From Actinoallomurus spadix (GTDB lineage Bacteria > Actinomycetota > Actinomycetes > Streptosporangiales > Streptosporangiaceae): 64,000 bases of DNA. How positions within the stretch are numbered: position 1 is the first letter of the stretch; the number at the start of each line of letters is the position of its first letter. The stretch spans positions 186,001 through 250,000 of the forward strand of contig NZ_JAMXMX010000008.1 of assembly GCF_024055725.1 (NCBI RefSeq), written 5' to 3'. Position numbers and translations under genes: made by a program. Positions 1-64,000 of the stretch are shown piece after piece. A model generated the notes under the pieces. The model saw only the letters and a program-made list of their open reading frames with translations, had not been told where the DNA came from and made no database searches.

Positions 1-429
1 GCCGAGGAGCGCGGCGAGCAGGGTGAGCAGCAGGAGCGCCCACACCGGTCCCCGCAGGTCCAGGCCGAGCCAGGTGAGGGAGATCGTGGCGACGATCCCA
101 ACCTGGATCAGCGCGGTGACGCCGAAGGCCAGCGCGTAGCCCAGGAGCAGGTCGAGCCGGCCGAGCGGCATCGTCATGAGCCGCTCCAGCGTGCCGCTCG
201 TCCGCTCCCGGAGCGTGGCGATGCTGGTCACGATGAACATCACGACGAGCGGGAAGACGCCGAGCAGCATCGGCCCGAACCGGTCGAACGCCTCGGGCCG
301 GTCCATGACGTACCGCAGCAGGATCATCAGCAGGCTGGGGACGCCCACGATCAGCACGAGCGTGCGGTGGTCGTGCCGGAGCTGGCTCAGGATCCGCCGC
401 GCCGTCGCGAGTGTGATGGTGACGCTCAC
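1..429 (-). CDS. ABC-2 type transporter permease (partial, 3' end outside window)
   Basis: Membrane subunit of an ABC exporter; only the first 143 codons are visible because the gene runs off the left edge. It begins with GTG at 427-429, overlapping the ATPase stop codon by four bases (GTGA), so the two are translationally coupled. The visible part has a first membrane helix near residues 22-38, a second near 48-63, and the motif LRERTSGTLERLMTMPLGR just after it, which is characteristic of ABC-2 permeases. A further hydrophobic stretch follows. The substrate is unknown; drug or lipid export is the usual role of such TetR-linked pairs (inference). Confidence 0.88.
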   Translation of the reverse strand, partial: MSVTITLATARRILSQLRHDHRTLVLIVGVPSLLMILLRYVMDRPEAFDRFGPMLLGVFPLVVMFIVTSIATLRERTSGTLERLMTMPLGRLDLLLGYALAFGVTALIQVGIVATISLTWLGLDLRGPVWALLLLTLLAALLG

Positions 430-1154
430 GGCCGCCCCACCTTCTCTCCCCGCTCGATGATGGTGAGGAAGGCCTGTTCGAGGTCGCCGGCGCCGGTCCG
501 GTCGCGCAGCGCGGCGGGGGTGTCGTCGGCGATGATCCGGCCCTCCCGCATGAGCAGCAGCCGCTCGCACCGGGCGGCCTCGTCCATGACGTGGCTGGAG
601 ACGAGGAGGGTCGTCCCCCGGCCCGCCAGCTCGTGGAACAGCTCCCACAGCTCGCCGCGCAGCACCGGGTCCAGGCCGACCGTCGGCTCGTCGAGGACGA
701 GCAGCTCCGGCCGGCCGAGCAGGGCGACGGCGAGGCTCGCCCGGCTCAGCTGGCCGCCGGACAGGGAGGCGGCGAGCTGGTCGCGGGCGCCGCCGAGGCC
801 GACCTCGTCGAGGACCCGGTCGGCGTCGCCCCGGGGCGCACCGAGGACGGCGGCGAAGTAGCGGAGGTTCTCCCGGACGGTGAGGTCGGCGTAGACGGCC
901 GGCCGCTGCGTGGCGTAGCCGATGCGGTGGCGCAGCGCGCGGTGGCCGGCCGGACGGCCGAGCACGGTGACCGTGCCGCTCTGGACGATCTGCACGCCGA
1001 CGACGGCCCGCATGAGCGTCGTCTTGCCGCAGCCGCTCGGCCCGAGCAGGCCGACCACGGAGCCGCGCGGCACCTCGAAGGTCAGGCCGCGCAGGACCGT
1101 ACGCCCGCCGCGCGCGACCCGGAGGTCCCGGACCACGATCACGGAATTCATCAT
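426..1154 (-). CDS. ABC transporter ATP-binding protein
   Basis: Nucleotide-binding subunit (242 aa) that powers the permease encoded immediately downstream. The Walker A motif GPSGCGKT lies at residues 38-45. The signature is LSGGQLSR, followed by Walker B LLVLDEPTVGLDP and the H-loop SSHVMDEA. The length is normal for a stand-alone ABC-2 type ATPase of the multidrug/DrrA class. The gene follows the tetR gene after a 53-bp gap on the same strand, so tetR-ATPase-permease is probably one operon controlled by its own first gene. Start taken at the tandem ATGATG (1154); the second ATG is equally possible. Confidence 0.93.
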   Translation of the reverse strand: MMNSVIVVRDLRVARGGRTVLRGLTFEVPRGSVVGLLGPSGCGKTTLMRAVVGVQIVQSGTVTVLGRPAGHRALRHRIGYATQRPAVYADLTVRENLRYFAAVLGAPRGDADRVLDEVGLGGARDQLAASLSGGQLSRASLAVALLGRPELLVLDEPTVGLDPVLRGELWELFHELAGRGTTLLVSSHVMDEAARCERLLLMREGRIIADDTPAALRDRTGAGDLEQAFLTIIERGEKVGRP

Positions 1155-1207
1155 GCGTTGAATTTAGGCGCGCGCGAAAGAGGGTGTCAAGGCATGGGGC
1201 GGAGCGG

Positions 1208-1792
1208 TCAGCCCTCGAGGTAACGCTGCAGGGTGGGCGCGAGCAGAGCGACGAGCTCGTCCTCGGTCGCCGACGCCATCGGCTCGACCTGCACGATGTA
1301 CTTCAGCATCACGACGCCCAGCATCTGGGACGCGGCCGCCGCGAGGTTCAGCGGCGGCAGGCCGAGGGCCTCGGCGACGCGGGCGAGGATCGCCCGGGTG
1401 ACGAACTCCCGCAGGAGCGCCGCGCCCTGCTCCGTCGTCGCCGCCGACCGGAAGATGCCGACGAACTGCGGGCGCAGCCGCGGATCCGACCAGATCCGCA
1501 GGAACGTCCGCGCCAGCCGCTCACCGATCTGCGATCGCGGGCCGGCCATCACCTGCCCGAGGAACACCGCCGGGTCCACCGGGAACTCCATCGCCGACGC
1601 GAAGAGCTCTTCCTTCGAGCCGAAGAAGTGATGGACCAGCGCGGGGTCCACCCCCGCCTCACGGGCGATCGCCCGGATCGACGCCTTGTCGTAGCCGCGC
1701 TCGCCGAACAGCACGCGCGCGGCCGCCAGGATGTCGTCCCGCGACGAGGACGGCCCGGGGCGGCGCCCTGGGCGGCGCGCCGGCGCCGTCAT
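1208..1792 (-). CDS. TetR/AcrR family transcriptional regulator
   Basis: One-component repressor of 194 aa. A basic N-terminal tail (residues 1-18) is followed by a TetR helix-turn-helix at about residues 20-65, with the typical run AIAREAGVDPALVHHFFGSKEEL. The C-terminal ligand/dimer domain, with LRPQFVGIFRSAATTEQGAALLREF, resembles the TetR_C_16 group common in actinomycetes. It sits directly upstream of the ABC exporter genes on the same strand and probably represses them until a substrate of the pump binds. The ligand cannot be read from the sequence. Confidence 0.92.
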   Translation of the reverse strand: MTAPARRPGRRPGPSSSRDDILAAARVLFGERGYDKASIRAIAREAGVDPALVHHFFGSKEELFASAMEFPVDPAVFLGQVMAGPRSQIGERLARTFLRIWSDPRLRPQFVGIFRSAATTEQGAALLREFVTRAILARVAEALGLPPLNLAAAASQMLGVVMLKYIVQVEPMASATEDELVALLAPTLQRYLEG

Positions 1793-1853
1793 CCGCGGCG
1801 CATCCCGGGGAGCGGCTCCGCCGCCCGTACGGGCAAGGGAGCCGCCGACGCGG

Positions 1854-2738
1854 TCACGAGGGCGTGACCTCGCCCTCGGTGTTCACCTGCCAGGGCCCGG
1901 CGGGAGCGGCCGCGGCGGCGAGATGCAGGCGCGCGAACGCCAGGGACTCGGCCAGATCGCTCTCCCGCTGCTCGCGGTCGGTGGCGCGGCGGGTGTTGAT
2001 CTCGACGACGACCTGACCGGCGTAGCGCTGCGCGGCCAGCCGCTCCAGCATCTCCGCGCACGGCTGGTTGCCCCGGCCGGGGACCAGATGCTCGTCGCGG
2101 TTGACGATGCCGATGCCGTCGGCGAGGTGGATGTGCGCGAGCCGGTCACCGAGGGAGTCCGCCATGGCCAGCGGGTCCGAGCCGGACACGGCCGCGTGCG
2201 ACAGGTCGATCGTCACGCTGGGATAGGGCAGGTCGACGGGGTTCCAATGCGGGGAGTACATCCCGACCTCGGCCGTGCGCGCCCGTACGGGGAACATGTT
2301 CTCCACGGCGAAGACGACGTCGGTCTCCTCCTGCATGCGGGCGAGCCCCTGCTCGAACTCCCGGGCGTACTCCCGCTGCCAGCGGAAGGGGGGATGGACC
2401 ACGACGACCTCGGCGCCGAGCTTCTCGGCGGTGTCCTTGGAGCGGACCAGCTTGCCCCAGGGCTCGCGCCCCCACACCCGCTGGGTCAGCAGGAGGCACG
2501 GCGCGTGGATCGACGTGATCGGGATCTGGTGATAGTCGGACAGTCTGCGCAGCACGTCGATGTCCTGGCTCGCCGGATCGGCGGTGACCATGATCTCGAT
2601 GCCGTCGTACCCGAGGCGCGCGGCGAGGTCGAACGCGGCCGGCGTCTTCTCCGGGTAGACCGACGCCGAGGACAGAACGATGGGCGCGTCGGGGACCTGG
2701 AGGACTTCTTCCACAATCGGCAAGCCTATGCGTTCCAT
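1854..2738 (-). CDS. Sugar phosphate isomerase/epimerase-like TIM-barrel protein
   Basis: Protein of 294 aa of the xylose-isomerase-like/AP-endonuclease-2 superfamily, a divalent-metal TIM barrel. Visible fold markers are [10 protein letters not shown] near residue 43, [10 protein letters not shown] near 75, VVVHPPFRW near 110, VFAVENMFP near 141, [14 protein letters not shown] near 176 and HIHLADG near 203, then GRGNQP and VVVEINT. The Glu, His and Asp residues in these strands are the usual metal ligands. The real reaction is not predictable; many actinomycete members are unassigned. It ends 61 bp before the tetR start and may be cotranscribed with it. An internal start a few codons downstream is possible. 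Confidence 0.82.
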
Positions 2739-2779
2739 CGCCTGATCCGGCCAGCCGTGCCCACGCTGTTCGCGGAGGC

Positions 2780-3505
2780 ATGATCGCCTCCCGGGCGGTC
2801 TACCGTGGAGACGTGATCGCCCCTGGAGCCATCGCCAGCCCCAACATCTGGAACAGCCCGCAGGTCTACGAGCTGGAGAACCGCGCGGTCGACCCGGACG
2901 GCCGGATCGAGCGGGCCATGCGCGAGATCCGGCCCTGGGACGGCGCCGTCCTGCTCGACGTGGGCTGCGGCACCGGCTTCCACCTGCCCGCGTTCGCGCG
3001 GACCGCCGCGAAGGTCGTCGGCGTCGAACCGCACGCGGGCCTCGCCGGACTCGCCCGCCGCCGCGTCGCGGACGTCCCCAACGCGGCCGTACGCGTGGGC
3101 GCGGCGCAGGCGCTCCCAGTGCCCGACGCGTCGGTGGACGTCGTCCACGCCCGCTGGGCGTACTTCTTCGGCCCCGGCTGCGAACCGGGCCTCGCGGAGC
3201 TGAAGCGGGTGCTGCGGCGCGGCGGCGCGGCGTTCGTCATCGACAACGACGCCACGCGGTCGACGTTCGGGGGCTGGTTCCGGCGCTGGCTGCCGTCCTA
3301 CGACTCCGGCGCCGTCGAGCGGTTCTGGTCTCGGCATGGGTTCTCCCGTACGCCACTGGAGATCTGCTGGCGCTTCGACGACCGTACGGACCTCGAGGCC
3401 GTACTCAAGATCGAGTTCCCGGCCGAGCTCGCCGAGGAGTTCCTGAGCGAGGTCGAGGGCTGCGAGGTCGACTACGCCGTCAACCTGTGGTGGCGGCGCT
3501 ACTGA
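2780..3505 (+). CDS. Class I SAM-dependent methyltransferase
   Basis: Soluble methyltransferase of 241 aa. Motif [12 protein letters not shown], begins at about residue 58, followed by the acidic ligand region VVGVEPHAG, and [15 protein letters not shown] and [17 protein letters not shown] as motifs post-II and III of the methyltransf_11 fold. The substrate is unknown. The start is uncertain: ATG 2780 has a GGAGG only one base away, whereas GTG 2813 has GGAG two bases away, so a leaderless transcript or a still different start may apply. Divergent from the isomerase gene, convergent with the SGNH hydrolase gene. Confidence 0.85.
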
Positions 3506-3528
3506 GGCGCTATTGACAGGTACCCGGT

Positions 3529-4506
3529 TCAGTCGGCGGACACGCGGGACGCGCCGAGGACGGCCAGCACCCGGTCGGCGACGGCCTGCATGCCCTTGGC
3601 GTTCGGGTGCACGGGCGCGGCCGGGTTCTTGATGAGGATGCCCTCGACCCACCGGTCGGCGGAGCACATGTCGTGATGCCGGGCGGTGGTGTACGCGTCG
3701 ACGAACCGCGCGTCGCCGCGCCGCGCCTCCGCGGCGAGCATCGTGTTGAGATGCCGCTCGAACCGGTCGAGGAACGGAATGTCGCCGACCGCCGTGGGGA
3801 CGTTCGGCCAGCATCCCGTACGGGACGGCAGCATGCGGGGATAGCCGACGAGCAGGACGCGGGCGCGCGGCGCGCGGTCGTGCACGGCCCGCAGGATCGC
3901 GGCGATCTTCGGCGCGGTGTCGTCGATCCGCCGGTCCAGGGTCGTGCCGTAGTAGCGCCTGCAGGGCGCGCCGCGATGATCGGTGAGGCTGAAGGCCGCG
4001 CAGGTCAGCACGATGCGGCTGTAGCCGATGTCGTTGCCGCCGATGCCGATCGTGACCAGCGTGGTGTCGCGGGTGACGGCGTCGAGTTGCGGCTTGTTGT
4101 GGCCGAACAGGACGGACTGCGACCGGCTCAGGTCCGCCGTCGTGGCCGCGCTGCAGCTCACGTCGGTGAACGAGGCGGGCTGCAGCATCCGCGCCACGAG
4201 CGACGGATAGTTGTGGTCGGAGCGCAGGCACGCGATCGGGGTGCCGTGCCGGTGCGGGATGAACGGCCCCGCCGTGAACGAGTCACCGAGTGCGACGTAG
4301 CGACCGCCGGTGAGGGTGACCGCCCGCGCCGGGCCGCTCGTGAGGGTGAGCACCCTGGCCGGGTCGCCCGTGGCGGTGACCGCCCGCGCGGAACCGCCCG
4401 GGGCGGTGACCGCCTGCACAGAGCCGCCGGAGGCGGTGACCGCCCGCACGGGGCCGCCGACGACGAGCGCCGGAACCAACGCCACCAGAGCCGGCCACCT
4501 GCGCAT
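3529..4506 (-). CDS. Secreted SGNH/GDSL-family hydrolase
   Basis: Exported esterase/lipase-type hydrolase of 325 aa. A signal peptide (basic MRRW then a hydrophobic run to about residue 21) precedes about 4.5 copies of a 10-residue Ala-Val-Thr/Gly-rich repeat (residues 22-66). The catalytic domain then opens with block I GDSFTAG (nucleophile Ser), has GIGGNDIG as block III with the oxyanion Gly/Asn, and ends with HPNAKG carrying the catalytic His. Six or more Cys suggest disulfides, as in Streptomyces SGNH lipases. ATG 4506 is chosen over an upstream in-frame ATG because a strong AGGGGGAGG ribosome site precedes it and the signal peptide starts there. Confidence 0.9.
   Translation of the reverse strand: MRRWPALVALVPALVVGGPVRAVTASGGSVQAVTAPGGSARAVTATGDPARVLTLTSGPARAVTLTGGRYVALGDSFTAGPFIPHRHGTPIACLRSDHNYPSLVARMLQPASFTDVSCSAATTADLSRSQSVLFGHNKPQLDAVTRDTTLVTIGIGGNDIGYSRIVLTCAAFSLTDHRGAPCRRYYGTTLDRRIDDTAPKIAAILRAVHDRAPRARVLLVGYPRMLPSRTGCWPNVPTAVGDIPFLDRFERHLNTMLAAEARRGDARFVDAYTTARHHDMCSADRWVEGILIKNPAAPVHPNAKGMQAVADRVLAVLGASRVSAD
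4309..4443 (-). repeat. 30-bp in-frame tandem repeat in SGNH hydrolase gene
   Basis: About 4.5 degenerate copies of a 30-bp unit encoding ten residues (AVTASGGSVQ, AVTAPGGSAR, AVTATGDPAR, VLTLTSGPAR, then AVTLTGGRY). They form a linker between the signal peptide and the catalytic domain. The copies differ mostly in wobble and conservative positions, so expansion was probably followed by drift. Confidence 0.85.
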
Positions 4507-4585
4507 CGCGCCTCCCCCTGCCCGTCTGCCCGCCAGTAAGGACCGACGGACAGGCTCCGTCAATATCCTTGTCCGAAGTCGGTCA

Positions 4586-4620
4586 GTGACTACTATGTCA
4601 CCGGCAGTCACCTAGGTCAC
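4586..4620. promoter_or_regulatory. Cluster of GTCAC half-sites between SGNH hydrolase and radA
   Basis: Four copies of a GTCAC pentamer lie in 35 bp. One inverted pair is GTGAC-TACTAT-GTCAC (4586-4601); two further direct GTCAC copies start at 4607 and 4616, spaced about one helical turn apart. The cluster sits in the divergent intergenic region, 37 bp before the radA start. This layout suggests cooperative binding of a regulator, but the regulator is not known to me and no LexA-type box is present. Confidence 0.45.
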
Positions 4621-4656
4621 TCTCATTTGTCGGCGGCGGGCCGTACAGTCGCGGGC

Positions 4657-6057
4657 ATGGCGAAGAGCGTGAAGCAGGCGTACCGCTGCACCGAGTGCGG
4701 TTGGCAGACCTCCAAGTGGGTCGGGCGCTGCGGTGAGTGCCAGGCGTGGGGCACGGTGGACGTGGCGGGCGCGGCCAAGCCGGCGCGGGTCGTGACGCCC
4801 GGCCCCGTGAGCGCGCCGGCCCGGCCGATCGGCGAGGTCGACGTGCAGGCCGCGCAGACCGCCGCCACCGGGCTGGACGAGCTCGACCGCGTGCTCGGCG
4901 GCGGGCTGGTGCCCGGCGCGGTGCTGCTGCTGGCCGGCGAGCCCGGCATCGGCAAGTCCACCCTGCTGCTCGAGGTCGCGGCGCTGCACGCCGACCGCGG
5001 CACCGCGCTGTACGTCACGGGCGAGGAGTCCGCGGAGCAGGTGCGGCTGCGGGCCGACCGGATCGGCGCGATCGCCGACCGGCTCTACCTCGCCTCCGAG
5101 ACCGACCTGGCGGCCGTCCTCGGGCAGATCGACGCCGTCGCCCCGGAGCTCGTCGTGGTCGACTCGATTCAGACGATCGGCTCGGCCGAGGTCGACGGCG
5201 CGGCCGGTGGGGTCAGCCAGGTCCGGGAGGTCGCGGCCAACCTGATCCGGGTCGCCAAGGAGCGCGGCATCACGACCGTCGTCGTCGGCCACGTGACCAA
5301 GGACGGTTCGATCGCCGGTCCGCGCGTCCTGGAGCACCTCGTCGACGTCGTGCTCTACTTCGAGGGCGACCGGCACAGCCGGCTTCGCATGATCCGCGCG
5401 GTGAAGAACCGCTACGGTCCCACCGACGAGCTCGGCTGCTTCGACCTGTCGGAGATGGGGATCATCGGGCTGGCCGATCCCAGCGGCCTGTTCCTGACCC
5501 GCCAGGAGAAGCCCGCGCCGGGCACCTGCGTGACGGTGACCCTGGAGGGCCGGCGGCCGCTGGTGGCGGAGGTGCAGTCGCTCGTCGCCCCCTCGCCGCT
5601 GGCCAACCCGCGCCGCATGACGTCCGGGCTCGACTCCGCCCGGATCGCGATGATGCTCGCGGTGCTGCAGCGCCGCTGCCGCATCAAGCTGCACGACCGC
5701 GACGTGTACGCCGCGACGGTCGGCGGCGTACGGCTCAGCGAGCCGTCCGTCGACCTGGCCGTGGCACTCGCCGTCACCGGGGCGGCCAACGACGCGACGC
5801 TCCCCTCCGACCTGGTCGCCTTCGGCGAGGTCGGCCTGGCCGGCGAGGTGCGCGGCGTGCAGGCGGCCAAGCGGCGGCTCTCGGAGGCCGCCCGGCTCGG
5901 CTACCGGCGCGCCATCGTGCCCGGCGGGTCGCTCGATCCCACTTCCGGCCGCACCAGTGGCACGATCGTGACGGATGAGGGTATGCAAGTGACAGAAGTG
6001 GACGACGTTTGGACGGCGCTCGCCTTCGCGTTCGCGACGGCAGGCGCGGACGCGTGA
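4657..6057 (+). CDS. radA: DNA repair protein RadA
   Basis: RadA/Sms (466 aa), a hexameric DnaB-like ATPase that drives branch migration in homologous recombination. The N-terminal C4 zinc finger uses C11, C14, C25 and C28. Walker A GEPGIGKS is at 94-101, Walker B VVVDSIQTI follows, and the RadA-specific KNRYG motif is at 250-254. The C-terminal Lon-protease-like domain (from about residue 285) ends in FGEVGLAGEVRGV and GYRRAIVP. ATG 4657 is chosen because it gives the family N-terminus starting just before the zinc finger. radA-disA adjacency is conserved in actinobacteria and links recombination to c-di-AMP signalling. Confidence 0.97.
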   Translation: MAKSVKQAYRCTECGWQTSKWVGRCGECQAWGTVDVAGAAKPARVVTPGPVSAPARPIGEVDVQAAQTAATGLDELDRVLGGGLVPGAVLLLAGEPGIGKSTLLLEVAALHADRGTALYVTGEESAEQVRLRADRIGAIADRLYLASETDLAAVLGQIDAVAPELVVVDSIQTIGSAEVDGAAGGVSQVREVAANLIRVAKERGITTVVVGHVTKDGSIAGPRVLEHLVDVVLYFEGDRHSRLRMIRAVKNRYGPTDELGCFDLSEMGIIGLADPSGLFLTRQEKPAPGTCVTVTLEGRRPLVAEVQSLVAPSPLANPRRMTSGLDSARIAMMLAVLQRRCRIKLHDRDVYAATVGGVRLSEPSVDLAVALAVTGAANDATLPSDLVAFGEVGLAGEVRGVQAAKRRLSEAARLGYRRAIVPGGSLDPTSGRTSGTIVTDEGMQVTEVDDVWTALAFAFATAGADA

Positions 6058-6149
6058 CCGCGCCGGCCGTCGTTCGGGCGAGGGGAGCGGGTCGGCGTTC
6101 GGGCGTTCACCGATAAACTGACCGCCGTTCAGAGACCTCCGGGGGTCAC

Positions 6150-7229
6150 GTGCCAGCACAAGACAAGGGCAGAGACGAGCGACGCCGCGCAACCCTTGCC
6201 GCCGTCGCTCCGGGGACGCAGCTCCGCGACGGGCTGGAACGCATCCTTCGGGGTCACACCGGCGCGTTGATCGTGATGGGCTACGACCGTGTCGTCGCCG
6301 GCCTGTGCACGGGTGGATTCGAGCTCGACGTCGAGTTCTCCTCCACCCGGCTCCGCGAGCTGGCCAAGATGGACGGCGCGATCGTCATCGACGCCGGCTG
6401 CACCCGCATCGTGCGCGCCGGCGTGCACCTCATGCCGGATCCGACGATCCCGACCGAGGAGTCCGGCACCCGGCACCGTACGGCCGAGCGGGTCGCCCGC
6501 CAGACCGGCTACCCGGTGCTGTCGGTCAGCCAGTCGATGCGGATCATCGCCCTCTACCTCGACGGCCAGCGCTACGTCCTGGAGGACTCGGCGGCCATCC
6601 TGTCCCGCGCCAACCAGGCCCTCGCCACGCTGGAGCGCTACAAGCTGCGCCTGGACGAGGTCTCCGGCACCCTGTCGGCGCTGGAGATCGAGGACCTCGT
6701 CACCGCCCGCGACGTCAGCGCCGTCGTGCAGCGCCTGGAGATGGTGCGCCGCATCGCCGACGAGATCAACGGCTACGTCGTCGAGCTCGGCACGGACGGG
6801 CGGCTGCTGTCCCTGCAGCTCGACGAGCTGGTCTCCGGCGTCGACGTCGACCGCGAGCTGATCGTCCGCGACTACCAGCCGGAGAACCACACCCGTTCGG
6901 TCGAGGAGGTCCTCGCCGCGCTCAACCAGCTGTCGGCCTCCGAGCTCCTCGACCTGGCCACGGTGGCCGACGTCCTGGACTTCGGCGGCAACGACCCGCT
7001 GGACACGCCGGTCAGCCCGAAGGGCTACCGGCTGCTCGCGAAGGTCCCCCGCCTGCCCGGCCTGCTGATGGAGCGCCTCGTCGAGCACTTCGGCGGCCTG
7101 CAGAAGCTCCTCGCCGCCAGCATCGACGACCTGCAGTCGGTCGGCGGGGTCGGCGAGTCCCGCGCCCGCAGCGTCCGCGAGGGCCTCTCCCGCCTGGCCG
7201 AGTCCTCCATCCTCGAACGCTACGTCTGA
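6150..7229 (+). CDS. disA: DNA integrity scanning diadenylate cyclase DisA
   Basis: DisA (359 aa) scans DNA and makes cyclic di-AMP from two ATP while lesion-free. The N-terminal DAC domain has the catalytic DGA triad at residues 75-77 and the nucleotide-binding RHRTAER at 108-114. A central helical spine follows, and a C-terminal helix-hairpin-helix domain ([17 protein letters not shown] then [17 protein letters not shown]) binds branched DNA. The start is GTG 6150, preceded by a G-rich ribosome site. The 92-bp gap from radA allows cotranscription. RadA is known to restrain DisA activity in other bacteria (family knowledge). Confidence 0.97.
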
Positions 7230-7261
7230 CGCGCCCCGGCCGCCCCCACCGGCCCGGCCGC

Positions 7262-7335
7262 CGACGACCGGCGCGACTACCGACGACCGGCGCGGCTACC
7301 GATGACGGGCGCACCGCCGATGACCGGCGCGGGCC
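7262..7335. repeat. Degenerate 18-19 bp tandem repeat after disA
   Basis: Four imperfect copies of CGACGACCGGCGCGACTAC-like units (7262-7280, 7281-7299, 7300-7317, 7318-7335) directly downstream of disA. The first two differ at one base. No function is apparent; it may be slippage in untranslated DNA. Confidence 0.6.
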
Positions 7336-7402
7336 ACCGGGAGCAGCGCCGGAAGCGCCGGGAGGCGCCGAGGGCCGTGCTGGAATCGCCGGCGACGGAA
7401 TC

Positions 7403-7441
7403 AACGCGCGGCCGCAACCCTCCGGGCTGCGACCGCGCGTT
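7403..7441. terminator. Bidirectional hairpin between disA and csbD-like gene
   Basis: Inverted repeat with 14-bp arms: AACGCGCGGCCGCA (7403-7416) and TGCGACCGCGCGTT (7428-7441) with one mismatch and an 11-base loop. It lies 16 bp past the stop codon of the csbD-like gene and between two convergent genes, so it can serve both. Confidence 0.7.
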
Positions 7442-7456
7442 CGGAAGGGACCGGGC

Positions 7457-7630
7457 TCAGTCCTTGAAGACGTCCTTGATCTTTTCGCCCGCCTGCTTCG
7501 CGTCACCCTTGACCTGGTCGGCCTGGCCCTCGGCCTCCAGCCGCTCATTCCCGGTGAGCCTGCCCGCCGCTTCCTTCGCCTTACCCTTGATCTTGTCGCC
7601 GGTGTTGGCCGCCTTGTCCTGAGCGCTCAT
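7457..7630 (-). CDS. CsbD-family stress protein
   Basis: Small hydrophilic, highly charged protein of 57 aa. The sequence has the CsbD hallmarks: GDKIKGKAKEAAGRLTGNE near residue 11 and a second similar turn GQADQVKGDAKQAGEKIKD. CsbD proteins accumulate in general stress (sigma-B type regulons) in many bacteria; their biochemical role is unknown. ATG 7630 has an AAGGGAG ribosome site five bases upstream. Stop is followed by a strong hairpin. Confidence 0.9.
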   Translation of the reverse strand: MSAQDKAANTGDKIKGKAKEAAGRLTGNERLEAEGQADQVKGDAKQAGEKIKDVFKD

Positions 7631-8296
7631 GTCGACTCCCTTGCACCGTGGATCCTTCTCGGCCCGCCTCTACCCGTCCTGGCGACAGAGATGCGGATTC
7701 CCGTCCTCGCCGACACAGCGGACCTGCCTGGTGCCGGATCGTCCCGGCGGGGCCACAGTGCCGTGACCCATGAATCCGCCGCGCCCGGTCACCACGTCGA
7801 TGGTGCGGGCCCACTGAGATACCTGCTTCACCGCCGCAGTGGCCACTTTGCCGCCGCAGAACCAGGAGTCGCCGCATTCACACTTTTCATCCCGTCAACA
7901 GCGGCGATGCTCTCTGCCGTCCGCGTAGTGAGTTGCCGACCGTCACTTCGCGACCAGCGCCTGTCCGGCGTGACCTGCGGTCGCCCAGTGCCGCGTGATC
8001 AGAGCCGCGCCGACGTACGTTCCCCGGCCGGGCGGGGGCATCGTTTCCGAGGCCGTCTACTCGCACGAACTGCCCGAGATGGTGCGTTATGTCCCTGAGC
8101 GCGCCAGAGCCCGAAATGGGGATTCGAGCGCCGAGCGCTTAGCGGAGATCGTTCAGGCACTTTGTGTGCGAACGGGCTCACGGAACACCGCAGGCCCAAA
8201 GGAGACAACGCCCAACGCGACCGGGCGCACCGGCGCGGACGAGAGAGCGGCGGCGTTGAACGGAGTTGCGACGACGTACGTCCCGGCCGGGGGCGC
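7631..8296. other. 666-bp stretch without a convincing gene
   Basis: No open frame here looks like a protein on either strand. It holds one copy of CATCCCGTCAACAnCGGCG (7888-7906) and two copies of CGACGTACGT-CCCCGGCCGGG (8011-8033, 8272-8291). These same two elements recur at 8557-8575 and 8744-8765, the latter inside the 3' end of the membrane-protein gene. I read the stretch as remains of a duplicated, decayed gene end. A short leftover frame on the minus strand still reads PGRGTYVGAALI at about 8028-7990. Confidence 0.5.
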
Positions 8297-8765
8297 TCAT
8301 TCCCGTCCGGAGTGCACGCGGGTCAGCTCCACCACCGGGATCGTGCGGATGCCGGCGGTCTTCTCGTAGTCGCCGAAGACGGGGTAGTGCTGTACCACGG
8401 TGGCCCAGGTCCGGTCGCGCTCCTCGCCTTTCAGGGCGGCCAGTTGGCCGCCGACCTGCCCCGCGTTCGCCCGAAATTCCTCGATTATCCGCTCGTCGAT
8501 GTCGCTCATCGCCCTGCCTTCCCGGCCGCCGCCCGAGGTGAGCCATTCGTACCTTCCATCCCGTCAACACCGGCGGCACCGTTTTATGCCGCCCATGTAC
8601 TGACGTTGCCGCGGCCAGGGCGTGTTTGCGGTGTTCGTCCGTTGTGCCGACGAATCCGCCGCTTCGGCGATCCACCGAACAGCGCACCTAACGCAGGCGG
8701 AAGACCTGGCTCTGGGTCCGGACGCCGCCGCTCTTGGCCGCGACGACGTACGTCCCCGGCCGGGC
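8011..8765. repeat. Three dispersed copies of CGACGTACGT-CCCGGCCGGG
   Basis: Copies at 8011-8033, 8272-8291 and 8744-8765. Each consists of two self-complementary blocks (ACGTACGT and CCCGGCCGGG). The third copy encodes RPGTYV in the membrane-anchored protein; the other two are outside any good gene. Together with the two copies of CATCCCGTCAACAnCGGCG (7888, 8557) they suggest duplication of this gene's 3' end. Confidence 0.6.
8297..8509 (-). pseudogene. Deazaflavin-dependent nitroreductase with the central core deleted
   Basis: A 70-codon intact frame. The first 22 residues (MSDIDERIIEEFRANAGQVGG) match the usual N-terminus of F420-dependent nitroreductase-family (DDN/DUF385) proteins. From about residue 27 it reads KGEERDRTWATVVQHYPVF, then IRTIPVVELTRV, the usual C-terminus. 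The roughly 65-70 residues between, which carry the phosphate- and F420-binding GxKSG and AWYHNL-type motifs, are absent without frame loss. It therefore cannot bind F420 in the known way. Either a relic or a minimal protein of new function; a relic is more likely. Confidence 0.7.
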
Positions 8766-9353
8766 GCGCGAGTCGCCGCCGCAGCGCGTACGGTCCCAGT
8801 CGACGTCCGCGATGTACGGCACACCCCGCCGGAGGACCCGGAGGTCGGAGGCGGGACGGTCGGCGCACCGGTCGGACGACCAGACGCGGTCCGAGCCGGA
8901 GGTGATCCGCAGCCGCAGCGCCTTCGCTCCCACGTCGAACGTGCAGGGCCGGTGGCCGGTGTTCACCACGCTGATCCGGAACCGCGGGTGTTCCTTGTCC
9001 TGGTAGACGTCCTTGGTGGACGTGAGCCCGACGACGACGTCCGCCTCGTCACAGGGATCACCGCTGCGCGGCTTCGCGAGCGGCACCCCGGCGGTCACCG
9101 TGACCGTCACCGTCGGCGTCGGCGTCGGCGTCAACGTCGGAGCAACCGGCGTCACCACCGGAGTGGCGGTGACCTGCGGCGGCGTCATCGAGGCGGCGGT
9201 ATCGCGCACCTGGGCCGCCGGCTTCTTGTGATCGGGACCCGAGCAGGCCCACGCCATCAGGCCGATGGCGGTGATCCCCCCGGCGAGGACGTAGACCCGG
9301 CGGCGCCAGTAGGCGTCCGCCTCCCCCAGGTCCCCGTGCGTGTCGGAGTCCAT
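8688..9353 (-). CDS. Membrane-anchored extracytoplasmic protein, function unknown
   Basis: Protein of 221 aa. A short cytoplasmic N-terminus, then one membrane helix at about residues 20-37 (VYVLAGGITAIGLMAWACS), a Thr/Pro/Val-rich linker at about 55-88 with TPTPTPTVTVTVT, then a globular domain of about 125 residues with five Cys. The domain looks like an immunoglobulin-type beta sandwich (FRISVVNTGHRPCTFDVGAKALRLRI and PGTYVVAAK), as in actinobacterial DUF4232-like and BsuPI-like domains. A gene of this kind lies between disA and mutY in mycobacteria too (Rv3587c region). Divergent from mutY. Substrate or partner unknown. Confidence 0.75.
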   Translation of the reverse strand: MDSDTHGDLGEADAYWRRRVYVLAGGITAIGLMAWACSGPDHKKPAAQVRDTAASMTPPQVTATPVVTPVAPTLTPTPTPTVTVTVTAGVPLAKPRSGDPCDEADVVVGLTSTKDVYQDKEHPRFRISVVNTGHRPCTFDVGAKALRLRITSGSDRVWSSDRCADRPASDLRVLRRGVPYIADVDWDRTRCGGDSRARPGTYVVAAKSGGVRTQSQVFRLR

Positions 9354-9419
9354 ACGCTGAGTATCCTTTTTTGATCAGTGCGTGCCATCGCGACCCGCCG
9401 TGCCAGGATCGAACTCACC

Positions 9420-10295
9420 ATGCACCGACCTACCTACGCCGAACCCATTCTCAGCTGGTACGCCCAGAACGCCCGGGATCTGCCGTGGCGCCGGCCGGAC
9501 GCCTCCCCCTGGGCGGTCCTGGTCAGCGAGATCATGCTGCAGCAGACGCCGGTCTCCCGGGTGCTGCCCGCGTACGAGGCGTGGCTGACCCGATGGCCCA
9601 CTCCCGCCGCGCTGGCCGCCGAGCCGCCCGGAGAGGCCGTCCGCGCCTGGGGCCGGCTGGGCTATCCCCGGCGCGCGCTGAACCTGCACGCGAGCGCCCG
9701 CGCGATCGTCGAGCGCCACGACGGGCAGGTGCCCTCGGCGTACGACGACCTGCGGGCGCTGCCGGGCGTCGGCGCGTACACCGCCGCCGCGGTGGCGAGC
9801 TTCGCCTACCGGCAGCGGCACGCCGTCCTGGACACCAACGTGCGCCGCGTGCTGGCCCGGATGGTCACCGGCGTGGAGTACCCGCCGAAGACGCAGACGG
9901 CCGCCGAGGTCCGCCTCGCCGAGTCGCTGCTGCCGCCGGACGCCGAGACGGCCGCGACCTGGGGCGTGGCCGTGATGGAACTGGGCGCACTCGTCTGCAC
10001 GGCACGGACCCCCCGCTGCGCCGACTGCCCGGTCACCGCCTCCTGCGCCTGGCGGCTGGCGGGCAAGCCCGCGTACGACGGCCCCGCCCGTAAGGGCCAG
10101 ACGTACGCCGGGACCGACCGCCAGTGCCGGGGCCGTCTCCTCGCCGTTCTGCGGCACGCCAGCGGCCCCGTGGAGCGCGCGGCGCTGGACGACGCCTGGG
10201 ACGACGTACGCCAGCGCGAGCGCGCCCTCTCGTCGCTCATCGAGGACGGCCTCATCGACCCCCTGGACGACGGCCGCTTCGCCCTCCCCCGCTGA
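9420..10295 (+). CDS. mutY: A/G-specific adenine glycosylase MutY
   Basis: Base-excision repair glycosylase of 291 aa that removes adenine opposite 8-oxoguanine. Glu37 in SEIMLQQT is the catalytic acid. The helix-hairpin-helix GVGAYTA is at about 116-122, catalytic Asp138 is in LDTNVRRVLARM, and the 4Fe-4S loop uses C193, C200, C203 and C209 (C-x6-C-x2-C-x5-C). The C-terminal 70 residues are short compared with Escherichia MutY, so a full NUDIX-like 8-oxoG sensor is absent, as often in actinobacteria. ATG 9420 is preferred because it opens the family N-terminus; an in-frame GTG lies upstream. Confidence 0.95.
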   Translation: MHRPTYAEPILSWYAQNARDLPWRRPDASPWAVLVSEIMLQQTPVSRVLPAYEAWLTRWPTPAALAAEPPGEAVRAWGRLGYPRRALNLHASARAIVERHDGQVPSAYDDLRALPGVGAYTAAAVASFAYRQRHAVLDTNVRRVLARMVTGVEYPPKTQTAAEVRLAESLLPPDAETAATWGVAVMELGALVCTARTPRCADCPVTASCAWRLAGKPAYDGPARKGQTYAGTDRQCRGRLLAVLRHASGPVERAALDDAWDDVRQRERALSSLIEDGLIDPLDDGRFALPR

Positions 10296-10320
10296 CGGCA
10301 CGACAGAGCCGGGCGCCGGA

Positions 10321-10533
10321 TCAGACCGCGTCGGGCTGAGGCCGATGAGCGGCCTGTACGGCCTCGAAGAGCGTGGGGATCAGGCCGTCGTCGAGTTCGA
10401 CGACGAGGAGTTCGTCCTCGCCGAACCGGATGGACGTGATCTCCTCGTCCTCGTGCCACACGACCCGCAGCGTCGTGTTCTCGGGGATGTGGGCGCAGGT
10501 GGAGACGTACACGCCCTCGACCTTCATCAGCAC
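10321..10533 (-). CDS. Small acidic protein of unknown function
   Basis: A 70-residue frame (68 if the second Met is used) rich in Glu/Asp: MKVEGVYVSTCAHIPENTTL then EDELLVVELDDGLIPTLFEAV. Codon use is coding-like and it is divergent from the XRE regulator. Small proteins beside XRE+DUF397 pairs in actinomycetes often belong to the same WhiJ-type regulatory module, so it could be the third member, but this is inference. Not recognised as a named family. Confidence 0.6.
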   Translation of the reverse strand: MLMKVEGVYVSTCAHIPENTTLRVVWHEDEEITSIRFGEDELLVVELDDGLIPTLFEAVQAAHRPQPDAV

Positions 10534-10658
10534 GGTGACCTCCTGTGATCGGACTTCGCCATCTGCCTGACGATGGTGTCACCGGGTGATTACGCTGCGG
10601 AATTGTTCCAGCTCGTACCCCTCAGTTCTCCCCCGACGCGTACAAGGAGCCCGTATCC

Positions 10659-11447
10659 ATGACGAACTCCTCCGGCTTCGTCGCCTACTTCGGCACCGAA
10701 CTACGCCGTCACCGCGAACGCCTGGGCTGGCCTCGCGAACAACTCGCCGAGCGCGTCCCGTGGTCCGTCTGGACGGTCGCCTCCGTCGAGCAGGGCCGCC
10801 GCAAACCCCCACCCGGCCTCGGCGAACACGCCGACGCCCTCTTCAACCTCCCCGGCGTCATGACCGAACTCTCCAAGAAGGCCCAGGACGACAGCACCCC
10901 CTTCGGCGACCGCATCGAACTCGAACAACGCGCAGACGCGATCTGCGAATACGACATGAGACTGGTGCCAGGGCTACTCCAGACGGAGCAGTACGCCCGC
11001 TTAGTACATCGAGCCCGCCGACATCTATCTCCAGAAGAGGTCGAAGACCTGGTTCAGCTCCGAATGCGGCGTCAGCGAATCTTCGACCGGGAACATCCGC
11101 CTCTCCTTCACGCGATCATCGACGAAGCGGTCCTATGCCGCCGAATCGGTGATCCGGCGGCCATGCGCGAGCAGCTACAGGCGCTGGGTGCTCCTCGCCG
11201 GAACGTCACCATCCAGGTCCTTCCGTTCTCTGCGTGCCTGCACGAAGCAATCGATGGGCCGATCACCATCATGTGTCTTCCCGAAGAGCCTGACGTCGCG
11301 TACTCCGACGGCTGGCCACGCGGTCAGCTGATCGACACTCCGGGTGAGGTGCTTCGGGCACACCGGGCCTTTCAGCAACTCGCCGCCCTGGCGTTGCCAC
11401 CGGACCTTTCCGCAGAGATGATCGAGGCATACGCGGAGGAGGCGTAA
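10659..11447 (+). CDS. XRE-family regulator with DUF5753 domain
   Basis: Regulator of 262 aa. Residues about 8-65 form an XRE helix-turn-helix (LRRHRERLGWPREQLAERV then WTVASVEQGRRKPP). Residues about 85-260 form the DUF5753 domain, with LEQRADAICEYDMRLVPGLLQTEQYAR and ITIMCLPEEPDVAY as hallmarks. Such proteins pair with small DUF397 proteins and occur in many copies in filamentous actinomycetes (WhiJ-like modules tied to development or secondary metabolism). ATG 10659 follows AAGGAG. A DUF397 gene follows after four bases. Confidence 0.92.
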   Translation: MTNSSGFVAYFGTELRRHRERLGWPREQLAERVPWSVWTVASVEQGRRKPPPGLGEHADALFNLPGVMTELSKKAQDDSTPFGDRIELEQRADAICEYDMRLVPGLLQTEQYARLVHRARRHLSPEEVEDLVQLRMRRQRIFDREHPPLLHAIIDEAVLCRRIGDPAAMREQLQALGAPRRNVTIQVLPFSACLHEAIDGPITIMCLPEEPDVAYSDGWPRGQLIDTPGEVLRAHRAFQQLAALALPPDLSAEMIEAYAEEA

Positions 11448-11451
11448 CAAC

Positions 11452-11544
11452 ATGCGTGAATGGCGCAAGGCCACCTATAGCGGCACCGGAGACTCCAACT
11501 GCGTCGAGGTCACCGAGTGGTCCGACGGAGCCGACCAGTCCTGA
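11452..11544 (+). CDS. C-terminally truncated DUF397 protein
   Basis: A 30-codon frame directly behind the XRE/DUF5753 gene, with a GGAGGAGG site overlapping that gene's end. It starts like DUF397 partners (WRKATYSGTGDSNCVEV) but stops after TEWSDGADQS. Family members normally continue for another 30 or so residues with a VRDSKD-type strand and a terminal FLA-type helix; these are missing. The in-frame stop (TGA 11542) is followed by the start of an unrelated gene 15 bases on, so the 3' half has been lost. Confidence 0.7.
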   Translation: MREWRKATYSGTGDSNCVEVTEWSDGADQS

Positions 11545-11558
11545 TAGGCGGCCAGCGT

Positions 11559-12131
11559 ATGGCCTGGACGGCACCGGAGGCGCGGCGCGATTCGGCCCAT
11601 CTTCAGGCGGTCACCGCGGATGAGCGTACGACGCTGGATACCTGGTTGGATCATCATCGGCGGACGCTGTTGTGGAAGTGCGGGGGGCTGACCGCCGAGC
11701 AGCTCAAGCGGCCGTGCGTCGAGCCGTCCGGCCTGTCGCTGCTCGGCCTGGTCCGTCACATGGCCGAGGTGGAGCGTGACTGGTTCCGGTACCGCTTCGC
11801 CGGGCAGCGGCCCGGCTATCTCTACTGCACCGATGAGGACTTGAACGCCAAGTTCGACGTGGCGGACGCCGATGCGGAGGCGGACCTGGCGGCGTACGTC
11901 CGGGAGATCGAGCTCGTCCAGGAGGTGACGTCGGGGCGCTCGCTCGACGAGACCTTCCTCGACCCTCGCGTCGGCGTCGAGATGACCCTCCGCTGGGTGT
12001 ACACGACGATGATTCAGGAGTACGCCCGGCACAACGGCCACGCCGACCTGATCCGCTCCGGAGGCACCCCACCCGATCCAAGCCGTCACCTGAGGAGGGA
12101 TTTGTCCCCGCTCAGGGGACAGCGCCGGTGA
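11559..12131 (+). CDS. DinB-like (DUF664) protein with replaced C-terminus
   Basis: Protein of 190 aa of the DinB/DUF664 four-helix-bundle family, often metal-dependent thiol transferases or of unknown role. Helix markers are TTLDTWLDHHRRTLLWKCGGL, LSLLGLVRHMAEVERDWF and TMIQEYARHNGHADLIR; the His residues in these helices are the putative metal triad. After HADLIR the family usually ends with a short ERIDG-type tail; here it continues into SGGTPPDPSRHLRRDL, which looks like read-through into foreign sequence. A 21-bp match to the HNGHADL codons recurs at 12732-12752. ATG 11559 is the best family start. Confidence 0.82.
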   Translation: MAWTAPEARRDSAHLQAVTADERTTLDTWLDHHRRTLLWKCGGLTAEQLKRPCVEPSGLSLLGLVRHMAEVERDWFRYRFAGQRPGYLYCTDEDLNAKFDVADADAEADLAAYVREIELVQEVTSGRSLDETFLDPRVGVEMTLRWVYTTMIQEYARHNGHADLIRSGGTPPDPSRHLRRDLSPLRGQRR

Positions 12132-12162
12132 AGAACCCCATCCTCCTGAGGGGCCGCGCGGA

Positions 12163-12639
12163 TCAGTGCTCATCGCCGGCGGCGCGCCGGGTGGGTGTCC
12201 CAGCGTCCGCAGACCCTGGTCCGCCTCCGCCGCCGAAGACCATGCGGTGCCCGCGGGCCGTGTCCATGTACTCGCGGACCCGGTGGATCAGGCCGTCCTG
12301 GAGTTCGAAGACGAAGCAGTAGTCGTTGGCGTAGTGGTTGCCGTTGGCGAGGGTCGCCGTCATGGTCTCCTCCACGATCACCCGGTCGTCGGCCGCGTAG
12401 ATCCCGTGGAACGTGACGGTGACGTCACGTACGAAGAAACGAGGGAAGTCCTCGGCGAGGAAGCGCACGATCGCCTTCTTGCCGACCATGTGGCTGGGGG
12501 CCTTCAGCGCGAGGGCGGTCGCGTTCCCCGGCGGGGCGAGCCACTCGGCGTCTTCGGTGAAGACCGCTCCGATCCGCTCGGCGTCGTGGCTGGCGAACGC
12601 GTCCCAGGCGCCCTGGACGATGGCGCGACTCTGCTGCAT
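12163..12639 (-). CDS. NTF2-like / SnoaL-type protein
   Basis: Cone-fold protein of 158 aa of the nuclear-transport-factor-2/ketosteroid-isomerase superfamily. Core elements are AIVQGAWDAFASHDAERIGAVF near residue 6, EDAEWLAPPG, the VGKKAIVRFLAEDF helix, VIVEETMTATLANGN and YCFVFELQDGLIHRVREYMD. A glycine- and Ala/Thr-rich tail (from about 136) has no known role. Members are polyketide cyclases, isomerases or of unknown function; nothing here fixes the substrate. It lies between the two copies of the DinB 21-bp repeat. Confidence 0.85.
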   Translation of the reverse strand: MQQSRAIVQGAWDAFASHDAERIGAVFTEDAEWLAPPGNATALALKAPSHMVGKKAIVRFLAEDFPRFFVRDVTVTFHGIYAADDRVIVEETMTATLANGNHYANDYCFVFELQDGLIHRVREYMDTARGHRMVFGGGGGPGSADAGTPTRRAAGDEH

Positions 12640-12710
12640 GAGCCGTAACGGTAGGCAGGTGCGCGTTCAGGATCCGGCGGCTTTCCGCCGTCATCCCCGG
12701 CGCCGGGACC

Positions 12711-12788
12711 GACGCCCGCGAGATCGAGTGTCACAACGGCCACGCCGACCTGCTTCGCGAGCGCGTCGACGGCGCGACCGGACGCTGA
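12711..12788 (+). pseudogene. C-terminal relic of a second DinB/DUF664 gene
   Basis: The frame reads CHNGHADLLRERVDGATGR and stops at 12788, the normal end of DUF664 proteins. There is no N-terminal part upstream. The codons for HNGHADL (12732-12752) are base-for-base identical over 21 bp to 12030-12050 in the nearly complete gene 700 bp upstream. Confidence 0.7.
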
Positions 12789-12793
12789 GCCGG

Positions 12794-13378
12794 CTATCGC
12801 ACGCCGCTCCGGGCATCGTCGCCGAGGAAGGGCGCCAGCAGCTCGGCCGTGAGGGTGCGCAGCCGGGCGCGGATCGCCGGGTCGTACGTGCCCTCGTGTG
12901 CCCTCGCCTCGCTCTCACCGTCGAAGTACCGGCCCGTGACGGCGCCGCCGGCCGGGCCGGCCGCGAGGTTCAGCACCGCCTTCGCGCCCGTGCCCACCGT
13001 GGACATGGGCGGCATCATCGCCTCCCGGGCCATGTGGGTGTTCATGAACGTCGCGGGGTGCAGGCAGTTGACGGTGATCCCGTCGCTCGCGAGTTCACCC
13101 GCGAGATCGAAGGTGAAGGCGGCCAGCGCGAACTTGCTGCGGTAGTAGGCCTGGGCACCGCTGTAGCCGGCGTCCATCCGCGGGTCGGCGAAGTCGACCG
13201 GGGCCTGGCCGACCGAGCCGACGTTGACGATCCGGGCGGGCGCCCCGTCGCGCAGGGCCGGCGTCAGCCGCCGTGCCGGCAGCGCCGGAGCCAGGTAGTT
13301 CACGGCGAGCCGCAGCTCGTGGCCGTCCGCGCTCAGCCGCCGCCTGCGGTACGGCGGCCGACCGGCGCCGATCCCCGC
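12794..13378 (-). pseudogene. Short-chain dehydrogenase/reductase lacking its N-terminal NAD(P)-binding part
   Basis: From about 13378 downward the frame reads like an SDR from the NNAG region onward (AGIGAGRPPYRR, ELRLAVNYLAP, RIVNVGSVGQ, then the Tyr-x3-Lys pair in QAYYRSKFALA and TVNCLHPATFMNT). The roughly 80 N-terminal residues with TGxxxGIG and the first Rossmann strands are missing; upstream sequence in the same frame is not protein-like. The ORF stays open to 13501 but a functional cofactor site cannot form, so this is a truncated gene. Confidence 0.75.
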
Positions 13379-13389
13379 AGACCCGCTCC

Positions 13390-13521
13390 ATGCGCGTGGC
13401 GATCGAGGCGGCGGCCCGGCTCTACGAGTCGCTGGCCGATTGGGCCGCGTGGGCGCAGACCGTCCCTCCGGCCGTACCGGCCACGAACGACGAAGCCGCA
13501 CCGGTCGACGACGAGACCTGA
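13390..13521 (+). pseudogene. C-terminal fragment of an unidentified gene
   Basis: A 43-codon tail reading MRVAIEAAARLYESLADW and ending in a Glu/Asp-rich stretch, stopped at 13521 and followed at once by a perfect terminator hairpin. It begins within 12 bases of where the SDR relic on the other strand starts, so two cut genes meet here. The family is not recognisable from so short a piece. A genuine 43-residue protein is the alternative. Confidence 0.4.
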
Positions 13522-13551
13522 GCCGGGGCCCGTGCGGTGGCGGGCCCCGGC
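13522..13551. terminator. Perfect 11-bp stem terminator
   Basis: GCCGGGGCCCG (13522-13532) and CGGGCCCCGGC (13541-13551) with an 8-base loop. It starts one base after the stop codon of the plus-strand fragment and lies eight bases beyond the GH44 stop on the other strand, so it can act in both directions. Confidence 0.8.
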
Positions 13552-13558
13552 ATTGTGA

Positions 13559-15823
13559 TCAGCTACCGCACTTCTGGCCGTTCAGGGTGAAGGCCGTCGG
13601 GACGGGGTTCTGGCCTGACCAGGTGCCGTTGAAGCCGACCGTGGTCGACGCGCCGGGGTTCAGGTGGCCGTTCCAGCTCAGGCCGGCCGCGGTGACGCTC
13701 TTGCCGGTCTGGGTCCACGTCGCGGACCAGCCCTGGGTGACCCGCTGACCGGCGTCGGGGAAGTCGAACGCCAGCTTCCACGCGTCGACCGCCTTCGTAC
13801 CGGTGTTGGTGATGGAGACGCTCGCGGTGAAGCCGCCCGGCCAGCTGCTGCCGATCGCGTACGCGACCTTGCAGGTTCCCGCCGACGTGGCCGCCGTCCG
13901 TACGGTCAGCGAGGGCGAGAGCGGTGAGACGTTGCCGGCCTTGTCGCGGGCCCGGACGGCGAACGTGTAGGAGGTGTCCGGGGTGAGGCCGGTCACCGTG
14001 TACGACGTGCCGGTGGTGGCGCCTACCTGGGTCGTCGTGTCGCCGTCGACGCGGAGCACGTCGTAGCCGGTCACAACGCCGCCGGCCGACGGCGTCCAGC
14101 TCAGGGCGACGCTGTTGCTCGTGACCGTCCCGGCGACGGGCTTGCCCGGTGCGGTCGGCTGCTGCGTGTCACCGCCGCTCGGCAGCACCACCATGGTGAT
14201 CGAGTTGGCCGGGAAGGTGGCGTTGAAGCCGCTCGCGGTGACGGGCTGGTCGGCCTGCCGTACGACGCCGGTCAGGTCGGCGGAGCTGTAGCGGTAGACC
14301 TGCGCGGTGCCGGCGGAGGCGCCGGTGAGCGCGACCGGGGCGGCCAGGTCGTCACCGGTCTTGTTCACGACGACCATCGTGAGCGCCTTGTCGCTGGATC
14401 GCTCGGCGGCGTAGATCGCGAGCTTGCCCTGGTCCTCGCTGGTCGCCTTGACCGACGTCTCGCCGAACGCCCCGCCCTTGCCGTCGTAGTTCCGGTAGAT
14501 CCGGAACGCGTCGGCCACCGGCTGGTCGCTCGTGGGCGCGGTCCACAGGTCGGCCATGTCGAGTCCCTCGCGGCCGAAGATGCCGAGGACGTCCGCCTCG
14601 GCGAGCGCCCCGTTGAGGTCGCCGAAGGCGCCCCAGCTGTACTCGGTCATGGCGGTCTTCGTCCCGGGATAGTGCTGGTCGACCAGGGCGCGCATCCTCG
14701 GGATCATCTGCACCGGCTGGTTGATCCAGCTCTCGTCGACGTACGTCGGGTCCCAGAGCTGGCGGGTGGAGCGCAGGCGCAGCGCCTTGGTGGTCGCGTC
14801 GCCCGGATCGCTGCTCGAGACGCCGGACTGCTGCGGGTACAGGTGGATGTCGAAGTAGTCCAGGATGCGGGTGCCGTGCGCCTGCTCGTACGCGCGCAGC
14901 TGGTCGAGGTACCACGGCCCGAGGTCCTCGCCGCCGTGCGCGGCCTTGTCCGGCGGGTTCGACCAGCAGCCGGTGCGGTTGCACTGGTCTTGATCGAGGC
15001 CGGAATAGAAGATCGAGTTCAGGCCCCAGCCGACCGGTCCGAGGGTCTTGGCGTCCGGGTCGGCCTCCTTCACCGCCGCGCCCCACTGGTACGTACGGTC
15101 ACGGAGCTCGTCGTAACCGAGGCCGGTGGGGCGGACGTCCCGCTGGGTGCTGTGCCAGATGTCCGGCTCGTTGTCCAGGTCGTAGAAGCGCACTCCGCCG
15201 TCGGCGGCGCCGCCGTAGCGGCTCTTCAGGTGGGCGATCCAGTCCTTGGCGTACTGCGGGCCGACCTCGACGCTGGTGTCCGTCGGGTCGTTGCCGGTGA
15301 TCTGGGTGCCGTCCGGGGTGACGCCGTTCCCGCAGTCCGGTGCCCACTGGTCGGTCTGCTGCTGCGGGCCGTACTTCGCCACGCTGAACCCGCACGCCTT
15401 CGCCCGGTCCTTCGCCACCCAGCCGATCATCGGGAGGGTGAGGATGGTCTTCGTGCCGGTGGCCTGGTCCTGGTCGACGAAGCGGTCGGTCTCCGAGCCG
15501 TCGGGCAGCGTGGACGGGTCGGGGTTGTCGTTGGGGATGTTCTCGAAGAACCAGTCGGCGGCGCGGTTGGTGGTGTCGTTGCGGAAGTTGTAGCGGGAGG
15601 TGGCGTTGCCGCCCCAGCGCCGTACCGGCAGGCGCAGGTCACGGGCGAGGGCCTCGTCGGCGAAGTTCATGCCGTAGATGTAGGGGCTGATCGCGTGCCG
15701 GGCGGCCGTCGTGTCGACGGCGAGAGCGGGGCCGGTGGCGGCCTGGGCGGGCCGTGCCGCGATCACGCCGCCGCCGAGGGCGGCGGCGAGCGCGACCGAG
15801 AGCAGTGCGGGGGCAGTGCGCAC
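13559..15823 (-). CDS. Secreted GH44 glucanase/xyloglucanase with Fn3 and CBM2
   Basis: Exported plant-cell-wall hydrolase of 754 aa. Signal peptide at about 1-29 (cut near AQA-AT). The GH44 catalytic domain (about 30-540) carries VRRWGGNATSRYNF near 67, the acid/base Glu219 in YDLDNEPDIW and the nucleophile Glu394 in MTEYSWGAF. A fibronectin III linker follows at about 565-650, then a family 2 cellulose-binding module at about 655-754 with conserved Trp residues and terminal Cys pair. GTG 15823 is chosen for its AAAGGA site and signal peptide. A perfect CebR operator lies 18 bases upstream, so expression is probably induced by cello-oligosaccharides. Confidence 0.93.
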   Translation of the reverse strand: MRTAPALLSVALAAALGGGVIAARPAQAATGPALAVDTTAARHAISPYIYGMNFADEALARDLRLPVRRWGGNATSRYNFRNDTTNRAADWFFENIPNDNPDPSTLPDGSETDRFVDQDQATGTKTILTLPMIGWVAKDRAKACGFSVAKYGPQQQTDQWAPDCGNGVTPDGTQITGNDPTDTSVEVGPQYAKDWIAHLKSRYGGAADGGVRFYDLDNEPDIWHSTQRDVRPTGLGYDELRDRTYQWGAAVKEADPDAKTLGPVGWGLNSIFYSGLDQDQCNRTGCWSNPPDKAAHGGEDLGPWYLDQLRAYEQAHGTRILDYFDIHLYPQQSGVSSSDPGDATTKALRLRSTRQLWDPTYVDESWINQPVQMIPRMRALVDQHYPGTKTAMTEYSWGAFGDLNGALAEADVLGIFGREGLDMADLWTAPTSDQPVADAFRIYRNYDGKGGAFGETSVKATSEDQGKLAIYAAERSSDKALTMVVVNKTGDDLAAPVALTGASAGTAQVYRYSSADLTGVVRQADQPVTASGFNATFPANSITMVVLPSGGDTQQPTAPGKPVAGTVTSNSVALSWTPSAGGVVTGYDVLRVDGDTTTQVGATTGTSYTVTGLTPDTSYTFAVRARDKAGNVSPLSPSLTVRTAATSAGTCKVAYAIGSSWPGGFTASVSITNTGTKAVDAWKLAFDFPDAGQRVTQGWSATWTQTGKSVTAAGLSWNGHLNPGASTTVGFNGTWSGQNPVPTAFTLNGQKCGS

Positions 15824-15840
15824 GGAGCGTCCTTTCGTCG

Positions 15841-15854
15841 TGGGAGCGCTCCCA
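15841..15854. promoter_or_regulatory. CebR-type operator
   Basis: TGGGAGCGCTCCCA, a perfect 14-bp palindrome identical to the operator bound by the LacI-family repressor CebR in Streptomyces (established knowledge). It lies between the promoter region and the GTG start of the GH44 gene, where a bound repressor would block transcription until cellobiose or cellotriose releases it. No cebR gene is obvious next to it. Confidence 0.88.
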
Positions 15855-15915
15855 TCGCACACAGCTCTTCGCAGCCCGTCAACGAAACCCGTGAATCTTT
15901 CACAACAAGATCGGC

Positions 15916-15952
15916 TTCGGGCATCCGCGCGACGTTCACGCGGATGCCCGAA
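15916..15952. terminator. Perfect 14-bp stem terminator of the aldo/keto reductase gene
   Basis: TTCGGGCATCCGCG (15916-15929) and CGCGGATGCCCGAA (15939-15952), loop of nine bases. It begins five bases past the reductase stop codon and also insulates the GH44 promoter. Confidence 0.85.
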
Positions 15953-15957
15953 GGGAT

Positions 15958-16926
15958 CTAGAAGCCGGCGACCGGGTGGGGGGTGTAGGGCTTCTCGAGG
16001 CGGGCGATCTCGTCGCCGGTGAGCCGCAGCTCCAGCGCCGCCAGGGCGTCGTCGAGGTGGCGGTCCTTGCCCATGCCGACGATCGGCGCGCTCACGAACG
16101 GCTTGCTCAGCACCCAGGCGAGGGCCACCTGGGCGCGGGTCACGCCGCGGGCCTCGGCGATCGCGGTGACCGCCTCGACGATCTCCCGGTCGCCCTCCTG
16201 GTAGAGGGTCTTACCGAACTCGTCCGTGGCGGCGCGGTGCGTCGTCTCGTCCCAGGCGCGGGCGAGGCGGCCGCGGGCCAGCGGGCTCCACGGGATGACG
16301 CCGACGCCCTGGTCCGCGCAGAACGGCATCATCTCGCGCTCCTCCTCGCGGTAGAGGAGGTTGTAGTGGTTCTGCATCGTCACGAAGCGTGTCCACCCAT
16401 TCCGCTCGGCGGTGAACTGCGCCTTGGCGAACTGCCACGCCCACATGGACGAGGCACCGATGTAGCGGGCCTTGCCGGCCTTCACCACGTCGTGCAGCGC
16501 CTCCATGGTCTCCTCGATCGGCGTCGAGGGGTCCCAGCGGTGGATCTGGTAGAGGTCGACGTAGTCGGTGCCGAGGCGGCGCAGGCTGTTGTCGATCTCC
16601 GTCATGATGGCCTTACGGGACAGGCCGCCGCCGTTCGGGCCCGGCCGCATCCGCCCGTGCACCTTGGTCGCCAGCACGATCTCGTCCCGCCGGGCGTACT
16701 CCGCCAGGGCCCGGCCGACGATCTCCTCACTCGTGCCGTCGGAGTAGACGTTGGCGGTGTCGAAGAAGTTGATCCCCGCCTCGACGGCACGGCGGATCAC
16801 CGGGCGGCTCTGCTCCTCGTCCAGGGTCCACTCGTGGTTCCCCCGGTCGGGCACGCCGAAGCTCATGCACCCCACGCAGATCCGGGACACGTCCAAACCG
16901 GTCGTGCCGAGCTTCACGTACTCCAT
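15958..16926 (-). CDS. Aldo/keto reductase
   Basis: NADP-dependent TIM-barrel oxidoreductase of 322 aa. The start MEYVKLGTTGLDVSRICVG is the family N-terminus. Catalytic residues appear in FFDTANVYSDGTSEE (Asp, Tyr), in ATKVHG (Lys) and in YQIHRWDPSTP (His). The C-terminal cofactor region includes WSPLARGRL and PIVGMGKDRHLDDAL. It resembles the YajO/Gfo-like AKR12-type group that reduces aldehydes or sugars; the substrate is unknown. AGGAGA precedes ATG 16926. Monocistronic, bounded by strong hairpins. Confidence 0.93.
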   Translation of the reverse strand: MEYVKLGTTGLDVSRICVGCMSFGVPDRGNHEWTLDEEQSRPVIRRAVEAGINFFDTANVYSDGTSEEIVGRALAEYARRDEIVLATKVHGRMRPGPNGGGLSRKAIMTEIDNSLRRLGTDYVDLYQIHRWDPSTPIEETMEALHDVVKAGKARYIGASSMWAWQFAKAQFTAERNGWTRFVTMQNHYNLLYREEEREMMPFCADQGVGVIPWSPLARGRLARAWDETTHRAATDEFGKTLYQEGDREIVEAVTAIAEARGVTRAQVALAWVLSKPFVSAPIVGMGKDRHLDDALAALELRLTGDEIARLEKPYTPHPVAGF

Positions 16927-16979
16927 TCGGTCCCATCTCCTCTGATAGCTGCGATGCCGAACGCCCAACAGAATGCCGA

Positions 16980-17008
16980 AGGCCCCGCGCTCTCGGAACG
17001 CGGGGCCT
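16980..17008. terminator. Terminator of clpC
   Basis: AGGCCCCGCG (16980-16989) and CGCGGGGCCT (16999-17008), a perfect 10-bp stem with a nine-base loop, 19 bases beyond the clpC stop. Confidence 0.8.
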
Positions 17009-17026
17009 CGGGACGATCGGGCGGGA

Positions 17027-19534
17027 CTACGGGCGGTTGACCGACTCGGCCGCGGGCGGCGGGGAGTCGGGCACCGAACCCGGCTTGGGCTCACCGGTGA
17101 AGGTGAACTTGGCGGTCTCGCCGGTGCCCTCGACGCCGACGATCACGATCTCGCCGGCACGGAGCTCGTTGTACAGGATCTTCTCGGACAGGTTGTCCTC
17201 GATCTCCCGCTGGATCGTGCGGCGCAGCGGACGCGCGCCGAGCACCGGGTCGTAGCCGCGCTCGGCCAGCAGGTCCTTGGCCTCCTGGCGAAGCTCGATG
17301 CCCATGTCGCGGTCCTTCAGCCGCTCGTCCACCTTGGCGATCATGAGGTCGACGATCTCGATGATCTCCACCGGGGTGAGCTGGTGGAAGACGACGATGT
17401 CGTCGACACGGTTGAGGAACTCCGGCCGGAAGTGCTGCTTGAGCTCCTCCTGGACCTTCGCCTTCATCCGGTCGTACGACCCCTGCTGGTCGTTCTCCCG
17501 GGCGAAGCCGACGGAGACGCCCTTGGAGATGTCCCGGGTGCCGAGGTTCGTCGTCATGATCACGACGGTGTTCTTGAAGTCCACGACCCGGCCCTGGGCG
17601 TCGGTCAGGCGACCGTCCTCCAGGATCTGCAGCAGCGAGTTGAAGATGTCCGGGTGGGCCTTCTCGATCTCGTCGAACAGGACCACGGAGAACGGCTTGC
17701 GGCGGACCTTCTCGGTCAGCTGGCCGCCCTCTTCGTACCCGACGTAGCCGGGCGGGGAGCCGAACAGCCGCGAGACCGTGTGCTTCTCCATGAACTCGGA
17801 CATGTCCAGCTGGATCAGCGCGTCCTCGTCGCCGAACAGGAACTCGGCGAGCGTCTTGGACAGCTCGGTCTTACCGACACCGGACGGGCCGGCGAAGATG
17901 AACGAACCACCGGGACGCTTCGGGTCCTTCAGGCCCGCGCGGGTGCGGCGGATCGACTGGGACAGCGCCTTGATGGCGTCGTTCTGGCCGATGACCCGCT
18001 TGTGGAGCTCGTCCTCCATGCGGAGCAGCCGCGCGGACTCCTCCTCGGTGAGCTTGAAGACCGGGATGCCGGTGGCCGTCGCGAGGACCTCGGCGATGAG
18101 CTCCTCGGTGACCTCGGCGACGACGTCCATGTCGCCGGCCTTCCATTCCTTCTCCCGCTGCGCCTTGGCCTGGAGAAGCTGCTTCTCCTTGTCGCGCAGC
18201 GCGGCGGCCTTCTCGAAGTCCTGCGCGTCGATCGCGGACTCCTTGTCCCGGCGCACGTCGGCGATCTTCTCGTCGTACTCGCGCAGGTCCGGCGGCGCGG
18301 TCATGCGGCGGATGCGCATCCGCGAGCCGGCCTCGTCGATGAGGTCGATCGCCTTGTCCGGCAGGAACCGGTCGCTGATGTAGCGGTCGGCGAGCTGGGC
18401 GGCGGCCACCAGTGCGGCGTCGGTGATCGACACGCGGTGGTGTGCCTCGTAGCGGTCCCGCAGGCCCTTGAGGATCTCGATCGTGTGGCTGAGCGACGGC
18501 TCGGCCACCTGGATCGGCTGGAAGCGCCGCTCCAGCGCGGCGTCCTTCTCGAGGTACTTGCGGTACTCGTCCAGCGTCGTCGCGCCGATGGTCTGCAGCT
18601 CGCCGCGGGCCAGCATCGGCTTGAGGATGCTGGCGGCGTCGATCGCGCCCTCGGCGGCGCCCGCGCCGACGAGCGTGTGCAGCTCGTCGATGAACAGGAT
18701 GATGTCGCCGCGCGTGCGGATCTCCTTGAGGACCTTCTTCAGGCGCTCTTCGAAGTCACCGCGGTAGCGGGAACCGGCGACCAGCGCGCCGAGGTCCAGC
18801 GTGTAGAGCTGCTTGTCCTTGAGCGTCTCGGGGACCTCGCCCTTGACGATCTTCTGGGACAGGCCCTCCACGACGGCGGTCTTGCCGACGCCGGGCTCCC
18901 CGATCAGCACCGGGTTGTTCTTGGTACGGCGGGACAGCACCTGCATGACCCGCTCGATCTCTTTCTCTCGCCCGATGACGGGGTCGAGCTTGCCCTCGCG
19001 CGCGGCCTGGGTCAGGTTGCGGCCGAACTGGTCCAGCACGAGCGAGGTCGAAGGCGCAGCCTCCGACGGGCCGCCGGACGACGCCGGCTCCTTGCCCTGG
19101 TAGCCGTGCAGCAGCTGGATCACCTGCTGGCGGACGCGGTTCAGGTCGGCCCCGAGCTTCACCAGGACCTGGGCCGCCACACCCTCACCCTCGCGGATCA
19201 GGCCCAGCAGGATGTGCTCGGTCCCGATGTAGTTGTGGCCGAGCTGCAGCGCCTCTCGCAGCGACAGCTCAAGGACCTTCTTCGCCCGCGGAGTGAACGG
19301 GATGTGTCCCGAAGGTGCCTGCTGCCCCTGGCCGATTATCTCTTCGACCTGCTGGCGGACGGCCTCGAGGCTGATGCCCAGGCTCTCCAGAGCCTTGGCG
19401 GCAACACCCTCGCCCTCGTGGATGAGGCCCAAGAGGATGTGCTCGGTGCCGATGTAGTTGTGGTTGAGCATCCTGGCCTCTTCCTGAGCCAGGACGACAA
19501 CCCGCCGCGCGCGGTCCGTAAACCTCTCGAACAT
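17027..19534 (-). CDS. clpC: Clp protease ATP-binding subunit ClpC
   Basis: HSP100 unfoldase of 835 aa that feeds substrates to ClpP. Two Clp-N repeats (each with [14 protein letters not shown]) span about 1-145. The first AAA+ module has Walker A GEPGVGKT, then a UVR/M-domain around [15 protein letters not shown]. The second AAA+ module has [20 protein letters not shown] and [13 protein letters not shown]. The ClpP loop LIVGF-type region near [11 protein letters not shown] is present. ATG 19534 ([10 protein letters not shown]) is the invariant family start; an ATG five codons upstream is less likely. Essential in related actinobacteria. No mcsA, mcsB or ctsR sits next to it, as usual in this phylum. 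Confidence 0.97.
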
Positions 19535-19776
19535 CTCGTCGCTCCTCACAGAGCGGTCGGGCAGTAGCCGGGATGTCCGACCCTGTCCTCCCGCATGCTA
19601 GCCCGCCCCGCGGTCCCTACCTCGGCGCCGTACCAGAGAAGATTCCCCGGGCTAGGGCTGTTCATCCTCATCCAACTACCGCGCGGGCCCGGGATGTTCC
19701 CCGTACGCCGCAAGCGAACGGCCCGCCGCCGACAAAACTCGGGCAACGGGCCGGTCTGACTTCTCTCTGCCGCGGG

Positions 19777-20097
19777 TCAGTGCGCGCGCTCGTACTCCTC
19801 GACGACGGTCGCCGGGATGCGCCCGCGCTCGTTGACCTTGATCCCACGCGCCTTCGCCCACGCACGGATGTCCGCGCTACGCTCGCGGCTCGAGGCGGCA
19901 CGACTGCGGCGGCGGCGTCCCACGCCGGCCCTCCGCGCGTGCTCCACGAACGGCGACAGAGAATCCCGCAGCTTCTTCGCGTTGTCGCTGCTGAGATCGA
20001 TCTCATAGGAGACACCGTCGATAGAGAACGGAACCGTCTCCTCCGCCTCGCCACCATCGAGGTCGTCGATGAGGCGCTTAATGATCTGCTCTGCCAT
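19777..20097 (-). CDS. lsr2: Nucleoid-associated protein Lsr2
   Basis: Lsr2 (106 aa) bridges AT-rich DNA and silences horizontally acquired genes, an H-NS analogue. The N-terminal dimerisation domain starts MAEQIIKRLIDDLDGG and has VSYEIDLSSDNAKKLRDSL. A basic linker (RRRRSRAASSRERSADI) leads to the C-terminal DNA-binding part AWAKARGIKVNERGRIP, whose RGR is the AT-hook-like minor-groove contact. ATG 20097 is the family start. It sits 242 bp upstream of clpC on the same strand, the same order as in mycobacteria (Rv3597c-Rv3596c). Confidence 0.97.
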   Translation of the reverse strand: MAEQIIKRLIDDLDGGEAEETVPFSIDGVSYEIDLSSDNAKKLRDSLSPFVEHARRAGVGRRRRSRAASSRERSADIRAWAKARGIKVNERGRIPATVVEEYERAH

Positions 20098-20244
20098 GGA
20101 GACTGACCTTTCACCGGAGCAAACTGCATTCGGTTGCCAAAGATATACCGCGACGGTGGCCGGTGACAATTCGAACCACAGATCAGAGTTTAGCACGCCC
20201 GTTACGCAGCGTTATCCCCGGCAATCGCTCTGGATCCCCCCGGG

Positions 20245-20388
20245 TTACTCGCCGCTCCGGCGCTTCTCGGGGGTGCGTTCGCGCCGTCGCTTACCGCCCA
20301 TCTCTCGCCGCACCACCCAGAACACGCCTGCCAAGAACGCGGCGGCCACCGTGAGAGGCGGCGCGAGGGCAGCCAGGTCCTTCCACAT
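20245..20388 (-). CDS. Small single-span membrane protein
   Basis: A 47-residue protein: MWKDLAALAPPLTVAAAFLA opens a single hydrophobic helix (about 8-28), followed by a strongly basic tail KRRRERTPEKRRSGE. The charge pattern implies a cytoplasmic C-terminus. It precedes lsr2 by 147 bp on the same strand. The ribosome site is weak, so the start and even the gene are tentative. No family recognised. Confidence 0.5.
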   Translation of the reverse strand: MWKDLAALAPPLTVAAAFLAGVFWVVRREMGGKRRRERTPEKRRSGE

Positions 20389-20916
20389 CCAACCCACGCC
20401 TTCCGTTCGGTCGGGTTTAACGGACGCCTGCCCCGAACGCCGTGCTCTTGGGCCTGCATCCTCACCGTGAAATTGTCTCCCAGAGCCGAGGCGGGAGGCG
20501 CACCGCCCCCTTTCGGGTCCGGCGCCCACGGCCATGCGGGGCCGCACGGGAGGGCCGGGATTGGGCGAGGCCGGCCGCGGGCCCACTGATCAACGTACGA
20601 GGCCGCCATGGGCGTTCCCGCAGCGAGCGGGGTCGGAGGCGGGCCGGTGACGGCGGTCGCGGCCATGCCCACTAAACGGGCGTCTCTCCGATTTGGCGAC
20701 ACCTCCGGCATCGCGAATAAGAGTCTCGAAGCCGCCCTTAACCCCAGCCCCGCTTGGGAATGCGCCCGGCGACCATGCCCTAGGGTCCCGGATCCCCTGT
20801 GGGGCAAGGGGTTCCGGGGAATCCGGCCGCCCCGGCGATCGGGCGATCATAAGTCCCGGGACATGGCAGGATCCATTGGGGTGGGTCGGACGATCGAGAG
20901 ACGGCGGCGACGACGG
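20389..20916. other. 528-bp stretch upstream of the EndoQ-helicase gene
   Basis: No convincing gene. In-frame codons continue upstream of the EndoQ start to 20608 but their translation (Ala/Gly/Arg-rich) does not resemble any EndoQ N-terminus. The stretch contains a strong hairpin at 20788-20817 and a run of ordinary intergenic sequence. Confidence 0.6.
20788..20817. promoter_or_regulatory. Strong hairpin in the leader of the EndoQ-helicase gene
   Basis: CCGGATCCCCT (20788-20798) pairs with AGGGGTTCCGG (20807-20817) with one mismatch and an eight-base loop. It lies 100 bp upstream of ATG 20917. It could be an attenuator, an RNA stability element or a terminator of upstream transcription. Confidence 0.4.
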
Positions 20917-23900
20917 ATGTTCTACGCGGACCTTCATATCCATTCGAAGTACTCCCGCGCCTGCAGCAAGGACTGTGACCTTGAACACTTGGCCTGGTGG
21001 GCCGGGCGCAAAGGCGTATCGGTCGTGGGGACGGGGGATTTCACGCATCCGGCGTGGATGGAGGAGCTGCGGCAGAACCTGGTTCCCGCCGAACCCGGCC
21101 TGTTCCGGCTGCGGCCCGACCTGGAGCGCAGGGTGGCCCGTACACTACCGCCCGCGTGCCGGGCGCCGGTGCGCTTTCTGCTCTCGGTGGAGATCTCAAC
21201 CATCTACAAAAAGGGTGAACGCACACGGAAGGTGCATCACCTTCTTTATGCCCCCTCGTTCGAGGCCGCCGAGCGCATCACCGCCGCCCTGTCCCGCATC
21301 GGGAACCTGACCTCGGACGGGCGGCCCATCCTCGGCCTCGACTCCCGGCACCTCCTGGAGATCACGCTGCAGAGCGACCCCGGGTCGTACCTCATCCCGG
21401 CGCACGTGTGGACCCCGTGGTTCTCCGTCCTGGGATCGAAATCCGGCTTCGACGCCGTCGCGGACTGCTACGACGACCTCGCCGACCACATCTTCGCCGT
21501 CGAGACCGGCCTGTCCTCCGACCCCCTGATGAACTGGCGGGTCGGCTCGCTCGACCGGTACCGCCTCGTCAGCAACTCCGACGCGCACTCCCCGCCCGCG
21601 CTCGCCCGTGAGGCGTCGGCCTTCACGACGGAGATGGACTACTACGCGCTGCGCGCCGCGCTGGAGACCGGCGAGGGCTACGCCGGCAGCGTCGAGTTCT
21701 TCCCCGAAGAGGGCAAGTACCACCTCGACGGGCACCGCAAGTGCGGCGTACGCCTGGAACCCGAGGAGACCAAGGCGCAGGACGGCCGCTGCCCGTCCTG
21801 CGGCCGCCCGCTCACCGTCGGCGTGCTGTACCGCGTCGACGAGCTCGCCGACCACCCCGAGGGACGCCGCCCCGACGGCGCGGCGGACTTCCGCAACCTC
21901 ATCCCCCTCCCGGAGATCGTCAGCGAGATCCGCGGTGTCGGGCCGCGCTCCAAGTCCGTCCTGGGCCACATCGCCGAACTCGTGGCGGCCCTCGGGCCGG
22001 AGCTGGCGATCCTCGACGAGGTGCCGCTCGACGACGTACACCGGGCGGGCGGCGAGCTCCTGGCCGAGGCGATCGCCCGGCTGCGGCGGGGCGAGGTGAT
22101 CCGCGACGCCGGATTCGACGGCGAGTACGGCGTCATCCGTCTCTTCCACGAGGGCGAGCTCCGCCGGGACGGCAAACGCGCCGTCGGCCTCCTGGGCGCG
22201 CCCGACGACGCGGGGCTGTTCGACCTGCCCGAGCCGTCCGCCGCCTCCGCCACGTCGACCGGGCCCGCCACGGTCGTACGGGACACGGCGCCCGCGGTCC
22301 GCGAACCCGGCCTGTTCGACGTTCCGGGCGCCGAGGACCGCCCCTCGCCCCTGGAGAGCGCCGCCGCCGCGGCCTCAGAGGCCCACGAACCCGTCCAAGA
22401 GGCCGTCCCCGATGAAACACCGATCGAGGGCCAGCAGGACATCCTGGAAGCCGTCGAGGCCGCCGAGAACTCGATCCCGGCGGAGGAGGACGGCGCATCC
22501 CTCCCAGAGGAGGGCGATACGCCGATCCGGGAGGCGGGCGGCACCTTCATCGCGGATGAGGGCGACCCGTCGATCCTGGACGGGCTGGACCCGGACCAGC
22601 GGGCCGCGGCCGCTCATCCCGGCGGGCCGCTCCTGATCATCGCCGGCCCCGGCACCGGCAAGACCCGGACGCTGACGCACCGCATCGCCCACCTCGTCGG
22701 CGAGCGCGGCGTCCCGCCCGAGCGGTGCCTGGCGATCACGTTCACCCGCCGCGCGGCCGAGGAGATGCGCGAGCGCCTCGACGCGCTCCTGCCCGGCCGC
22801 GCCCACCGGCTCACCGTGACGACCTTCCACGGCCTGGGCGCGCTGATCCTGCGCGAGCAGCACGCCCGCGCCGGACTGCCCGACGGCTTCCGGATCGCGG
22901 ACGAGACCGACCGGCTCGACGTCGCCCGGGAGATGACCGGCTCGGACAAGGAGGCGCGGCGGCTGCTGGCCGAGTTCGACCGGCCGGAGGGCGACGGCGG
23001 GCGGGACGGGTCCGAGGCCCGCAGCTCGTTCGAGAAGCGCCTGCGCGAGCGCGGCCTGGCCGACTTCACCGACCTGCTCCGCCTTCCCGTACGCCTCCTG
23101 GGCGAGGACCCCGGGCTTGCCGGGGCCTACCGCGACCGCTGGCCGTGGATCAGCGTCGACGAGTACCAGGACGTCGACGAGACGCAGTACGCCCTCCTGC
23201 GGCTGCTGACCGGATCGGGTCCCGTGGACGGCGGGCCGGCCGGGCGCGGCCCTGCGGACGGCGGGCCGGCCGGGCCGGGCTTCGGGGACGGCGGGCTGAC
23301 CGCGATCGGCGACCCGGACCAGGCCATCTACTCCTTCCGTGGCGCGGACGTCGGATTCTTCCTGCGCTTCCAGGAGGACTTCGCGGACGCGACGACGGTC
23401 CAGCTGACCCGCAACTACCGGTCGGCGCCCGCGATCGTCGACGGAGCCGTACGCGCGATCGCCGCCACCAGCCTCGTGCCCGACCGGACGCTCGTCCCGC
23501 AGCGCTCCGGCGACCGGCTCATCCAGGTGCACGAGACGGCCGACGCGCAGGCGGAGGCCGATCACGTCGTCGGCACGATCGACCGGCTGCTCGGCGGGGC
23601 GTCGTTCCACTCGATGGACTCCGGGCGCTCCGACGGCCACCACGCCGACCACCTGGACTTCTCCGACATCGCCGTGCTGTACCGGACCGACGCGCAGTCC
23701 GAACCCGTCATGGAGGCCCTCACGCGGGCCGGCATGCCGTACCAGAAACGCTCGCACGACCGGCTGCTGGGGCGGCCCGGCGTCCGGGAGCTCGCCCACG
23801 AGCTGCGACACCACGGCGGGCCCCTGCGCGACCGGCTCCGCGCCGCGGCGGGCGTGCTCGCCGAGGTGCACGACGAGTCGGTGCTGCGGTCGGCGGCCGA

Positions 23901-24291
23901 GCTGATGACGCCGCTCGCCAGCCGCCACGGCGACGACCTGGAAGGGTTCCTGGGCGAGCTGGCCCTGGGGGCCGAGGTCGACGCGTACGACCCGCGCGCG
24001 GACCGGATCGCGCTGCTGACGCTGCACGCGGCGAAGGGGCTGGAGTTCCCGGTCGTGTTCGTCATCGGCTGCGAGGACGGGCTGCTGCCGCTGCGGCTGC
24101 CGGACAGCGACGAGGCGGAGGAGCGCCGGCTGTTCTTCGTCGGCATGACGCGGGCGCAGACACACCTGTACCTGTCGTCCACGCGCCGCCGGGAGCCCTC
24201 GCCGTTCCTGCGCGCGCTCCCGGCCGAACTGGTGACCCGCCCGGAGGCGGCACGCCGACGGCCCCGGGATCGGCAGCTACGGCTGCTGTGA
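20917..24291 (+). CDS. Fusion of Endonuclease Q-like PHP nuclease and UvrD-type helicase
   Basis: A 1124-residue protein. Residues 1-430 match Endonuclease Q: PHP metal motifs DLHIHSKYS (H7, H9), GTGDFTHP (D41, H44), Glu92 and SNSDAHSP (D222, H224), then the EndoQ zinc domain (C276, C292, C295) and LYRVDELADHPEG. EndoQ nicks DNA 5' of deaminated bases (inosine, uracil, xanthine) and abasic sites. After an acidic linker (about 431-555), residues 556-1124 are an SF1A helicase: Walker A GPGTGKT 577-583, TFTRRAAEEM, VDEYQD near 747, GDPDQAIYSFRGAD near 798 and FFVGMTRAQTHLYLS. The union suggests nick-and-unwind repair in one chain. ATG 20917 is chosen by homology; its ribosome site is weak and an ATG 18 codons upstream is possible. 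Confidence 0.9.
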   Translation: MFYADLHIHSKYSRACSKDCDLEHLAWWAGRKGVSVVGTGDFTHPAWMEELRQNLVPAEPGLFRLRPDLERRVARTLPPACRAPVRFLLSVEISTIYKKGERTRKVHHLLYAPSFEAAERITAALSRIGNLTSDGRPILGLDSRHLLEITLQSDPGSYLIPAHVWTPWFSVLGSKSGFDAVADCYDDLADHIFAVETGLSSDPLMNWRVGSLDRYRLVSNSDAHSPPALAREASAFTTEMDYYALRAALETGEGYAGSVEFFPEEGKYHLDGHRKCGVRLEPEETKAQDGRCPSCGRPLTVGVLYRVDELADHPEGRRPDGAADFRNLIPLPEIVSEIRGVGPRSKSVLGHIAELVAALGPELAILDEVPLDDVHRAGGELLAEAIARLRRGEVIRDAGFDGEYGVIRLFHEGELRRDGKRAVGLLGAPDDAGLFDLPEPSAASATSTGPATVVRDTAPAVREPGLFDVPGAEDRPSPLESAAAAASEAHEPVQEAVPDETPIEGQQDILEAVEAAENSIPAEEDGASLPEEGDTPIREAGGTFIADEGDPSILDGLDPDQRAAAAHPGGPLLIIAGPGTGKTRTLTHRIAHLVGERGVPPERCLAITFTRRAAEEMRERLDALLPGRAHRLTVTTFHGLGALILREQHARAGLPDGFRIADETDRLDVAREMTGSDKEARRLLAEFDRPEGDGGRDGSEARSSFEKRLRERGLADFTDLLRLPVRLLGEDPGLAGAYRDRWPWISVDEYQDVDETQYALLRLLTGSGPVDGGPAGRGPADGGPAGPGFGDGGLTAIGDPDQAIYSFRGADVGFFLRFQEDFADATTVQLTRNYRSAPAIVDGAVRAIAATSLVPDRTLVPQRSGDRLIQVHETADAQAEADHVVGTIDRLLGGASFHSMDSGRSDGHHADHLDFSDIAVLYRTDAQSEPVMEALTRAGMPYQKRSHDRLLGRPGVRELAHELRHHGGPLRDRLRAAAGVLAEVHDESVLRSAAELMTPLASRHGDDLEGFLGELALGAEVDAYDPRADRIALLTLHAAKGLEFPVVFVIGCEDGLLPLRLPDSDEAEERRLFFVGMTRAQTHLYLSSTRRREPSPFLRALPAELVTRPEAARRRPRDRQLRLL
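23224..23313 (+). repeat. 30-bp tandem repeat inside the helicase domain
   Basis: Units begin at 23224, 23254 and 23284 and encode VDGGPAGRGP, ADGGPAGPGF and GDGG then normal helicase sequence. The first two are nearly identical in DNA, adding about 20 Gly/Pro-rich residues between helicase motifs II and III. Confidence 0.8.
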
Positions 24292-24867
24292 CCCCGGCTC
24301 GTCCACGGGCTCGACCACGGGCTCGACCACCGGGCCGGCCACGCGGCCGGGCTCGCCGGGCTCCTCTTCTCGCGCGGAGCCCGGCGCGGGCGGCTCCTCC
24401 ACCGGGCCCGGCGCGGACGGCCGGACGTCGATGACGAGCGTGCCGGCCGCGCGGTCGTGCAGGGCCTGGCGGTACGAGCCCTCGAACATCAGGCCGTTCT
24501 CGGCCAGCCAGAAGATCGCGGCGAGGATGTTCAGGACCGGCACCGGGCGCGCGGCGGGCGGCAGCGCGTAGATCGCCGCCCGGACGAGCACCTGCGCCAC
24601 GGTCGGCCGCTCCCCCGTCGCCGAGATCACCCGCAGGCCGGTGAGGCGCTTGCCGACCGTGCATCCCCAGATCGCGACCTGCACCGCCTCGTACAGGAAG
24701 AACGCCACCGCGAAGGCGATGGGCGCGGCGACGTGCTGTGCCGTCTGGCGGGGGAACAGCTCGGTCGCGCCCGTGGCGACGGGCACGCCGACGATGAGGG
24801 TGTCGATGATCCGGGCGACCAGTCGCTGTGACGGCTCCGCGACGGCGCCGGCGCCCTCCTCGGTCAC
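24277..24867 (-). CDS. RDD family membrane protein
   Basis: Membrane protein of 196 aa with an RDD domain (about 10-150): RLVARIIDTLIVGV opens helix one with the Arg and Asp of the family, FFLYEAVQVAIWGCTVGKRLTGLRV holds the second helix and the conserved GKR, and a third helix follows near ILAAIFWLAENGLM. An acidic Pro/Glu/Val repeat tail (about 150-196) ends the chain. GTG 24867 overlaps the stop of the preceding RDD gene by four bases. Its 3' end overlaps the EndoQ-helicase gene, on the opposite strand, by 15 bp. RDD proteins are proposed ion/proton exchangers, but most are untested. Confidence 0.88.
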   Translation of the reverse strand: MTEEGAGAVAEPSQRLVARIIDTLIVGVPVATGATELFPRQTAQHVAAPIAFAVAFFLYEAVQVAIWGCTVGKRLTGLRVISATGERPTVAQVLVRAAIYALPPAARPVPVLNILAAIFWLAENGLMFEGSYRQALHDRAAGTLVIDVRPSAPGPVEEPPAPGSAREEEPGEPGRVAGPVVEPVVEPVDEPGSQQP

Positions 24868-25517
24868 TCGTCCGCGAACTCTCGGTCGTCGACCACCACG
24901 GTGGCCGCCAGCCGGTCGTGCAGGCTCTGGTGCAAGGGCCGGTCCCAGATCGCCCAGAGGTACGCCATCACGGTGCCCAGTCCGCAGCCGAAGAGATAGA
25001 CGATGTTGTTGACGGCCGCGCGGGCCGACGCGCGGGCGGGGGTCAGGGGCTCGCCCGTTTCGGTGAGCACGCGCAGTCGCAGCACGCGCTTGCCGAGCGT
25101 CTGGCCCCACAACGCGAGTTGCACCGCCTCGTACCCGAACGGCAGGACCCCCACGACGAGGATCCAGCCGACGATGGCCGTGCCGGACCAGATGCCGCCG
25201 CCGCTCTTGAAGTGGCTGCCCGGCTCGTTGAGCCCCACCGCCGCGATCATGAAGGGGAGGATGAGCGCGAACCCGGCGACCCCGAGCAGCCCCGCGTCGA
25301 TCAGCCGCGCGGCGGCCCGCCGCGCGATCGGGGCGAGCAGCAATTCCGCGGGCGGCTCCTGCTCGCCGTACGCGCCGCCGTCGCCGTACGCGCCGCCGTC
25401 GCCGTACCCGCCTTGATCGCCGTACGCGCCGCCGTCGCGGTATCCGCCGTGGTCGCCGTGGGCGCTCGGACCGCCGTACGCGCCCTGGTCGCCGTACACG
25501 GGGTAGGGCTCGCTCAT
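24864..25517 (-). CDS. RDD family membrane protein with Gly/Tyr-rich N-terminus
   Basis: Paralogue of the next gene, 217 aa. A low-complexity N-terminus (about 1-52) repeats GGAYGDGG/GGYGD-type units and is probably unstructured. The RDD domain (about 60-205) starts ARRAAARLIDAGLLGVAGF, has a periplasmic loop of about 20 residues, FGYEAVQLALWGQTLGKRVLRLRV, and a third helix NIVYLFGCGLGTVMAYLWAIW. Translationally coupled on both sides: its ATG overlaps the argA stop (ATGA) and its stop overlaps the next GTG. Duplication of a single RDD gene within the operon is likely. Confidence 0.88.
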   Translation of the reverse strand: MSEPYPVYGDQGAYGGPSAHGDHGGYRDGGAYGDQGGYGDGGAYGDGGAYGEQEPPAELLLAPIARRAAARLIDAGLLGVAGFALILPFMIAAVGLNEPGSHFKSGGGIWSGTAIVGWILVVGVLPFGYEAVQLALWGQTLGKRVLRLRVLTETGEPLTPARASARAAVNNIVYLFGCGLGTVMAYLWAIWDRPLHQSLHDRLAATVVVDDREFADE

Positions 25518-26029
25518 CGATCACCTTCCAGGTGCAGCAGCATCCGCGTGTTGCCCAGGGTGTTCGGCTTGACCCGCTCCAGGTCGAGGAACTCCGCCAC
25601 GCCGTCGTCGTAACTGCGCAGCAGCTCCTCGTACACCACAGGGGAGACCGGCGTGCCCTTGAGGGGCTCGAACCCGTGCCGGGCGAAGAACTCCACCTCG
25701 AACGTCAGGCAGAACACGCGGTGCACCCCGAGCTCGCGCGCGGTGTCGAGCAGCCGCGCGACGATCCGGTGCCCCACGCCATGCCCACGCCGGGACGGAT
25801 CGACGGCCACCGAACGGACCTCGGCCAGATCCTCCCACATGACGTGCAGCGCGCCGCATCCGACGATCTCAGCGCTCGCCCGGTCCTCCGCCACCCAGAA
25901 CTCCTGGACGTCCTCGAAGAGGGTGACGGTCGTCTTCTCCAGCAGGCGGCCCGGCCCGGAGTACAGGTCGATGAGCCGCCGGATCGCCCGGACGTCGGTG
26001 ACGCGGGCGCGACGGGTCGCTATATCCAC
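25514..26029 (-). CDS. argA: Amino-acid N-acetyltransferase (N-acetylglutamate synthase)
   Basis: Stand-alone GNAT protein of 171 aa of the type found in Mycobacterium tuberculosis (Rv2747), which acetylates glutamate or glutamine for arginine biosynthesis. GNAT motif A is seen in VRSVAVDPSRRGHGVGHRIV (acetyl-CoA loop RRGHGVG), and motif B in FCLTFEVEFFARHGFEPL. The fused kinase-like domain of E. coli ArgA is absent, as expected for this short class. GTG 26029 gives the family N-terminus. First gene of an apparent three-gene operon with two RDD proteins, an odd partnership for an arginine gene. Confidence 0.88.
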   Translation of the reverse strand: MDIATRRARVTDVRAIRRLIDLYSGPGRLLEKTTVTLFEDVQEFWVAEDRASAEIVGCGALHVMWEDLAEVRSVAVDPSRRGHGVGHRIVARLLDTARELGVHRVFCLTFEVEFFARHGFEPLKGTPVSPVVYEELLRSYDDGVAEFLDLERVKPNTLGNTRMLLHLEGDR

Positions 26030-26063
26030 AATCAGGGGACCCTAGCCGCTGGGACCCACTGGG

Positions 26064-26309
26064 TCAGATCAGCTGCCGCCGCGCCGCCCAGACGACGGCC
26101 TCGATGGGGGTGTTCACGTCGAGCCGGTCACAGATCGATCGCAGCCTCCTCCGCAGGGTGCGCGCGCTGAGTTCGAGTTTCCGCGCCGCCACATCTGCGG
26201 TGACGCCCGTGGCGATCTGCGCGAGCAGGCGAAGCTCGTCCTCGCTCAGACGCGGATCGTCGGTGCCACGGCGTGCGAGTGTGGCCTGTTCCACTCCGTC
26301 CTCCCTCAT
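26064..26309 (-). CDS. Small LuxR-type helix-turn-helix protein
   Basis: Single-domain DNA-binding protein of 81 aa: LSEDELRLLAQIATGVTADV then LELSARTLRRRLRSICDRL and VNTPIEAVVWAARRQLI form a GerE/LuxR helix-turn-helix. No receiver or ligand domain precedes it. The same frame is open for 82 more codons upstream, but that part is Pro/Ala-rich and not domain-like, so ATG 26309 is preferred; the ribosome site is weak. It lies 34 bp downstream of the argA start on the same strand as the argA operon but beyond its 5' end, so it may be transcribed just before it. Confidence 0.65.
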   Translation of the reverse strand: MREDGVEQATLARRGTDDPRLSEDELRLLAQIATGVTADVAARKLELSARTLRRRLRSICDRLDVNTPIEAVVWAARRQLI

Positions 26310-26760
26310 CCCGGGTGATGGCTGCGGGGGTGCGGCGACAGCCGCATGGGCACGGGTAGGCGAAGGCGCACTTGACCGGAGTTGGCCGCCCGCCCGCATG
26401 AGGATGCGCGACGCGGGAACTCCGGGTAACGATTCATACGTTGGAGAGTTGAGCGGGAACGTCGCCTCGGGTGCACGAGGAAACGTCCCGGCGGCGTTGC
26501 CGGGACCGAGTTCGGCGTGTCCGGGTGGGGTCATGTGTGCGCCCTCGCCCCCCATCCTTTCGCGCAGCGATCCGGCAAGATCGTGAATCGTTTCAAGGTA
26601 CGCTCCGCTCCGGAACGCTAAGCGGCCGTCTTCCCAGCGTCAAGGGTTGGCATGTTACGCCGCGTACACCGTCGTATCCGTTCCGCTACATAACACATCG
26701 GCCACAGTTGTTCACCCTCGTCGACCTGCGGAAATCGGTCTCACCGGGAAGGTGGAAGCG
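26310..26760. other. 451-bp intergenic region before the LacI gene
   Basis: Apart from the uncertain upstream extension of the small LuxR-type gene, no gene is seen. It contains a LacI-type operator candidate at 26584-26595 and a divergent promoter region. Confidence 0.5.
26584..26595. promoter_or_regulatory. Candidate LacI-family operator
   Basis: TGAATCGTTTCA, ten of twelve positions palindromic around a central CG, as in operators of LacI/GalR proteins. It lies 165 bp upstream of the LacI-family start and may serve autoregulation (inference). Confidence 0.4.
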
Positions 26761-27756
26761 TTGGCGCGCATCAGCATCCGGGATGTGGCGATCCATGCGG
26801 GGGTCTCGGTGGGCACGGTTTCGAATGTCCTTAATCGGCCGAATCTCGTGGCCGAAGCCACCCGCGAACGCGTACAGGCCTCCATCGGCGAGCTCGGTTT
26901 CGTGCGCAACGAGACCGCGCGGCAGCTCCGGCAGGGACGCGGGCACGTCCTCGGCGTGGTCCTGCCGAGCATGACCGACCCGAATCTCACGGAGGTCGGC
27001 CGGGCCGCCGAGGCGGCGATGAACGCCGACGGGTTCGACGCACTGTGGTGCACGAGCGACGGCTCCCGCACCAAGGAGCAGCGCTGCCTCGACTTCCTCG
27101 AGGAACAGAACGTCTCCGGCGTGCTCATCAGCCCGCTCGACCTCAGCGAGGACCGCGTCGCCGAACTCCACGGCCGCGGCCTCGCCGTCGTGCTGCTCGA
27201 CCGGGGCGGCGTCCGCGTCTGCTCCGTGGCGGCCGACCACCGGGCGGGCGGGGCGCTGGCGGCCCGTCACCTGCTGCCCCGGCGGCATCGCCGGCTCGTG
27301 TTCGTGACCGGCCCGCTGTCCGCCCGGCCGGTCCGGGAGCGCCACCACGGCGCCCTGCGCGCGGCGCGGAACGCCGGGCTGACCGAACGCGAGCTGACGA
27401 CGTTCGAGCAGGCGGAGTCGACCGCCGCGGCCGGGCGGGCGGCGGCGGCCCGGCTGCTCACACTCGATCCCTTGCCGACCGGGGTGTTCTGCGCGAGCGA
27501 TCTGCTCGCGATCGGCCTGGTCAACGAGCTCGTACGGGCCGGGGTGAAGGTGCCCGCGGAGATCAGCGTGGTGGGGTACGACGACATCGACCTGGCCGCG
27601 GCCGCGGTCGTGCCGCTGACGACGGTGCGCCGGCCGCGCGCGGACCTCGGCCGTACGGCGACCGAGCTCGCGCTCGCGGAGACCGGCGACCCGGAGCACC
27701 ACGATCACCGGCAGGTCGTCCTGTCCCCCGAGCTCGTCGTCCGCGAGTCCGCCTGA
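26761..27756 (+). CDS. LacI-family transcriptional regulator
   Basis: Sugar-responsive repressor of 331 aa. The N-terminal LacI helix-turn-helix is SIRDVAIHAGVSVGTVSNVL and the hinge helix ETARQLRQGRGHVLGVVLPS follows. The periplasmic-binding-protein-like core has ISPLDLSEDRV, GRGLAVVLLDRG, VFVTGPLSARPVRERHHGAL, PTGVFCASDLLAIGLV and ISVVGYDDIDLAAAAVVPLTTVRRP. The start is probably TTG 26761 just before the helix-turn-helix, or GTG 26752; both have GGTGGA-like sites close by. No sugar operon is adjacent, so its targets may be elsewhere. Confidence 0.9.
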   Translation: MARISIRDVAIHAGVSVGTVSNVLNRPNLVAEATRERVQASIGELGFVRNETARQLRQGRGHVLGVVLPSMTDPNLTEVGRAAEAAMNADGFDALWCTSDGSRTKEQRCLDFLEEQNVSGVLISPLDLSEDRVAELHGRGLAVVLLDRGGVRVCSVAADHRAGGALAARHLLPRRHRRLVFVTGPLSARPVRERHHGALRAARNAGLTERELTTFEQAESTAAAGRAAAARLLTLDPLPTGVFCASDLLAIGLVNELVRAGVKVPAEISVVGYDDIDLAAAAVVPLTTVRRPRADLGRTATELALAETGDPEHHDHRQVVLSPELVVRESA

Positions 27757-27837
27757 CGATCCGGGCGGACCCACCCGCCGGGGGGCGGCGAGCACGACGT
27801 CACCGACAAGTCACACCTCGTAGTCAGGTCTCGCACG

Positions 27838-27860
27838 ATATCTTGTCTCCCGATATATGA
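27838..27860. promoter_or_regulatory. AT-rich promoter/operator candidate before padR
   Basis: CGATATCTTG-TCTCCCGATATAT holds two CGATAT copies 16 bases apart in otherwise GC-rich DNA, ending nine bases upstream of the padR start. It likely contains the -10 region and may be the site of PadR autorepression. Confidence 0.35.
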
Positions 27861-27868
27861 TGTGCCTC

Positions 27869-28216
27869 ATGGCGAACCGAGCGCTGACCGAACAGGCATT
27901 CCTGGTGCTCACGGCCCTGGTCGATGAGCCGCGGCACGGATACGGCATCGTCGGCGAGGTGGAGCGGCTGTCCGACGGGCGCATGCGGCTGCGGATCGGC
28001 ACGCTCTACGGCGTGCTGGACCGCCTGACGGCCGACGGGCTGGTCGAGCTCGACCACGAAGAGGTCCACCAGGGCAGACTGCGGCGGTACTACCGGCTGA
28101 CGGACCCCGGGGCGGCCGCCCTCGCCGCCGAGGCCGACCGCCTGTCGGTGCACGTACGGGCCGCGACGTCCCGGCTCCGCGCCCGCCGGGACCGTCTCTC
28201 GGAGGGCGGGGCATGA
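27869..28216 (+). CDS. PadR-family transcriptional regulator
   Basis: Winged-helix regulator of 115 aa. LTEQAFLVLTALVDEPRHGYGI, then RMRLRIGTLYGVLDRLTADGLVEL and RLRRYYRLTDPGAAAL define the PadR fold; a C-terminal helix (AEADRLSVHVRAATSRLRARR) mediates dimerisation. ATG 27869 gives the family start; an ATG four codons earlier is possible. Its stop overlaps the start of the next gene by four bases (ATGA). PadR proteins typically repress a neighbouring membrane protein gene. Confidence 0.92.
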   Translation: MANRALTEQAFLVLTALVDEPRHGYGIVGEVERLSDGRMRLRIGTLYGVLDRLTADGLVELDHEEVHQGRLRRYYRLTDPGAAALAAEADRLSVHVRAATSRLRARRDRLSEGGA

Positions 28217-29238
28217 CGGGCCGCTCCGGCCCGGACGAGCCCCTGATCGTCCAGAGGTACCGCGCCCTGCTGCGGATCCTCCCGCCGTCCTACCGGGCGG
28301 CGCGGGAGGAGGAGATGATCGCGGTCTTCGCCGAGAGCGTCGGTGACACCGAGGACGACGCACTCGGCCGCCCGGACCTGGCCGAGACCGCCAGCGTCGT
28401 CGCACTCGCGACGCGGGTCTGGTTCGGCGGCCTCGGCGCACCGCCGCGCCTGTTCGCCTTCGGGCAGACGGTCCGGCTGTTCGCCCTCGTCGGCGCCCTC
28501 GCGCAGGCGATCCTGGCCGGCGCCGGAGCACTCGGCCTGCTCGACGTCGTCTTCTTCGGATCCGACGACGCGCGTGACGTGCTGCGGACGGCGAACGCCG
28601 GATCCTCGCGGATCGACGTGGCCGGGCACGTCGCCTGGAACCTGCTCGACCTGCTCTGGATCCCCGTGTACGTCACGGTCGTGCGCGGACGACGCCGCGC
28701 GGCACGCCTGCTCGCGATCCCCGCCGCGCTTCCGCTGCTGATCCGGTTGACCGTGCCGTTCGTGTGGTCGTGGAGCACCGTGGCCGCCGTCCTCGTACCC
28801 GTGTCGGTGCCCGCACTCGCGATCGCGGTGGCGTTTCACCGGGACGCGCCGCCCGTGCGTCCCGTCGGCGGGCTCGCCGCGGTTCCGGCCGGCGCGGTGG
28901 CCCTCTTCGCCGCGGGCCGGCTGTTCCCCAGCCTGGTCCCGGACCCGGACGGCGTGTACTGCTGGGTCGCGCTCGGCGCCGGCGCCGTCTGCCTCGTCCG
29001 CTCTCGATCGTCGGCCGACCGCGCCCTCGGGCACCGTTCGCTGGCGGTCGCGCTGTACGCGGTGCTGATCCTCGCCGTGCGGATCCACTCGGCCGGGGCC
29101 GCCGGCCCCCTTCCGTACGCCGGCCCGGTCGTCTACGGCCAGGTCGCGGCCCTGCTGCTGCTCGCCGGCGCGCTTCCGGTCGTGGCCGTCCGCACGCTCC
29201 GGCGAGCCGGCCCGGCTCCGCACCGGCGGCCGGGCTGA
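28213..29238 (+). CDS. Multi-pass membrane protein, PadR partner
   Basis: Integral membrane protein of 341 aa with about eight hydrophobic helices. The N-terminal 40 residues (YRALLRILPPSYRAAREEEM then AVFAESVGD) form an amphipathic HAAS-like segment that commonly accompanies PadR-regulated membrane proteins. Helices follow near residues 90-112, 140-157, 163-181, 186-206, 220-235, 245-258, 280-295 and 310-325. Function unknown. Translationally coupled to padR. A bidirectional hairpin follows. Confidence 0.82.
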   Translation: MTGRSGPDEPLIVQRYRALLRILPPSYRAAREEEMIAVFAESVGDTEDDALGRPDLAETASVVALATRVWFGGLGAPPRLFAFGQTVRLFALVGALAQAILAGAGALGLLDVVFFGSDDARDVLRTANAGSSRIDVAGHVAWNLLDLLWIPVYVTVVRGRRRAARLLAIPAALPLLIRLTVPFVWSWSTVAAVLVPVSVPALAIAVAFHRDAPPVRPVGGLAAVPAGAVALFAAGRLFPSLVPDPDGVYCWVALGAGAVCLVRSRSSADRALGHRSLAVALYAVLILAVRIHSAGAAGPLPYAGPVVYGQVAALLLLAGALPVVAVRTLRRAGPAPHRRPG

Positions 29239-29271
29239 CCCGAAGCGGCCGGGCTGACCCGGAAGAGACGC

Positions 29272-29304
29272 GGGGATCCCCGCGCCCGCGGCGCGGAGAT
29301 CCCC
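29272..29304. terminator. Bidirectional terminator between convergent genes
   Basis: GGGGATCCCCGCGCC (29272-29286) and GGCGCGGAGATCCCC (29290-29304) form a 15-bp stem with one mismatch and a three-base loop, between the membrane-protein gene and msiK. Confidence 0.85.
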
Positions 29305-29325
29305 GGTGACTCCTCTACGCGGTCG

Positions 29326-30546
<1,221 letters not shown>

Positions 30547-30600
30547 AGGGGAATCCTCCGAGGATGAATCGATCAGTGAGTGTCCACAACCATAGCCAGT

Positions 30601-30616
30601 GTTCGCATATATGAAC
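30601..30616. promoter_or_regulatory. Candidate operator between msiK and iclR-type gene
   Basis: GTTCGCATATATGAAC, an imperfect 16-bp palindrome in the 158-bp divergent region. IclR-family proteins bind AT-centred palindromes of about this size, so it could serve regulation of either gene (inference). Confidence 0.45.
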
Positions 30617-30704
30617 AAGACCTGGACGGGACTAAGCTGTTCCATGGCTCCGGCGTGGTCGCCGGGCCGCGCGTAAGCGCAGGCCAGGTGCCTCAGGAGG
30701 CTTC

Positions 30705-31472
30705 ATGGACGCATCTGAAAGGACCGCGCCGGGCGTTAAGTCCGCAACGCGGACCGTCGAGCTGCTCGACTTCTTCGCCCGCCAGGGCGGGATGTACAGC
30801 CTGACCGAGATCCAGCAGGAGCTCGGCTACCCCAAGAGCAGCCTGTACGCCCTGCTGCGGACCCTCGTCCAGCTCGGCTGGGTCGAGACCGACCCGACGG
30901 GGACCCTCTACCGCATCGGCATGCGGGCCCTGCTCGTCGGCGCGTCCTACATCGACGGCGACCCCGTCGTCGGCATGGCCCACGAGACGCTCGACTGGCT
31001 GGCGGAGGTCACCGGCGAGACCGTGCACTTCGGCCGCCTCGACGACCACGACGTCGTGTACCTCTCCTCCCGGCCGTCCCGGCACAATCTGCGGCCCGTC
31101 ATCCGGGTCGGCCGGCGCGTGCCGACGCACAGCACGTCACTCGGCAAGGCGCTGCTCGCCGACCACCCCGACCCCGCCCTTCCCAAGAAGCTCGAGCGCC
31201 AGACCGAGCGCACGATCACCGATCACGACGGCCTCCGCGCCGAACTGCGCCGGATCCGCGAACGCGGCCACGCCATCGACCGCGAGGAGAACACCCCGGG
31301 CGTCTGCTGTTTCGGCGTCGCCCTGCGCCTCCAGCGGCCCGCGCGCGACGCGATCAGCGTGTCGATCCCCGCGATCCGCCTCAACGAGGTCCGCGAACGC
31401 GAGATCTCGGCGCTCCTGCTCCAGGCCCGCGAGCGCATCGAGTACGCGGCGTACCACCTGATCCATCCCTGA
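30705..31472 (+). CDS. IclR-family transcriptional regulator
   Basis: Regulator of 255 aa. The N-terminal winged helix (SATRTVELLDFFARQGGMYS, LGYPKSSLYALLRTLVQLG) is followed by the IclR effector domain (about 85-250) with GETVHFGRLDDHDVVYLSS, RVGRRVPTHSTSLGKALLA and the GVCCFGVALRL stretch. ATG 30705 has AGGAGG five bases upstream. Its divergent position to msiK suggests control of sugar-import capacity, though many IclR proteins respond to aromatics or carboxylates. Confidence 0.92.
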   Translation: MDASERTAPGVKSATRTVELLDFFARQGGMYSLTEIQQELGYPKSSLYALLRTLVQLGWVETDPTGTLYRIGMRALLVGASYIDGDPVVGMAHETLDWLAEVTGETVHFGRLDDHDVVYLSSRPSRHNLRPVIRVGRRVPTHSTSLGKALLADHPDPALPKKLERQTERTITDHDGLRAELRRIRERGHAIDREENTPGVCCFGVALRLQRPARDAISVSIPAIRLNEVREREISALLLQARERIEYAAYHLIHP

Positions 31473-31621
31473 CCGCGCCCGCCACTCTGGGCCTGCGTAC
31501 ACCTACCTATGCGGTCCAGGTAGTCAACCGGGTATTTTCCCCACTTCGGTGGCGCCGGCACCACGGCATGCTGACGGATGAGAACAACTCACCGGACCAG
31601 TGAAAGGGGATGAACTCCGCG

Positions 31622-31816
31622 ATGTGCCAGCACCGTCCGCCGTGCCCACGGGCGGACGCCCCCGACCACGACGCGGCACGCCTCGTCGCCTACCACCCCG
31701 AACAGGGCTGGGGGCTCCTCTGCAACGGCGTCATCGTCTTCGAGGACACGGGCGAGCTGCTGCCGGACGGCCGCAGCGTCCCGAACCACCGCGGGCTCCT
31801 CGTACGAGCCGCCTGA
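31622..31816 (+). CDS. DUF5999 family small protein
   Basis: Protein of 64 aa with the family pattern MCQHRPPCPRADAPD, ARLVAYHPEQGWGLLCNGV, FEDTGELLPDG. The three Cys and His near the N-terminus may bind metal. Widespread as a short conserved actinomycete protein of unknown role. ATG 31622 is preferred because relatives start with MCQH; an ATG four codons upstream overlaps the AAAGGGG site too closely. Confidence 0.88.
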   Translation: MCQHRPPCPRADAPDHDAARLVAYHPEQGWGLLCNGVIVFEDTGELLPDGRSVPNHRGLLVRAA

Positions 31817-31934
31817 GACCACAACCTGCGGATCACAGGAAGAGGGTAAGAGGGCCGTCGACGGACCCTGGACGGGTCCGGACCGGCCACCACCCCCACG
31901 TCAGACCCCCCACTGACCCCCCGGGTCCCCTGAG

Positions 31935-31974
31935 AACGCCGGGGCCGGCATTCCCACCATGCCGCCCCGGCGTT
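31935..31974. terminator. Terminator after the DUF5999 gene
   Basis: AACGCCGGGGCCGGCA (31935-31950) pairs with TGCCGCCCCGGCGTT (31960-31974), a 15-bp stem with one bulged base, followed by T-rich TTACC. Confidence 0.8.
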
Positions 31975-32067
31975 TACCTCGATCTCGCTAGAATCCCTGT
32001 CTTCCCCGGCATTTCGTACGGCCGAGATGCCGGCTTTCGGGTGTGGGCGCCAAGAGGGGGAGAAGCG

Positions 32068-32871
32068 ATGGCGGACGAGGAATCTCGACTAGGCATATTC
32101 GACGCGAAAGTCCCGAATATCGCCCGAATGTACGATTATTACCTCGGTGGGAAGGATCATTACGAGGCCGACCGCGTACGCGCGGAGGAGGCCGTGGCCG
32201 CCGATCCCACGCTAATCGACCTGATCAAGGAGAACCGCGCCTTCATCGGACGCGCGGTGCGGTACATGGCCGAACAGGGCATCGACCAGTTCCTCGACAT
32301 CGGCACCGGCCTGCCCACGCAGCAGAACGTGCACCAGATCGCCCACGCGGTGAACCCCGACGCCCGGGTCGTCTACGTCGACTACGACGAGCAGGTGGTC
32401 GCGCACGGGCGCGCCCTGCTCGCCGACTCGGAGCAGACCGAGATGATCCACGCCGACCTGCGCCGGCCCGCGGAGATCCTCGACCGCGTCCGGCGGAAGC
32501 AGTTGCTCGACCTCGGCAGGCCCGTCGGGATGCTCACCATCGCGACCCTGCACTTCCTCCCCGACGAGGACGACCCGCAGGCGATCATGGCGGAACTCCG
32601 CGCGGCGCTGGCACCGGGCAGCCACCTGGCCCTGACCCACGCGTCGGCCGACGGCGTGCCCGACGTGGTCGCCAAGGTGGTCGAGGTCTACAAGAAGACC
32701 TCCGCCCCCGGCACGCCCCGCACCCGGGAGCAGGTGACGGCGCTGTTCGGCGAGTTCGCGCTGGTCGACCCCGGCCTGGTGTGGGCGCCGCTGTGGCGCC
32801 CGGAGCGGCACGTCTCCATGGAGGAGGCCGTCCAGACCTGGTTCTACGCCGGCGTCGGGCGCAAGCCGTAA
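32068..32871 (+). CDS. DUF574 (methyltransf_19) SAM-dependent methyltransferase
   Basis: Protein of 267 aa of PF04672, a family greatly expanded in filamentous actinomycetes. The hallmark N-terminus has VPNIARMYDYYLGGKDHYEADR; the SAM site is in FLDIGTGLPTQQNVHQIA, with VVYVDYDEQVVAHG as the acidic strand. LTIATLHFLPDEDDP and GSHLALTHAS follow. Substrates are unknown; crystal structures confirm the methyltransferase fold for the family. A strong GGGGGAGA site precedes ATG 32068. Single gene. Confidence 0.94.
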   Translation: MADEESRLGIFDAKVPNIARMYDYYLGGKDHYEADRVRAEEAVAADPTLIDLIKENRAFIGRAVRYMAEQGIDQFLDIGTGLPTQQNVHQIAHAVNPDARVVYVDYDEQVVAHGRALLADSEQTEMIHADLRRPAEILDRVRRKQLLDLGRPVGMLTIATLHFLPDEDDPQAIMAELRAALAPGSHLALTHASADGVPDVVAKVVEVYKKTSAPGTPRTREQVTALFGEFALVDPGLVWAPLWRPERHVSMEEAVQTWFYAGVGRKP

Positions 32872-32985
32872 GGCCCGTCTCATGGCCCCGCCCAGGGGAC
32901 GTGGTCCCCGGACCCGCAATCGGGCGATCCGGCTCGACCGCGGGCCCGGGGACTCCTCATGTCCCCTCGGCGGGGCAGTGACCTC

Positions 32986-33444
32986 TTACGCCGTCGTGGC
33001 GGGGTCGGGGCGGGCGTCCGCGGAACGGGCGGCCACCGTACGGCGCGGGCGGCGCCACAGCACCGAGTCCAGGGCCCACGTGCCGGGGCCCAGGATGGCG
33101 ATCAGCAGGAAGGCCCAGGCGAACATCGCGGCCGGCTCGCCGCCGTTCTGCAGCGGGATGATCCCGTCCTTCAGGTGGACGGTGAAGTAGGCGTACGCCA
33201 TGGAGCCGGAGGCGAGGGTCGCGGCGGGACGGGAGAGCAGTCCGACCAGGACGAGCGCGCCACAGATCAGCTGGATCAGTGCGGCGTACCAGCCGGGCCA
33301 GGTGCCGGCGGCGATGGCATGGCCGGTGCCGCGGTTACCGCCGAAGACGCCGAACAGCGATGCCATTCCGTGAAAGAGGAACAGCAGGCCGACGACGATG
33401 CGAAAGAGGGACAGCACCGGGCCGTCGAGTCGATTCAGGTTCAT
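32986..33444 (-). CDS. DoxX family membrane protein
   Basis: Four-helix membrane protein of 152 aa. Helices lie near residues 9-27 (LSLFRIVVGLLFLFHGMAS), 52-70, 75-90 and 105-124; the conserved Arg/His of DoxX are in the first helix region. DoxX proteins in actinobacteria can act with SodA and SseA in redox defence or as quinone-linked oxidoreductases, but most are unassigned. An inverted repeat about 126 bp upstream suggests regulated expression. Confidence 0.88.
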   Translation of the reverse strand: MNLNRLDGPVLSLFRIVVGLLFLFHGMASLFGVFGGNRGTGHAIAAGTWPGWYAALIQLICGALVLVGLLSRPAATLASGSMAYAYFTVHLKDGIIPLQNGGEPAAMFAWAFLLIAILGPGTWALDSVLWRRPRRTVAARSADARPDPATTA

Positions 33445-33570
33445 CAGAGCCTCTCCGGTAGAGCAGGGGCCATCGACCGCGCGGTGATGAGGGTCGCTGC
33501 ACTCCCGAACGGACGCCGGGCGGGGCGGGGAGCACAGCAGCAGCTGATCAGGCTGCGCTAAGGATGATTC

Positions 33571-33588
33571 TGACAGCTTCCACTGTCA
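33571..33588. promoter_or_regulatory. Inverted repeat upstream of doxX
   Basis: TGACAG-CTTCCA-CTGTCA (33571-33588). On the minus strand it contains TTGACA, a good -35 hexamer, so a bound regulator would compete with RNA polymerase for the doxX promoter. Confidence 0.45.
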
Positions 33589-33685
33589 ATGAGGCAACTT
33601 TTCAGTTAACTCTCGAATGTCGCTGACCTGCGGCATCACGGTGGATGTGACGGACCGGCGGTGAAAGGAGCACGAACCCACGAGC

Positions 33686-33718
33686 GAGCCCCGAGCGGGA
33701 CGTGCCTCGCCGGGGCTC
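33686..33718. terminator. Terminator of lysS
   Basis: GAGCCCCG (33686-33693) and CGGGGCTC (33711-33718), an 8-bp stem just beyond the lysS stop codon. Confidence 0.55.
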
Positions 33719-33724
33719 CCCGGG

Positions 33725-35212
33725 TCACTCGGGCTTGACGAGCGGGAACAGGATCGTCTCGCGGATGTTCTTGCCGGTGAAAGCCATGATCATGCGGTCG
33801 ATGCCGATGCCGACGCCGCCCGTGGGAGGCATGGCGTACTCCAGAGCGCGGAGGAAGTCCTCATCGAGCTGCATGGCCTCGGGGTCACCGCCGGCGGCCA
33901 GCAGCGACTGCTCGGTCAGCCGCCGCCGCTGCTCGATCGGGTCGATGAGCTCGGAGTAGCCGGTGCCCAGCTCGGTCCCGAAGCCGATGAGGTCCCACTT
34001 CTCGGTGAGCAGCGGGTCGTCGCGGTGCGTGCGGGCGAGCGGGGAGGTCTCGAGAGGGTAGTCGCGAACGAACGTCGGCTGGACGAGAGTGTGCTCGACC
34101 AGCGCCTCGAACAGCTCCTGGACCAGCTTGCCCTGCCCCCACGTGGGGTCGAACTCCAGCTCGCGCCGCTCGAAGATCTTCCGGACGTCGTCGATCGGCG
34201 TCGCGGTGGTGATCTCCTCACCCACCGCGTCGGAGACCGCGCCGTACAGGGTGACCTGCGGCCACTCGTCACCGGCGAGGTCGATCTCCCGTCCCTTGTG
34301 GACGACCACCGTCGTGCCGAGCGCGGCGACCACCGCGGCCTGGTACAGCTCGCGGGTGAGGGTGGCGATCGTGTCGTAGTCGCCGTACGCCTCGTAGGCC
34401 TCGAGCATCGTGAACTCGGGGTTGTGCGTGGAGTCCGCGCCTTCGTTGCGGAAGTTGCGGTTGATCTCGAAGACCTTCTCGATGCCGCCGACGACGAGCC
34501 GCTTGAGGTACAGCTCGATCGCGATCCGCAGGTAGAGGTCCATGTCGTACGCGTTGATGTGCGTGGCGAACGGGCGCGCGGCCGCGCCGCCGTGGATCGG
34601 CTGCAGCATCGGCGTCTCGACCTCGAGGAACTCGCGGCCGGTGAGGTACTCGCGGACCGCCCGGACGGTGTCGCTGCGCAGGCGGGCCATGCGCCGCGCC
34701 TCGTCGTTGACGATCAGGTCGACGTAGCGCATGCGGACCCGCTGCTCGGGGTCGGTCAGGCCGGCGTGCTTCTCCGGGAGCGGGCGCAGCGACTTGGAGG
34801 TCAGCGCGAACCGGTCCGCCATGATCGAGAGCTCGCCGCGCCGGGAGGTGATCACCTCGCCCTCGACGCCGACGTGGTCGCCGAGGTCGATGTCGCGCTT
34901 CCAGGACTCCAGGGCCTCCGGGCCCACGTTGGCGAGCGAGAGCATGACCTGGATGTCGCCGCTGCCGTCCCGGATCGTGGCGAAGCAGAGCTTGCCGGTG
35001 TTGCGGGCGAGGATGACGCGCCCGGTGACGCCGACCTTGTCCCCGGTCGACGCGCCCGGCTCGAGGTCGGGGTACTTCGCGCGGACCTCCGCGATCGTCG
35101 CGGTGCGCGGGAACCCGAGGGGATAGGGGTCCACGCCCTGCTCGCGCAACCGGTCCACCTTCTCGCGGCGGATCCGCATCTGCTCCGGAAGATCGTCGTA
35201 CGACTCGCTCAC
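33725..35212 (-). CDS. lysS: Lysyl-tRNA synthetase, class II
   Basis: Enzyme of 495 aa that charges tRNA-Lys. The N-terminal OB-fold anticodon domain (about 55-145) has VTGRVILARNTGKLCFATIRD. Class II motif 1 is near YLTGREFLEVETPMLQPI, motif 2 near FEINRNFRNEGADSTHNPEFT, and motif 3 near PPTGGVGIGIDRMIM. GTG 35212 is the family start. The dimeric class II form, normal length. Located near lsr2/clpC and coaX in many actinobacteria, here separated from them by other genes. Confidence 0.97.
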   Translation of the reverse strand: MSESYDDLPEQMRIRREKVDRLREQGVDPYPLGFPRTATIAEVRAKYPDLEPGASTGDKVGVTGRVILARNTGKLCFATIRDGSGDIQVMLSLANVGPEALESWKRDIDLGDHVGVEGEVITSRRGELSIMADRFALTSKSLRPLPEKHAGLTDPEQRVRMRYVDLIVNDEARRMARLRSDTVRAVREYLTGREFLEVETPMLQPIHGGAAARPFATHINAYDMDLYLRIAIELYLKRLVVGGIEKVFEINRNFRNEGADSTHNPEFTMLEAYEAYGDYDTIATLTRELYQAAVVAALGTTVVVHKGREIDLAGDEWPQVTLYGAVSDAVGEEITTATPIDDVRKIFERRELEFDPTWGQGKLVQELFEALVEHTLVQPTFVRDYPLETSPLARTHRDDPLLTEKWDLIGFGTELGTGYSELIDPIEQRRRLTEQSLLAAGGDPEAMQLDEDFLRALEYAMPPTGGVGIGIDRMIMAFTGKNIRETILFPLVKPE

Positions 35213-35244
35213 GAGGAAAAAGGCTACCGGCCCGGAGAGCCTCC

Positions 35245-35676
35245 TCAGCCGCCGAGTCCTTCGGCGATGCGGGTCAGGTCCGCGCGCAGCAGCGCCACGC
35301 GTTCGGGGTCGAGGACGCCGACCATGCGGCGCTCGATCGCGAAGACGTCGGCGTGGGCGCGGCGAAGGCGTTCCCTGCCCTCGGCGGTCAGCCGGACGGG
35401 CAGCGCCCGCCCCTGAGCCGCCTGCGCCGGACGCTCGACCAGCCCGTTCTCCTCCAGGCCGCGCAGGACGACGTTCATCGACTGACGGCTCACGAAGGCG
35501 CCCCGGGCGAGGTCGGCGTTGGACAGGCCCGGCCGCTGGTCGAGCAGTTCGAGGCAGGCGTACTGCGGGGTGGTCAGCCCGTGCTCGCGCAGGGCGGCGT
35601 CCATGGCGGCGCGGAGCGCGGACTGCACTCGTTTGAGCACGTAGCCCACGCTCGTGTCGAGTTCGTCTTGCGTCAT
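35245..35676 (-). CDS. MarR-family transcriptional regulator
   Basis: Winged-helix regulator of 143 aa. Dimerisation helix at the N-terminus, then LTTPQYACLELLDQRPGLSN, ADLARGAFVSRQSMNVVLRGLEENGLVER and the wing RALPVRLTAEGRERL. It is divergent from the VOC-protein gene 60 bp away. Two 16-bp palindromes in between, one overlapping the marR start codon, strongly suggest it represses itself and its neighbour. Confidence 0.93.
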   Translation of the reverse strand: MTQDELDTSVGYVLKRVQSALRAAMDAALREHGLTTPQYACLELLDQRPGLSNADLARGAFVSRQSMNVVLRGLEENGLVERPAQAAQGRALPVRLTAEGRERLRRAHADVFAIERRMVGVLDPERVALLRADLTRIAEGLGG

Positions 35677-35719
35677 GTCAACATCCTGACATACCGTGGC
35701 CCATGTCAAAGTCCTGACA
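35676..35719. promoter_or_regulatory. Two MarR operator palindromes
   Basis: TGTCA-ACATCC-TGACA (35676-35691) and TGTCA-AAGTCC-TGACA (35704-35719), identical arms, centres 28 bp apart. The first covers the marR start codon, the second lies 18 bp before the VOC start. Textbook layout for a MarR protein controlling a divergent pair. Confidence 0.8.
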
Positions 35720-35736
35720 TCGAACGGGAGCCGAGA

Positions 35737-36099
35737 ATGACAGTGAGCGGACCTTCTTTCGTCGCCCTTCAGGTGCGCGACGTCGCGGCGGCGGCCGCCT
35801 TCTACGAGGAGCGCCTCGGTCTGCGGCGGGCCCCGGCGGCACCGCCCGGCGCGGTGGTCTTCGCCACGGAGCCGATCAGCTTCGCGGTGCGCGAGCCACT
35901 GCCCGGTGTGGACCTGGACGCCGGGCCGGCCGGGCTCGGCGTGGCGCTGTGGCTGAAGGCCGACGACGCCGACAAGACGCACGACGACCTCGTCGCGGCC
36001 GGAGTGGTGATCGTCCGGCCGCCCTCCGACAGCCCGTTCGGCCGGATGTTCGCCTTCCGCGACCTCGACGGATACGTCGTCACGGTGCACGGCGGCTGA
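35737..36099 (+). CDS. VOC (glyoxalase/bleomycin-resistance) family protein
   Basis: Protein of 120 aa with paired beta-alpha-beta-beta-beta modules: FVALQVRDVAAAAAFYEERLGL in the first half, ALWLKADDADKTHDDLVAAGV and FGRMFAFRDLDGYVVTVHG in the second. The conserved Glu/His metal ligands are only partly evident, so it could be a binding protein or an enzyme. Regulation by the adjacent MarR suggests a role in detoxifying a small molecule. ATG 35737 follows GGGAG. Confidence 0.9.
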   Translation: MTVSGPSFVALQVRDVAAAAAFYEERLGLRRAPAAPPGAVVFATEPISFAVREPLPGVDLDAGPAGLGVALWLKADDADKTHDDLVAAGVVIVRPPSDSPFGRMFAFRDLDGYVVTVHGG

Positions 36100-36141
36100 C
36101 CCACCGGCCGGCCGAGCCGGGGGCGTCGCGACGCCGCCGGC

Positions 36142-36933
36142 TCAGCCGGAGACGCCGACGTTGCGCTCGTAGACGAGACGCAGGCCGATGAGCGTCAGCC
36201 ACGGCTCGTACACGTCGATGCTGCGGGCCTCTTCCAGGACGAGCGGGGCCAGGCCGCCGGTCGCGACGACGGTGACCTCCTCCGGATCGTCGGCCAGCTC
36301 CTCCGACATACGGCGTACGACGCCGTCCACCTGGCCGGCGAAGCCGTAGATGATGCCGGACTGCAGCGCCTCGACGGTGTTCTTGCCGATGACGCTGCGG
36401 GGCCGTACGAGCTCGACCTTGTGCAGCTGGGCGCCGCGCGCGGACAGCGCGTCGACGGAGATCTCGATGCCGGGGGCGATGGCGCCGCCGACGTACTCGC
36501 CCTTGGCCGAGACGGCGTCGAACGTCGTCGCGGTGCCGAAGTCGACGACGATCGCCGGGCCGCCGTGGAGATGGCTCGCCGCCAGGCTGTTGATGATCCG
36601 GTCGGTGCCCACCTCCTTGGGGTTGTCCATCCGGATCGGCACGCCGGTCTTCACGCCCGGCTCGACGATGACGGCGGTGACGTCGCCGTAGTAGCGGCGG
36701 CACATCTCCCGCATCTCGTGCAGGACCGAGGGAACGGTGGAGCACAGCGCGATGCCGCTGATGTCGGTGTCGGCCAGCAGCGGGCTCTGCTGCACGAGGC
36801 CCTGCAGGACGACCGCGATCTCGTCCGCGGTACGCCGGGAGTCGGTGTTGATGCGCCAGTGCTCGATGACCTCCTCCCCCTGGAAGAGGCCCAGCACCGT
36901 GTGGGTGTTGCCGACGTCGATCGTGAGCAGCAT
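36142..36933 (-). CDS. coaX: Type III pantothenate kinase
   Basis: CoaX (263 aa) phosphorylates pantothenate, the first step of CoA synthesis, and is the acetyl-CoA-insensitive type in actinobacteria. ASKHA-fold motifs are seen: IDVGNTHTVLGLF at 5-17, VGTDRIINSLAAS near 108, VVDFGTATTFDAV near 129 and GGAIAPGI. A second copy of the phosphate motifs is in VTVVATGGLAPLV. It lies on the same strand as nadC-nadB, 86 bp downstream of them, and near panC-panD in function. Confidence 0.96.
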   Translation of the reverse strand: MLLTIDVGNTHTVLGLFQGEEVIEHWRINTDSRRTADEIAVVLQGLVQQSPLLADTDISGIALCSTVPSVLHEMREMCRRYYGDVTAVIVEPGVKTGVPIRMDNPKEVGTDRIINSLAASHLHGGPAIVVDFGTATTFDAVSAKGEYVGGAIAPGIEISVDALSARGAQLHKVELVRPRSVIGKNTVEALQSGIIYGFAGQVDGVVRRMSEELADDPEEVTVVATGGLAPLVLEEARSIDVYEPWLTLIGLRLVYERNVGVSG

Positions 36934-37019
36934 CAGGTCCCCGCTGTGTTGATGGTCGCGCTCGCCTCCTCGCTCGCTTCGCGGACGGCTCGTTCCTCGC
37001 CGTCCACTCCGCTCACTCG

Positions 37020-37901
37020 TCAGCTCGCCGCTCCCGTGAGGTCAAGGCCGATGTCCAAGGCGCTCGCCGAGTGGGTCAGCGCCCCCACGGCAAGGTAGTC
37101 GACTCCGGTCTCGGCCACGGCGCGGACCCCGTCCAAAGTGAGCCCGCCGCTGGCCTCCAGCTCGGCCCGGCCGCCGGTCAGGCGCACGGCCTCGGTCAGC
37201 TCGGCGATGCTCATGTTGTCCAGCAGGATCGAGCGCGCCCCGGCGGCGAGCGCCTCGCGTACCTGGTCGAGGGTGTCGCACTCGACCTGGACGTGCAGGC
37301 CCGGCCTGGTCACGGCGGTGAACGCGGCGGTCACCGACCCGGCGGCGGCCACGTGGTTGTCCTTGATCAGGGCGGCGTCGGCGAGGGACATGCGGTGGTT
37401 CACGCCGCCGCCGAGGCGGACGGCGTACTTCTGCAGCGCCCGCAGGCCCGGCAGCGTCTTGCGGGTGTCCCGGACCCGGGCCTTCGTGTGCGCGATGGCG
37501 TCCGCCCAGCGGCGGGTACCGGTCGCGACGCCGGACAGGTGGGTGAGGAGGTTCAGCGCGGTGCGCTCCGCGCGCAGCAGCGGCACGAGCGGGCCCTCGA
37601 CGGTGAGCAGGACGTCGCCGGGCGCGACGCGGGAGCCGTCCTCGACGCGGGTCACGACCTTCAGGCCGTCCCCGGCCTCCGGGGAGAGGATCGCGAAGAC
37701 CAGTTCGGCGACGGGCAGGCCGGCGACGACGCCGGCCTGCCGGGCCACCATGTCGGCGCGGCCGGTGGCGGTCGGAGGGAAGATCGGCTCGCTGGTGACG
37801 TCCGTCGCGCCGTCCTCGGCCAGCGCCGTACGGACGAGTCCGTCCACAGCCTGGGGATCGAGTCCGGCCGCGCGCAGTCTCGTCTCGAGTTCGGGGTTCA
37901 C
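37020..37901 (-). CDS. nadC: Nicotinate-nucleotide pyrophosphorylase
   Basis: Quinolinate phosphoribosyltransferase of 293 aa, making nicotinate mononucleotide in de novo NAD synthesis. Recognised by ERTALNLLTHLSGVATGTRR, the substrate Arg/Lys cluster RDTRKTLPGLRALQKYAVRLGG (positions about 135-157), NHRMSLADAALIKDNH and VQVECDTLDQ, LLDNMS, LEASGGLTLDGV. GTG 37901 overlaps the nadB stop by four bases (GTGA), so the pair is translationally coupled. nadA is not in the window. Confidence 0.96.
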   Translation of the reverse strand: MNPELETRLRAAGLDPQAVDGLVRTALAEDGATDVTSEPIFPPTATGRADMVARQAGVVAGLPVAELVFAILSPEAGDGLKVVTRVEDGSRVAPGDVLLTVEGPLVPLLRAERTALNLLTHLSGVATGTRRWADAIAHTKARVRDTRKTLPGLRALQKYAVRLGGGVNHRMSLADAALIKDNHVAAAGSVTAAFTAVTRPGLHVQVECDTLDQVREALAAGARSILLDNMSIAELTEAVRLTGGRAELEASGGLTLDGVRAVAETGVDYLAVGALTHSASALDIGLDLTGAAS

Positions 37902-39517
37902 GAGAGCTCCTCGTAGTTCGTGGTGACGGTTCCGTCGTCGGCGAGGGTGGAGACCAGGTGACCGCGCCAGGCGTCGCCGGCGTCGGGGAAGTCCTCCCGC
38001 CAGTGGCTGCCCCGGGTCTCCTCGCGGCGCCGGGCGGCCGCCACGATCAGCGACGCGACGGTGTGCAGGTTGGTGGCCTCCCACGCCTCCGTGCACGGCT
38101 CGTCGGTCGTACGGTCCGTGAGGGCGGTGAGCTCCCGCGCGGCACGCTCCAGTCCTGGACCGTTCCGCAGGACACCGGCGTAGGAGGTCATGATCCGCTG
38201 GACGTCCGCGTGCACGCTCGGGTCCAGCAGCGCCGGCTCCGGAGCGGCCTCGGCGGTACGTCCGGGCGCGTCCATGGCGAGGTCGGCGGGGAGCACCTCG
38301 GCGATCCGCCGGCCGAAGACCAGTCCCTCGAGGAGGGAGTTGGACGCGAGGCGGTTCGCGCCGTGCACGCCGGTGCAGGCCACCTCGCCGCAGGCGTACA
38401 GACCCGGGACGGACGTGCGGCCCCACAGGTCCGTACGGACGCCGCCGCTGGCGTGGTGCGCGGCCGGGATCACCGGGATCGGCTCGTGCACCGGGTCGAT
38501 GCCGTGCTCCTCACAGGTCGCGAGGATCGTCGGGAACCGGTTCGCCCAGGTCCGCGGCCCGAGGTTCCGGCCGTCGAGGTACGCGCAGGCGGCTCCGGTC
38601 TCCCGCATCATCGCCATGATCGCCTTGGCGACGACGTCCCGTGGAGCGAGGTCGGCCAGCGGGTGCCGGCCGACCATGAACCGGTCGCCCCGCTCGTCGA
38701 CGAGGTACGCCCCCTCGCCGCGGACGGCCTCGGAGATCAGCGGCTGCCGGCCTTTCGCGTCCGGGCCGAGCCACATCACGGTCGGGTGGAACTGCACGAA
38801 CTCCAGGTCCGTCACGGCCGCCCCGGCGCGCAGCGCGAGCGCGACGCCGTCACCGGTGGACACCTCCGGGTTCGTGGTGGCCTGGAAGACCTGGCCCAGG
38901 CCACCGGTCGCGAGGATCACCGCGCGGGCGCGGACCGCTCCAACGCCGTCCCGGCGCCCCTCCCCCATGACGTGCAGGGTCACTCCGGCGACCCGGCCCC
39001 GCTCCATCAGCAGGTCGAGCACCAGGGCGTGCTCGATGACCTCGACGCCGGAGTCCTTGAGGTTCGCGAGCAGCGCCCGGCTGACCTCGGCGCCGGTCGC
39101 GTCGCCGCCCGCGTGCACGATGCGGCGCTTGAGGTGCCCGCCCTCGCGGGTCAGCGCGACCCGCCCGTCGTCGCCGCGGTCGAACTCGGCGCCGAGTTCC
39201 ATCAGCTCGCGCACGGCGTCGGGCCCCTCGGTCACGAGCACGCGCACGGCCTCCTCGTCGCAGACGCCGACCCCGGCGGTGAGGGTGTCGCGGAGGTGCT
39301 CCTCCGGGGAGTCATCCGGGTGCAGGGCCGCCGCGACGCCGCCCTGGGCCCATCGCGTGGACCCGTCGTCGAGCAGCGCCTTGGTGACCAGCAGCACCCG
39401 TCCAGCCGTACGTGCGCGCAGGGCCGCCACGAGCCCGGCGACGCCGGAGCCGATCACGATGATGTCGGTGTCGATCGTCCAGCCCGGATCGGGGGCGGTG
39501 AGGCGTCGGGGGATCAT
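37898..39517 (-). CDS. nadB: L-aspartate oxidase
   Basis: FAD enzyme of 539 aa that oxidises aspartate to iminoaspartate, the first step of bacterial NAD synthesis. The Rossmann FAD site is IIVIGSGVAGLVAALRA near residue 19; STRWAQGGVAAAL, HAGGDATGAEV, VILATGGLGQVF, EFVQFHPTV, DVVAKAIMAMM and HGANRLASNSLLEGLVFG are the conserved succinate-dehydrogenase-like blocks. The C-terminal helical domain (from about 420) is complete. Divergent from an ArsR-type regulator gene whose leader holds repeated sequence elements. Confidence 0.96.
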   Translation of the reverse strand: MIPRRLTAPDPGWTIDTDIIVIGSGVAGLVAALRARTAGRVLLVTKALLDDGSTRWAQGGVAAALHPDDSPEEHLRDTLTAGVGVCDEEAVRVLVTEGPDAVRELMELGAEFDRGDDGRVALTREGGHLKRRIVHAGGDATGAEVSRALLANLKDSGVEVIEHALVLDLLMERGRVAGVTLHVMGEGRRDGVGAVRARAVILATGGLGQVFQATTNPEVSTGDGVALALRAGAAVTDLEFVQFHPTVMWLGPDAKGRQPLISEAVRGEGAYLVDERGDRFMVGRHPLADLAPRDVVAKAIMAMMRETGAACAYLDGRNLGPRTWANRFPTILATCEEHGIDPVHEPIPVIPAAHHASGGVRTDLWGRTSVPGLYACGEVACTGVHGANRLASNSLLEGLVFGRRIAEVLPADLAMDAPGRTAEAAPEPALLDPSVHADVQRIMTSYAGVLRNGPGLERAARELTALTDRTTDEPCTEAWEATNLHTVASLIVAAARRREETRGSHWREDFPDAGDAWRGHLVSTLADDGTVTTNYEELS

Positions 39518-39540
39518 GGACCCTCCTCGGAGGCGTTTTC

Positions 39541-39613
39541 GTCAGATTGACTATAACTCCTCACCGTGATGGTCAACTTGAATAGGCATGTGCTAACTTT
39601 TCTTTGCATGTGC
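39541..39613. promoter_or_regulatory. Repeat-rich divergent region between nadB and the ArsR-type gene
   Basis: GTCA-GAT-TGAC (39541-39551), TCAACTTGA (39573-39581 region) and two direct GCATGTGC copies (39586-39593 and 39606-39613, 20 bp apart) lie in 73 bp. The direct repeats fall just before the regulator start. One or more of these may be operator sites for the ArsR-type protein or for an NAD repressor. Confidence 0.4.
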
Positions 39614-39624
39614 CGGGATGTGTC

Positions 39625-39948
39625 ATGACGAGTGGGGACGAGTTGCTGAAGGTGCTGGCCACGCTGGCCAACCCGCACCGCCTGCGTGTCCTGGCGGCGC
39701 TGTCGGGCGAGCGCAACTACGTGAGCAGGCTCGCCCGCGAGTTGGGCATCAGCCGGCCCCTCCTTCAGGTCCACCTGCGCAAATTGGAAGCGGCCGGACT
39801 GGTGACGGGCCGGGCCGAGGTGTCCGAGGACGGCAAGGCGATGAAGTTCTACGAGGTCAACCCGTTCACGATCGAGCTGACACCGCAGGCCATCGAGGTC
39901 GCGGTGCGCACGCTCACCGTGCCGGAGGAGAAGAAGGGCGACGTGTGA
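39625..39948 (+). CDS. ArsR-type winged-helix regulator
   Basis: DNA-binding protein of 107 aa: LLKVLATLANPHRLRVLAAL, RLARELGISRPLLQVHLRKLEAAGLV and the wing AMKFYEVNPFTIEL. No Cys pair of the metal-sensing ArsR/SmtB type is seen, so it probably responds to another signal. Divergent from nadB and translationally coupled (TGATG) to a small membrane coiled-coil protein. ATG 39625 is preferred; an ATG seven codons earlier lies in the repeat region. Confidence 0.88.
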   Translation: MTSGDELLKVLATLANPHRLRVLAALSGERNYVSRLARELGISRPLLQVHLRKLEAAGLVTGRAEVSEDGKAMKFYEVNPFTIELTPQAIEVAVRTLTVPEEKKGDV

Positions 39949-40217
39949 TGGACGGCCATGAACTCGCGGAGGTGGCCGGCGCGATCGGCATCTTCGCCTT
40001 CATCACGACGGTGATCACCGTGATCATCGTTCAGGTGGGCGCCACCGTGCGCGCCCGCGCGGCGCTGGCCCGCGAGGGGGAGTACCGCAGGCTCGCCGAG
40101 AGCGGAGTCGAGGCCCAGCAGAACATCGAGCGGCAGCTCACCGAGGCCGGCAGGCGCCTGGCCGCGATGGAAGAGCGCATGAACGCACTGGAGAAGATCC
40201 TGCAGACCGTGGAGTGA
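39948..40217 (+). CDS. Small membrane protein with coiled coil
   Basis: Protein of 89 aa. One membrane helix at about residues 8-33 (VAGAIGIFAFITTVITVIIV), then a basic stop-transfer segment and an amphipathic coiled coil of about 45 residues (RRLAESGVEAQQNIERQL then MEERMNALEKILQTVE). Its start overlaps the stop of the ArsR-type gene by one base. Such pairs, a winged-helix protein and a short membrane coiled-coil protein, are conserved in actinomycetes; a role as membrane tether or signal input for the regulator is inference. Confidence 0.82.
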   Translation: MDGHELAEVAGAIGIFAFITTVITVIIVQVGATVRARAALAREGEYRRLAESGVEAQQNIERQLTEAGRRLAAMEERMNALEKILQTVE

Positions 40218-40245
40218 CGCCGCAGACCGTGAAGTGACGAACGAG

Positions 40246-40277
40246 CTGGGCCGCCGAGCGGCAACTCGACGGCCCAG
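40246..40277. terminator. Terminator after the ArsR-type operon
   Basis: CTGGGCCGCCGAG (40246-40258) and CTCGACGGCCCAG (40265-40277), a 13-bp stem with one mismatch and a six-base loop. A second, smaller hairpin CCCGCCC-GA-GGGCGGG follows at 40296-40311 in the leader of the MMPL gene. Confidence 0.75.
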
Positions 40278-40351
40278 TGGACGAAGAAGCACCAACCCGC
40301 CCGAGGGCGGGCTCTCACAGGAACGCTCCCTCAGGGAAAGGACAGCATTTC

Positions 40352-42520
40352 GTGCTGCCTGAACGCAAACCGATCACCGAGCGGATCGCGGGCTGGTCCG
40401 TCCGGCACCGGCTCCTGGCGATCTGCGGCTGGTTCACACTGGTGATCGTCGCCGTGCTGGCCGGCGGTGTGCTCGGCCTGGAACAGACCGGCAGCACCGA
40501 TCCGGGAGAGTCCGGTCGCGTCGACCGGGTCCTGGACGCCCAGACCGCGTACGTGCCGCTGCAGGAGAACATCCTCGTCCAGTCCCGGACGGGCACGGCC
40601 CGCTTCGCCGACGACCCCGAACTGCGGTCGGCCACCCGCGACCTGACCCGGACCCTGCGCGGCCTCGGCACCCTCCGCTCGCCCCTGGACGCGGACGGGG
40701 CGGACCTGATCTCTAAGGACGGGCGGTCCGGCCTGGTGAACATCCAGGTCGCCGGCCCCGACGAGGCGTTCCGCGAGCACTATGCCGCGATCGTCAAGGG
40801 CGTCGGGGACGTGACGGCCCGGCATCCGCAGGTCCGGCTGGCGCAGGCCGGGGACAAGAGCCTGTCCGACGCGGTGGACGGCGGCATCAAGGACGACGTC
40901 AAGCGCGCCGAGTACTTCTCCCTGCCGCTCACTGTGATCATCTTGCTGGTGGTGTTCGGCTCGCTGATCGCGGCGGGAATTCCGCTCCTGCTGGCGATCA
41001 CCACGGTCGCGGGCACGTTCGGGCTGCTGCAGGTGGTCGGGCATTGGGTGCCGGTCAACAGCGCGACCTCGTCCATCGTGCTGCTGATCGGCCTCGCCGT
41101 CGGCATCGACTACTCCCTGTTCTACCTGCGCCGCGAGCGGGAAGAACGCGCCGCCGGCCGGTCGGTCACCGAGGCCCTGACGATCAGCGCCAGGACCTCC
41201 GGGCACGTGGTCGTCGTCTCCGGCCTCACCGTGATGCTCTGCCTGGCCGGTCTGCTGTTCACCGGACTGGACAACTTCAAGGGCCTCACCGCCGGCGCCG
41301 TCCTGGTCGTCGGCCTGGCCATGACCGGGTCGGTGACGGTGCTGCCCGCGCTGCTGTCCCTGCTCGGGCACCGCGTCGACAGGGCCCGCGTCCCCTGGCT
41401 CGGCCGCCGTCGTACCGCGGCCGGGCGGTCCCGCCTCTGGACCGCGGTGGCACGTCACGTCGTCCGCCGTCCCCTCCTCTGGGGCGGGGTCGCCACGCTC
41501 GCCCTGATCCTCATGACGCTGCCCGCGCTCGGCATGCGGCTGCAGGACGCGGCGGTCACCGACAGCCTGCCGCGCAGGGTGCCCGTGGTGGACGCGGCCA
41601 TCCGCATGCAGCAGGCGTTCCCCGGCAGCCCCTCGCCCGCCTGGGTGGTGCTGTGGGAGAAGCAGCCCGGCGCCCTGGACGACCCCGCCGTGCGCCCGGC
41701 CGTCGCCGACCTGCACCCGATCTCGGCCACCCGCGTCGACCGGATCATCGTGGCGCGGGTCCCGCTCGCCGACTTCGGCACCGGAGAGAAGGCGAACCGG
41801 TCGCTGCGCGACCTCCGCCGGAGGACGGCCGCACTCGACCTGCTGGACGGCGTGGACCACGCCGTCGCGGGCAAGACGGCCTTCGCCTACGACTTCACCA
41901 ACGTGATCAGGAAACGGTCGCCGCTGGTATTCGGGTTCGTGCTCGCCCTGGCCTTCGTGCTGCTGTCGGTGGCGTTCCGATCCGTGGCCATCCCGCTGGT
42001 GTCGATCCTGCTCAACCTCCTGTCGATCGGCGCCGCCTACGGCGTGCTGACCTGGGTGTTCCAGGACGGACACCTCGGCTCGCTCCTCGGCTTCACGGCG
42101 TACGGCGGGGTGATCGGCTGGCTCCCGCTGTTCATGTTCGTGATCCTGTTCGGGCTGAGCATGGACTACCACATCTTCATCCTCAGCCGGATCCGCGAGC
42201 GCCGCGCGGCGGGCGTCCCGGCCGTCGAGGCCATCGTCACCGGGATCGGCGCCAGTTCGGGCGTGGTCACCAGCGCGGCCGCGATCATGACCGCCGCGTT
42301 CAGCGTGTTCGCCGTCCTCACGGCCATCGAGTACAAGATGATGGGCGTCGGCCTCGCGGTCGCCGTCCTGATCGACGCCACCCTGGTGCGCGGCGTGCTC
42401 CTGCCCGCGGCGATGGCCGTGCTCGGCGAGCGCGTGTGGCGCCGTCCGGGCACCGCCGGCGACGGTCCGCGCGTTCCCGGGTCACGGGCGCCGGCGGATC
42501 ACGCCTCGGGCGCCGCCTGA
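40352..42520 (+). CDS. MMPL/RND family transporter
   Basis: Export protein of 722 aa of the MMPL family (proton-driven lipid or drug export). Layout: one N-terminal helix (about 24-42), an extracytoplasmic domain, five helices (about 165-320) including LIGLAVGIDYSLFYLRR, a seventh helix near 380, a second extracytoplasmic domain, then five helices with FVILFGLSMDYHIFILSR. The Asp-Tyr pairs in these two helices are the proton relay of MMPL3-like proteins. GTG 40352 is chosen; AAAGGA lies ten bases upstream. Substrate unknown. Confidence 0.92.
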   Translation: MLPERKPITERIAGWSVRHRLLAICGWFTLVIVAVLAGGVLGLEQTGSTDPGESGRVDRVLDAQTAYVPLQENILVQSRTGTARFADDPELRSATRDLTRTLRGLGTLRSPLDADGADLISKDGRSGLVNIQVAGPDEAFREHYAAIVKGVGDVTARHPQVRLAQAGDKSLSDAVDGGIKDDVKRAEYFSLPLTVIILLVVFGSLIAAGIPLLLAITTVAGTFGLLQVVGHWVPVNSATSSIVLLIGLAVGIDYSLFYLRREREERAAGRSVTEALTISARTSGHVVVVSGLTVMLCLAGLLFTGLDNFKGLTAGAVLVVGLAMTGSVTVLPALLSLLGHRVDRARVPWLGRRRTAAGRSRLWTAVARHVVRRPLLWGGVATLALILMTLPALGMRLQDAAVTDSLPRRVPVVDAAIRMQQAFPGSPSPAWVVLWEKQPGALDDPAVRPAVADLHPISATRVDRIIVARVPLADFGTGEKANRSLRDLRRRTAALDLLDGVDHAVAGKTAFAYDFTNVIRKRSPLVFGFVLALAFVLLSVAFRSVAIPLVSILLNLLSIGAAYGVLTWVFQDGHLGSLLGFTAYGGVIGWLPLFMFVILFGLSMDYHIFILSRIRERRAAGVPAVEAIVTGIGASSGVVTSAAAIMTAAFSVFAVLTAIEYKMMGVGLAVAVLIDATLVRGVLLPAAMAVLGERVWRRPGTAGDGPRVPGSRAPADHASGAA

Positions 42521-42807
42521 CCGGTCAGCGCCTCGAAGCAGGGCCGGAGCAGCCGCGTGATCTGCTCCGGCGTCGCGTCGCGGAGCGGGCCGAGCTCGAT
42601 CAGATTCCGTCCGGTGGACACGCCGAACAGGATCGCCAGGATCAGCGCGGCCCGCAGCTCGCCGTCCTCGTCCGGGAGGGCGGCGCTCGCCTGCTCGACC
42701 TGCCGGGTCATCGCGGCCCGCATTCGCTCGGTCGCCTCCGGATGGGTGAACGTCGAGCGCAGCAGGGGCAGTGATGTCTGCGGGAGCTCGCCGAGCTTGA
42801 CCCCGAC
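42499..42807 (-). pseudogene. C-terminal fragment of a TetR-family regulator
   Basis: The frame resembles TetR C-terminal domains (LPLLRSTFTHPEATERMRAA, ALILAILFGVSTGRNLIEL, ITRLLRPCFEALTG). The DNA-binding half is missing: upstream of about 42807 the sequence belongs, on the other strand, to a different gene tail. Its 3' end overlaps the MMPL stop region by 22 bp on the opposite strand. The frame is open to 42846 but without a helix-turn-helix it cannot be a working repressor. Confidence 0.75.
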
Positions 42808-42808
42808 G

Positions 42809-42904
42809 ATGGACAGCATCGTCCTCACCGTCCGCGACGGCCGCATCGTCCATCAGCGCGACTACCTCGACGTCCTCGCGGCCACCGCCGCGGCCGCCCC
42901 GTGA
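42809..42904 (+). pseudogene. C-terminal fragment of a SnoaL/NTF2-like gene
   Basis: Reads SIVLTVRDGRIVHQRDYLDVL and stops at 42904, matching the last strands of SnoaL-like proteins (VRDGRIV...RDY.D). The first hundred or so residues are missing: the fragment begins exactly where the TetR fragment on the other strand starts. Two cut genes thus abut head to head. Confidence 0.65.
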
Positions 42905-42905
42905 G

Positions 42906-43325
42906 TCAGCGCGGCGCCACGGCGTCGCCGCGTACGGCGGCCGTGCCCGGGACCGGTTCGGCCGGGTCGGTGCCCAGGTCGACGATGCGGTTGTCGCCGT
43001 CGACGTGGACGACGCTCGGCTGGAACGCGCGGGCCTCGGCGTCCGTCATCGCGGCGTAGCTGATGATGATGACCAGGTCACCGGGGTGGACGAGGTGGGC
43101 CGCGGCGCCGTTGATGCCGATCACCCCGCTGCCGCGCGGGCCGCTGATGACGTACGTCTCCAGGCGGGCGCCGTTGGTGATGTCGACGATCTGGACCTGC
43201 TCACCGGGCAGCAGGTCGGCGGCCTCCATGAGGTCCTCGTCGATCGTCACGGAGCCCACGTAGTGCAGGTCGGCCTGGGTGACCGTGGCCCGGTGGATCT
43301 TGCTCTTGAACATCGTGCGGAACAT
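42906..43325 (-). CDS. panD: Aspartate 1-decarboxylase proenzyme
   Basis: Pyruvoyl enzyme of 139 aa that makes beta-alanine for pantothenate. The self-cleavage site is Gly24-Ser25 in [13 protein letters not shown], and [22 protein letters not shown] is the standard N-terminus (written here as the first residues). [32 protein letters not shown] follow. ATG 43325 fits relatives; a GTG three codons upstream would overlap the panC stop. Downstream of panC in the same operon, as in mycobacteria. Confidence 0.96.
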
Positions 43326-43330
43326 GCGGG

Positions 43331-44200
43331 TCACTCCGAGGCGTGGCCGAAGGCCAGGGGGACGTTGTCGATGAGGTGGGTGGTGCCGACGCGGCCCGCG
43401 ACGGCGAGCACGGCCGGGCCGGTGTGGGCGTCGTCGACCTCCTGGAACGTCTCCGGGTCGACCAGCACCAGGTAGTCGAGCTCGAGCGGCGGGTCGGCGG
43501 CGATCGCGCCGTCGAGCACGGTCCGCGCCGCCCGTACGACCTTGGCGGGGCCGTCGCCGGCCGCCTCGGCGCCCGCGCGCAGGGCCATCGACAGCGACAC
43601 GGCGGTGAGGCGCTCGGCCGGGGACAGGTAGCGGTTCCGGCTGGACAGCGCCAGGCCGTCCGCCTCGCGCACGGTCGGGGAGCCGACGACGCGGACGGGG
43701 ACGTTCAGGTCGGCGACCATCCGGCGGATCATGGCGAGCTGCTGGGCGTCCTTCTCCCCGAAGACGGCGACGTCCGGGCGGACCAGGTTGAACAGCTTGA
43801 GGACGACGGTCAGCACGCCGTCGAAGTGGCCGGGGCGGCAGGCCCCCTCGACGATGGTCCCCATCTGCCCCGAGTCGACGGTGACCCGCGCGCCGAGCGC
43901 GGTCGGCGGGTACATGACGTCGACGGTCGGCGCGAAGACGAGGTCGACGCCCTCCGCCGCGCAGATCTCGATGTCGTCCGGCAGGGTCCGGGGGTACCGG
44001 TCGAGGTCCTCGTTCGGGCCGAACTGCAGCGGGTTGACGAAGATGCTCACCGCGACGGTGTCGGCCAGCTCGCGGGCGCGGCGCAGCAGCGACCGGTGGC
44101 CCTCGTGCAGCGCGCCCATCGTCGGGACCAGCGCCAGGGTGCCCTGGGAGGCGCGGGCGGCGGTGAGCTCCTCGCGCGTGCGGGCGATGATGGGTGTCAT
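43331..44200 (-). CDS. panC: Pantoate-beta-alanine ligase
   Basis: Pantothenate synthetase of 289 aa, joining pantoate and beta-alanine with ATP. Motifs: [19 protein letters not shown] (HxGH type near 35-38), [61 protein letters not shown] and SSRNRYLSP (KMSKS-like). ATG 44200 overlaps the upstream DUF2520 gene stop by four bases. Product pathway continues through coaX in this same window. Confidence 0.97.
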
Positions 44201-45114
44201 TGTCCGGTCCCCTCGGTGTCGTCTCCACGGCCGCCCGCGAGGGCGTCGAGCAGGCGTTCGGCGTCCTCGGCGCGGAGCAGCCCGGCGGCCAGCGCGCGGT
44301 CGGCGGTGAGCCGGGCCAGCGCGATGTACGCGTCGTGCGCCTCGGGTGAGACGCGGGCGAGTTCGGTGACGTGCTCGGCGACCGTCCCGGCGTCGCCGCG
44401 CACGACCGGGCCGGTCAGCCCCCGGACGCCGAGCCGCAGCGCGTTGTCGAGCGCCGCGCCGAGCAACGGCCCGAGCATCCGGCCCGGCGCCTCGACGCCG
44501 GCGCGCGTCAGCAGGTCCATCGACTCGGCGACGAGCGTGACGAGGTGGTTCGCGCCGCCCGCGAGGGCCGCGTGGTAGAGGGCGCGACGCTCCTCGGGGA
44601 TCCAGACGGGCTCGCCGCCCATCTCCACGACCAGGGCCTCGGCCACGGGACGGAGCGGCTCGGGCGAGGTCACGCCGAAGGTGATCCCGGCCAGCCGGTG
44701 CACGTCGTCGGGCCGCCCCGTGAAGGTCATCACCGGGTGCAGGGCGAGCGGCAGGGCTCCGGCGCGGGTGGCCGGGTCGAGGACGCGGACGCCGTACCGG
44801 CCGCTCGTGTGCGCGAGCAGCTTGCCCTCGACCTTGACGTCGGTGGCGACCAGACCCGTGATGAGCGGCGCGAGCGCGTCGTCGGGAACGGTGAGCAGGA
44901 CCAGGTCGGCCGCGGACACGACCTCCTGGACGGTACGGAGCGGGACGCCGGGCAGGCGCTGTCGCGCGCGTTCGCGGGATGCCTCGGAGACGCCCGCGGC
45001 GGCCACGACCGTGTGGCCGGCGAGCGTGAGGGCGTGGCCGAGGGCCGAGCCGACACGGCCGACGCCGACAACGCCGACGGCCAGCCGTCCCGGCCGGTCG
45101 TGAGAGGCGGTCAT
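44197..45114 (-). CDS. Rossmann-fold and DUF2520 protein
   Basis: Probable NAD(P)-dependent reductase of 305 aa. The cofactor loop is [17 protein letters not shown] near residue 14; [13 protein letters not shown] and [14 protein letters not shown] follow, then DUF2520 (about 150-285) with [11 protein letters not shown] and [18 protein letters not shown]. It is translationally coupled to panC and panD, the same order as Rv3603c-panC-panD in mycobacteria. The fold and position suggest a 2-ketopantoate reductase-like role, but the family is uncharacterised. ATG 45114 is preferred to an ATG 14 codons upstream because the Rossmann strand follows directly. Confidence 0.9.
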
Positions 45115-45276
45115 AGATCGTTCCAGTCCTTTGCGGGTACCGGACGGTGCCGCCACAGCTTATATCGGGCCGGGCGGCGCCCCGATCCGCACCGCGCCCG
45201 GGGACCTGGCGGCACCCGGATTCCGGCCCGCGCCCGGGGCCGGACTGCACACGGTCTCGACTGGGGCCGGGCAGCA

Positions 45277-45313
45277 CACCGGCCCGCCCGGTGGCACTGC
45301 GGGCGGGCCGGTG
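45277..45313. terminator. Perfect 14-bp stem terminator after the chaplin gene
   Basis: CACCGGCCCGCCCG (45277-45290) and CGGGCGGGCCGGTG (45300-45313), nine-base loop, 24 bp beyond the chaplin stop. Confidence 0.85.
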
Positions 45314-45337
45314 AACGCTGTTAGCCGTACGACCGGG

Positions 45338-45643
45338 TCAGGACGACGACCACGGGCGGTGGTGGCAGGGCGGGCGGCGGTGGTGGTGGCAGGGCGGGCG
45401 GTGACGGTGCCCGCCGCCGACCGAGGCGCCGCCCTTGCAGCCGGCGAGCGCTCCGCCGACGACGGCGACGCTGTTGCCGCAGACGTTGATCGGGGCCGTG
45501 ATCGGCGCCACGACCTGGTTACCGGACAGGATGCCGCCCGCGCCGCTCGTGCCGATCTCGCCCGCGTTGGCCGGGGCGGCCAGCAGCAGCGCGCCGGTGA
45601 CGGCGGCCGCCGCCACCCCGGCCGCGGAGAGTTTCTTGAGCAC
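45338..45643 (-). CDS. Short chaplin with His/Pro/Cys-rich tail
   Basis: Secreted protein of 101 aa. Signal peptide about 1-27 (LLLAAPANA cut). Residues about 34-72 form one chaplin domain: GGILSGNQVVAPITAPINVC, GNSVAVVGGALAGC with the two conserved Cys (55, 69) and the alternating hydrophobic strands that form surface amyloid on aerial hyphae. Unusually the chain continues with a 29-residue tail holding seven His, two further Cys and many Pro/Arg (GHRHRPPCHHH, RRPPCHHRPW). No sortase signal, so it is the short type. GTG 45643; a GC-rich hairpin lies in its leader at 45673-45690. Confidence 0.85.
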   Translation of the reverse strand: MLKKLSAAGVAAAAVTGALLLAAPANAGEIGTSGAGGILSGNQVVAPITAPINVCGNSVAVVGGALAGCKGGASVGGGHRHRPPCHHHRRPPCHHRPWSSS

Positions 45644-45808
45644 CTGAGTTTCCTCCCGTACTTCGGTTCGCAGCCGCCCCGAGGGGCGGCCGGTACGTAC
45701 GGTAGTTATCCAGATACTCCCAGGTAATGGTAAGCGGATCTATCTCGGCGTGATCGGATCGTTACATAGAGTGACTGTTTTGTGGCCTTCTGTCGAGAAC
45801 GTGCCTCA

Positions 45809-48313
45809 CTATTCGGCCGCCAGCGACTCGACGATCGACGTCCGCGCGGCCCGCCGGCCGGGCATGATCGCCGCGACCACGCCGGCGACGGCCGCCAGCA
45901 GGAGGAACAGGACGATCCGGCCGATCGGCAGCCCGAGCACCGCGTCGTCGATGGCGGCGGAGATGGCGGCCCAGCCGAACGCGATCCCCAGCACCACGCC
46001 GACGAGCGCCCCGATCAGCGAGATGATCAGAGCCTCCAGGGAAAGCATCCGCCGCAACCCGCGCCGGGTCAGGCCGAGCGCCCGCAGCAGCGCCGACTCC
46101 CTGTTCCGCTCGACCACCGACAGGGTCAGCGTGTTCGCGATGCCGATCAGCGAGATGATGATCGCCAGGGCGAGCAGGGCGGCGACGAGCAGGAAGAGCT
46201 GGTCAAGGGACTTCGACAGCTGGTCCTTGAGGTCCGCGGCCGAGCTCATCCGTACCGCCGGGTAGTCCTTGAGCGCGTCGTCGACGACGGCCCGGGAGAC
46301 CTTCGTCGAGACGCCCTTCTTGGCGATCAGGTAGACCTGCTCGGGGTCCTTCGGCCCGAACGAGCGGGTGAAATCCGTCTCGTCGAGCAGGATCCCCGAG
46401 AGGAGGGACTCGCCGGTGACGATCGCGACCACCCGCAGGTTCGCGGTGCCCCGGCCGGTCCGTACGGGCACGGTCCCACCGACCCGTGCGCCGAACGCCT
46501 TGGCCCGCTCGTCGTTCAGCACCACGGTGCCCGGCCGCAGGTCCGCCAGCGAGCCGGCGGAGACCTTGGGCTTCAGACCCTGGCCGAGGTACCGCTGGGT
46601 GACCGAGCCGACGCCCACCTCTTTCCCGTTCACGTGGGCGGTCGCCCTCCGCGCCTCGATGACCGCGGAGAACTCCGGCGCGGCGCGCAGGCGCGTCACC
46701 ACGGCGCCGGGGACGGGCCGGTCGTCCTGGCCCGACTGCGCGCTCAGCCGGTAGTCGACCGGGTACTGCTCACGGAGGTGGGCGTCCGCCGTGGACCGTG
46801 TGGACGCCAGTGCGACGGAGAACATCGTCATCAGCGTGACGCCGACCGTCAGCGCGATCGTGGTGACCGCGGCGCGCTTGGGATTGCGCCGCGAGTTGGC
46901 CAGGGCCAGCCGGCCGGGGACCCCGAAGAACCGCGCCGGAAGCCCGCCGACGAGCCCGCTCAGCGCTTGGACGATCAGTGGGCTGAGCGCGACGACGGCG
47001 AGGAAGATGAGCGCACCCGCCACCACCATCAGGAGGAACGGCCCCTGCCCGGGCTTGGCGGTCAGCGCGAGGACGGCCATGCCCGTCCCGGCGGCACCGA
47101 AGAGCGCGCCGATGATGATCCGGACGATTCCGGCACGCCCCCGCACGCGGCCCTCCGCCTGCGCGCGCAGCGCGGCGACCGGCGGCACGCGCGTCGCCGT
47201 GCGGGCCGGCATCAGGGCCGACAGCACGGTCACGGCGAGTCCCAGGGGGATGCCGACGAGGAACGGCGTGGCCGAGACGGCCAGCGGGCCGCCCGGCGTG
47301 CCGGTCCCGGAGTTGAAGACGACGGCCGCGCCGTACCCGAGCCCGATTCCGACGACCGCGCCGAGCACGGAGGCCAGCAGGCCGACCACCGCCGACTCGA
47401 GCAGGACGCTGCGGAAGACCTGCCCGCGGGTCGCGCCGACGCAGCGCAGCAGTGCCATCTCCCGCGTCCGCTGGGCGATCAGGATGTTGAAGGTGTTGTA
47501 GATGACGAGTGCGGCGACGAACAGCGCCACGAGCGCGAACGCGAAGAAGAACGTGGTGATGCTGTCGACGTCCAGGCTCGACTCGGCGGCCATCCTCTTG
47601 GCGAGGCCGTGGCTGGTCAGGGTCGTGTACGAGGACCCGGCCGCCGCGGCGACGGCGGTGCGGAGCCGGTCGTCCGGGACGCCGGCGGCGCCCTTGACGT
47701 CGACCTCGACGTAGCCGCGCTCGCCGGTCATCTGCCGTGCCACCGGCTCGGTGAAGCCGACGGCGCCGCGGAAGCCGACCTCCTGGTCGACGCCCACGTC
47801 GACCAGGCCGGTGACCGTGAAGGAGTGCGTGGCGCCCTTCTTGTCCAGGACCCTGATCGTGTCACCGACGTGGTAGCCCGTGTGTCCGGCCACCCCCGTG
47901 TCCAGGACGGCCTCGGCCGGGCCGTTCGGCGCGCGGCCCTTGGTGATCGGGTAGCGGGCCAGCGAACCGGTGGTGATCGACATCCCCAGGGTGGGGACCT
48001 CGCCGTACACCCGGCCGTTCTTGCCGATCAGCGCGGCGTCGCCGCGGACCAGGCCCTGCGCGTCCCGGACGCCCGGCACGGCGCGGACCGCGCGCAGCAC
48101 CGAGTCCGGGACCTTCTTGTCATCGTCGTCGGGGAGGACGGCGACCGAGACCTTTTCCGCGGAGGCGGTGAACTGCCGGTCGAACCCTGCCTTCATCGTG
48201 TCGGTCAGCACGAACGTGCCGGCGACGAAACCCACGCCGAGGGTGATCGCGAGAGCGGTGAGCATGAGGCGCAGCAGGTGCGCGCGGAGCCCGGTGAGCG
48301 TCGTCTTCAGCAT
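45809..48313 (-). CDS. FtsX/MacB-type ABC transporter permease
   Basis: Large permease of 834 aa made of two FtsX-like units. Helix one (about 16-38) is followed by a periplasmic MacB-PCD domain (about 45-245), helices near 262-285, 310-335 and 355-375, a linker and two helices, then a second periplasmic region (about 490-690) and three C-terminal helices ending MPGRRAARTSIVESLAAE. Conserved ALLRCVGATRGQVFRSVL and ALLRALGLTRRGLRRML mark the two units. With its ATPase it probably exports or extracts lipoproteins, peptides or drugs. It starts two bases after the ATPase stop. Confidence 0.93.
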   Translation of the reverse strand: MLKTTLTGLRAHLLRLMLTALAITLGVGFVAGTFVLTDTMKAGFDRQFTASAEKVSVAVLPDDDDKKVPDSVLRAVRAVPGVRDAQGLVRGDAALIGKNGRVYGEVPTLGMSITTGSLARYPITKGRAPNGPAEAVLDTGVAGHTGYHVGDTIRVLDKKGATHSFTVTGLVDVGVDQEVGFRGAVGFTEPVARQMTGERGYVEVDVKGAAGVPDDRLRTAVAAAAGSSYTTLTSHGLAKRMAAESSLDVDSITTFFFAFALVALFVAALVIYNTFNILIAQRTREMALLRCVGATRGQVFRSVLLESAVVGLLASVLGAVVGIGLGYGAAVVFNSGTGTPGGPLAVSATPFLVGIPLGLAVTVLSALMPARTATRVPPVAALRAQAEGRVRGRAGIVRIIIGALFGAAGTGMAVLALTAKPGQGPFLLMVVAGALIFLAVVALSPLIVQALSGLVGGLPARFFGVPGRLALANSRRNPKRAAVTTIALTVGVTLMTMFSVALASTRSTADAHLREQYPVDYRLSAQSGQDDRPVPGAVVTRLRAAPEFSAVIEARRATAHVNGKEVGVGSVTQRYLGQGLKPKVSAGSLADLRPGTVVLNDERAKAFGARVGGTVPVRTGRGTANLRVVAIVTGESLLSGILLDETDFTRSFGPKDPEQVYLIAKKGVSTKVSRAVVDDALKDYPAVRMSSAADLKDQLSKSLDQLFLLVAALLALAIIISLIGIANTLTLSVVERNRESALLRALGLTRRGLRRMLSLEALIISLIGALVGVVLGIAFGWAAISAAIDDAVLGLPIGRIVLFLLLAAVAGVVAAIMPGRRAARTSIVESLAAE

Positions 48314-48315
48314 CG

Positions 48316-49062
48316 TCAGGACTCCAGGCTCTTCAGCGCGTCCAGAACGGTGTCCGGGGTGGGGCCGTACAGCTCGGTCGTGATCCGCCCGTCGCGCAGG
48401 AACACCACCCGGTCGGCGTACGAGGCCGCCACCGGGTCGTGCGTGACCATCACGATCGTCTGTCCCATCTCCCGTACGGAGGCGCGCAGGAACGACAGGA
48501 CCTCGGCGCTCGACGCGGAGTCGAGGTTGCCCGTCGGCTCGTCCGCAAAGATGACCTCTGGCCGGCTGACGAGGGCGCGGGCGCAGGCCACCCGCTGCTG
48601 CTGCCCGCCGGACAGCTCACTGGGCCGGTGCGACAGGCGCGGCCGCAGCCCCACCGTGTCGACGACGTGGTCGAACCACCGGCGGTCCAGCCTGCGGCCC
48701 GACAGTTCCAGCGGCAGGAGGATGTTCTGCTCGGCGGTGAGCGTCGGCAGCAGGTTGAACGCCTGGAAGATGAACCCGACCCGGTCGCGGCGCAGGTGGG
48801 TGAGCTGCTTGTCCGACAGGCGGGTGATCTCCACGTCGCCGATGCGGATCTCGCCCTCGTTCACCGTGTCCAGGCCCGCCAGGCAGTGCATGAGCGTGGA
48901 CTTGCCGGAACCGGACGGGCCCATGATGGCGGTGAAGGCGCCGCGGGCGAACCCCACGCTCACCCCGTGCAGGGCCCGGACGGCGGCCTCGCCGGTGCCG
49001 TAGTCCTTGATCACGTTCTGGGCCAGCACGGCGGGCGGAGCGCCTACGACGGTGCTTGTCAC
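48316..49062 (-). CDS. MacB/LolD-type ABC transporter ATPase
   Basis: ATPase of 248 aa paired with the FtsX-type permease. Walker A is GPSGSGKS, the Q-loop is in VGFIFQAFNLLPTLTA, the signature is LSGGQQQRVACARAL, Walker B VIFADEPTGNLDSASS and the H-loop VMVTHDPVAASYADR: all typical of the MacB/LolD group that drives mechanotransmission rather than transport through the membrane core. GTG 49062 has GAGGAG about eight bases upstream. Divergent from the S8 protease gene; the exporter might handle cell-wall or peptide stress, which is inference. Confidence 0.93.
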   Translation of the reverse strand: MTSTVVGAPPAVLAQNVIKDYGTGEAAVRALHGVSVGFARGAFTAIMGPSGSGKSTLMHCLAGLDTVNEGEIRIGDVEITRLSDKQLTHLRRDRVGFIFQAFNLLPTLTAEQNILLPLELSGRRLDRRWFDHVVDTVGLRPRLSHRPSELSGGQQQRVACARALVSRPEVIFADEPTGNLDSASSAEVLSFLRASVREMGQTIVMVTHDPVAASYADRVVFLRDGRITTELYGPTPDTVLDALKSLES

Positions 49063-49276
49063 GACTGAACTCCTCGATCGTCTCGGAACGTCGTGACCGA
49101 CGGTAGATTTCCGCCGCTCGCCCGCCATCGCCCCTGCGGACAGCGTTGAGTCAGCCTTCCCGGTGACACGCGCCCGCCCCGTCAGACTCAAGTCGTACGG
49201 GCCGGGATGATCTCGGCGCCGAAAGCGATCCGGCCGGCCGGCGGAGATAGGTGAATCACCGACAAGGAGTTCACCG

Positions 49277-52200
49277 ATGCGACGAAGATCAGTAGGTCTG
49301 CCGGCCGCCGTCCTGGCCGTGATGCTGGCGTTGCCGATGGCACGCGCGGAGGGCGCGGCACCGGCCTCCGGAGCCGCCTCCGGCCACGACTGGCGGAGCG
49401 TGACCCTGGTGACCGGGGACCGTGTCCTCGTGGCGGACGGGGCCGGCGGACGGCGGCTCATCCGGGTGGAGCCCGGCACGGGCCGCGGCAAGATCCCTTT
49501 CCACGAGCAGGTCCACGGGAAAGAGGTCTCCGTCATCCCCGCCGACGCGGCCCCGATGGTCGCCCAGGGCCGGCTCGACCGTCACCTGTTCGAGGTGACC
49601 CGGCTGCTGCGCGACGGGTACGGCGACGCGTCGCGCAAGGACCTCCCGCTCATCGTGAGCGACGCGCCCGCACCGGCCCTCGCCGGGACGCGCACCACGC
49701 GGACGCTGTCCGCGGTGAACGGCGCGGCCGTCCAAGCGGGCAAGGACCGGTCCGGGGGTTTCTGGAAGACCCTCCGCGGGCGCGCCTCGAACCGGACGCG
49801 CGTGTGGCTGGACGCGAAGGTGCACGCTGTGCTCGACCAGAGCGTGCCGCAGATCGGCGCTCCCGACGCCTGGGCGGCCGGTTACACGGGCAAGGGCGTG
49901 ACGGTCGGCGTCCTCGACTCGGGCATCGACACGGCGCACCCGGACCTCGCCGACACGGTGACGGTCGCGAAGGACTTCACCGGCGGTGACAACGGCACGC
50001 AGGACGGCTACGGCCACGGCACCCACGTCGCCTCGATCATCACGGGCAGCGGCGCCGCGTCCGGCGGCCGGTACAAGGGGGTCGCGCCGGACGCCCGGCT
50101 CGTCGTGGGCAAGGTCCTCGACGGCAACGGCAACGGCGCTTTCTCCCAGGTGATGGCCGGGATGGAGTGGATCGCGACGCAGGGTGCCCGGGTGGTCAAC
50201 ATGAGCCTCAGCACGGACATCGCCAGCGACGGGACCGACCCGCTCTCCGCGGAGCTGAACACGCTCACCGCCCGTACGGGAACGCTGTTCGTCGTCGGCG
50301 CGGGCAACCAGGGCGGCGACCGGTCGGTCGGTGTTCCCGCGGTCGCCGACGCGGCGCTGACCGTCGGCGCCGTGGACCACGACAACGCGCTCGCGGAGTT
50401 CTCGAGCGCCGGACCGCGAATCGGCGACGGGGCGGTCAAACCGGACGTGACCGCGCCCGGCGTCGGCATCGTCGCCGCCCGGGCGCACGGCACTGAGATG
50501 GGCGAGCCCGTCGGAGACGACTACACGAGGCTGTCCGGCACGTCGATGGCGACACCCCACGTGGCCGGCGCGGCCGCGATCCTCGCCCAGGAGCACCCGG
50601 ACTGGAAGGCCGGCGACCTCAAGGCGGCTCTCATGAACACCGCCGTCCCCAATTCCGCCGGTACGGTCTTCCAGCAGGGCGCGGGCCGGATCGACCTCAA
50701 GCGGGGCGTCTCCCAGACCCTGTGGGCCGCTCCGGGAAGCGTCTCGGCCCACCTGACGGAGCCGGACTCCACCACGGCGACCCGGCAGGTGACCTTCCGC
50801 AACGACGGCTCCGCCGCCCTGGACCTCGACCTCGCGCTCACGGTGAACGGGCCGGACGGCGAACCCGCGCCGGCCGGAATGTTCGGTGTCGACGCCGATC
50901 ACCTCACGGTCCCGGCGCACGGCACGGCGACGACGACGATCAAAATCGACGGTGCGCCGGGCGCCGCCGGCCGGTACAGCGGACGTCTCACCGCGACCTC
51001 CTCCGACGGCCGGCAGAAGGTCGCCGTCGCGGTCGGCGCGGTACGGGAACCCCGGCTGCACACGATCAGCGTGGCCGGCATCGACCGCAACGGCGCCTCC
51101 TCCGGCCGGTCCCTGGAGTCGCTGCCCTGGGGAGAGCTGGTCGACCTGGACACCGGGACACCCGTCGAGACGTTCGTCAGCGGCGGGCGGGTGACCGCCC
51201 GCGTGCCCACCGGCCGGTACGCCCTGAACATCAACGTGGACACCGTCGCCGCGGACGGGACCATCACGGACAGCACCCTGTTCTCCGAACCCGAGCTGAA
51301 CATCGACCACGACGTCCAGCTCACGGTCGACGCCCGGCGCGGCAGGAGGATCGCCGCGAAGGTCGACAGCCCGACGGCGGTCCAGAGCGGAACGGACGTC
51401 ACCGGAATCGACAGCGAGATCGCCGGGCAGACCTTCCTCTTCAGCACCGTGTCGGAGAACCCGGCGCTCGGCCTCTACGCGATCCCGACGAAACGGGTGA
51501 CCTCGCGGCCGTACTCCTTCTTCTACAAGACCACCCTCGCCGAACCGCTCGGCGCGGGCTCCACGGCACGCGCCTACCACCTGGCGCTGCTCACGAAGGA
51601 TCACATTCCCGACCGGCCGGTCTACCGGCTCCACGACGGGGACCTCGCCACGCTGGACGCGCGGTACCACTCCGCCGGGAAGGCGCTCACGGGCACCCGG
51701 GACACGGTCGCGATCCTGCCCGGTGAGACCTTCCCCCTCGGTATGGGCTCCTACGACGTGCGGCTGCCCGGCGGCCGTACCGAGCTCTACTCGGTCACGC
51801 CCGGGGTGAGGTGGTACCGCGAGCTGATCGGCTCCGACGGCGCGACTCCCGTCTTCCTCGAGGCCGGGGCCGATCCGGCGCTGACGCCCGGCCGGCGAGT
51901 CGCGTACGACTGGAACGAAGCGGTCGGCGGCCCCATCGCCCACGCGTCGAAACCCTGCCGCAACGGCCGGACGTTCACGACCGATCTCCTGACACCGCCG
52001 AACGGCTCGTCGTACGCCACGAACCTGTCCGACGGCGCAGCAACGCCCGTGCAGGAGATGACCCTGCGGCGGGACGGGGAGGTCATCGGCAGTACCGAAG
52101 GCGCCGGGGCCTGCTTCACGCTGCCGAGCGGCTCGGCGTCCTACACCCTCCACGCCACGGCCCGGCGCGACGCGCCGTGGACACCCCTCGGCAGCAGCAC

Positions 52201-52600
52201 CGACGTCACCTGGACCTTCGGGTACGACCCGGAGCCGCGGACGCCGCAGAACGAGCCCCGGCTCCCCGCCCTGCGGGTGTCCGGGGCGTTCGACCAGGCC
52301 GACCGCGCCCCCTCCGACGCGACGTTCCGCCTCGGCATCAGGGCCGACGACGTCCGGATCTCGGGCACGACGCCCCCCGCCGTCGTCATGCGCACGGTCA
52401 CGGTGGAGACGTCCTTCGACGACGGCAAGACCTGGCGGCAGGCGCCCGTGTCCGCGGCCGGCGCCGACCGGTGGACGGCCGACGTCCGGCATCCCGCCGC
52501 GGGAACCGGATCCGGATACGTCTCGATCCGGCTCCACGCGGACGACGGGGCGGGTGACGCCGTCGACCAGACCGTGATCCGCGCCTACGCCCTGCGCTGA
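49277..52600 (+). CDS. Secreted S8 (subtilisin-like) serine protease
   Basis: Large extracellular protease of 1107 aa. Signal peptide about 1-24, a propeptide-like region to about 180, then the S8 catalytic domain (about 185-480) with Asp214 in GVLDSGIDTAHPD, His247 in YGHGTHVAS, oxyanion Asn344 in GAGNQGG and Ser423 in SGTSMATPHVAGA. The remaining 620 residues are beta-rich and hold a few Cys pairs; they resemble the long C-terminal regions of Streptomyces SCO-type S8 proteases used in substrate or surface binding. ATG 49277 follows AAGGAG. Nutritional or developmental protein turnover is the likely role. Confidence 0.93.
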   Translation: MRRRSVGLPAAVLAVMLALPMARAEGAAPASGAASGHDWRSVTLVTGDRVLVADGAGGRRLIRVEPGTGRGKIPFHEQVHGKEVSVIPADAAPMVAQGRLDRHLFEVTRLLRDGYGDASRKDLPLIVSDAPAPALAGTRTTRTLSAVNGAAVQAGKDRSGGFWKTLRGRASNRTRVWLDAKVHAVLDQSVPQIGAPDAWAAGYTGKGVTVGVLDSGIDTAHPDLADTVTVAKDFTGGDNGTQDGYGHGTHVASIITGSGAASGGRYKGVAPDARLVVGKVLDGNGNGAFSQVMAGMEWIATQGARVVNMSLSTDIASDGTDPLSAELNTLTARTGTLFVVGAGNQGGDRSVGVPAVADAALTVGAVDHDNALAEFSSAGPRIGDGAVKPDVTAPGVGIVAARAHGTEMGEPVGDDYTRLSGTSMATPHVAGAAAILAQEHPDWKAGDLKAALMNTAVPNSAGTVFQQGAGRIDLKRGVSQTLWAAPGSVSAHLTEPDSTTATRQVTFRNDGSAALDLDLALTVNGPDGEPAPAGMFGVDADHLTVPAHGTATTTIKIDGAPGAAGRYSGRLTATSSDGRQKVAVAVGAVREPRLHTISVAGIDRNGASSGRSLESLPWGELVDLDTGTPVETFVSGGRVTARVPTGRYALNINVDTVAADGTITDSTLFSEPELNIDHDVQLTVDARRGRRIAAKVDSPTAVQSGTDVTGIDSEIAGQTFLFSTVSENPALGLYAIPTKRVTSRPYSFFYKTTLAEPLGAGSTARAYHLALLTKDHIPDRPVYRLHDGDLATLDARYHSAGKALTGTRDTVAILPGETFPLGMGSYDVRLPGGRTELYSVTPGVRWYRELIGSDGATPVFLEAGADPALTPGRRVAYDWNEAVGGPIAHASKPCRNGRTFTTDLLTPPNGSSYATNLSDGAATPVQEMTLRRDGEVIGSTEGAGACFTLPSGSASYTLHATARRDAPWTPLGSSTDVTWTFGYDPEPRTPQNEPRLPALRVSGAFDQADRAPSDATFRLGIRADDVRISGTTPPAVVMRTVTVETSFDDGKTWRQAPVSAAGADRWTADVRHPAAGTGSGYVSIRLHADDGAGDAVDQTVIRAYALR

Positions 52601-52630
52601 CCGCGCACCCGGACCGGCGTAACGCTCGGT

Positions 52631-52687
52631 GAAGCCATCGGATTCGGCCCTGCCCGCCCGGCGGGCGGCTCAGAGACCGATGGCTTC
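52631..52687. terminator. Nested hairpin between protease and sensor genes
   Basis: Outer arms GAAGCCATCGG (52631-52641) and CCGATGGCTTC (52677-52687) are perfect 11-bp complements and enclose an inner stem GCCCGCC/GGCGGGC (52652-52668). Lies between two convergent genes and likely terminates both. Confidence 0.75.
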
Positions 52688-52690
52688 CCG

Positions 52691-52752
52691 GCCGGTCGGC
52701 GGAGCCGGTCGACGGAGCCGGTCGACGGAGCCGGTCGACGGAGCCGGTCAGC
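52691..52752. repeat. 13-bp tandem repeat at the 3' end of the sensor gene
   Basis: Unit GGAGCCGGTCGAC in three exact copies (52701-52739), a partial copy before (52691-52700) and an altered copy after (52740-52752) that includes the sensor stop codon. The unit contains a GTCGAC palindrome. Confidence 0.85.
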
Positions 52753-54040
52753 GGTTGAGGTAGGCGCCCAGGCCGTCGGGTTGTTCGTTGGCGATGAAGA
52801 CCGACCGCACGTTGATGAGGGCCTCTTCGACGTGGACGGTGCAGCCCCAGGCCGCGTCGCCCCATGAGTCGGCGATCTTGATTTCGGCCGGTGCGGTGCA
52901 CCCCTCGGTGCCGCCGAGCTGGCAGTGTTCGGGGCGTGGCCTGGCGGCCTGCGCGGCGGCGGCCGCGCGCATCCGGGCGGCGAGTTCCGCGGCGTCGGCG
53001 GCACGCTGTTCGGCCTCGGCGCGCAATCGCCGCTCCGCCTGTATCGCCTTGGCCAGCTCGTCATGCGCCGCTTTGGCGCGTGCTTCGGCGGCTTGCCGCG
53101 CCTGCTCGCCGTGGTGGCGTTCGATGGCCAGGGCCGCGGTGCCGGCGAAGACGCGGGTGAAGGCGAGGTCGGTGTCCTGCGGGACGCGCGGGGTGCGGTG
53201 GTACATGGCGAAGGTGCCCAGCAGGGTGCCGTCGGCGGCCAGAATCGGCGTGGACCAGCAGGCCGCCAGTCCGGCCTCCTCGGCCAGGTGCCGGAAGTCG
53301 GTCCACAGCGGGTCGGCGGTGACGTCGGTGACGATGACCGGTTGCCGCCGGTGGGCGGCGGTGCCGCAGGAGCCGACGCCTTCGCCGATGGTGATGCCGT
53401 CGATGGCCTGGTTGTAGAAGTCGGGCAGGCTCGGGGCGGCGCCGTGGCGCAGGTGCCGGCCGTCGGGGTCGGCGAGCAGGACCGACACGAGGACCTCCTG
53501 CGGTGCGAGGTTCTCGATACAGCGGGCCATCCCATCGAGCACGTCGGTCAGGGGGGCTTGACGGGCGATCTGCTCCAGCAGGGCGCGGTGTTCGGCCATC
53601 AGCCGTTGGGCATGCTTGACCTGCGTGATCTCCACGCCGATCACACGAATCCCGATCACGTTGCCGTCGGCGTCTCGGCGCGGCTCGTAGGTGTAGTCGA
53701 AGAACGCCTCCCGCTCGTGGGGGCCGCTGCCCAGCATCACCCGGGCGTCACGGCCGGTGTAGGGCTCGCCCGTGCGGTAGACCTGGTCCAATAGGGCGAT
53801 GAAGCCCTGATCGACCAGTTCGGGCATCAGGTCTGCGAGCGGAATCCCGGTGCGAGCCCGTTCTTGGCCGATGGCGGCGAAGAACGCCGGGTTGGCCGCC
53901 TCCACCAGGTGCACCGGCCCCGCGAGCGAGGCGAAGACGGCGATGGACTGCCCGAACAGCGCCCGCAGGTCCTCCGGCGCCGCTTGCCCGGTGACCGCCG
54001 GATCCGCAGCGGTGGGGCGCCGGCTCGATGTCGCCGTCAT
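52748..54040 (-). CDS. PAS-GAF sensor protein with CCCH-type tail
   Basis: Cytoplasmic sensory protein of 430 aa. A PAS domain (about 26-145; VHLVEAANPAFFAAIGQE and EPRRDADGNVIGIRVIGVEI) is followed by a GAF domain (about 155-305; LLEQIARQAPLTDVLDGMAR, GITIGEGVGSCGTAAHRRQP, STPILAADGTLLGTFAMY), then a long Ala-rich coiled coil (about 308-366). There is no kinase, phosphatase, GGDEF or DNA-binding domain. The last 60 residues have C373, C381, C400 and H403, spaced like a zinc ribbon, and end in GLGAYLNR. The output is unknown. ATG 54040 is chosen because upstream codons are not domain-like. Confidence 0.85.
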   Translation of the reverse strand: MTATSSRRPTAADPAVTGQAAPEDLRALFGQSIAVFASLAGPVHLVEAANPAFFAAIGQERARTGIPLADLMPELVDQGFIALLDQVYRTGEPYTGRDARVMLGSGPHEREAFFDYTYEPRRDADGNVIGIRVIGVEITQVKHAQRLMAEHRALLEQIARQAPLTDVLDGMARCIENLAPQEVLVSVLLADPDGRHLRHGAAPSLPDFYNQAIDGITIGEGVGSCGTAAHRRQPVIVTDVTADPLWTDFRHLAEEAGLAACWSTPILAADGTLLGTFAMYHRTPRVPQDTDLAFTRVFAGTAALAIERHHGEQARQAAEARAKAAHDELAKAIQAERRLRAEAEQRAADAAELAARMRAAAAAQAARPRPEHCQLGGTEGCTAPAEIKIADSWGDAAWGCTVHVEEALINVRSVFIANEQPDGLGAYLNR

Positions 54041-54280
54041 GTTCCGGTGTGCCTTTCTTCTGCAAGGGACCGACCGGCAGCTGACTCCGATGCCGTCATT
54101 CCCCAGCCTCGCCATGGTCGGGTGTCCGTCCCTGCGGGGCGACCGCAGGACGAAGCCTGATGTCTCTTTGCGGAATATTGTTTCATGCAAGCCACACCAG
54201 GGGTAGTCCGCCAGCCGACCCTCAACGCGCCGGGGCCCCGCCCTTCGGCCGTCTGGAGAATGAGGTGACGCGTGACCTGT

Positions 54281-54898
54281 TCAGGCCGTGGCGGTCCCGA
54301 GCGCCCAGGCGCAGACCTCGTCGGCGGTGGCCTCGACGGTGGCCGTCGTGGTGTCCAGGAGCCGCATCGCGGGTTTCATCGAGGCGGCCTCGGCGCGGAC
54401 CCAGGCGTTGTACTCCAGCATCTCGGCGATGCGCGGCTCGGACCACTCCCGCCAGGCCGGGCGCGCCCGGAGCCGGGCGGCGAGGACGTCCGGGTCGCAG
54501 GTCAGCGCGAGGTACCTGATCTCCTGGAACAGCGCCCGCTCGGGCAACGGCTCGAACTCCGGCGGCACGACGGTGCCGCACAGCAGCACCGGCCGGCCGT
54601 TCTGCTGGATCATCGCCGCCATCGCCAGCCACGCCGACCGGAACCGTACGGGGTCGTGCAGGCCCGCCTGCCACAGCACGTCCTGCTCCAGGACGACGAA
54701 GCGCTCACTCAGCCGTTCGACGAGGAGCCGGGCCACGGTCGACTTGCCGCAGCCGCTGGGGCCGGTGAGCGCCAGCAGGGGAAGCCGGGCGAACGGCTGC
54801 CGATGACCGCACACGGCGCAGACGACGACCGGAGGCTCGGCGACGACATGAGGTGAATCCGCGCGCGCCCCACAGCGCGCGCAGATCAGCGGATTCAC
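54281..54898 (-). CDS. P-loop nucleotide kinase-like protein with zinc ribbon
   Basis: Protein of 205 aa. An N-terminal ribbon with C6, C9, C27 and C30 (CARCG, CAVCG) leads into a P-loop kinase: Walker A TGPSGCGKSTVARLL at 46-53 and beyond, FVVLEQDVLW (lid/acidic ligand), GRPVLLCGTVVP, RYLALTCDPDVLAARLRARPAW. It resembles uridine/shikimate-type small-molecule kinases; the substrate is unknown. The next gene upstream, also a zinc-ribbon protein, ends six bases before its ATG, so the two are cotranscribed. Confidence 0.85.
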   Translation of the reverse strand: MNPLICARCGARADSPHVVAEPPVVVCAVCGHRQPFARLPLLALTGPSGCGKSTVARLLVERLSERFVVLEQDVLWQAGLHDPVRFRSAWLAMAAMIQQNGRPVLLCGTVVPPEFEPLPERALFQEIRYLALTCDPDVLAARLRARPAWREWSEPRIAEMLEYNAWVRAEAASMKPAMRLLDTTTATVEATADEVCAWALGTATA

Positions 54899-54904
54899 GG
54901 AACG

Positions 54905-55264
54905 TCAGTCGAAGAGCTCTTCGAGGAAGCTCTTCCTGCGGCCGCGGCGCCCGTACGGCGGGGGCGAATCCTTGTAGTGCCCGTGCTGCGGGGCGTGCCC
55001 GGGGTGGTACGGCGGCGGGGAGTCGCGGTAGCCCTGGAACGGCGGCGGGGAATCCTTGTAGCCGCCCGGGTACGGCGGCGGGGAGTCGGTGTAGCCGCCG
55101 GGATAGGGCGGCGGCGGGGCGGCGTAGTGCCGCTGCTCCGCGTGCACGATCTGCTCGAGCTCACCACGGTCGAGGAAGATGCCCCCGCACCCGGAGCACT
55201 GCTCGATGTGGATGCCGTGCCGGTCGTACGTCTGCATCGGGCCATGACACTTCGGGCAGATCAT
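54905..55264 (-). CDS. TFIIB-type zinc-ribbon protein with DSPPPY repeats
   Basis: Protein of 119 aa. A zf-TFIIB ribbon at 1-45 uses C3, C6, C23 and C26 (MICPKCHGPM, IEQCSGCGGIFLDRGELEQI). The C-terminal 70 residues repeat a DSPPPY/PGGY motif about five times and end in a basic and acidic stretch (RRGRRKSFLEELFD). The repeats resemble proline-rich binding modules. Widespread in actinomycetes, function unknown. Upstream in-frame Met codons exist, but the ribbon starts at ATG 55264 in relatives. Confidence 0.88.
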   Translation of the reverse strand: MICPKCHGPMQTYDRHGIHIEQCSGCGGIFLDRGELEQIVHAEQRHYAAPPPPYPGGYTDSPPPYPGGYKDSPPPFQGYRDSPPPYHPGHAPQHGHYKDSPPPYGRRGRRKSFLEELFD

Positions 55265-55364
55265 GGCCTCAGCGTAAGCGACCGGCGACGCCCCCGGTGA
55301 CGAATCGCGCATCCGGACCATGGACGAGTGCTCTCTTTGCGTACATGACGATCACCGCAGTGTA

Positions 55365-56006
55365 ATGACCGCCATGTTCTCCAGGCAGATGATCGGGAAG
55401 CGAGGACTCCGCGGTGCCGTGACGACGGCGTCGGCGCTGGTCGTCCTGAGCGCGACCGGGTGCGGATCGAGCGACGAGCCGAAGCCCGCCGGCTCCCCCG
55501 CCGGAACGCCGGCGGCCACCGCCTCCCCCTCCGCCGGGACGGCCGCCGGAGGGGTCGCCCGGCCGGGCACCGCGCTGAAGATCGGGCAGCCCGCCCTCGT
55601 CGACTTCACCTACAACGACAAGAAGGGGCGACTGCAGATCACCGTCACCGCCATCCAGAAGGGCACGCACTCCGACCTGGCCAGGCTCAACCTCGACGCC
55701 AAGGCCAAGAAGATGGTCCCCTACTACATCCGGAGCACGATCAAGAACGCCGGAACCACCGATCTGTCCCTCACGATGCCGCCCGAACCGCGTGGCCTGC
55801 TCGCGAGCGGCGACGAGACGCGCGCCCTGAAGGTCCTCGGCACCTTCACCACGTGCGACAGCTACCCGAAGACCCACACCTTCCGCCCCGGGAAGTCGTA
55901 CAAGAGCTGCAGCCCCGTCCTGGCCGCCCGCGGCGCCGACGTCACCGGCGCCGTCTGGTCGAACGACCCGTACAGCGGCGACGAGGGCGTGACCTGGAAA
56001 CGCTGA
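55365..56006 (+). CDS. Putative secreted lipoprotein
   Basis: Exported protein of about 213 aa. A basic start and hydrophobic stretch end in a lipobox-like SATGC, after which a Ser/Pro/Ala/Thr-rich linker precedes a globular beta-rich domain with three Cys (YNDKKGRLQITVTAIQKGTH, MVPYYIRSTIKNAGTTDLSL, TFRPGKSYKSCSPVLAARGAD). The domain layout matches DUF4352-like/telomeric-repeat-like lipoproteins of actinomycetes with no known function. Several ATG codons (55365, 55374, 55389) compete as start; the signal needs only the last 30 residues before Cys. Confidence 0.78.
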   Translation: MTAMFSRQMIGKRGLRGAVTTASALVVLSATGCGSSDEPKPAGSPAGTPAATASPSAGTAAGGVARPGTALKIGQPALVDFTYNDKKGRLQITVTAIQKGTHSDLARLNLDAKAKKMVPYYIRSTIKNAGTTDLSLTMPPEPRGLLASGDETRALKVLGTFTTCDSYPKTHTFRPGKSYKSCSPVLAARGADVTGAVWSNDPYSGDEGVTWKR

Positions 56007-56024
56007 CCCGGTCGCAGGGCCGGG

Positions 56025-57041
56025 CTACTGCACGGGGTTCCAGCCGTCGCTGCCGGCCAGGTACCTCTGCGCGGTGTAGTTCGCCGCGGTCGCGCTGCTC
56101 AGCTGCGGACGATCGCCGGTACCGGTACTGGCTCCGGCGCCGCTGTTGCCGTACTCGCTGAACCGGCACGTCCTCCAGGAGAAGCCGCCCATGTCCTGCC
56201 AGGCTCCGGCCTGGCGGATGTGCCCGCCCAGCGTCGAGTCGCGGACCAGGACCTGACCGATCGCGTCGGCCGCGCCACCGGCGTGCCAGCAGCGGCCCAG
56301 GGCGACGGTCCGCGCCGCGGCCGAACTGGTCAGCGTCGACCTGGTGATCAGGATGCCGTACGGGTTGGCGGCGTTGGTGGCCGCGGCGGTGATGTAGCCG
56401 TTGTTGGTGCTGCCGCGGTCCAGCGAGCGGATGGTCGTGGAGTCGATGACCAGGGCGCCGTTGCCGTAGATGAAGTCCACGGCACCCTCGATGTAGCTCT
56501 TGTAGACGTACTGGCGGACCTGTGAGCTTCCGGTACCGCCCCAGGACAGGAACGTGTCCTGGTAGCCCAGCAGGCGCACGTTGCGGTAGACCTGCCGGTC
56601 GCCGCCGGCGTACAGGGCCAGTGCCTGGCTGTCGTGTGCGGCGTAGGTGTTGGCGATGGTCAGTCCCTTGACCGTGGTGTCCTTGGCGCTGTTGAGCACC
56701 GTCGCGCTGCCCGCGGTCCCGGCGGTGGACGCGGGCGTGCTCCCGGTGATCACGATGTCGGCCGAGTTCCCGGTCGTCCCCTGCAGGGTGATGCCGGACT
56801 TGCCCGAGGAGATGGACACCTGGCCGTGGTAGGTGCCCGGCTTGATGTTGATGACCGTGCCGGACGAGGCCGCCGCGAGCGCGGTCTGGACGGTCGTGTA
56901 ATTCCCGGAGCCGTCGGCCGCGACGGTGATCGTGGTGGCGGCGTGCGCGGACGTGGCCGGCACGATGGCGGCCGGCGTTAATACGGCGAAGGCCATGGCG
57001 CCGCCGACCACAGTGGTCCGGTGCCTGCCGAGCAGGTGCAT
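56025..57041 (-). CDS. Secreted pectinesterase (CE8)
   Basis: Pectin methylesterase of 338 aa that demethylates pectin so it can be cut by lyases. Signal peptide about 1-35 (AHA cut). Right-handed beta-helix with TVAADGSGNYTTVQTAL at the start, GLTIANTYAAHDSQALAL, then the catalytic Asp162 in LLGYQDTFLS, Asp189 in VDFIYGNGAL, and Arg250 with Trp in ALGRCWHAGG. Single copy without a lyase partner here. ATG 57041 is selected for its GAGAGG site and signal peptide. Together with GH44 it points to a plant-litter lifestyle. Confidence 0.95.
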   Translation of the reverse strand: MHLLGRHRTTVVGGAMAFAVLTPAAIVPATSAHAATTITVAADGSGNYTTVQTALAAASSGTVINIKPGTYHGQVSISSGKSGITLQGTTGNSADIVITGSTPASTAGTAGSATVLNSAKDTTVKGLTIANTYAAHDSQALALYAGGDRQVYRNVRLLGYQDTFLSWGGTGSSQVRQYVYKSYIEGAVDFIYGNGALVIDSTTIRSLDRGSTNNGYITAAATNAANPYGILITRSTLTSSAAARTVALGRCWHAGGAADAIGQVLVRDSTLGGHIRQAGAWQDMGGFSWRTCRFSEYGNSGAGASTGTGDRPQLSSATAANYTAQRYLAGSDGWNPVQ

Positions 57042-57310
57042 GTGGGAGCCTCTCGATAGGAGCCGTCCGGCACCGCGCGCCGGCGGCTTCACGCGTGGAA
57101 GTCCGCCGATCGCCGGCGTTCCCGAAGTATGAAAAGCCTTTCCGCCGACTACAAGGGACTTTTCACACCAATCATTCGTGAGATCGTCCGCCGCAGGTCG
57201 GCGCCGCTACGGACCAGGCCGGGGCGGCCTATCGCCTCAACGAGCACGGCCTACTCTCGGCCGCCTCTATCCCTGACGGGTCACGCGGGTTAGGGTCGAG
57301 TACGACAGAT

Positions 57311-59174
<1,864 letters not shown>

Positions 59175-59203
59175 CACGCGCTGATCGAGAGGTGCGCGGC
59201 CGA

Positions 59204-60214
59204 TCAGGCGGCCGTGAGGACGATCTTGCCCTGGATGTGCCCCCGGGCGGCGCGCTCATGCGCCGCCCGGGCGTCCGCGAGCGGGAACGTACTGTCGATC
59301 GCGACGCGGACCGTGCCCTCGTCGAGCAGGCGGCCGAGTTCGGCGAGTTGCGCGCCGTTCGAGCGGACCTGGCTGATCGAGACCGTCACGCCCAGCTTCG
59401 CGACCTCTTCTTCGTCGAAGTCCGCGTAGAACACGGGGAAGTGGGAGCCGCCGCGCTTGAGCGTGCGCAGGAAGCGCCTGCTGCCGGGGCCACCGACGGT
59501 GTCGAGGACGAGGTCGAGGTCCTGCACGAGCTCCTCCGGGCGGCTCTTGGTGTAGTCGATGAACTCGTCGGCGCCGAGCTCGCGCAGGAACGACTCATGC
59601 GCGCCCGATGCCACCGCGATGACCCGCGCGCCCTTCCACTTCGCCAGCTGGAGCGCGAAGTGCCCCACGCCGCCCGCGGCGCCGTTGACGAGCACCGTCG
59701 TGCCGGCGCCGAGTGCCGTCGGGCGATGCCGTGCCTCCTGGAAGGGCGAGGGGTGATCGTGTCCGACCTCGATCAGGTACTGCCACGCGGTGAGCCCGGC
59801 CATGGGCACCCCGGCGGCGTGCACGTGGTCGACGCCGGCCGGCTTGGGCGCGAGGTCCGACGCGGGCGCGGCCACGTACTCGGCGTAGGCGCTGCCGTCG
59901 AAGCCGGGGAAGCGGAGCATGCCGAAGACCTCGTCACCGACGGCGAAGTCGTCCACGTCCGGGGTGACGGCCGCGACGACGCCCGACACGTCCGTCCCCG
60001 GGATGATCGGCAGCTCGACCGTCGCCTCGGGCTTCCCGGGCATCGTGGTCATGCCGCCTCGCAGGTACCAGTCCGGGGGGTTGACGCCGACGGCGTGAAC
60101 GCGAACGAGCACCTCGCCCGGCCTCGGCTCGGGAACCGGCACCTCGTCGTAACGCAGGACCTCCGGGCCGCCGTGCTCATGGATCCGGACCGCCCTCATG
60201 GTGTGTGTCGGCAT
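59204..60214 (-). CDS. Quinone oxidoreductase-like NADP-dependent reductase
   Basis: Medium-chain dehydrogenase/reductase of 336 aa without catalytic zinc. GroES-like N-terminus (MRAVRIHEHGGPEVLRYDEV, VGVNPPDWYLRGG, IIPGTDVSGVVAAV), then the Rossmann part with TTVLVNGAAGGVGHFALQLAK and VIAVASGAHESFLRELGADEFIDY. The C-terminus DARAAHERAARGHIQGKIVL is typical of QOR proteins that reduce quinones or enones. AGGAGAG precedes ATG 60214. Divergent from a TetR gene, with three repeated operator elements between them. Confidence 0.93.
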   Translation of the reverse strand: MPTHTMRAVRIHEHGGPEVLRYDEVPVPEPRPGEVLVRVHAVGVNPPDWYLRGGMTTMPGKPEATVELPIIPGTDVSGVVAAVTPDVDDFAVGDEVFGMLRFPGFDGSAYAEYVAAPASDLAPKPAGVDHVHAAGVPMAGLTAWQYLIEVGHDHPSPFQEARHRPTALGAGTTVLVNGAAGGVGHFALQLAKWKGARVIAVASGAHESFLRELGADEFIDYTKSRPEELVQDLDLVLDTVGGPGSRRFLRTLKRGGSHFPVFYADFDEEEVAKLGVTVSISQVRSNGAQLAELGRLLDEGTVRVAIDSTFPLADARAAHERAARGHIQGKIVLTAA

Positions 60215-60251
60215 CGTTCTCTCCTGCTCGTACTGCGGGATACGCTGAATC

Positions 60252-60306
60252 GGACCAGCGATCCACATAAGTGAACCACTGATCCGAATATATGGACCAC
60301 TGATCC
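60252..60306. promoter_or_regulatory. Three 13-bp direct repeats, 21 bp apart (TetR operator candidate)
   Basis: GGACCAGCGATCC (60252-60264), GAACCACTGATCC (60273-60285) and GGACCACTGATCC (60294-60306). The exact 21-bp spacing puts all three on one face of the DNA. They fill the 114-bp divergent region between the oxidoreductase and the TetR gene. Confidence 0.7.
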
Positions 60307-60328
60307 GGATAGTCAACAAGAGGGACGG

Positions 60329-60916
60329 ATGCGGGCCGACGCCAGGAAGAACCGCGACCACCTGCTCGCCGTGGCGAGCACCGCCATCGCCGAGCAAGGC
60401 GTCGACGTGGCCCTGCGCGACATCGCGCGCCGGGCCGGTGTCGGGCTCGCCACGCTGCTGCGGCACTTCCCGACCCGCGAGGCGCTGCTCGATGCCCTGC
60501 TCCACGCGAGTTTCGACGAACTGACGGCGAAGGCGGGCGAGCTCGAGACGTCCAGCGCGCCCGGAGACGCCCTCGTCTCGTGGCTACGCGACTGCGTCAC
60601 GTGGACGACCGAGTACCGCGGCGTGACCGTGCTGATGGCGGCCGCGATCGAGGATCCCGAATCCGCGCTCCACGCCTCGTGCGTCACCCTGCGCGCCGCC
60701 GGTGCGCGGCTCCTCACCCGGGCCCAGGCCGCGGGCACGGCGCGCGACGACATCGATGGCGACGATCTGTTCGCGCTGATCGCCATGCTCGCCTGGGCCG
60801 GCGATCAACCCGCGCTCGCGCCACGCGCCGATCACCTCTTCGAGGTCGTCGCGAGCGCGGTCCTGCCGGCCGCCGCCGGTCAGTCGGCGCCGCTGCGGAC
60901 GAGGCCGGTCTCGTAG
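60329..60916 (+). CDS. TetR-family transcriptional regulator
   Basis: Regulator of 195 aa. Helix-turn-helix at about 8-55 (LLAVASTAIAEQGVDVALRD, IARRAGVGLATLLRHFPTRE), C-terminal ligand domain with VSWLRDCVTWTTEYRGVTVL and DGDDLFALIAMLAWAGDQP, of the actinobacterial SbtR-like type. Likely repressor of the divergent oxidoreductase and of itself. Its last 12 codons overlap the 3' end of the response-regulator gene on the other strand by 37 bp. Confidence 0.92.
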   Translation: MRADARKNRDHLLAVASTAIAEQGVDVALRDIARRAGVGLATLLRHFPTREALLDALLHASFDELTAKAGELETSSAPGDALVSWLRDCVTWTTEYRGVTVLMAAAIEDPESALHASCVTLRAAGARLLTRAQAAGTARDDIDGDDLFALIAMLAWAGDQPALAPRADHLFEVVASAVLPAAAGQSAPLRTRPVS

Positions 60917-61560
60917 GCGAACACGACCGCCTGGACGCGGTCGCGCAGCTCCAGCTTCATGAGGATGCGGCCGACGTGGGTCTTGACGGTCGCCTCGGAG
61001 ACGTACAGGCGGCCCGCGATCTCCCCGTTGGACAGGCCCTTGGCCACCAGGTGCAGGACCTCGCGCTCGCGGGCCGTGAGGGTGTCCAGCCGGCCGTCCG
61101 GCGCCGGCTCCTCGGCGGGGAGGTGCGGCACGAACTTGTCGATCAGCCGCCGCGTGGTGCTGGGCGCGACCACCGCGTCACCGGAGCAGACCGCGTGGAT
61201 GGCCTCGATGAGCTGCGTCGGGCCGGCGTCCTTCAGCAGGAACCCGGCCGCCCCGGCCTTCAGCGCGGCGAAGGCGTACTCGTCCAGGTCGAACGTGGTC
61301 AGAATGATGACCTTGGGCGCGTCCGGCAGCGCGCAGATCCGCCGGGTGGCCTCGATGCCGTCCAGGCGCGGCATCCGCACGTCCATGAGGACCACGTCGG
61401 CCGGGGTCTGCCGGGCGACCCGCACCGCCTGCTCGCCGTCGCCGGCCTCGCCCGCGACCTCCAGGCCCGGCTGCGCGTCGAGCACCATGCGGAACCCCGC
61501 GCGTACGAGCTCCTGGTCATCGACGAGCAGGACCCGGATCGGCGCCGTCTCATCCGTCAT
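60880..61560 (-). CDS. NarL/LuxR-family response regulator
   Basis: Response regulator of 226 aa. Receiver domain (about 8-125) with acidic pair in VLLVDDQELVRAGF, phospho-acceptor Asp60 in VVLMDVRMPRLDG, TTFD switch Thr and KAGAAGFLLKDA (Lys). LuxR helix-turn-helix (about 155-215): LTAREREVLHLVAKGLSNGE then VSEATVKTHVGRILMKLELRDR. ATG 61560 overlaps the kinase stop (ATGA), so kinase and regulator are translationally coupled. Confidence 0.96.
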   Translation of the reverse strand: MTDETAPIRVLLVDDQELVRAGFRMVLDAQPGLEVAGEAGDGEQAVRVARQTPADVVLMDVRMPRLDGIEATRRICALPDAPKVIILTTFDLDEYAFAALKAGAAGFLLKDAGPTQLIEAIHAVCSGDAVVAPSTTRRLIDKFVPHLPAEEPAPDGRLDTLTAREREVLHLVAKGLSNGEIAGRLYVSEATVKTHVGRILMKLELRDRVQAVVFAYETGLVRSGAD

Positions 61561-62771
61561 GCCGCGTTCGCTTCCGCTCGTGGTCGGGGTTCGGTCACCG
61601 GAAGGTGGGCGAAGACCTCCCATCCGCCGCCGGACCGTGGCCCGGAGCGCACCGACCCGCCGTACAGGGCGGCGCGCTCGTTCATGCCGACCAGGCCGTG
61701 ACCCTTACCGTCGCTCAAGGCGGCGGCGCCCCGGCCATCGTCGCGGATGCGGATCTCCACCGCGTCATCACCGTAGTGGAGGTTCACCTCCGCCGTGGCC
61801 GCGGGCCCGGCATGCTTGCGGGTGTTCGTCAGCGCCTCCTGGACGATGCGGTACACCGTCAGCTGCAGCGCCGTCGGCAGCTCCGACGGCACCCCCTGCA
61901 CCGTGAGGCCGACCGGCAGCCCCGCCGAGCGGATCTGGCCGACCAGCTCGGACAGCTGCTCGATGCCGGGCTGCGGCGCGTACGAACCGGCGTCGTCCTC
62001 CTCCCGCAGCACGCCCAGCATGCGCCGCATCTCGGTGAGCGCCTGCCGCCCGGTCGCCCCGATCGTTTCCATCGCCCGTTTCGCCCGTGCCGGGTCGATG
62101 TCCACCATGTACGAGGCGCCGTCGGCCTGCACCACGATCACGCTCACGCTGTGCGCGATGACGTCGTGCATCTCCCGGGCGATCCGCGCCCGCTCGGCCG
62201 CCGCCGCGACCTGGGCGTGTGCGTCCCGCTCACGTTCGAGCCGCCTGGCGCGCTCCTCCAGCTCGGCGGTGTACTTTCGCCGGGTGTTCACGTAGAGCCC
62301 GCCGATCCACACGGCCGCGGTGAAGACCGTGAACGGGATCAGGTTGTTCCAATTCATGGAGGAGTTCGGCAGCACCCACCAGCGCCACACGGCGATCACC
62401 GAGCCGAACTCGGTCACGAGAGCGGCCGCGAGCGACCAGCGGAACCTGCACCCGGTCGCGACCGCGTACAGCATGACGAACACGTTGCCGTCCGCCGGCC
62501 CGGCCTCGACGTTGAAGGCCCAGTGCACGGCCGCGACGATCGACACGATCGCGAACACCGCGCGCGGCCACCGCCGGCGCCAGATCATGGGGACGCACAT
62601 CCCGACGACGATCGCCAGATACGCGAGTTCCGGGATGGGCCGCCGGCCGACGATGTCCGAGTTCGTGTAATTGCTGGTGACCGCCAGGGACAAGGCGGTG
62701 ATCGGCAGCGCCCACACGATGTCGACGAGCCGGGGATGGCGCCGAAGCCAGGCGAAGAGACGGGCGAACAC
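61557..62771 (-). CDS. NarL-type sensor histidine kinase
   Basis: Membrane kinase of about 404 aa. Five or so hydrophobic helices in the first 160 residues with only short loops, so the signal is probably sensed in or at the membrane. A coiled linker (ARRLERERDAHAQVAAAAER) leads to the HisKA_3 domain with phospho-acceptor His202 in REMHDVIAHSVSVIVVQ, then the HATPase domain (VYRIVQEALTNTRKHAG, RIRDDGRG, GHGLVGMNERAALYGG). GTG 62771 is chosen because it leaves 91 bp to the divergent gene; an ATG at 62846 is in frame but would leave only 16 bp. Stimulus unknown. Confidence 0.92.
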   Translation of the reverse strand: MFARLFAWLRRHPRLVDIVWALPITALSLAVTSNYTNSDIVGRRPIPELAYLAIVVGMCVPMIWRRRWPRAVFAIVSIVAAVHWAFNVEAGPADGNVFVMLYAVATGCRFRWSLAAALVTEFGSVIAVWRWWVLPNSSMNWNNLIPFTVFTAAVWIGGLYVNTRRKYTAELEERARRLERERDAHAQVAAAAERARIAREMHDVIAHSVSVIVVQADGASYMVDIDPARAKRAMETIGATGRQALTEMRRMLGVLREEDDAGSYAPQPGIEQLSELVGQIRSAGLPVGLTVQGVPSELPTALQLTVYRIVQEALTNTRKHAGPAATAEVNLHYGDDAVEIRIRDDGRGAAALSDGKGHGLVGMNERAALYGGSVRSGPRSGGGWEVFAHLPVTEPRPRAEANAA

Positions 62772-62862
62772 CGCATCAGCGTACGTTCGGGGGCGCCGCA
62801 GGCGCGTCAGCCGCGAGTCTGAGGCGGAGTCCACCACGAGGCGCACGCGGTACGGTCGAGAG

Positions 62863-63870
62863 GTGGGTCAGGTCGGGTGGCGGGCGGCGATGCAGCAGGC
62901 GCTGTACGGGCCCGGGGGCTTCTACGCGCGGGGCGAGCGGCCCGCCGCGCACTTCCGGACCTCGGTGCACGCCTCGCACCGATTCGCCATGGCGCTGGCC
63001 AGGCTGATCGCGGAGGTCGACACCGCTCTGGGGCACCCGGCCCGGTTCGACCTGGTCGACGTGGGCGCCGGCTCCGGAGAGCTGCTCGCCGAGATCCTGT
63101 CCGTGACGAACCTCGGCGGGCGGCTGCGGCCGGTCGCCGTCGAGGTGGCCCCGCGGCCCGCGGGCCTGAGCGGGGCGATCGAGTGGTGTTCCGCGCCGCC
63201 TGAGGACATCACCGGGCTGGTCGTCGCGAACGAGTGGCTGGACAACGTGCCCGTCGACGTCGTCGAGCTCACCGACGAGGGGCCGCGCCTGGTCGTCGTG
63301 GATCCGCGCACCGGAGCCGAGATCCCCGGCCCCGCCCCCGCCGTGGAGGACACCGAATGGCTCGAACGCTGGTGGCCGCTGCGCGAGCCCGGTGACCGCG
63401 CCGAGATCGGCCGGCATCGCTGCGCGGCGTGGGCGTCGGTCCTGCGGCGCCTGCGCGGCGGTCTGGCCCTCGCCGTCGACTACGCGCACGAACGGGACCA
63501 CCGCCCCGCGTACGGCACGCTGACCGGGTACCGTGACGGCCGCTGCGTCACCCCGGTGCCCGACGGCTCCTGCGACATCACGGCGCACGTCGCCCTGGAC
63601 GCCTGCGCCGAGGCCGGCCGGCTCGCCGGGGCGACGTCCACCCTGCTCACGACCCAGCGCGCCGCGCTGCGCGCGCTCGGGCTGCGCGGCGCGCGGCCCG
63701 CGCTGGACCTGGCCCGGTCGGACCCGCGCGCCTACCTCCGGGCGCTGCGCGCCGCCGGGGAGGACGCCGAACTGATCGACCCGTCCGGCCTGGGCAGCTT
63801 CGGGTGGCTGGTGCAGACCGTCGGGGTCGGCCTCCCCGCCATCCTGACCGAGACCCGCCCCTCACCCTGA
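62863..63870 (+). CDS. MidA/DUF185-like SAM-dependent methyltransferase
   Basis: Protein of 335 aa related to MidA/NDUFAF7, an arginine methyltransferase needed for mitochondrial complex I assembly. N-terminus with MQQALYGPGGFYARGERPAA; HFRTSVHASHRFAMALARLI; SAM motif FDLVDVGAGSGELLAEIL; GLVVANEWLDNVPVDVVEL; and a C-terminal region DYAHERDHRPAYGTLTGYRDGR and CDITAHVALDACAEAG. Whether it acts on NADH dehydrogenase in this organism is unknown. GTG 62863 is the first start that leaves the family N-terminus complete. Confidence 0.9.
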   Translation: MGQVGWRAAMQQALYGPGGFYARGERPAAHFRTSVHASHRFAMALARLIAEVDTALGHPARFDLVDVGAGSGELLAEILSVTNLGGRLRPVAVEVAPRPAGLSGAIEWCSAPPEDITGLVVANEWLDNVPVDVVELTDEGPRLVVVDPRTGAEIPGPAPAVEDTEWLERWWPLREPGDRAEIGRHRCAAWASVLRRLRGGLALAVDYAHERDHRPAYGTLTGYRDGRCVTPVPDGSCDITAHVALDACAEAGRLAGATSTLLTTQRAALRALGLRGARPALDLARSDPRAYLRALRAAGEDAELIDPSGLGSFGWLVQTVGVGLPAILTETRPSP

Positions 63871-63896
63871 CGGCGGCTCAGACCTCGCCAGACGGC

Positions 63897-64000
63897 TCAG
63901 ATCTCGACTTGGAGGGCGCGCAGGCCGCGCAGGACGTAGCCCGGCTTCCACTCGGGGTCGGCCTTGACGGTGAGCCCGGGCGCGAGCCGGAGGAACGCGC
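63897..64000 (-). CDS. Cytochrome P450, C-terminal end (partial)
   Basis: Only the last 34 codons lie in the window. They read FLRLAPGLTVKADPEWKPGY then VLRGLRALQVEI and stop at 63897. The pattern Trp-x-Pro-Gly...Arg-Gly-Leu-x-x-Leu-x-Val is the standard terminus of actinobacterial P450s. The heme Cys region is outside the window, so the call rests on the tail alone. Confidence 0.75.
   Translation of the reverse strand, partial: AFLRLAPGLTVKADPEWKPGYVLRGLRALQVEI

Follow-up and report, generated by a model that had tools for sequence, protein, structure and literature searches.

Endonuclease Q (EndoQ) incises DNA on the 5′ side of a lesion and leaves 3′-OH and 5′-P ends (PMC4357722), with G169 and S171 acting in the lesion pocket (PMC8307549). 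Archaeal EndoQ binds PCNA via a C-terminal PIP box and is stimulated through this tail, and bacterial EndoQ homologues carry clamp motifs (PMC4858679). In the papers cited here, the steps that follow incision are drawn only as models: the legend to Figure 10 of PMC4357722 has EndoQ and EndoV cutting both sides and a "helicase activity" removing the piece, and the review PMC8438529 names helicase, FEN1, polymerase, and ligase after EndoQ. The published models, one with polymerase and Fen1 and the other with EndoV and a helicase, share a 5′ incision, after which the strand is displaced or taken off by a helicase (PMC4357722, PMC8438529). A combination resembling the one described here is also known from E. 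coli RecBCD, a nuclease–helicase with a clamp-binding motif (PMC13254535).

Here we describe a protein from the soil actinobacterium Actinoallomurus spadix in which EndoQ and a UvrD-type helicase form one chain, whereas in the published EndoQ models the helicase is unnamed and separate. Unlike this fusion protein, RecBCD works on double-strand ends, with another nuclease and no known lesion recognition. Compared with PfuEndoQ, TkoEndoQ, and B. pumilus EndoQ, the fusion protein adds a helicase via an acidic linker, and unlike known EndoQ it carries another clamp-type motif at its distal end. A search of the open-access literature, with subscription papers outside its scope, found no paper on an EndoQ–helicase fusion; the fused proteins must have been present in sequence databases for years.

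An EndoQ module and a UvrD-type helicase in one frame

The fusion gene is a single unbroken frame (Table 1) in the window, i.e., the whole 64,000-nucleotide stretch of DNA that was analyzed (positions 186001–250000 of C70, in an assembly of 71 contigs), and its coding pattern of codon-position G+C persists across the entire frame, including the linker. The closest named relatives are Actinoallomurus species (90% for A. soli, best segment). A sigma-70 promoter scan returned no match, such a scan being uninformative for a GC-rich actinobacterium. The preliminary description of this DNA had proposed a single chain combining EndoQ with an SF1A UvrD-type helicase, and on this the sequence, the conserved active sites, the predicted fold, and many orthologues agree. 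The clamp-type tail, the second LF motif, the trimmed helicase subdomains, and the occurrence in several phyla go beyond that description.

Table 1 Features of the fusion gene, with coordinates in the window
Feature	Coordinates	Strand	Basis
EndoQ-UvrD fusion gene, 1124 aa	20917..24291	+	Open frame; family and PDB matches; 65/79 related loci with both halves in-frame
Endonuclease Q module, residues 1-418	20917..22170	+	
Acidic linker, residues 426-548, predicted disordered, overlapping the internal LF motif	22192..22560	+	Composition, pLDDT, dN/dS
Internal LF motif GLFDLP, residues 433-438, where the EndoQ module ends; first of two candidate clamp-binding motifs	22213..22230	+	Conservation
SF1A UvrD-type helicase, residues 549-1112, with intact motifs I-VI and shortened 1B and 2B regions	22561..24252	+	
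C-terminal sliding-clamp-type motif QLRLL, residues 1120-1124	24274..24288	+	Conservation, published consensus

The N-terminal module, for which an EndoQ fold is predicted, contains the PHP metal residues (H7, H9, E92, H107, H163, D222, and H224), the base-pocket residues G198 and S200, and a zinc region (H273, C276, C292, and C295). Across 81 fused EndoQ domains, a set that includes near-copies, positions E76, H84, H139, G169, S171, D193, and H195 (Pfu numbers) are identical in 81/81, and H8 and H10 (Pfu numbers) in all 80 domains having a letter there. The candidate zinc domain includes CPSCG. Compared with archaeal EndoQ, the first zinc Cys, that of the Pfu CSRC pair, is replaced by His here and in 16 other rows, i.e., in all rows listed except Pfu, and this His may serve as a zinc ligand. 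The score against NCBIfam TIGR00375 was 148.5 bits, below the curated cut-off of 326.6, which is why the protein is not filed under this model. Membership of a different PHP family, named in the preliminary description as grounds for refutation, runs against the evidence.

In the C-terminal half, both Pfam UvrD-helicase and UvrD_C scored above cut-off, and the key residues of helicase motifs I–VI are invariant across 57 aligned fused proteins. Scores were below all three equivalog cut-offs (PcrA, 352 of 911 bits; UvrD, 257 of 1144; Rep, 275 of 951), and this half is thus an SF1A UvrD-like helicase outside PcrA, UvrD, and Rep proper. Compared with UvrD/PcrA SF1A helicases, the fused helicases form a separate clade, end in a clamp-type motif, and are typically shorter both between motifs III and V (237 residues here; median 248, range 233–311, for fused proteins, of which 54 of 57 were measurable; 309–323 in five measurable paralogues) and between motifs I and II (172 residues here; fused median 170.5, range 144–218; paralogues 192–197).

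The two halves are joined by a segment with 30 D/E and only 4 K/R (residues 426–550), and pLDDT in the predicted structure falls below 50 at residues 418–514 and 519–548. VIA-align was used for structural comparison of the protein, the predicted structure of which has a pTM of 0.59, with the mutual placement of the EndoQ and helicase halves at low confidence. Ratios of dN/dS over four pairs were 0.06–0.09 for EndoQ, 0.20–0.26 for the helicase, and 0.38–0.62 for the linker (residues 412–551). Purifying selection acts on both the EndoQ and the helicase halves, and far less on the linker.

Distribution and history of the fusion

With each species represented by one genome, scanning returned 112 pattern stretches, 89 of which were confirmed, and the best 80 of these 89 yielded 79 loci. 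Both halves lie in one frame at 65 of the 79 (six of them cut by a contig end, and one frameshifted inside the helicase). Among the remaining loci, L059 and L088 are cut by a contig end, L069 has its halves in two frames, and L073 and ten others encode EndoQ alone. Within the genus, both halves were matched in 8/8 genomes. Taken together with the unbroken coding pattern, these counts contradict a frameshift or an assembly join of two genes.

The preliminary description had called for the phylogenetic spread of the fusion to be mapped, and the fusion was found again in a number of bacterial phyla far apart from one another: Actinomycetota, Myxococcota, Verrucomicrobiota, Gemmatimonadota, Planctomycetota, Rhodothermota, Omnitrophota, Thermodesulfobacteriota, and Fibrobacterota. 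The fusions of Gemmatimonadota, Planctomycetota, Rhodothermota, Omnitrophota, and Fibrobacterota are known from metagenome bins, and named strains carrying the fusion belong to Actinoallomurus, Kutzneria, Actinoplanes, Polyangium, Geminisphaera, and Desulfoluna. Presence is patchy. EndoQ was detected in 56 of 150 genomes sampled from the order (33 in frames >1000 aa, 20 in shorter frames with a whole domain, and 3 broken), and a helicase match was found in the same ORF at all 19 long-frame loci examined, the window's own excluded. In the class sample, EndoQ was present in 58/394 genomes (45 in frames >1000 aa), and in the phylum sample both halves share a frame in at least 5 of 296 genomes, each genome being scored on two candidates. 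Bacterial EndoQ is therefore far commoner than the few genera named in the papers cited here (Bacillus, Desulfovibrio) would suggest.

The helicase tree was built from 54 of 75 rows, after removal of the long-branched L007, L012, and L086 rows and of near-copies. All 40 fused rows fell on one side of a branch separating them from 14 paralogues (support 99/97, L086 left out); L086, a long branch, is placed apart from the clade of fused helicases by a quick tree. For the EndoQ tree, 66 of 108 rows were retained; those dropped were L059, L069, L073, and L159 (doubtful or broken), L075, L076, and L086 (long branches), and near-copies, five of which were EndoQ-only. In this tree, EndoQ from Nitrospirota, CPR, and Micrarchaeota falls outside the fused group, and a fused-only clade excluding the EndoQ-only actinobacterial proteins was rejected (AU p 3e-8; two changes). 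The simplest account is that the fusion arose once, early on, and that some actinobacteria later lost the helicase, a direction given by the EndoQ-only outgroups, as change counts alone give none. One actinobacterial branch thus seems to have shed the helicase while retaining EndoQ, so that the helicase would be dispensable there; a tblastn search at 1e-10 of the few-kb flanks of 15 loci (L146–L160) gave no match to the helicase beside these EndoQ-only genes.

Candidate clamp-binding motifs at two positions

The C-terminal QLRLL fits the clamp-binding consensus Q-phi-x-[L/M]-[F/L] (PMC13254535). Tails were counted in 58 fused proteins: of the 65 fused ORFs, the six cut by a contig end were left out, as was the frameshifted L061 (Sorangium) among the 59 C-terminally complete ones; L026 and L072, both counted, begin at a contig start. 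A tail of the form Q..L[FLIMW] lies within three residues of the terminus in 57 of these 58, and the remaining protein, L035, has QLTLF nine residues further upstream. The same tail was seen in 3 of 681 other ORFs from the same loci, called by length and many perhaps not genes, and in 0 of 6 C-terminally complete UvrD-family paralogues, and shuffled tails would be expected to show it in 0.5 of 58; two of the three control matches are the EndoQ-only proteins L082 and L084. The strict form Q[LIVA]x[LM][FL] occurs within the last 15 residues of 37/58 fused proteins and of 0/681 other ORFs, the 21 tails that miss it mostly having a final I or M, or M, E, or Q at position 2. In a 57-row alignment, neither Q1120 nor L1123 varies.

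In 56 of the 58 C-terminally complete proteins, an internal LF-type motif is found no more than 45 aa from the EndoQ end. This motif, x-L-F-[D/E], sits about 16 residues past the EndoQ core, and L434 and F435 are each at least 90% conserved (57 rows). Its leading Q is absent in most lineages, including the Actinoallomurus fusion, and is kept in 6/8 Thermodesulfobacteriota, the Fibrobacterota row, and one Myxococcota row. Comparable tails occur in EndoQ-only proteins: outside the fused clade, five of ten end in QSPLF (two), QASLF, QQKLL, or QKNLL. Of the 15 EndoQ-only loci from actinobacteria, ten encode an ORF with PTLF or PALF at its end (one broken upstream) and one an ORF with QTLF there; another carries PTLF eight residues earlier, and the last three are without such a tail. 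Since EndoQ-only proteins end in this way, the internal motif resembles an old EndoQ tail, and the terminal motif may have arrived with or after the helicase. Judging from these patterns, the two putative tags probably hold the fusion protein on the replication clamp.

Proposed mode of action and alternative readings

We consider this protein best read, with a probability of about 60%, as a repair enzyme that is tethered to the clamp and that incises and displaces the damaged strand at deaminated bases and abasic sites. The analysis itself establishes the fusion, the intact active-site residues, the predicted folds, the conserved motifs, a single origin of the fusion in the trees, and the chromosomal location. 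The nick-and-unwind repair put forward in the preliminary description is, we infer, plausible in this form. The two short motifs, at the end of EndoQ and at the C-terminus, would tether the chain to the beta sliding clamp. The EndoQ module would flip out a uracil, hypoxanthine, xanthine, or abasic site and cut 5′ of it, presumably yielding a 3′-OH and a 5′-phosphate, given an active site and pocket identical to those of characterized EndoQ. The long flexible linker may then allow the helicase to load at the nick and, if it shares the polarity of SF1A helicases, to travel 3′ to 5′ on the intact strand, stripping the downstream fragment that begins with the lesion. A polymerase on the same clamp could extend the 3′-OH, and the flap might be removed by the 5′ nuclease of Pol I, or by a second cut by EndoV as in the published EndoQ, EndoV, and helicase model, before a ligase seals the strand. 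UvrD uses the same nick-loading, strand-peeling geometry in excision and mismatch repair.

The preliminary description had further suggested that such a pathway might bypass base-excision repair. As a substitute, this is unsupported: the A. spadix genome encodes four UDG-superfamily genes and one EndoV, and a UDG match was found in 149 of the 150 order-sample genomes. EndoV was present in 143 of the 150 (54/56 genomes with EndoQ and 89/94 without), and because it is near universal, its co-occurrence with EndoQ is uninformative. Across these 150 genomes there was no sign of exclusion that would indicate a fusion replacing UDG or EndoV. With both near universal, the fusion enzyme is unneeded for uracil and hypoxanthine repair in general, and with both types of gene in the A. 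spadix genome, it would supplement base excision repair and not replace it.

Alternatively, unwinding may come first and cutting second, with the helicase acting at forks, transcription bubbles, or recombination intermediates to feed single strands to EndoQ, so that damaged strands are surveyed or dismantled without patch repair. EndoQ also cuts dU and dI in ssDNA (PMC6202378, PMC11354406), the helicase half is UvrD/PcrA-like, and the clamp-type motifs suggest fork-linked work. However, single-strand cutting at a fork would be expected to break the chromosome, and abasic sites are poorly cut by EndoQ in ssDNA, so that part of its range needs duplex DNA (PMC6202378). We regard this order of events as unlikely, at perhaps one chance in a handful. 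A drift of the PHP module to other lesions (e.g., oxidized pyrimidines, ribonucleotides, or abasic sites only), with deaminated bases as minor substrates, seems less likely still: P. furiosus EndoQ does cleave 5-hydroxyuracil, dihydrouracil, and AP sites (PMC8307549), and in almost every order-sample genome uracil and hypoxanthine are already dealt with by UDG and EndoV, but the pocket residues H139, G169, and S171 of PfuEndoQ are identical in every fused domain compared.

The genomic setting bears on a further possibility, defence. Ten loci, from Thermomonosporaceae, Nocardiopsidaceae, and one unassigned actinomycete bin, have the fusion gene next to lsr2 and clpC and ahead of a GNAT gene; lsr2 is also present at L051, on a short contig. 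Describing the window as a repair-rich neighbourhood was thus misleading, as radA, disA, and mutY lie about 10–16 kb off and relatives retain clpC, lsr2, and the GNAT gene as neighbours. An all-against-all comparison of neighbouring ORFs in the flanks of L017–L086 found no partner common across phyla; the single five-family cluster is antisense to the fusion gene. No EndoQ match was found in 50,697 phage records, nor in 72,556 plasmid records, where the full protein at 1e-60 gave no match either, and in viral contigs, two short patterns gave 61 pattern matches of which 0 were confirmed. This conserved chromosomal setting and the lack of phage, plasmid, and viral matches speak for a housekeeping repair gene over a mobile defence gene. 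Neither a known nuclease partner nor a mobile or island setting of the kind associated with anti-phage nuclease–helicase systems (Gabija and others) was found, as judged by PADLOC on the EndoQ half, the setting, and the phage and plasmid records. Hence, defence against phage or foreign DNA containing uracil or altered bases, with EndoQ nicking and the helicase degrading or stripping as in nuclease–helicase defence systems, is very improbable, even though reviews have suggested an antiviral role for bacterial EndoQ (PMC8307549, PMC10380557), presence is patchy in the class sample, and defence helicase profiles from 43 families, GajB among them, match the helicase half: the PcrA model scores 352 bits against at most 233 for defence profiles among the matches listed (25 of 43), the EndoQ half has no PADLOC match, and all genus genomes carry the fusion.

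Returning to the incise-and-displace reading, a broader and more tentative extension, to which we give well below even odds, is that the fusion constitutes a separate bacterial repair pathway over several phyla, in which a clamp-bound machine with two motifs would recognize the lesion, incise 5′ of it, and remove the strand in coupled steps. The deaminated base would leave as a displaced flap or, with EndoV as second cutter, a short oligomer, like a miniature UvrABC-UvrD and without glycosylase or AP endonuclease, and the two motifs may fill both pockets of one clamp dimer and so order nicking and unwinding. Overall, the fusion supplies a candidate for the unnamed helicase of the EndoQ model drawn in PMC4357722, and its SF1A helicase with trimmed accessory subdomains offers a subject for studying helicase control. 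It is old enough to span phyla and carries conserved clamp-type tags, and the order of steps in EndoQ repair may be addressable with one purified protein.

Neighbours of the fusion gene

The neighbours of the EndoQ–helicase fusion gene (Table) recur in part in related genomes: Nocardiopsidaceae loci also match clpC, lsr2, the GNAT gene, and the HTH-type gene, while the RDD gene was matched in Thermomonosporaceae only. Judged by eye from its translation, the glycoside-hydrolase-like ORF contains a stretch that resembles fibronectin, and its tail is cellulose-binding-like.

Features of the window and of fetched loci
Feature	Location	Strand	Remark
clpC, lsr2, RDD, GNAT, HTH-type gene	window 17027-20103 and 24864-26555		flanks of fusion gene
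Large glycoside-hydrolase-like ORF	window 13559-15862	-	by eye from translation
Fusion gene, Sorangium cellulosum So ceGT47 (complete genome)	L061:7620-11141		two frames
EndoQ and helicase pieces, Akkermansiaceae bin	L069:4075-6807		two overlapping frames

EndoQ zinc region

The zinc region spans residues 273-295 of the fusion protein. In the listed alignment rows, His replaces the first archaeal zinc Cys (DGHxxC) in bacterial and Micrarchaeota EndoQ, and these proteins may carry an HCCC zinc site.

Split and broken genes

The So ceGT47 fusion gene breaks within its helicase half, unlike that of another Sorangium cellulosum strain (L062), which occupies one frame. The two-frame state of the Akkermansiaceae locus may reflect either a frameshift or an assembly error. 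Among actinobacterial EndoQ-only copies, frame changes or a stop interrupt L159 and L160 (genomes G391 and G429) and the copy of G396. Broken copies thereby account for 3 of the 56 order-sample genomes that carry EndoQ. These broken copies perhaps represent ongoing decay of EndoQ in the actinobacterial lineage without the helicase.
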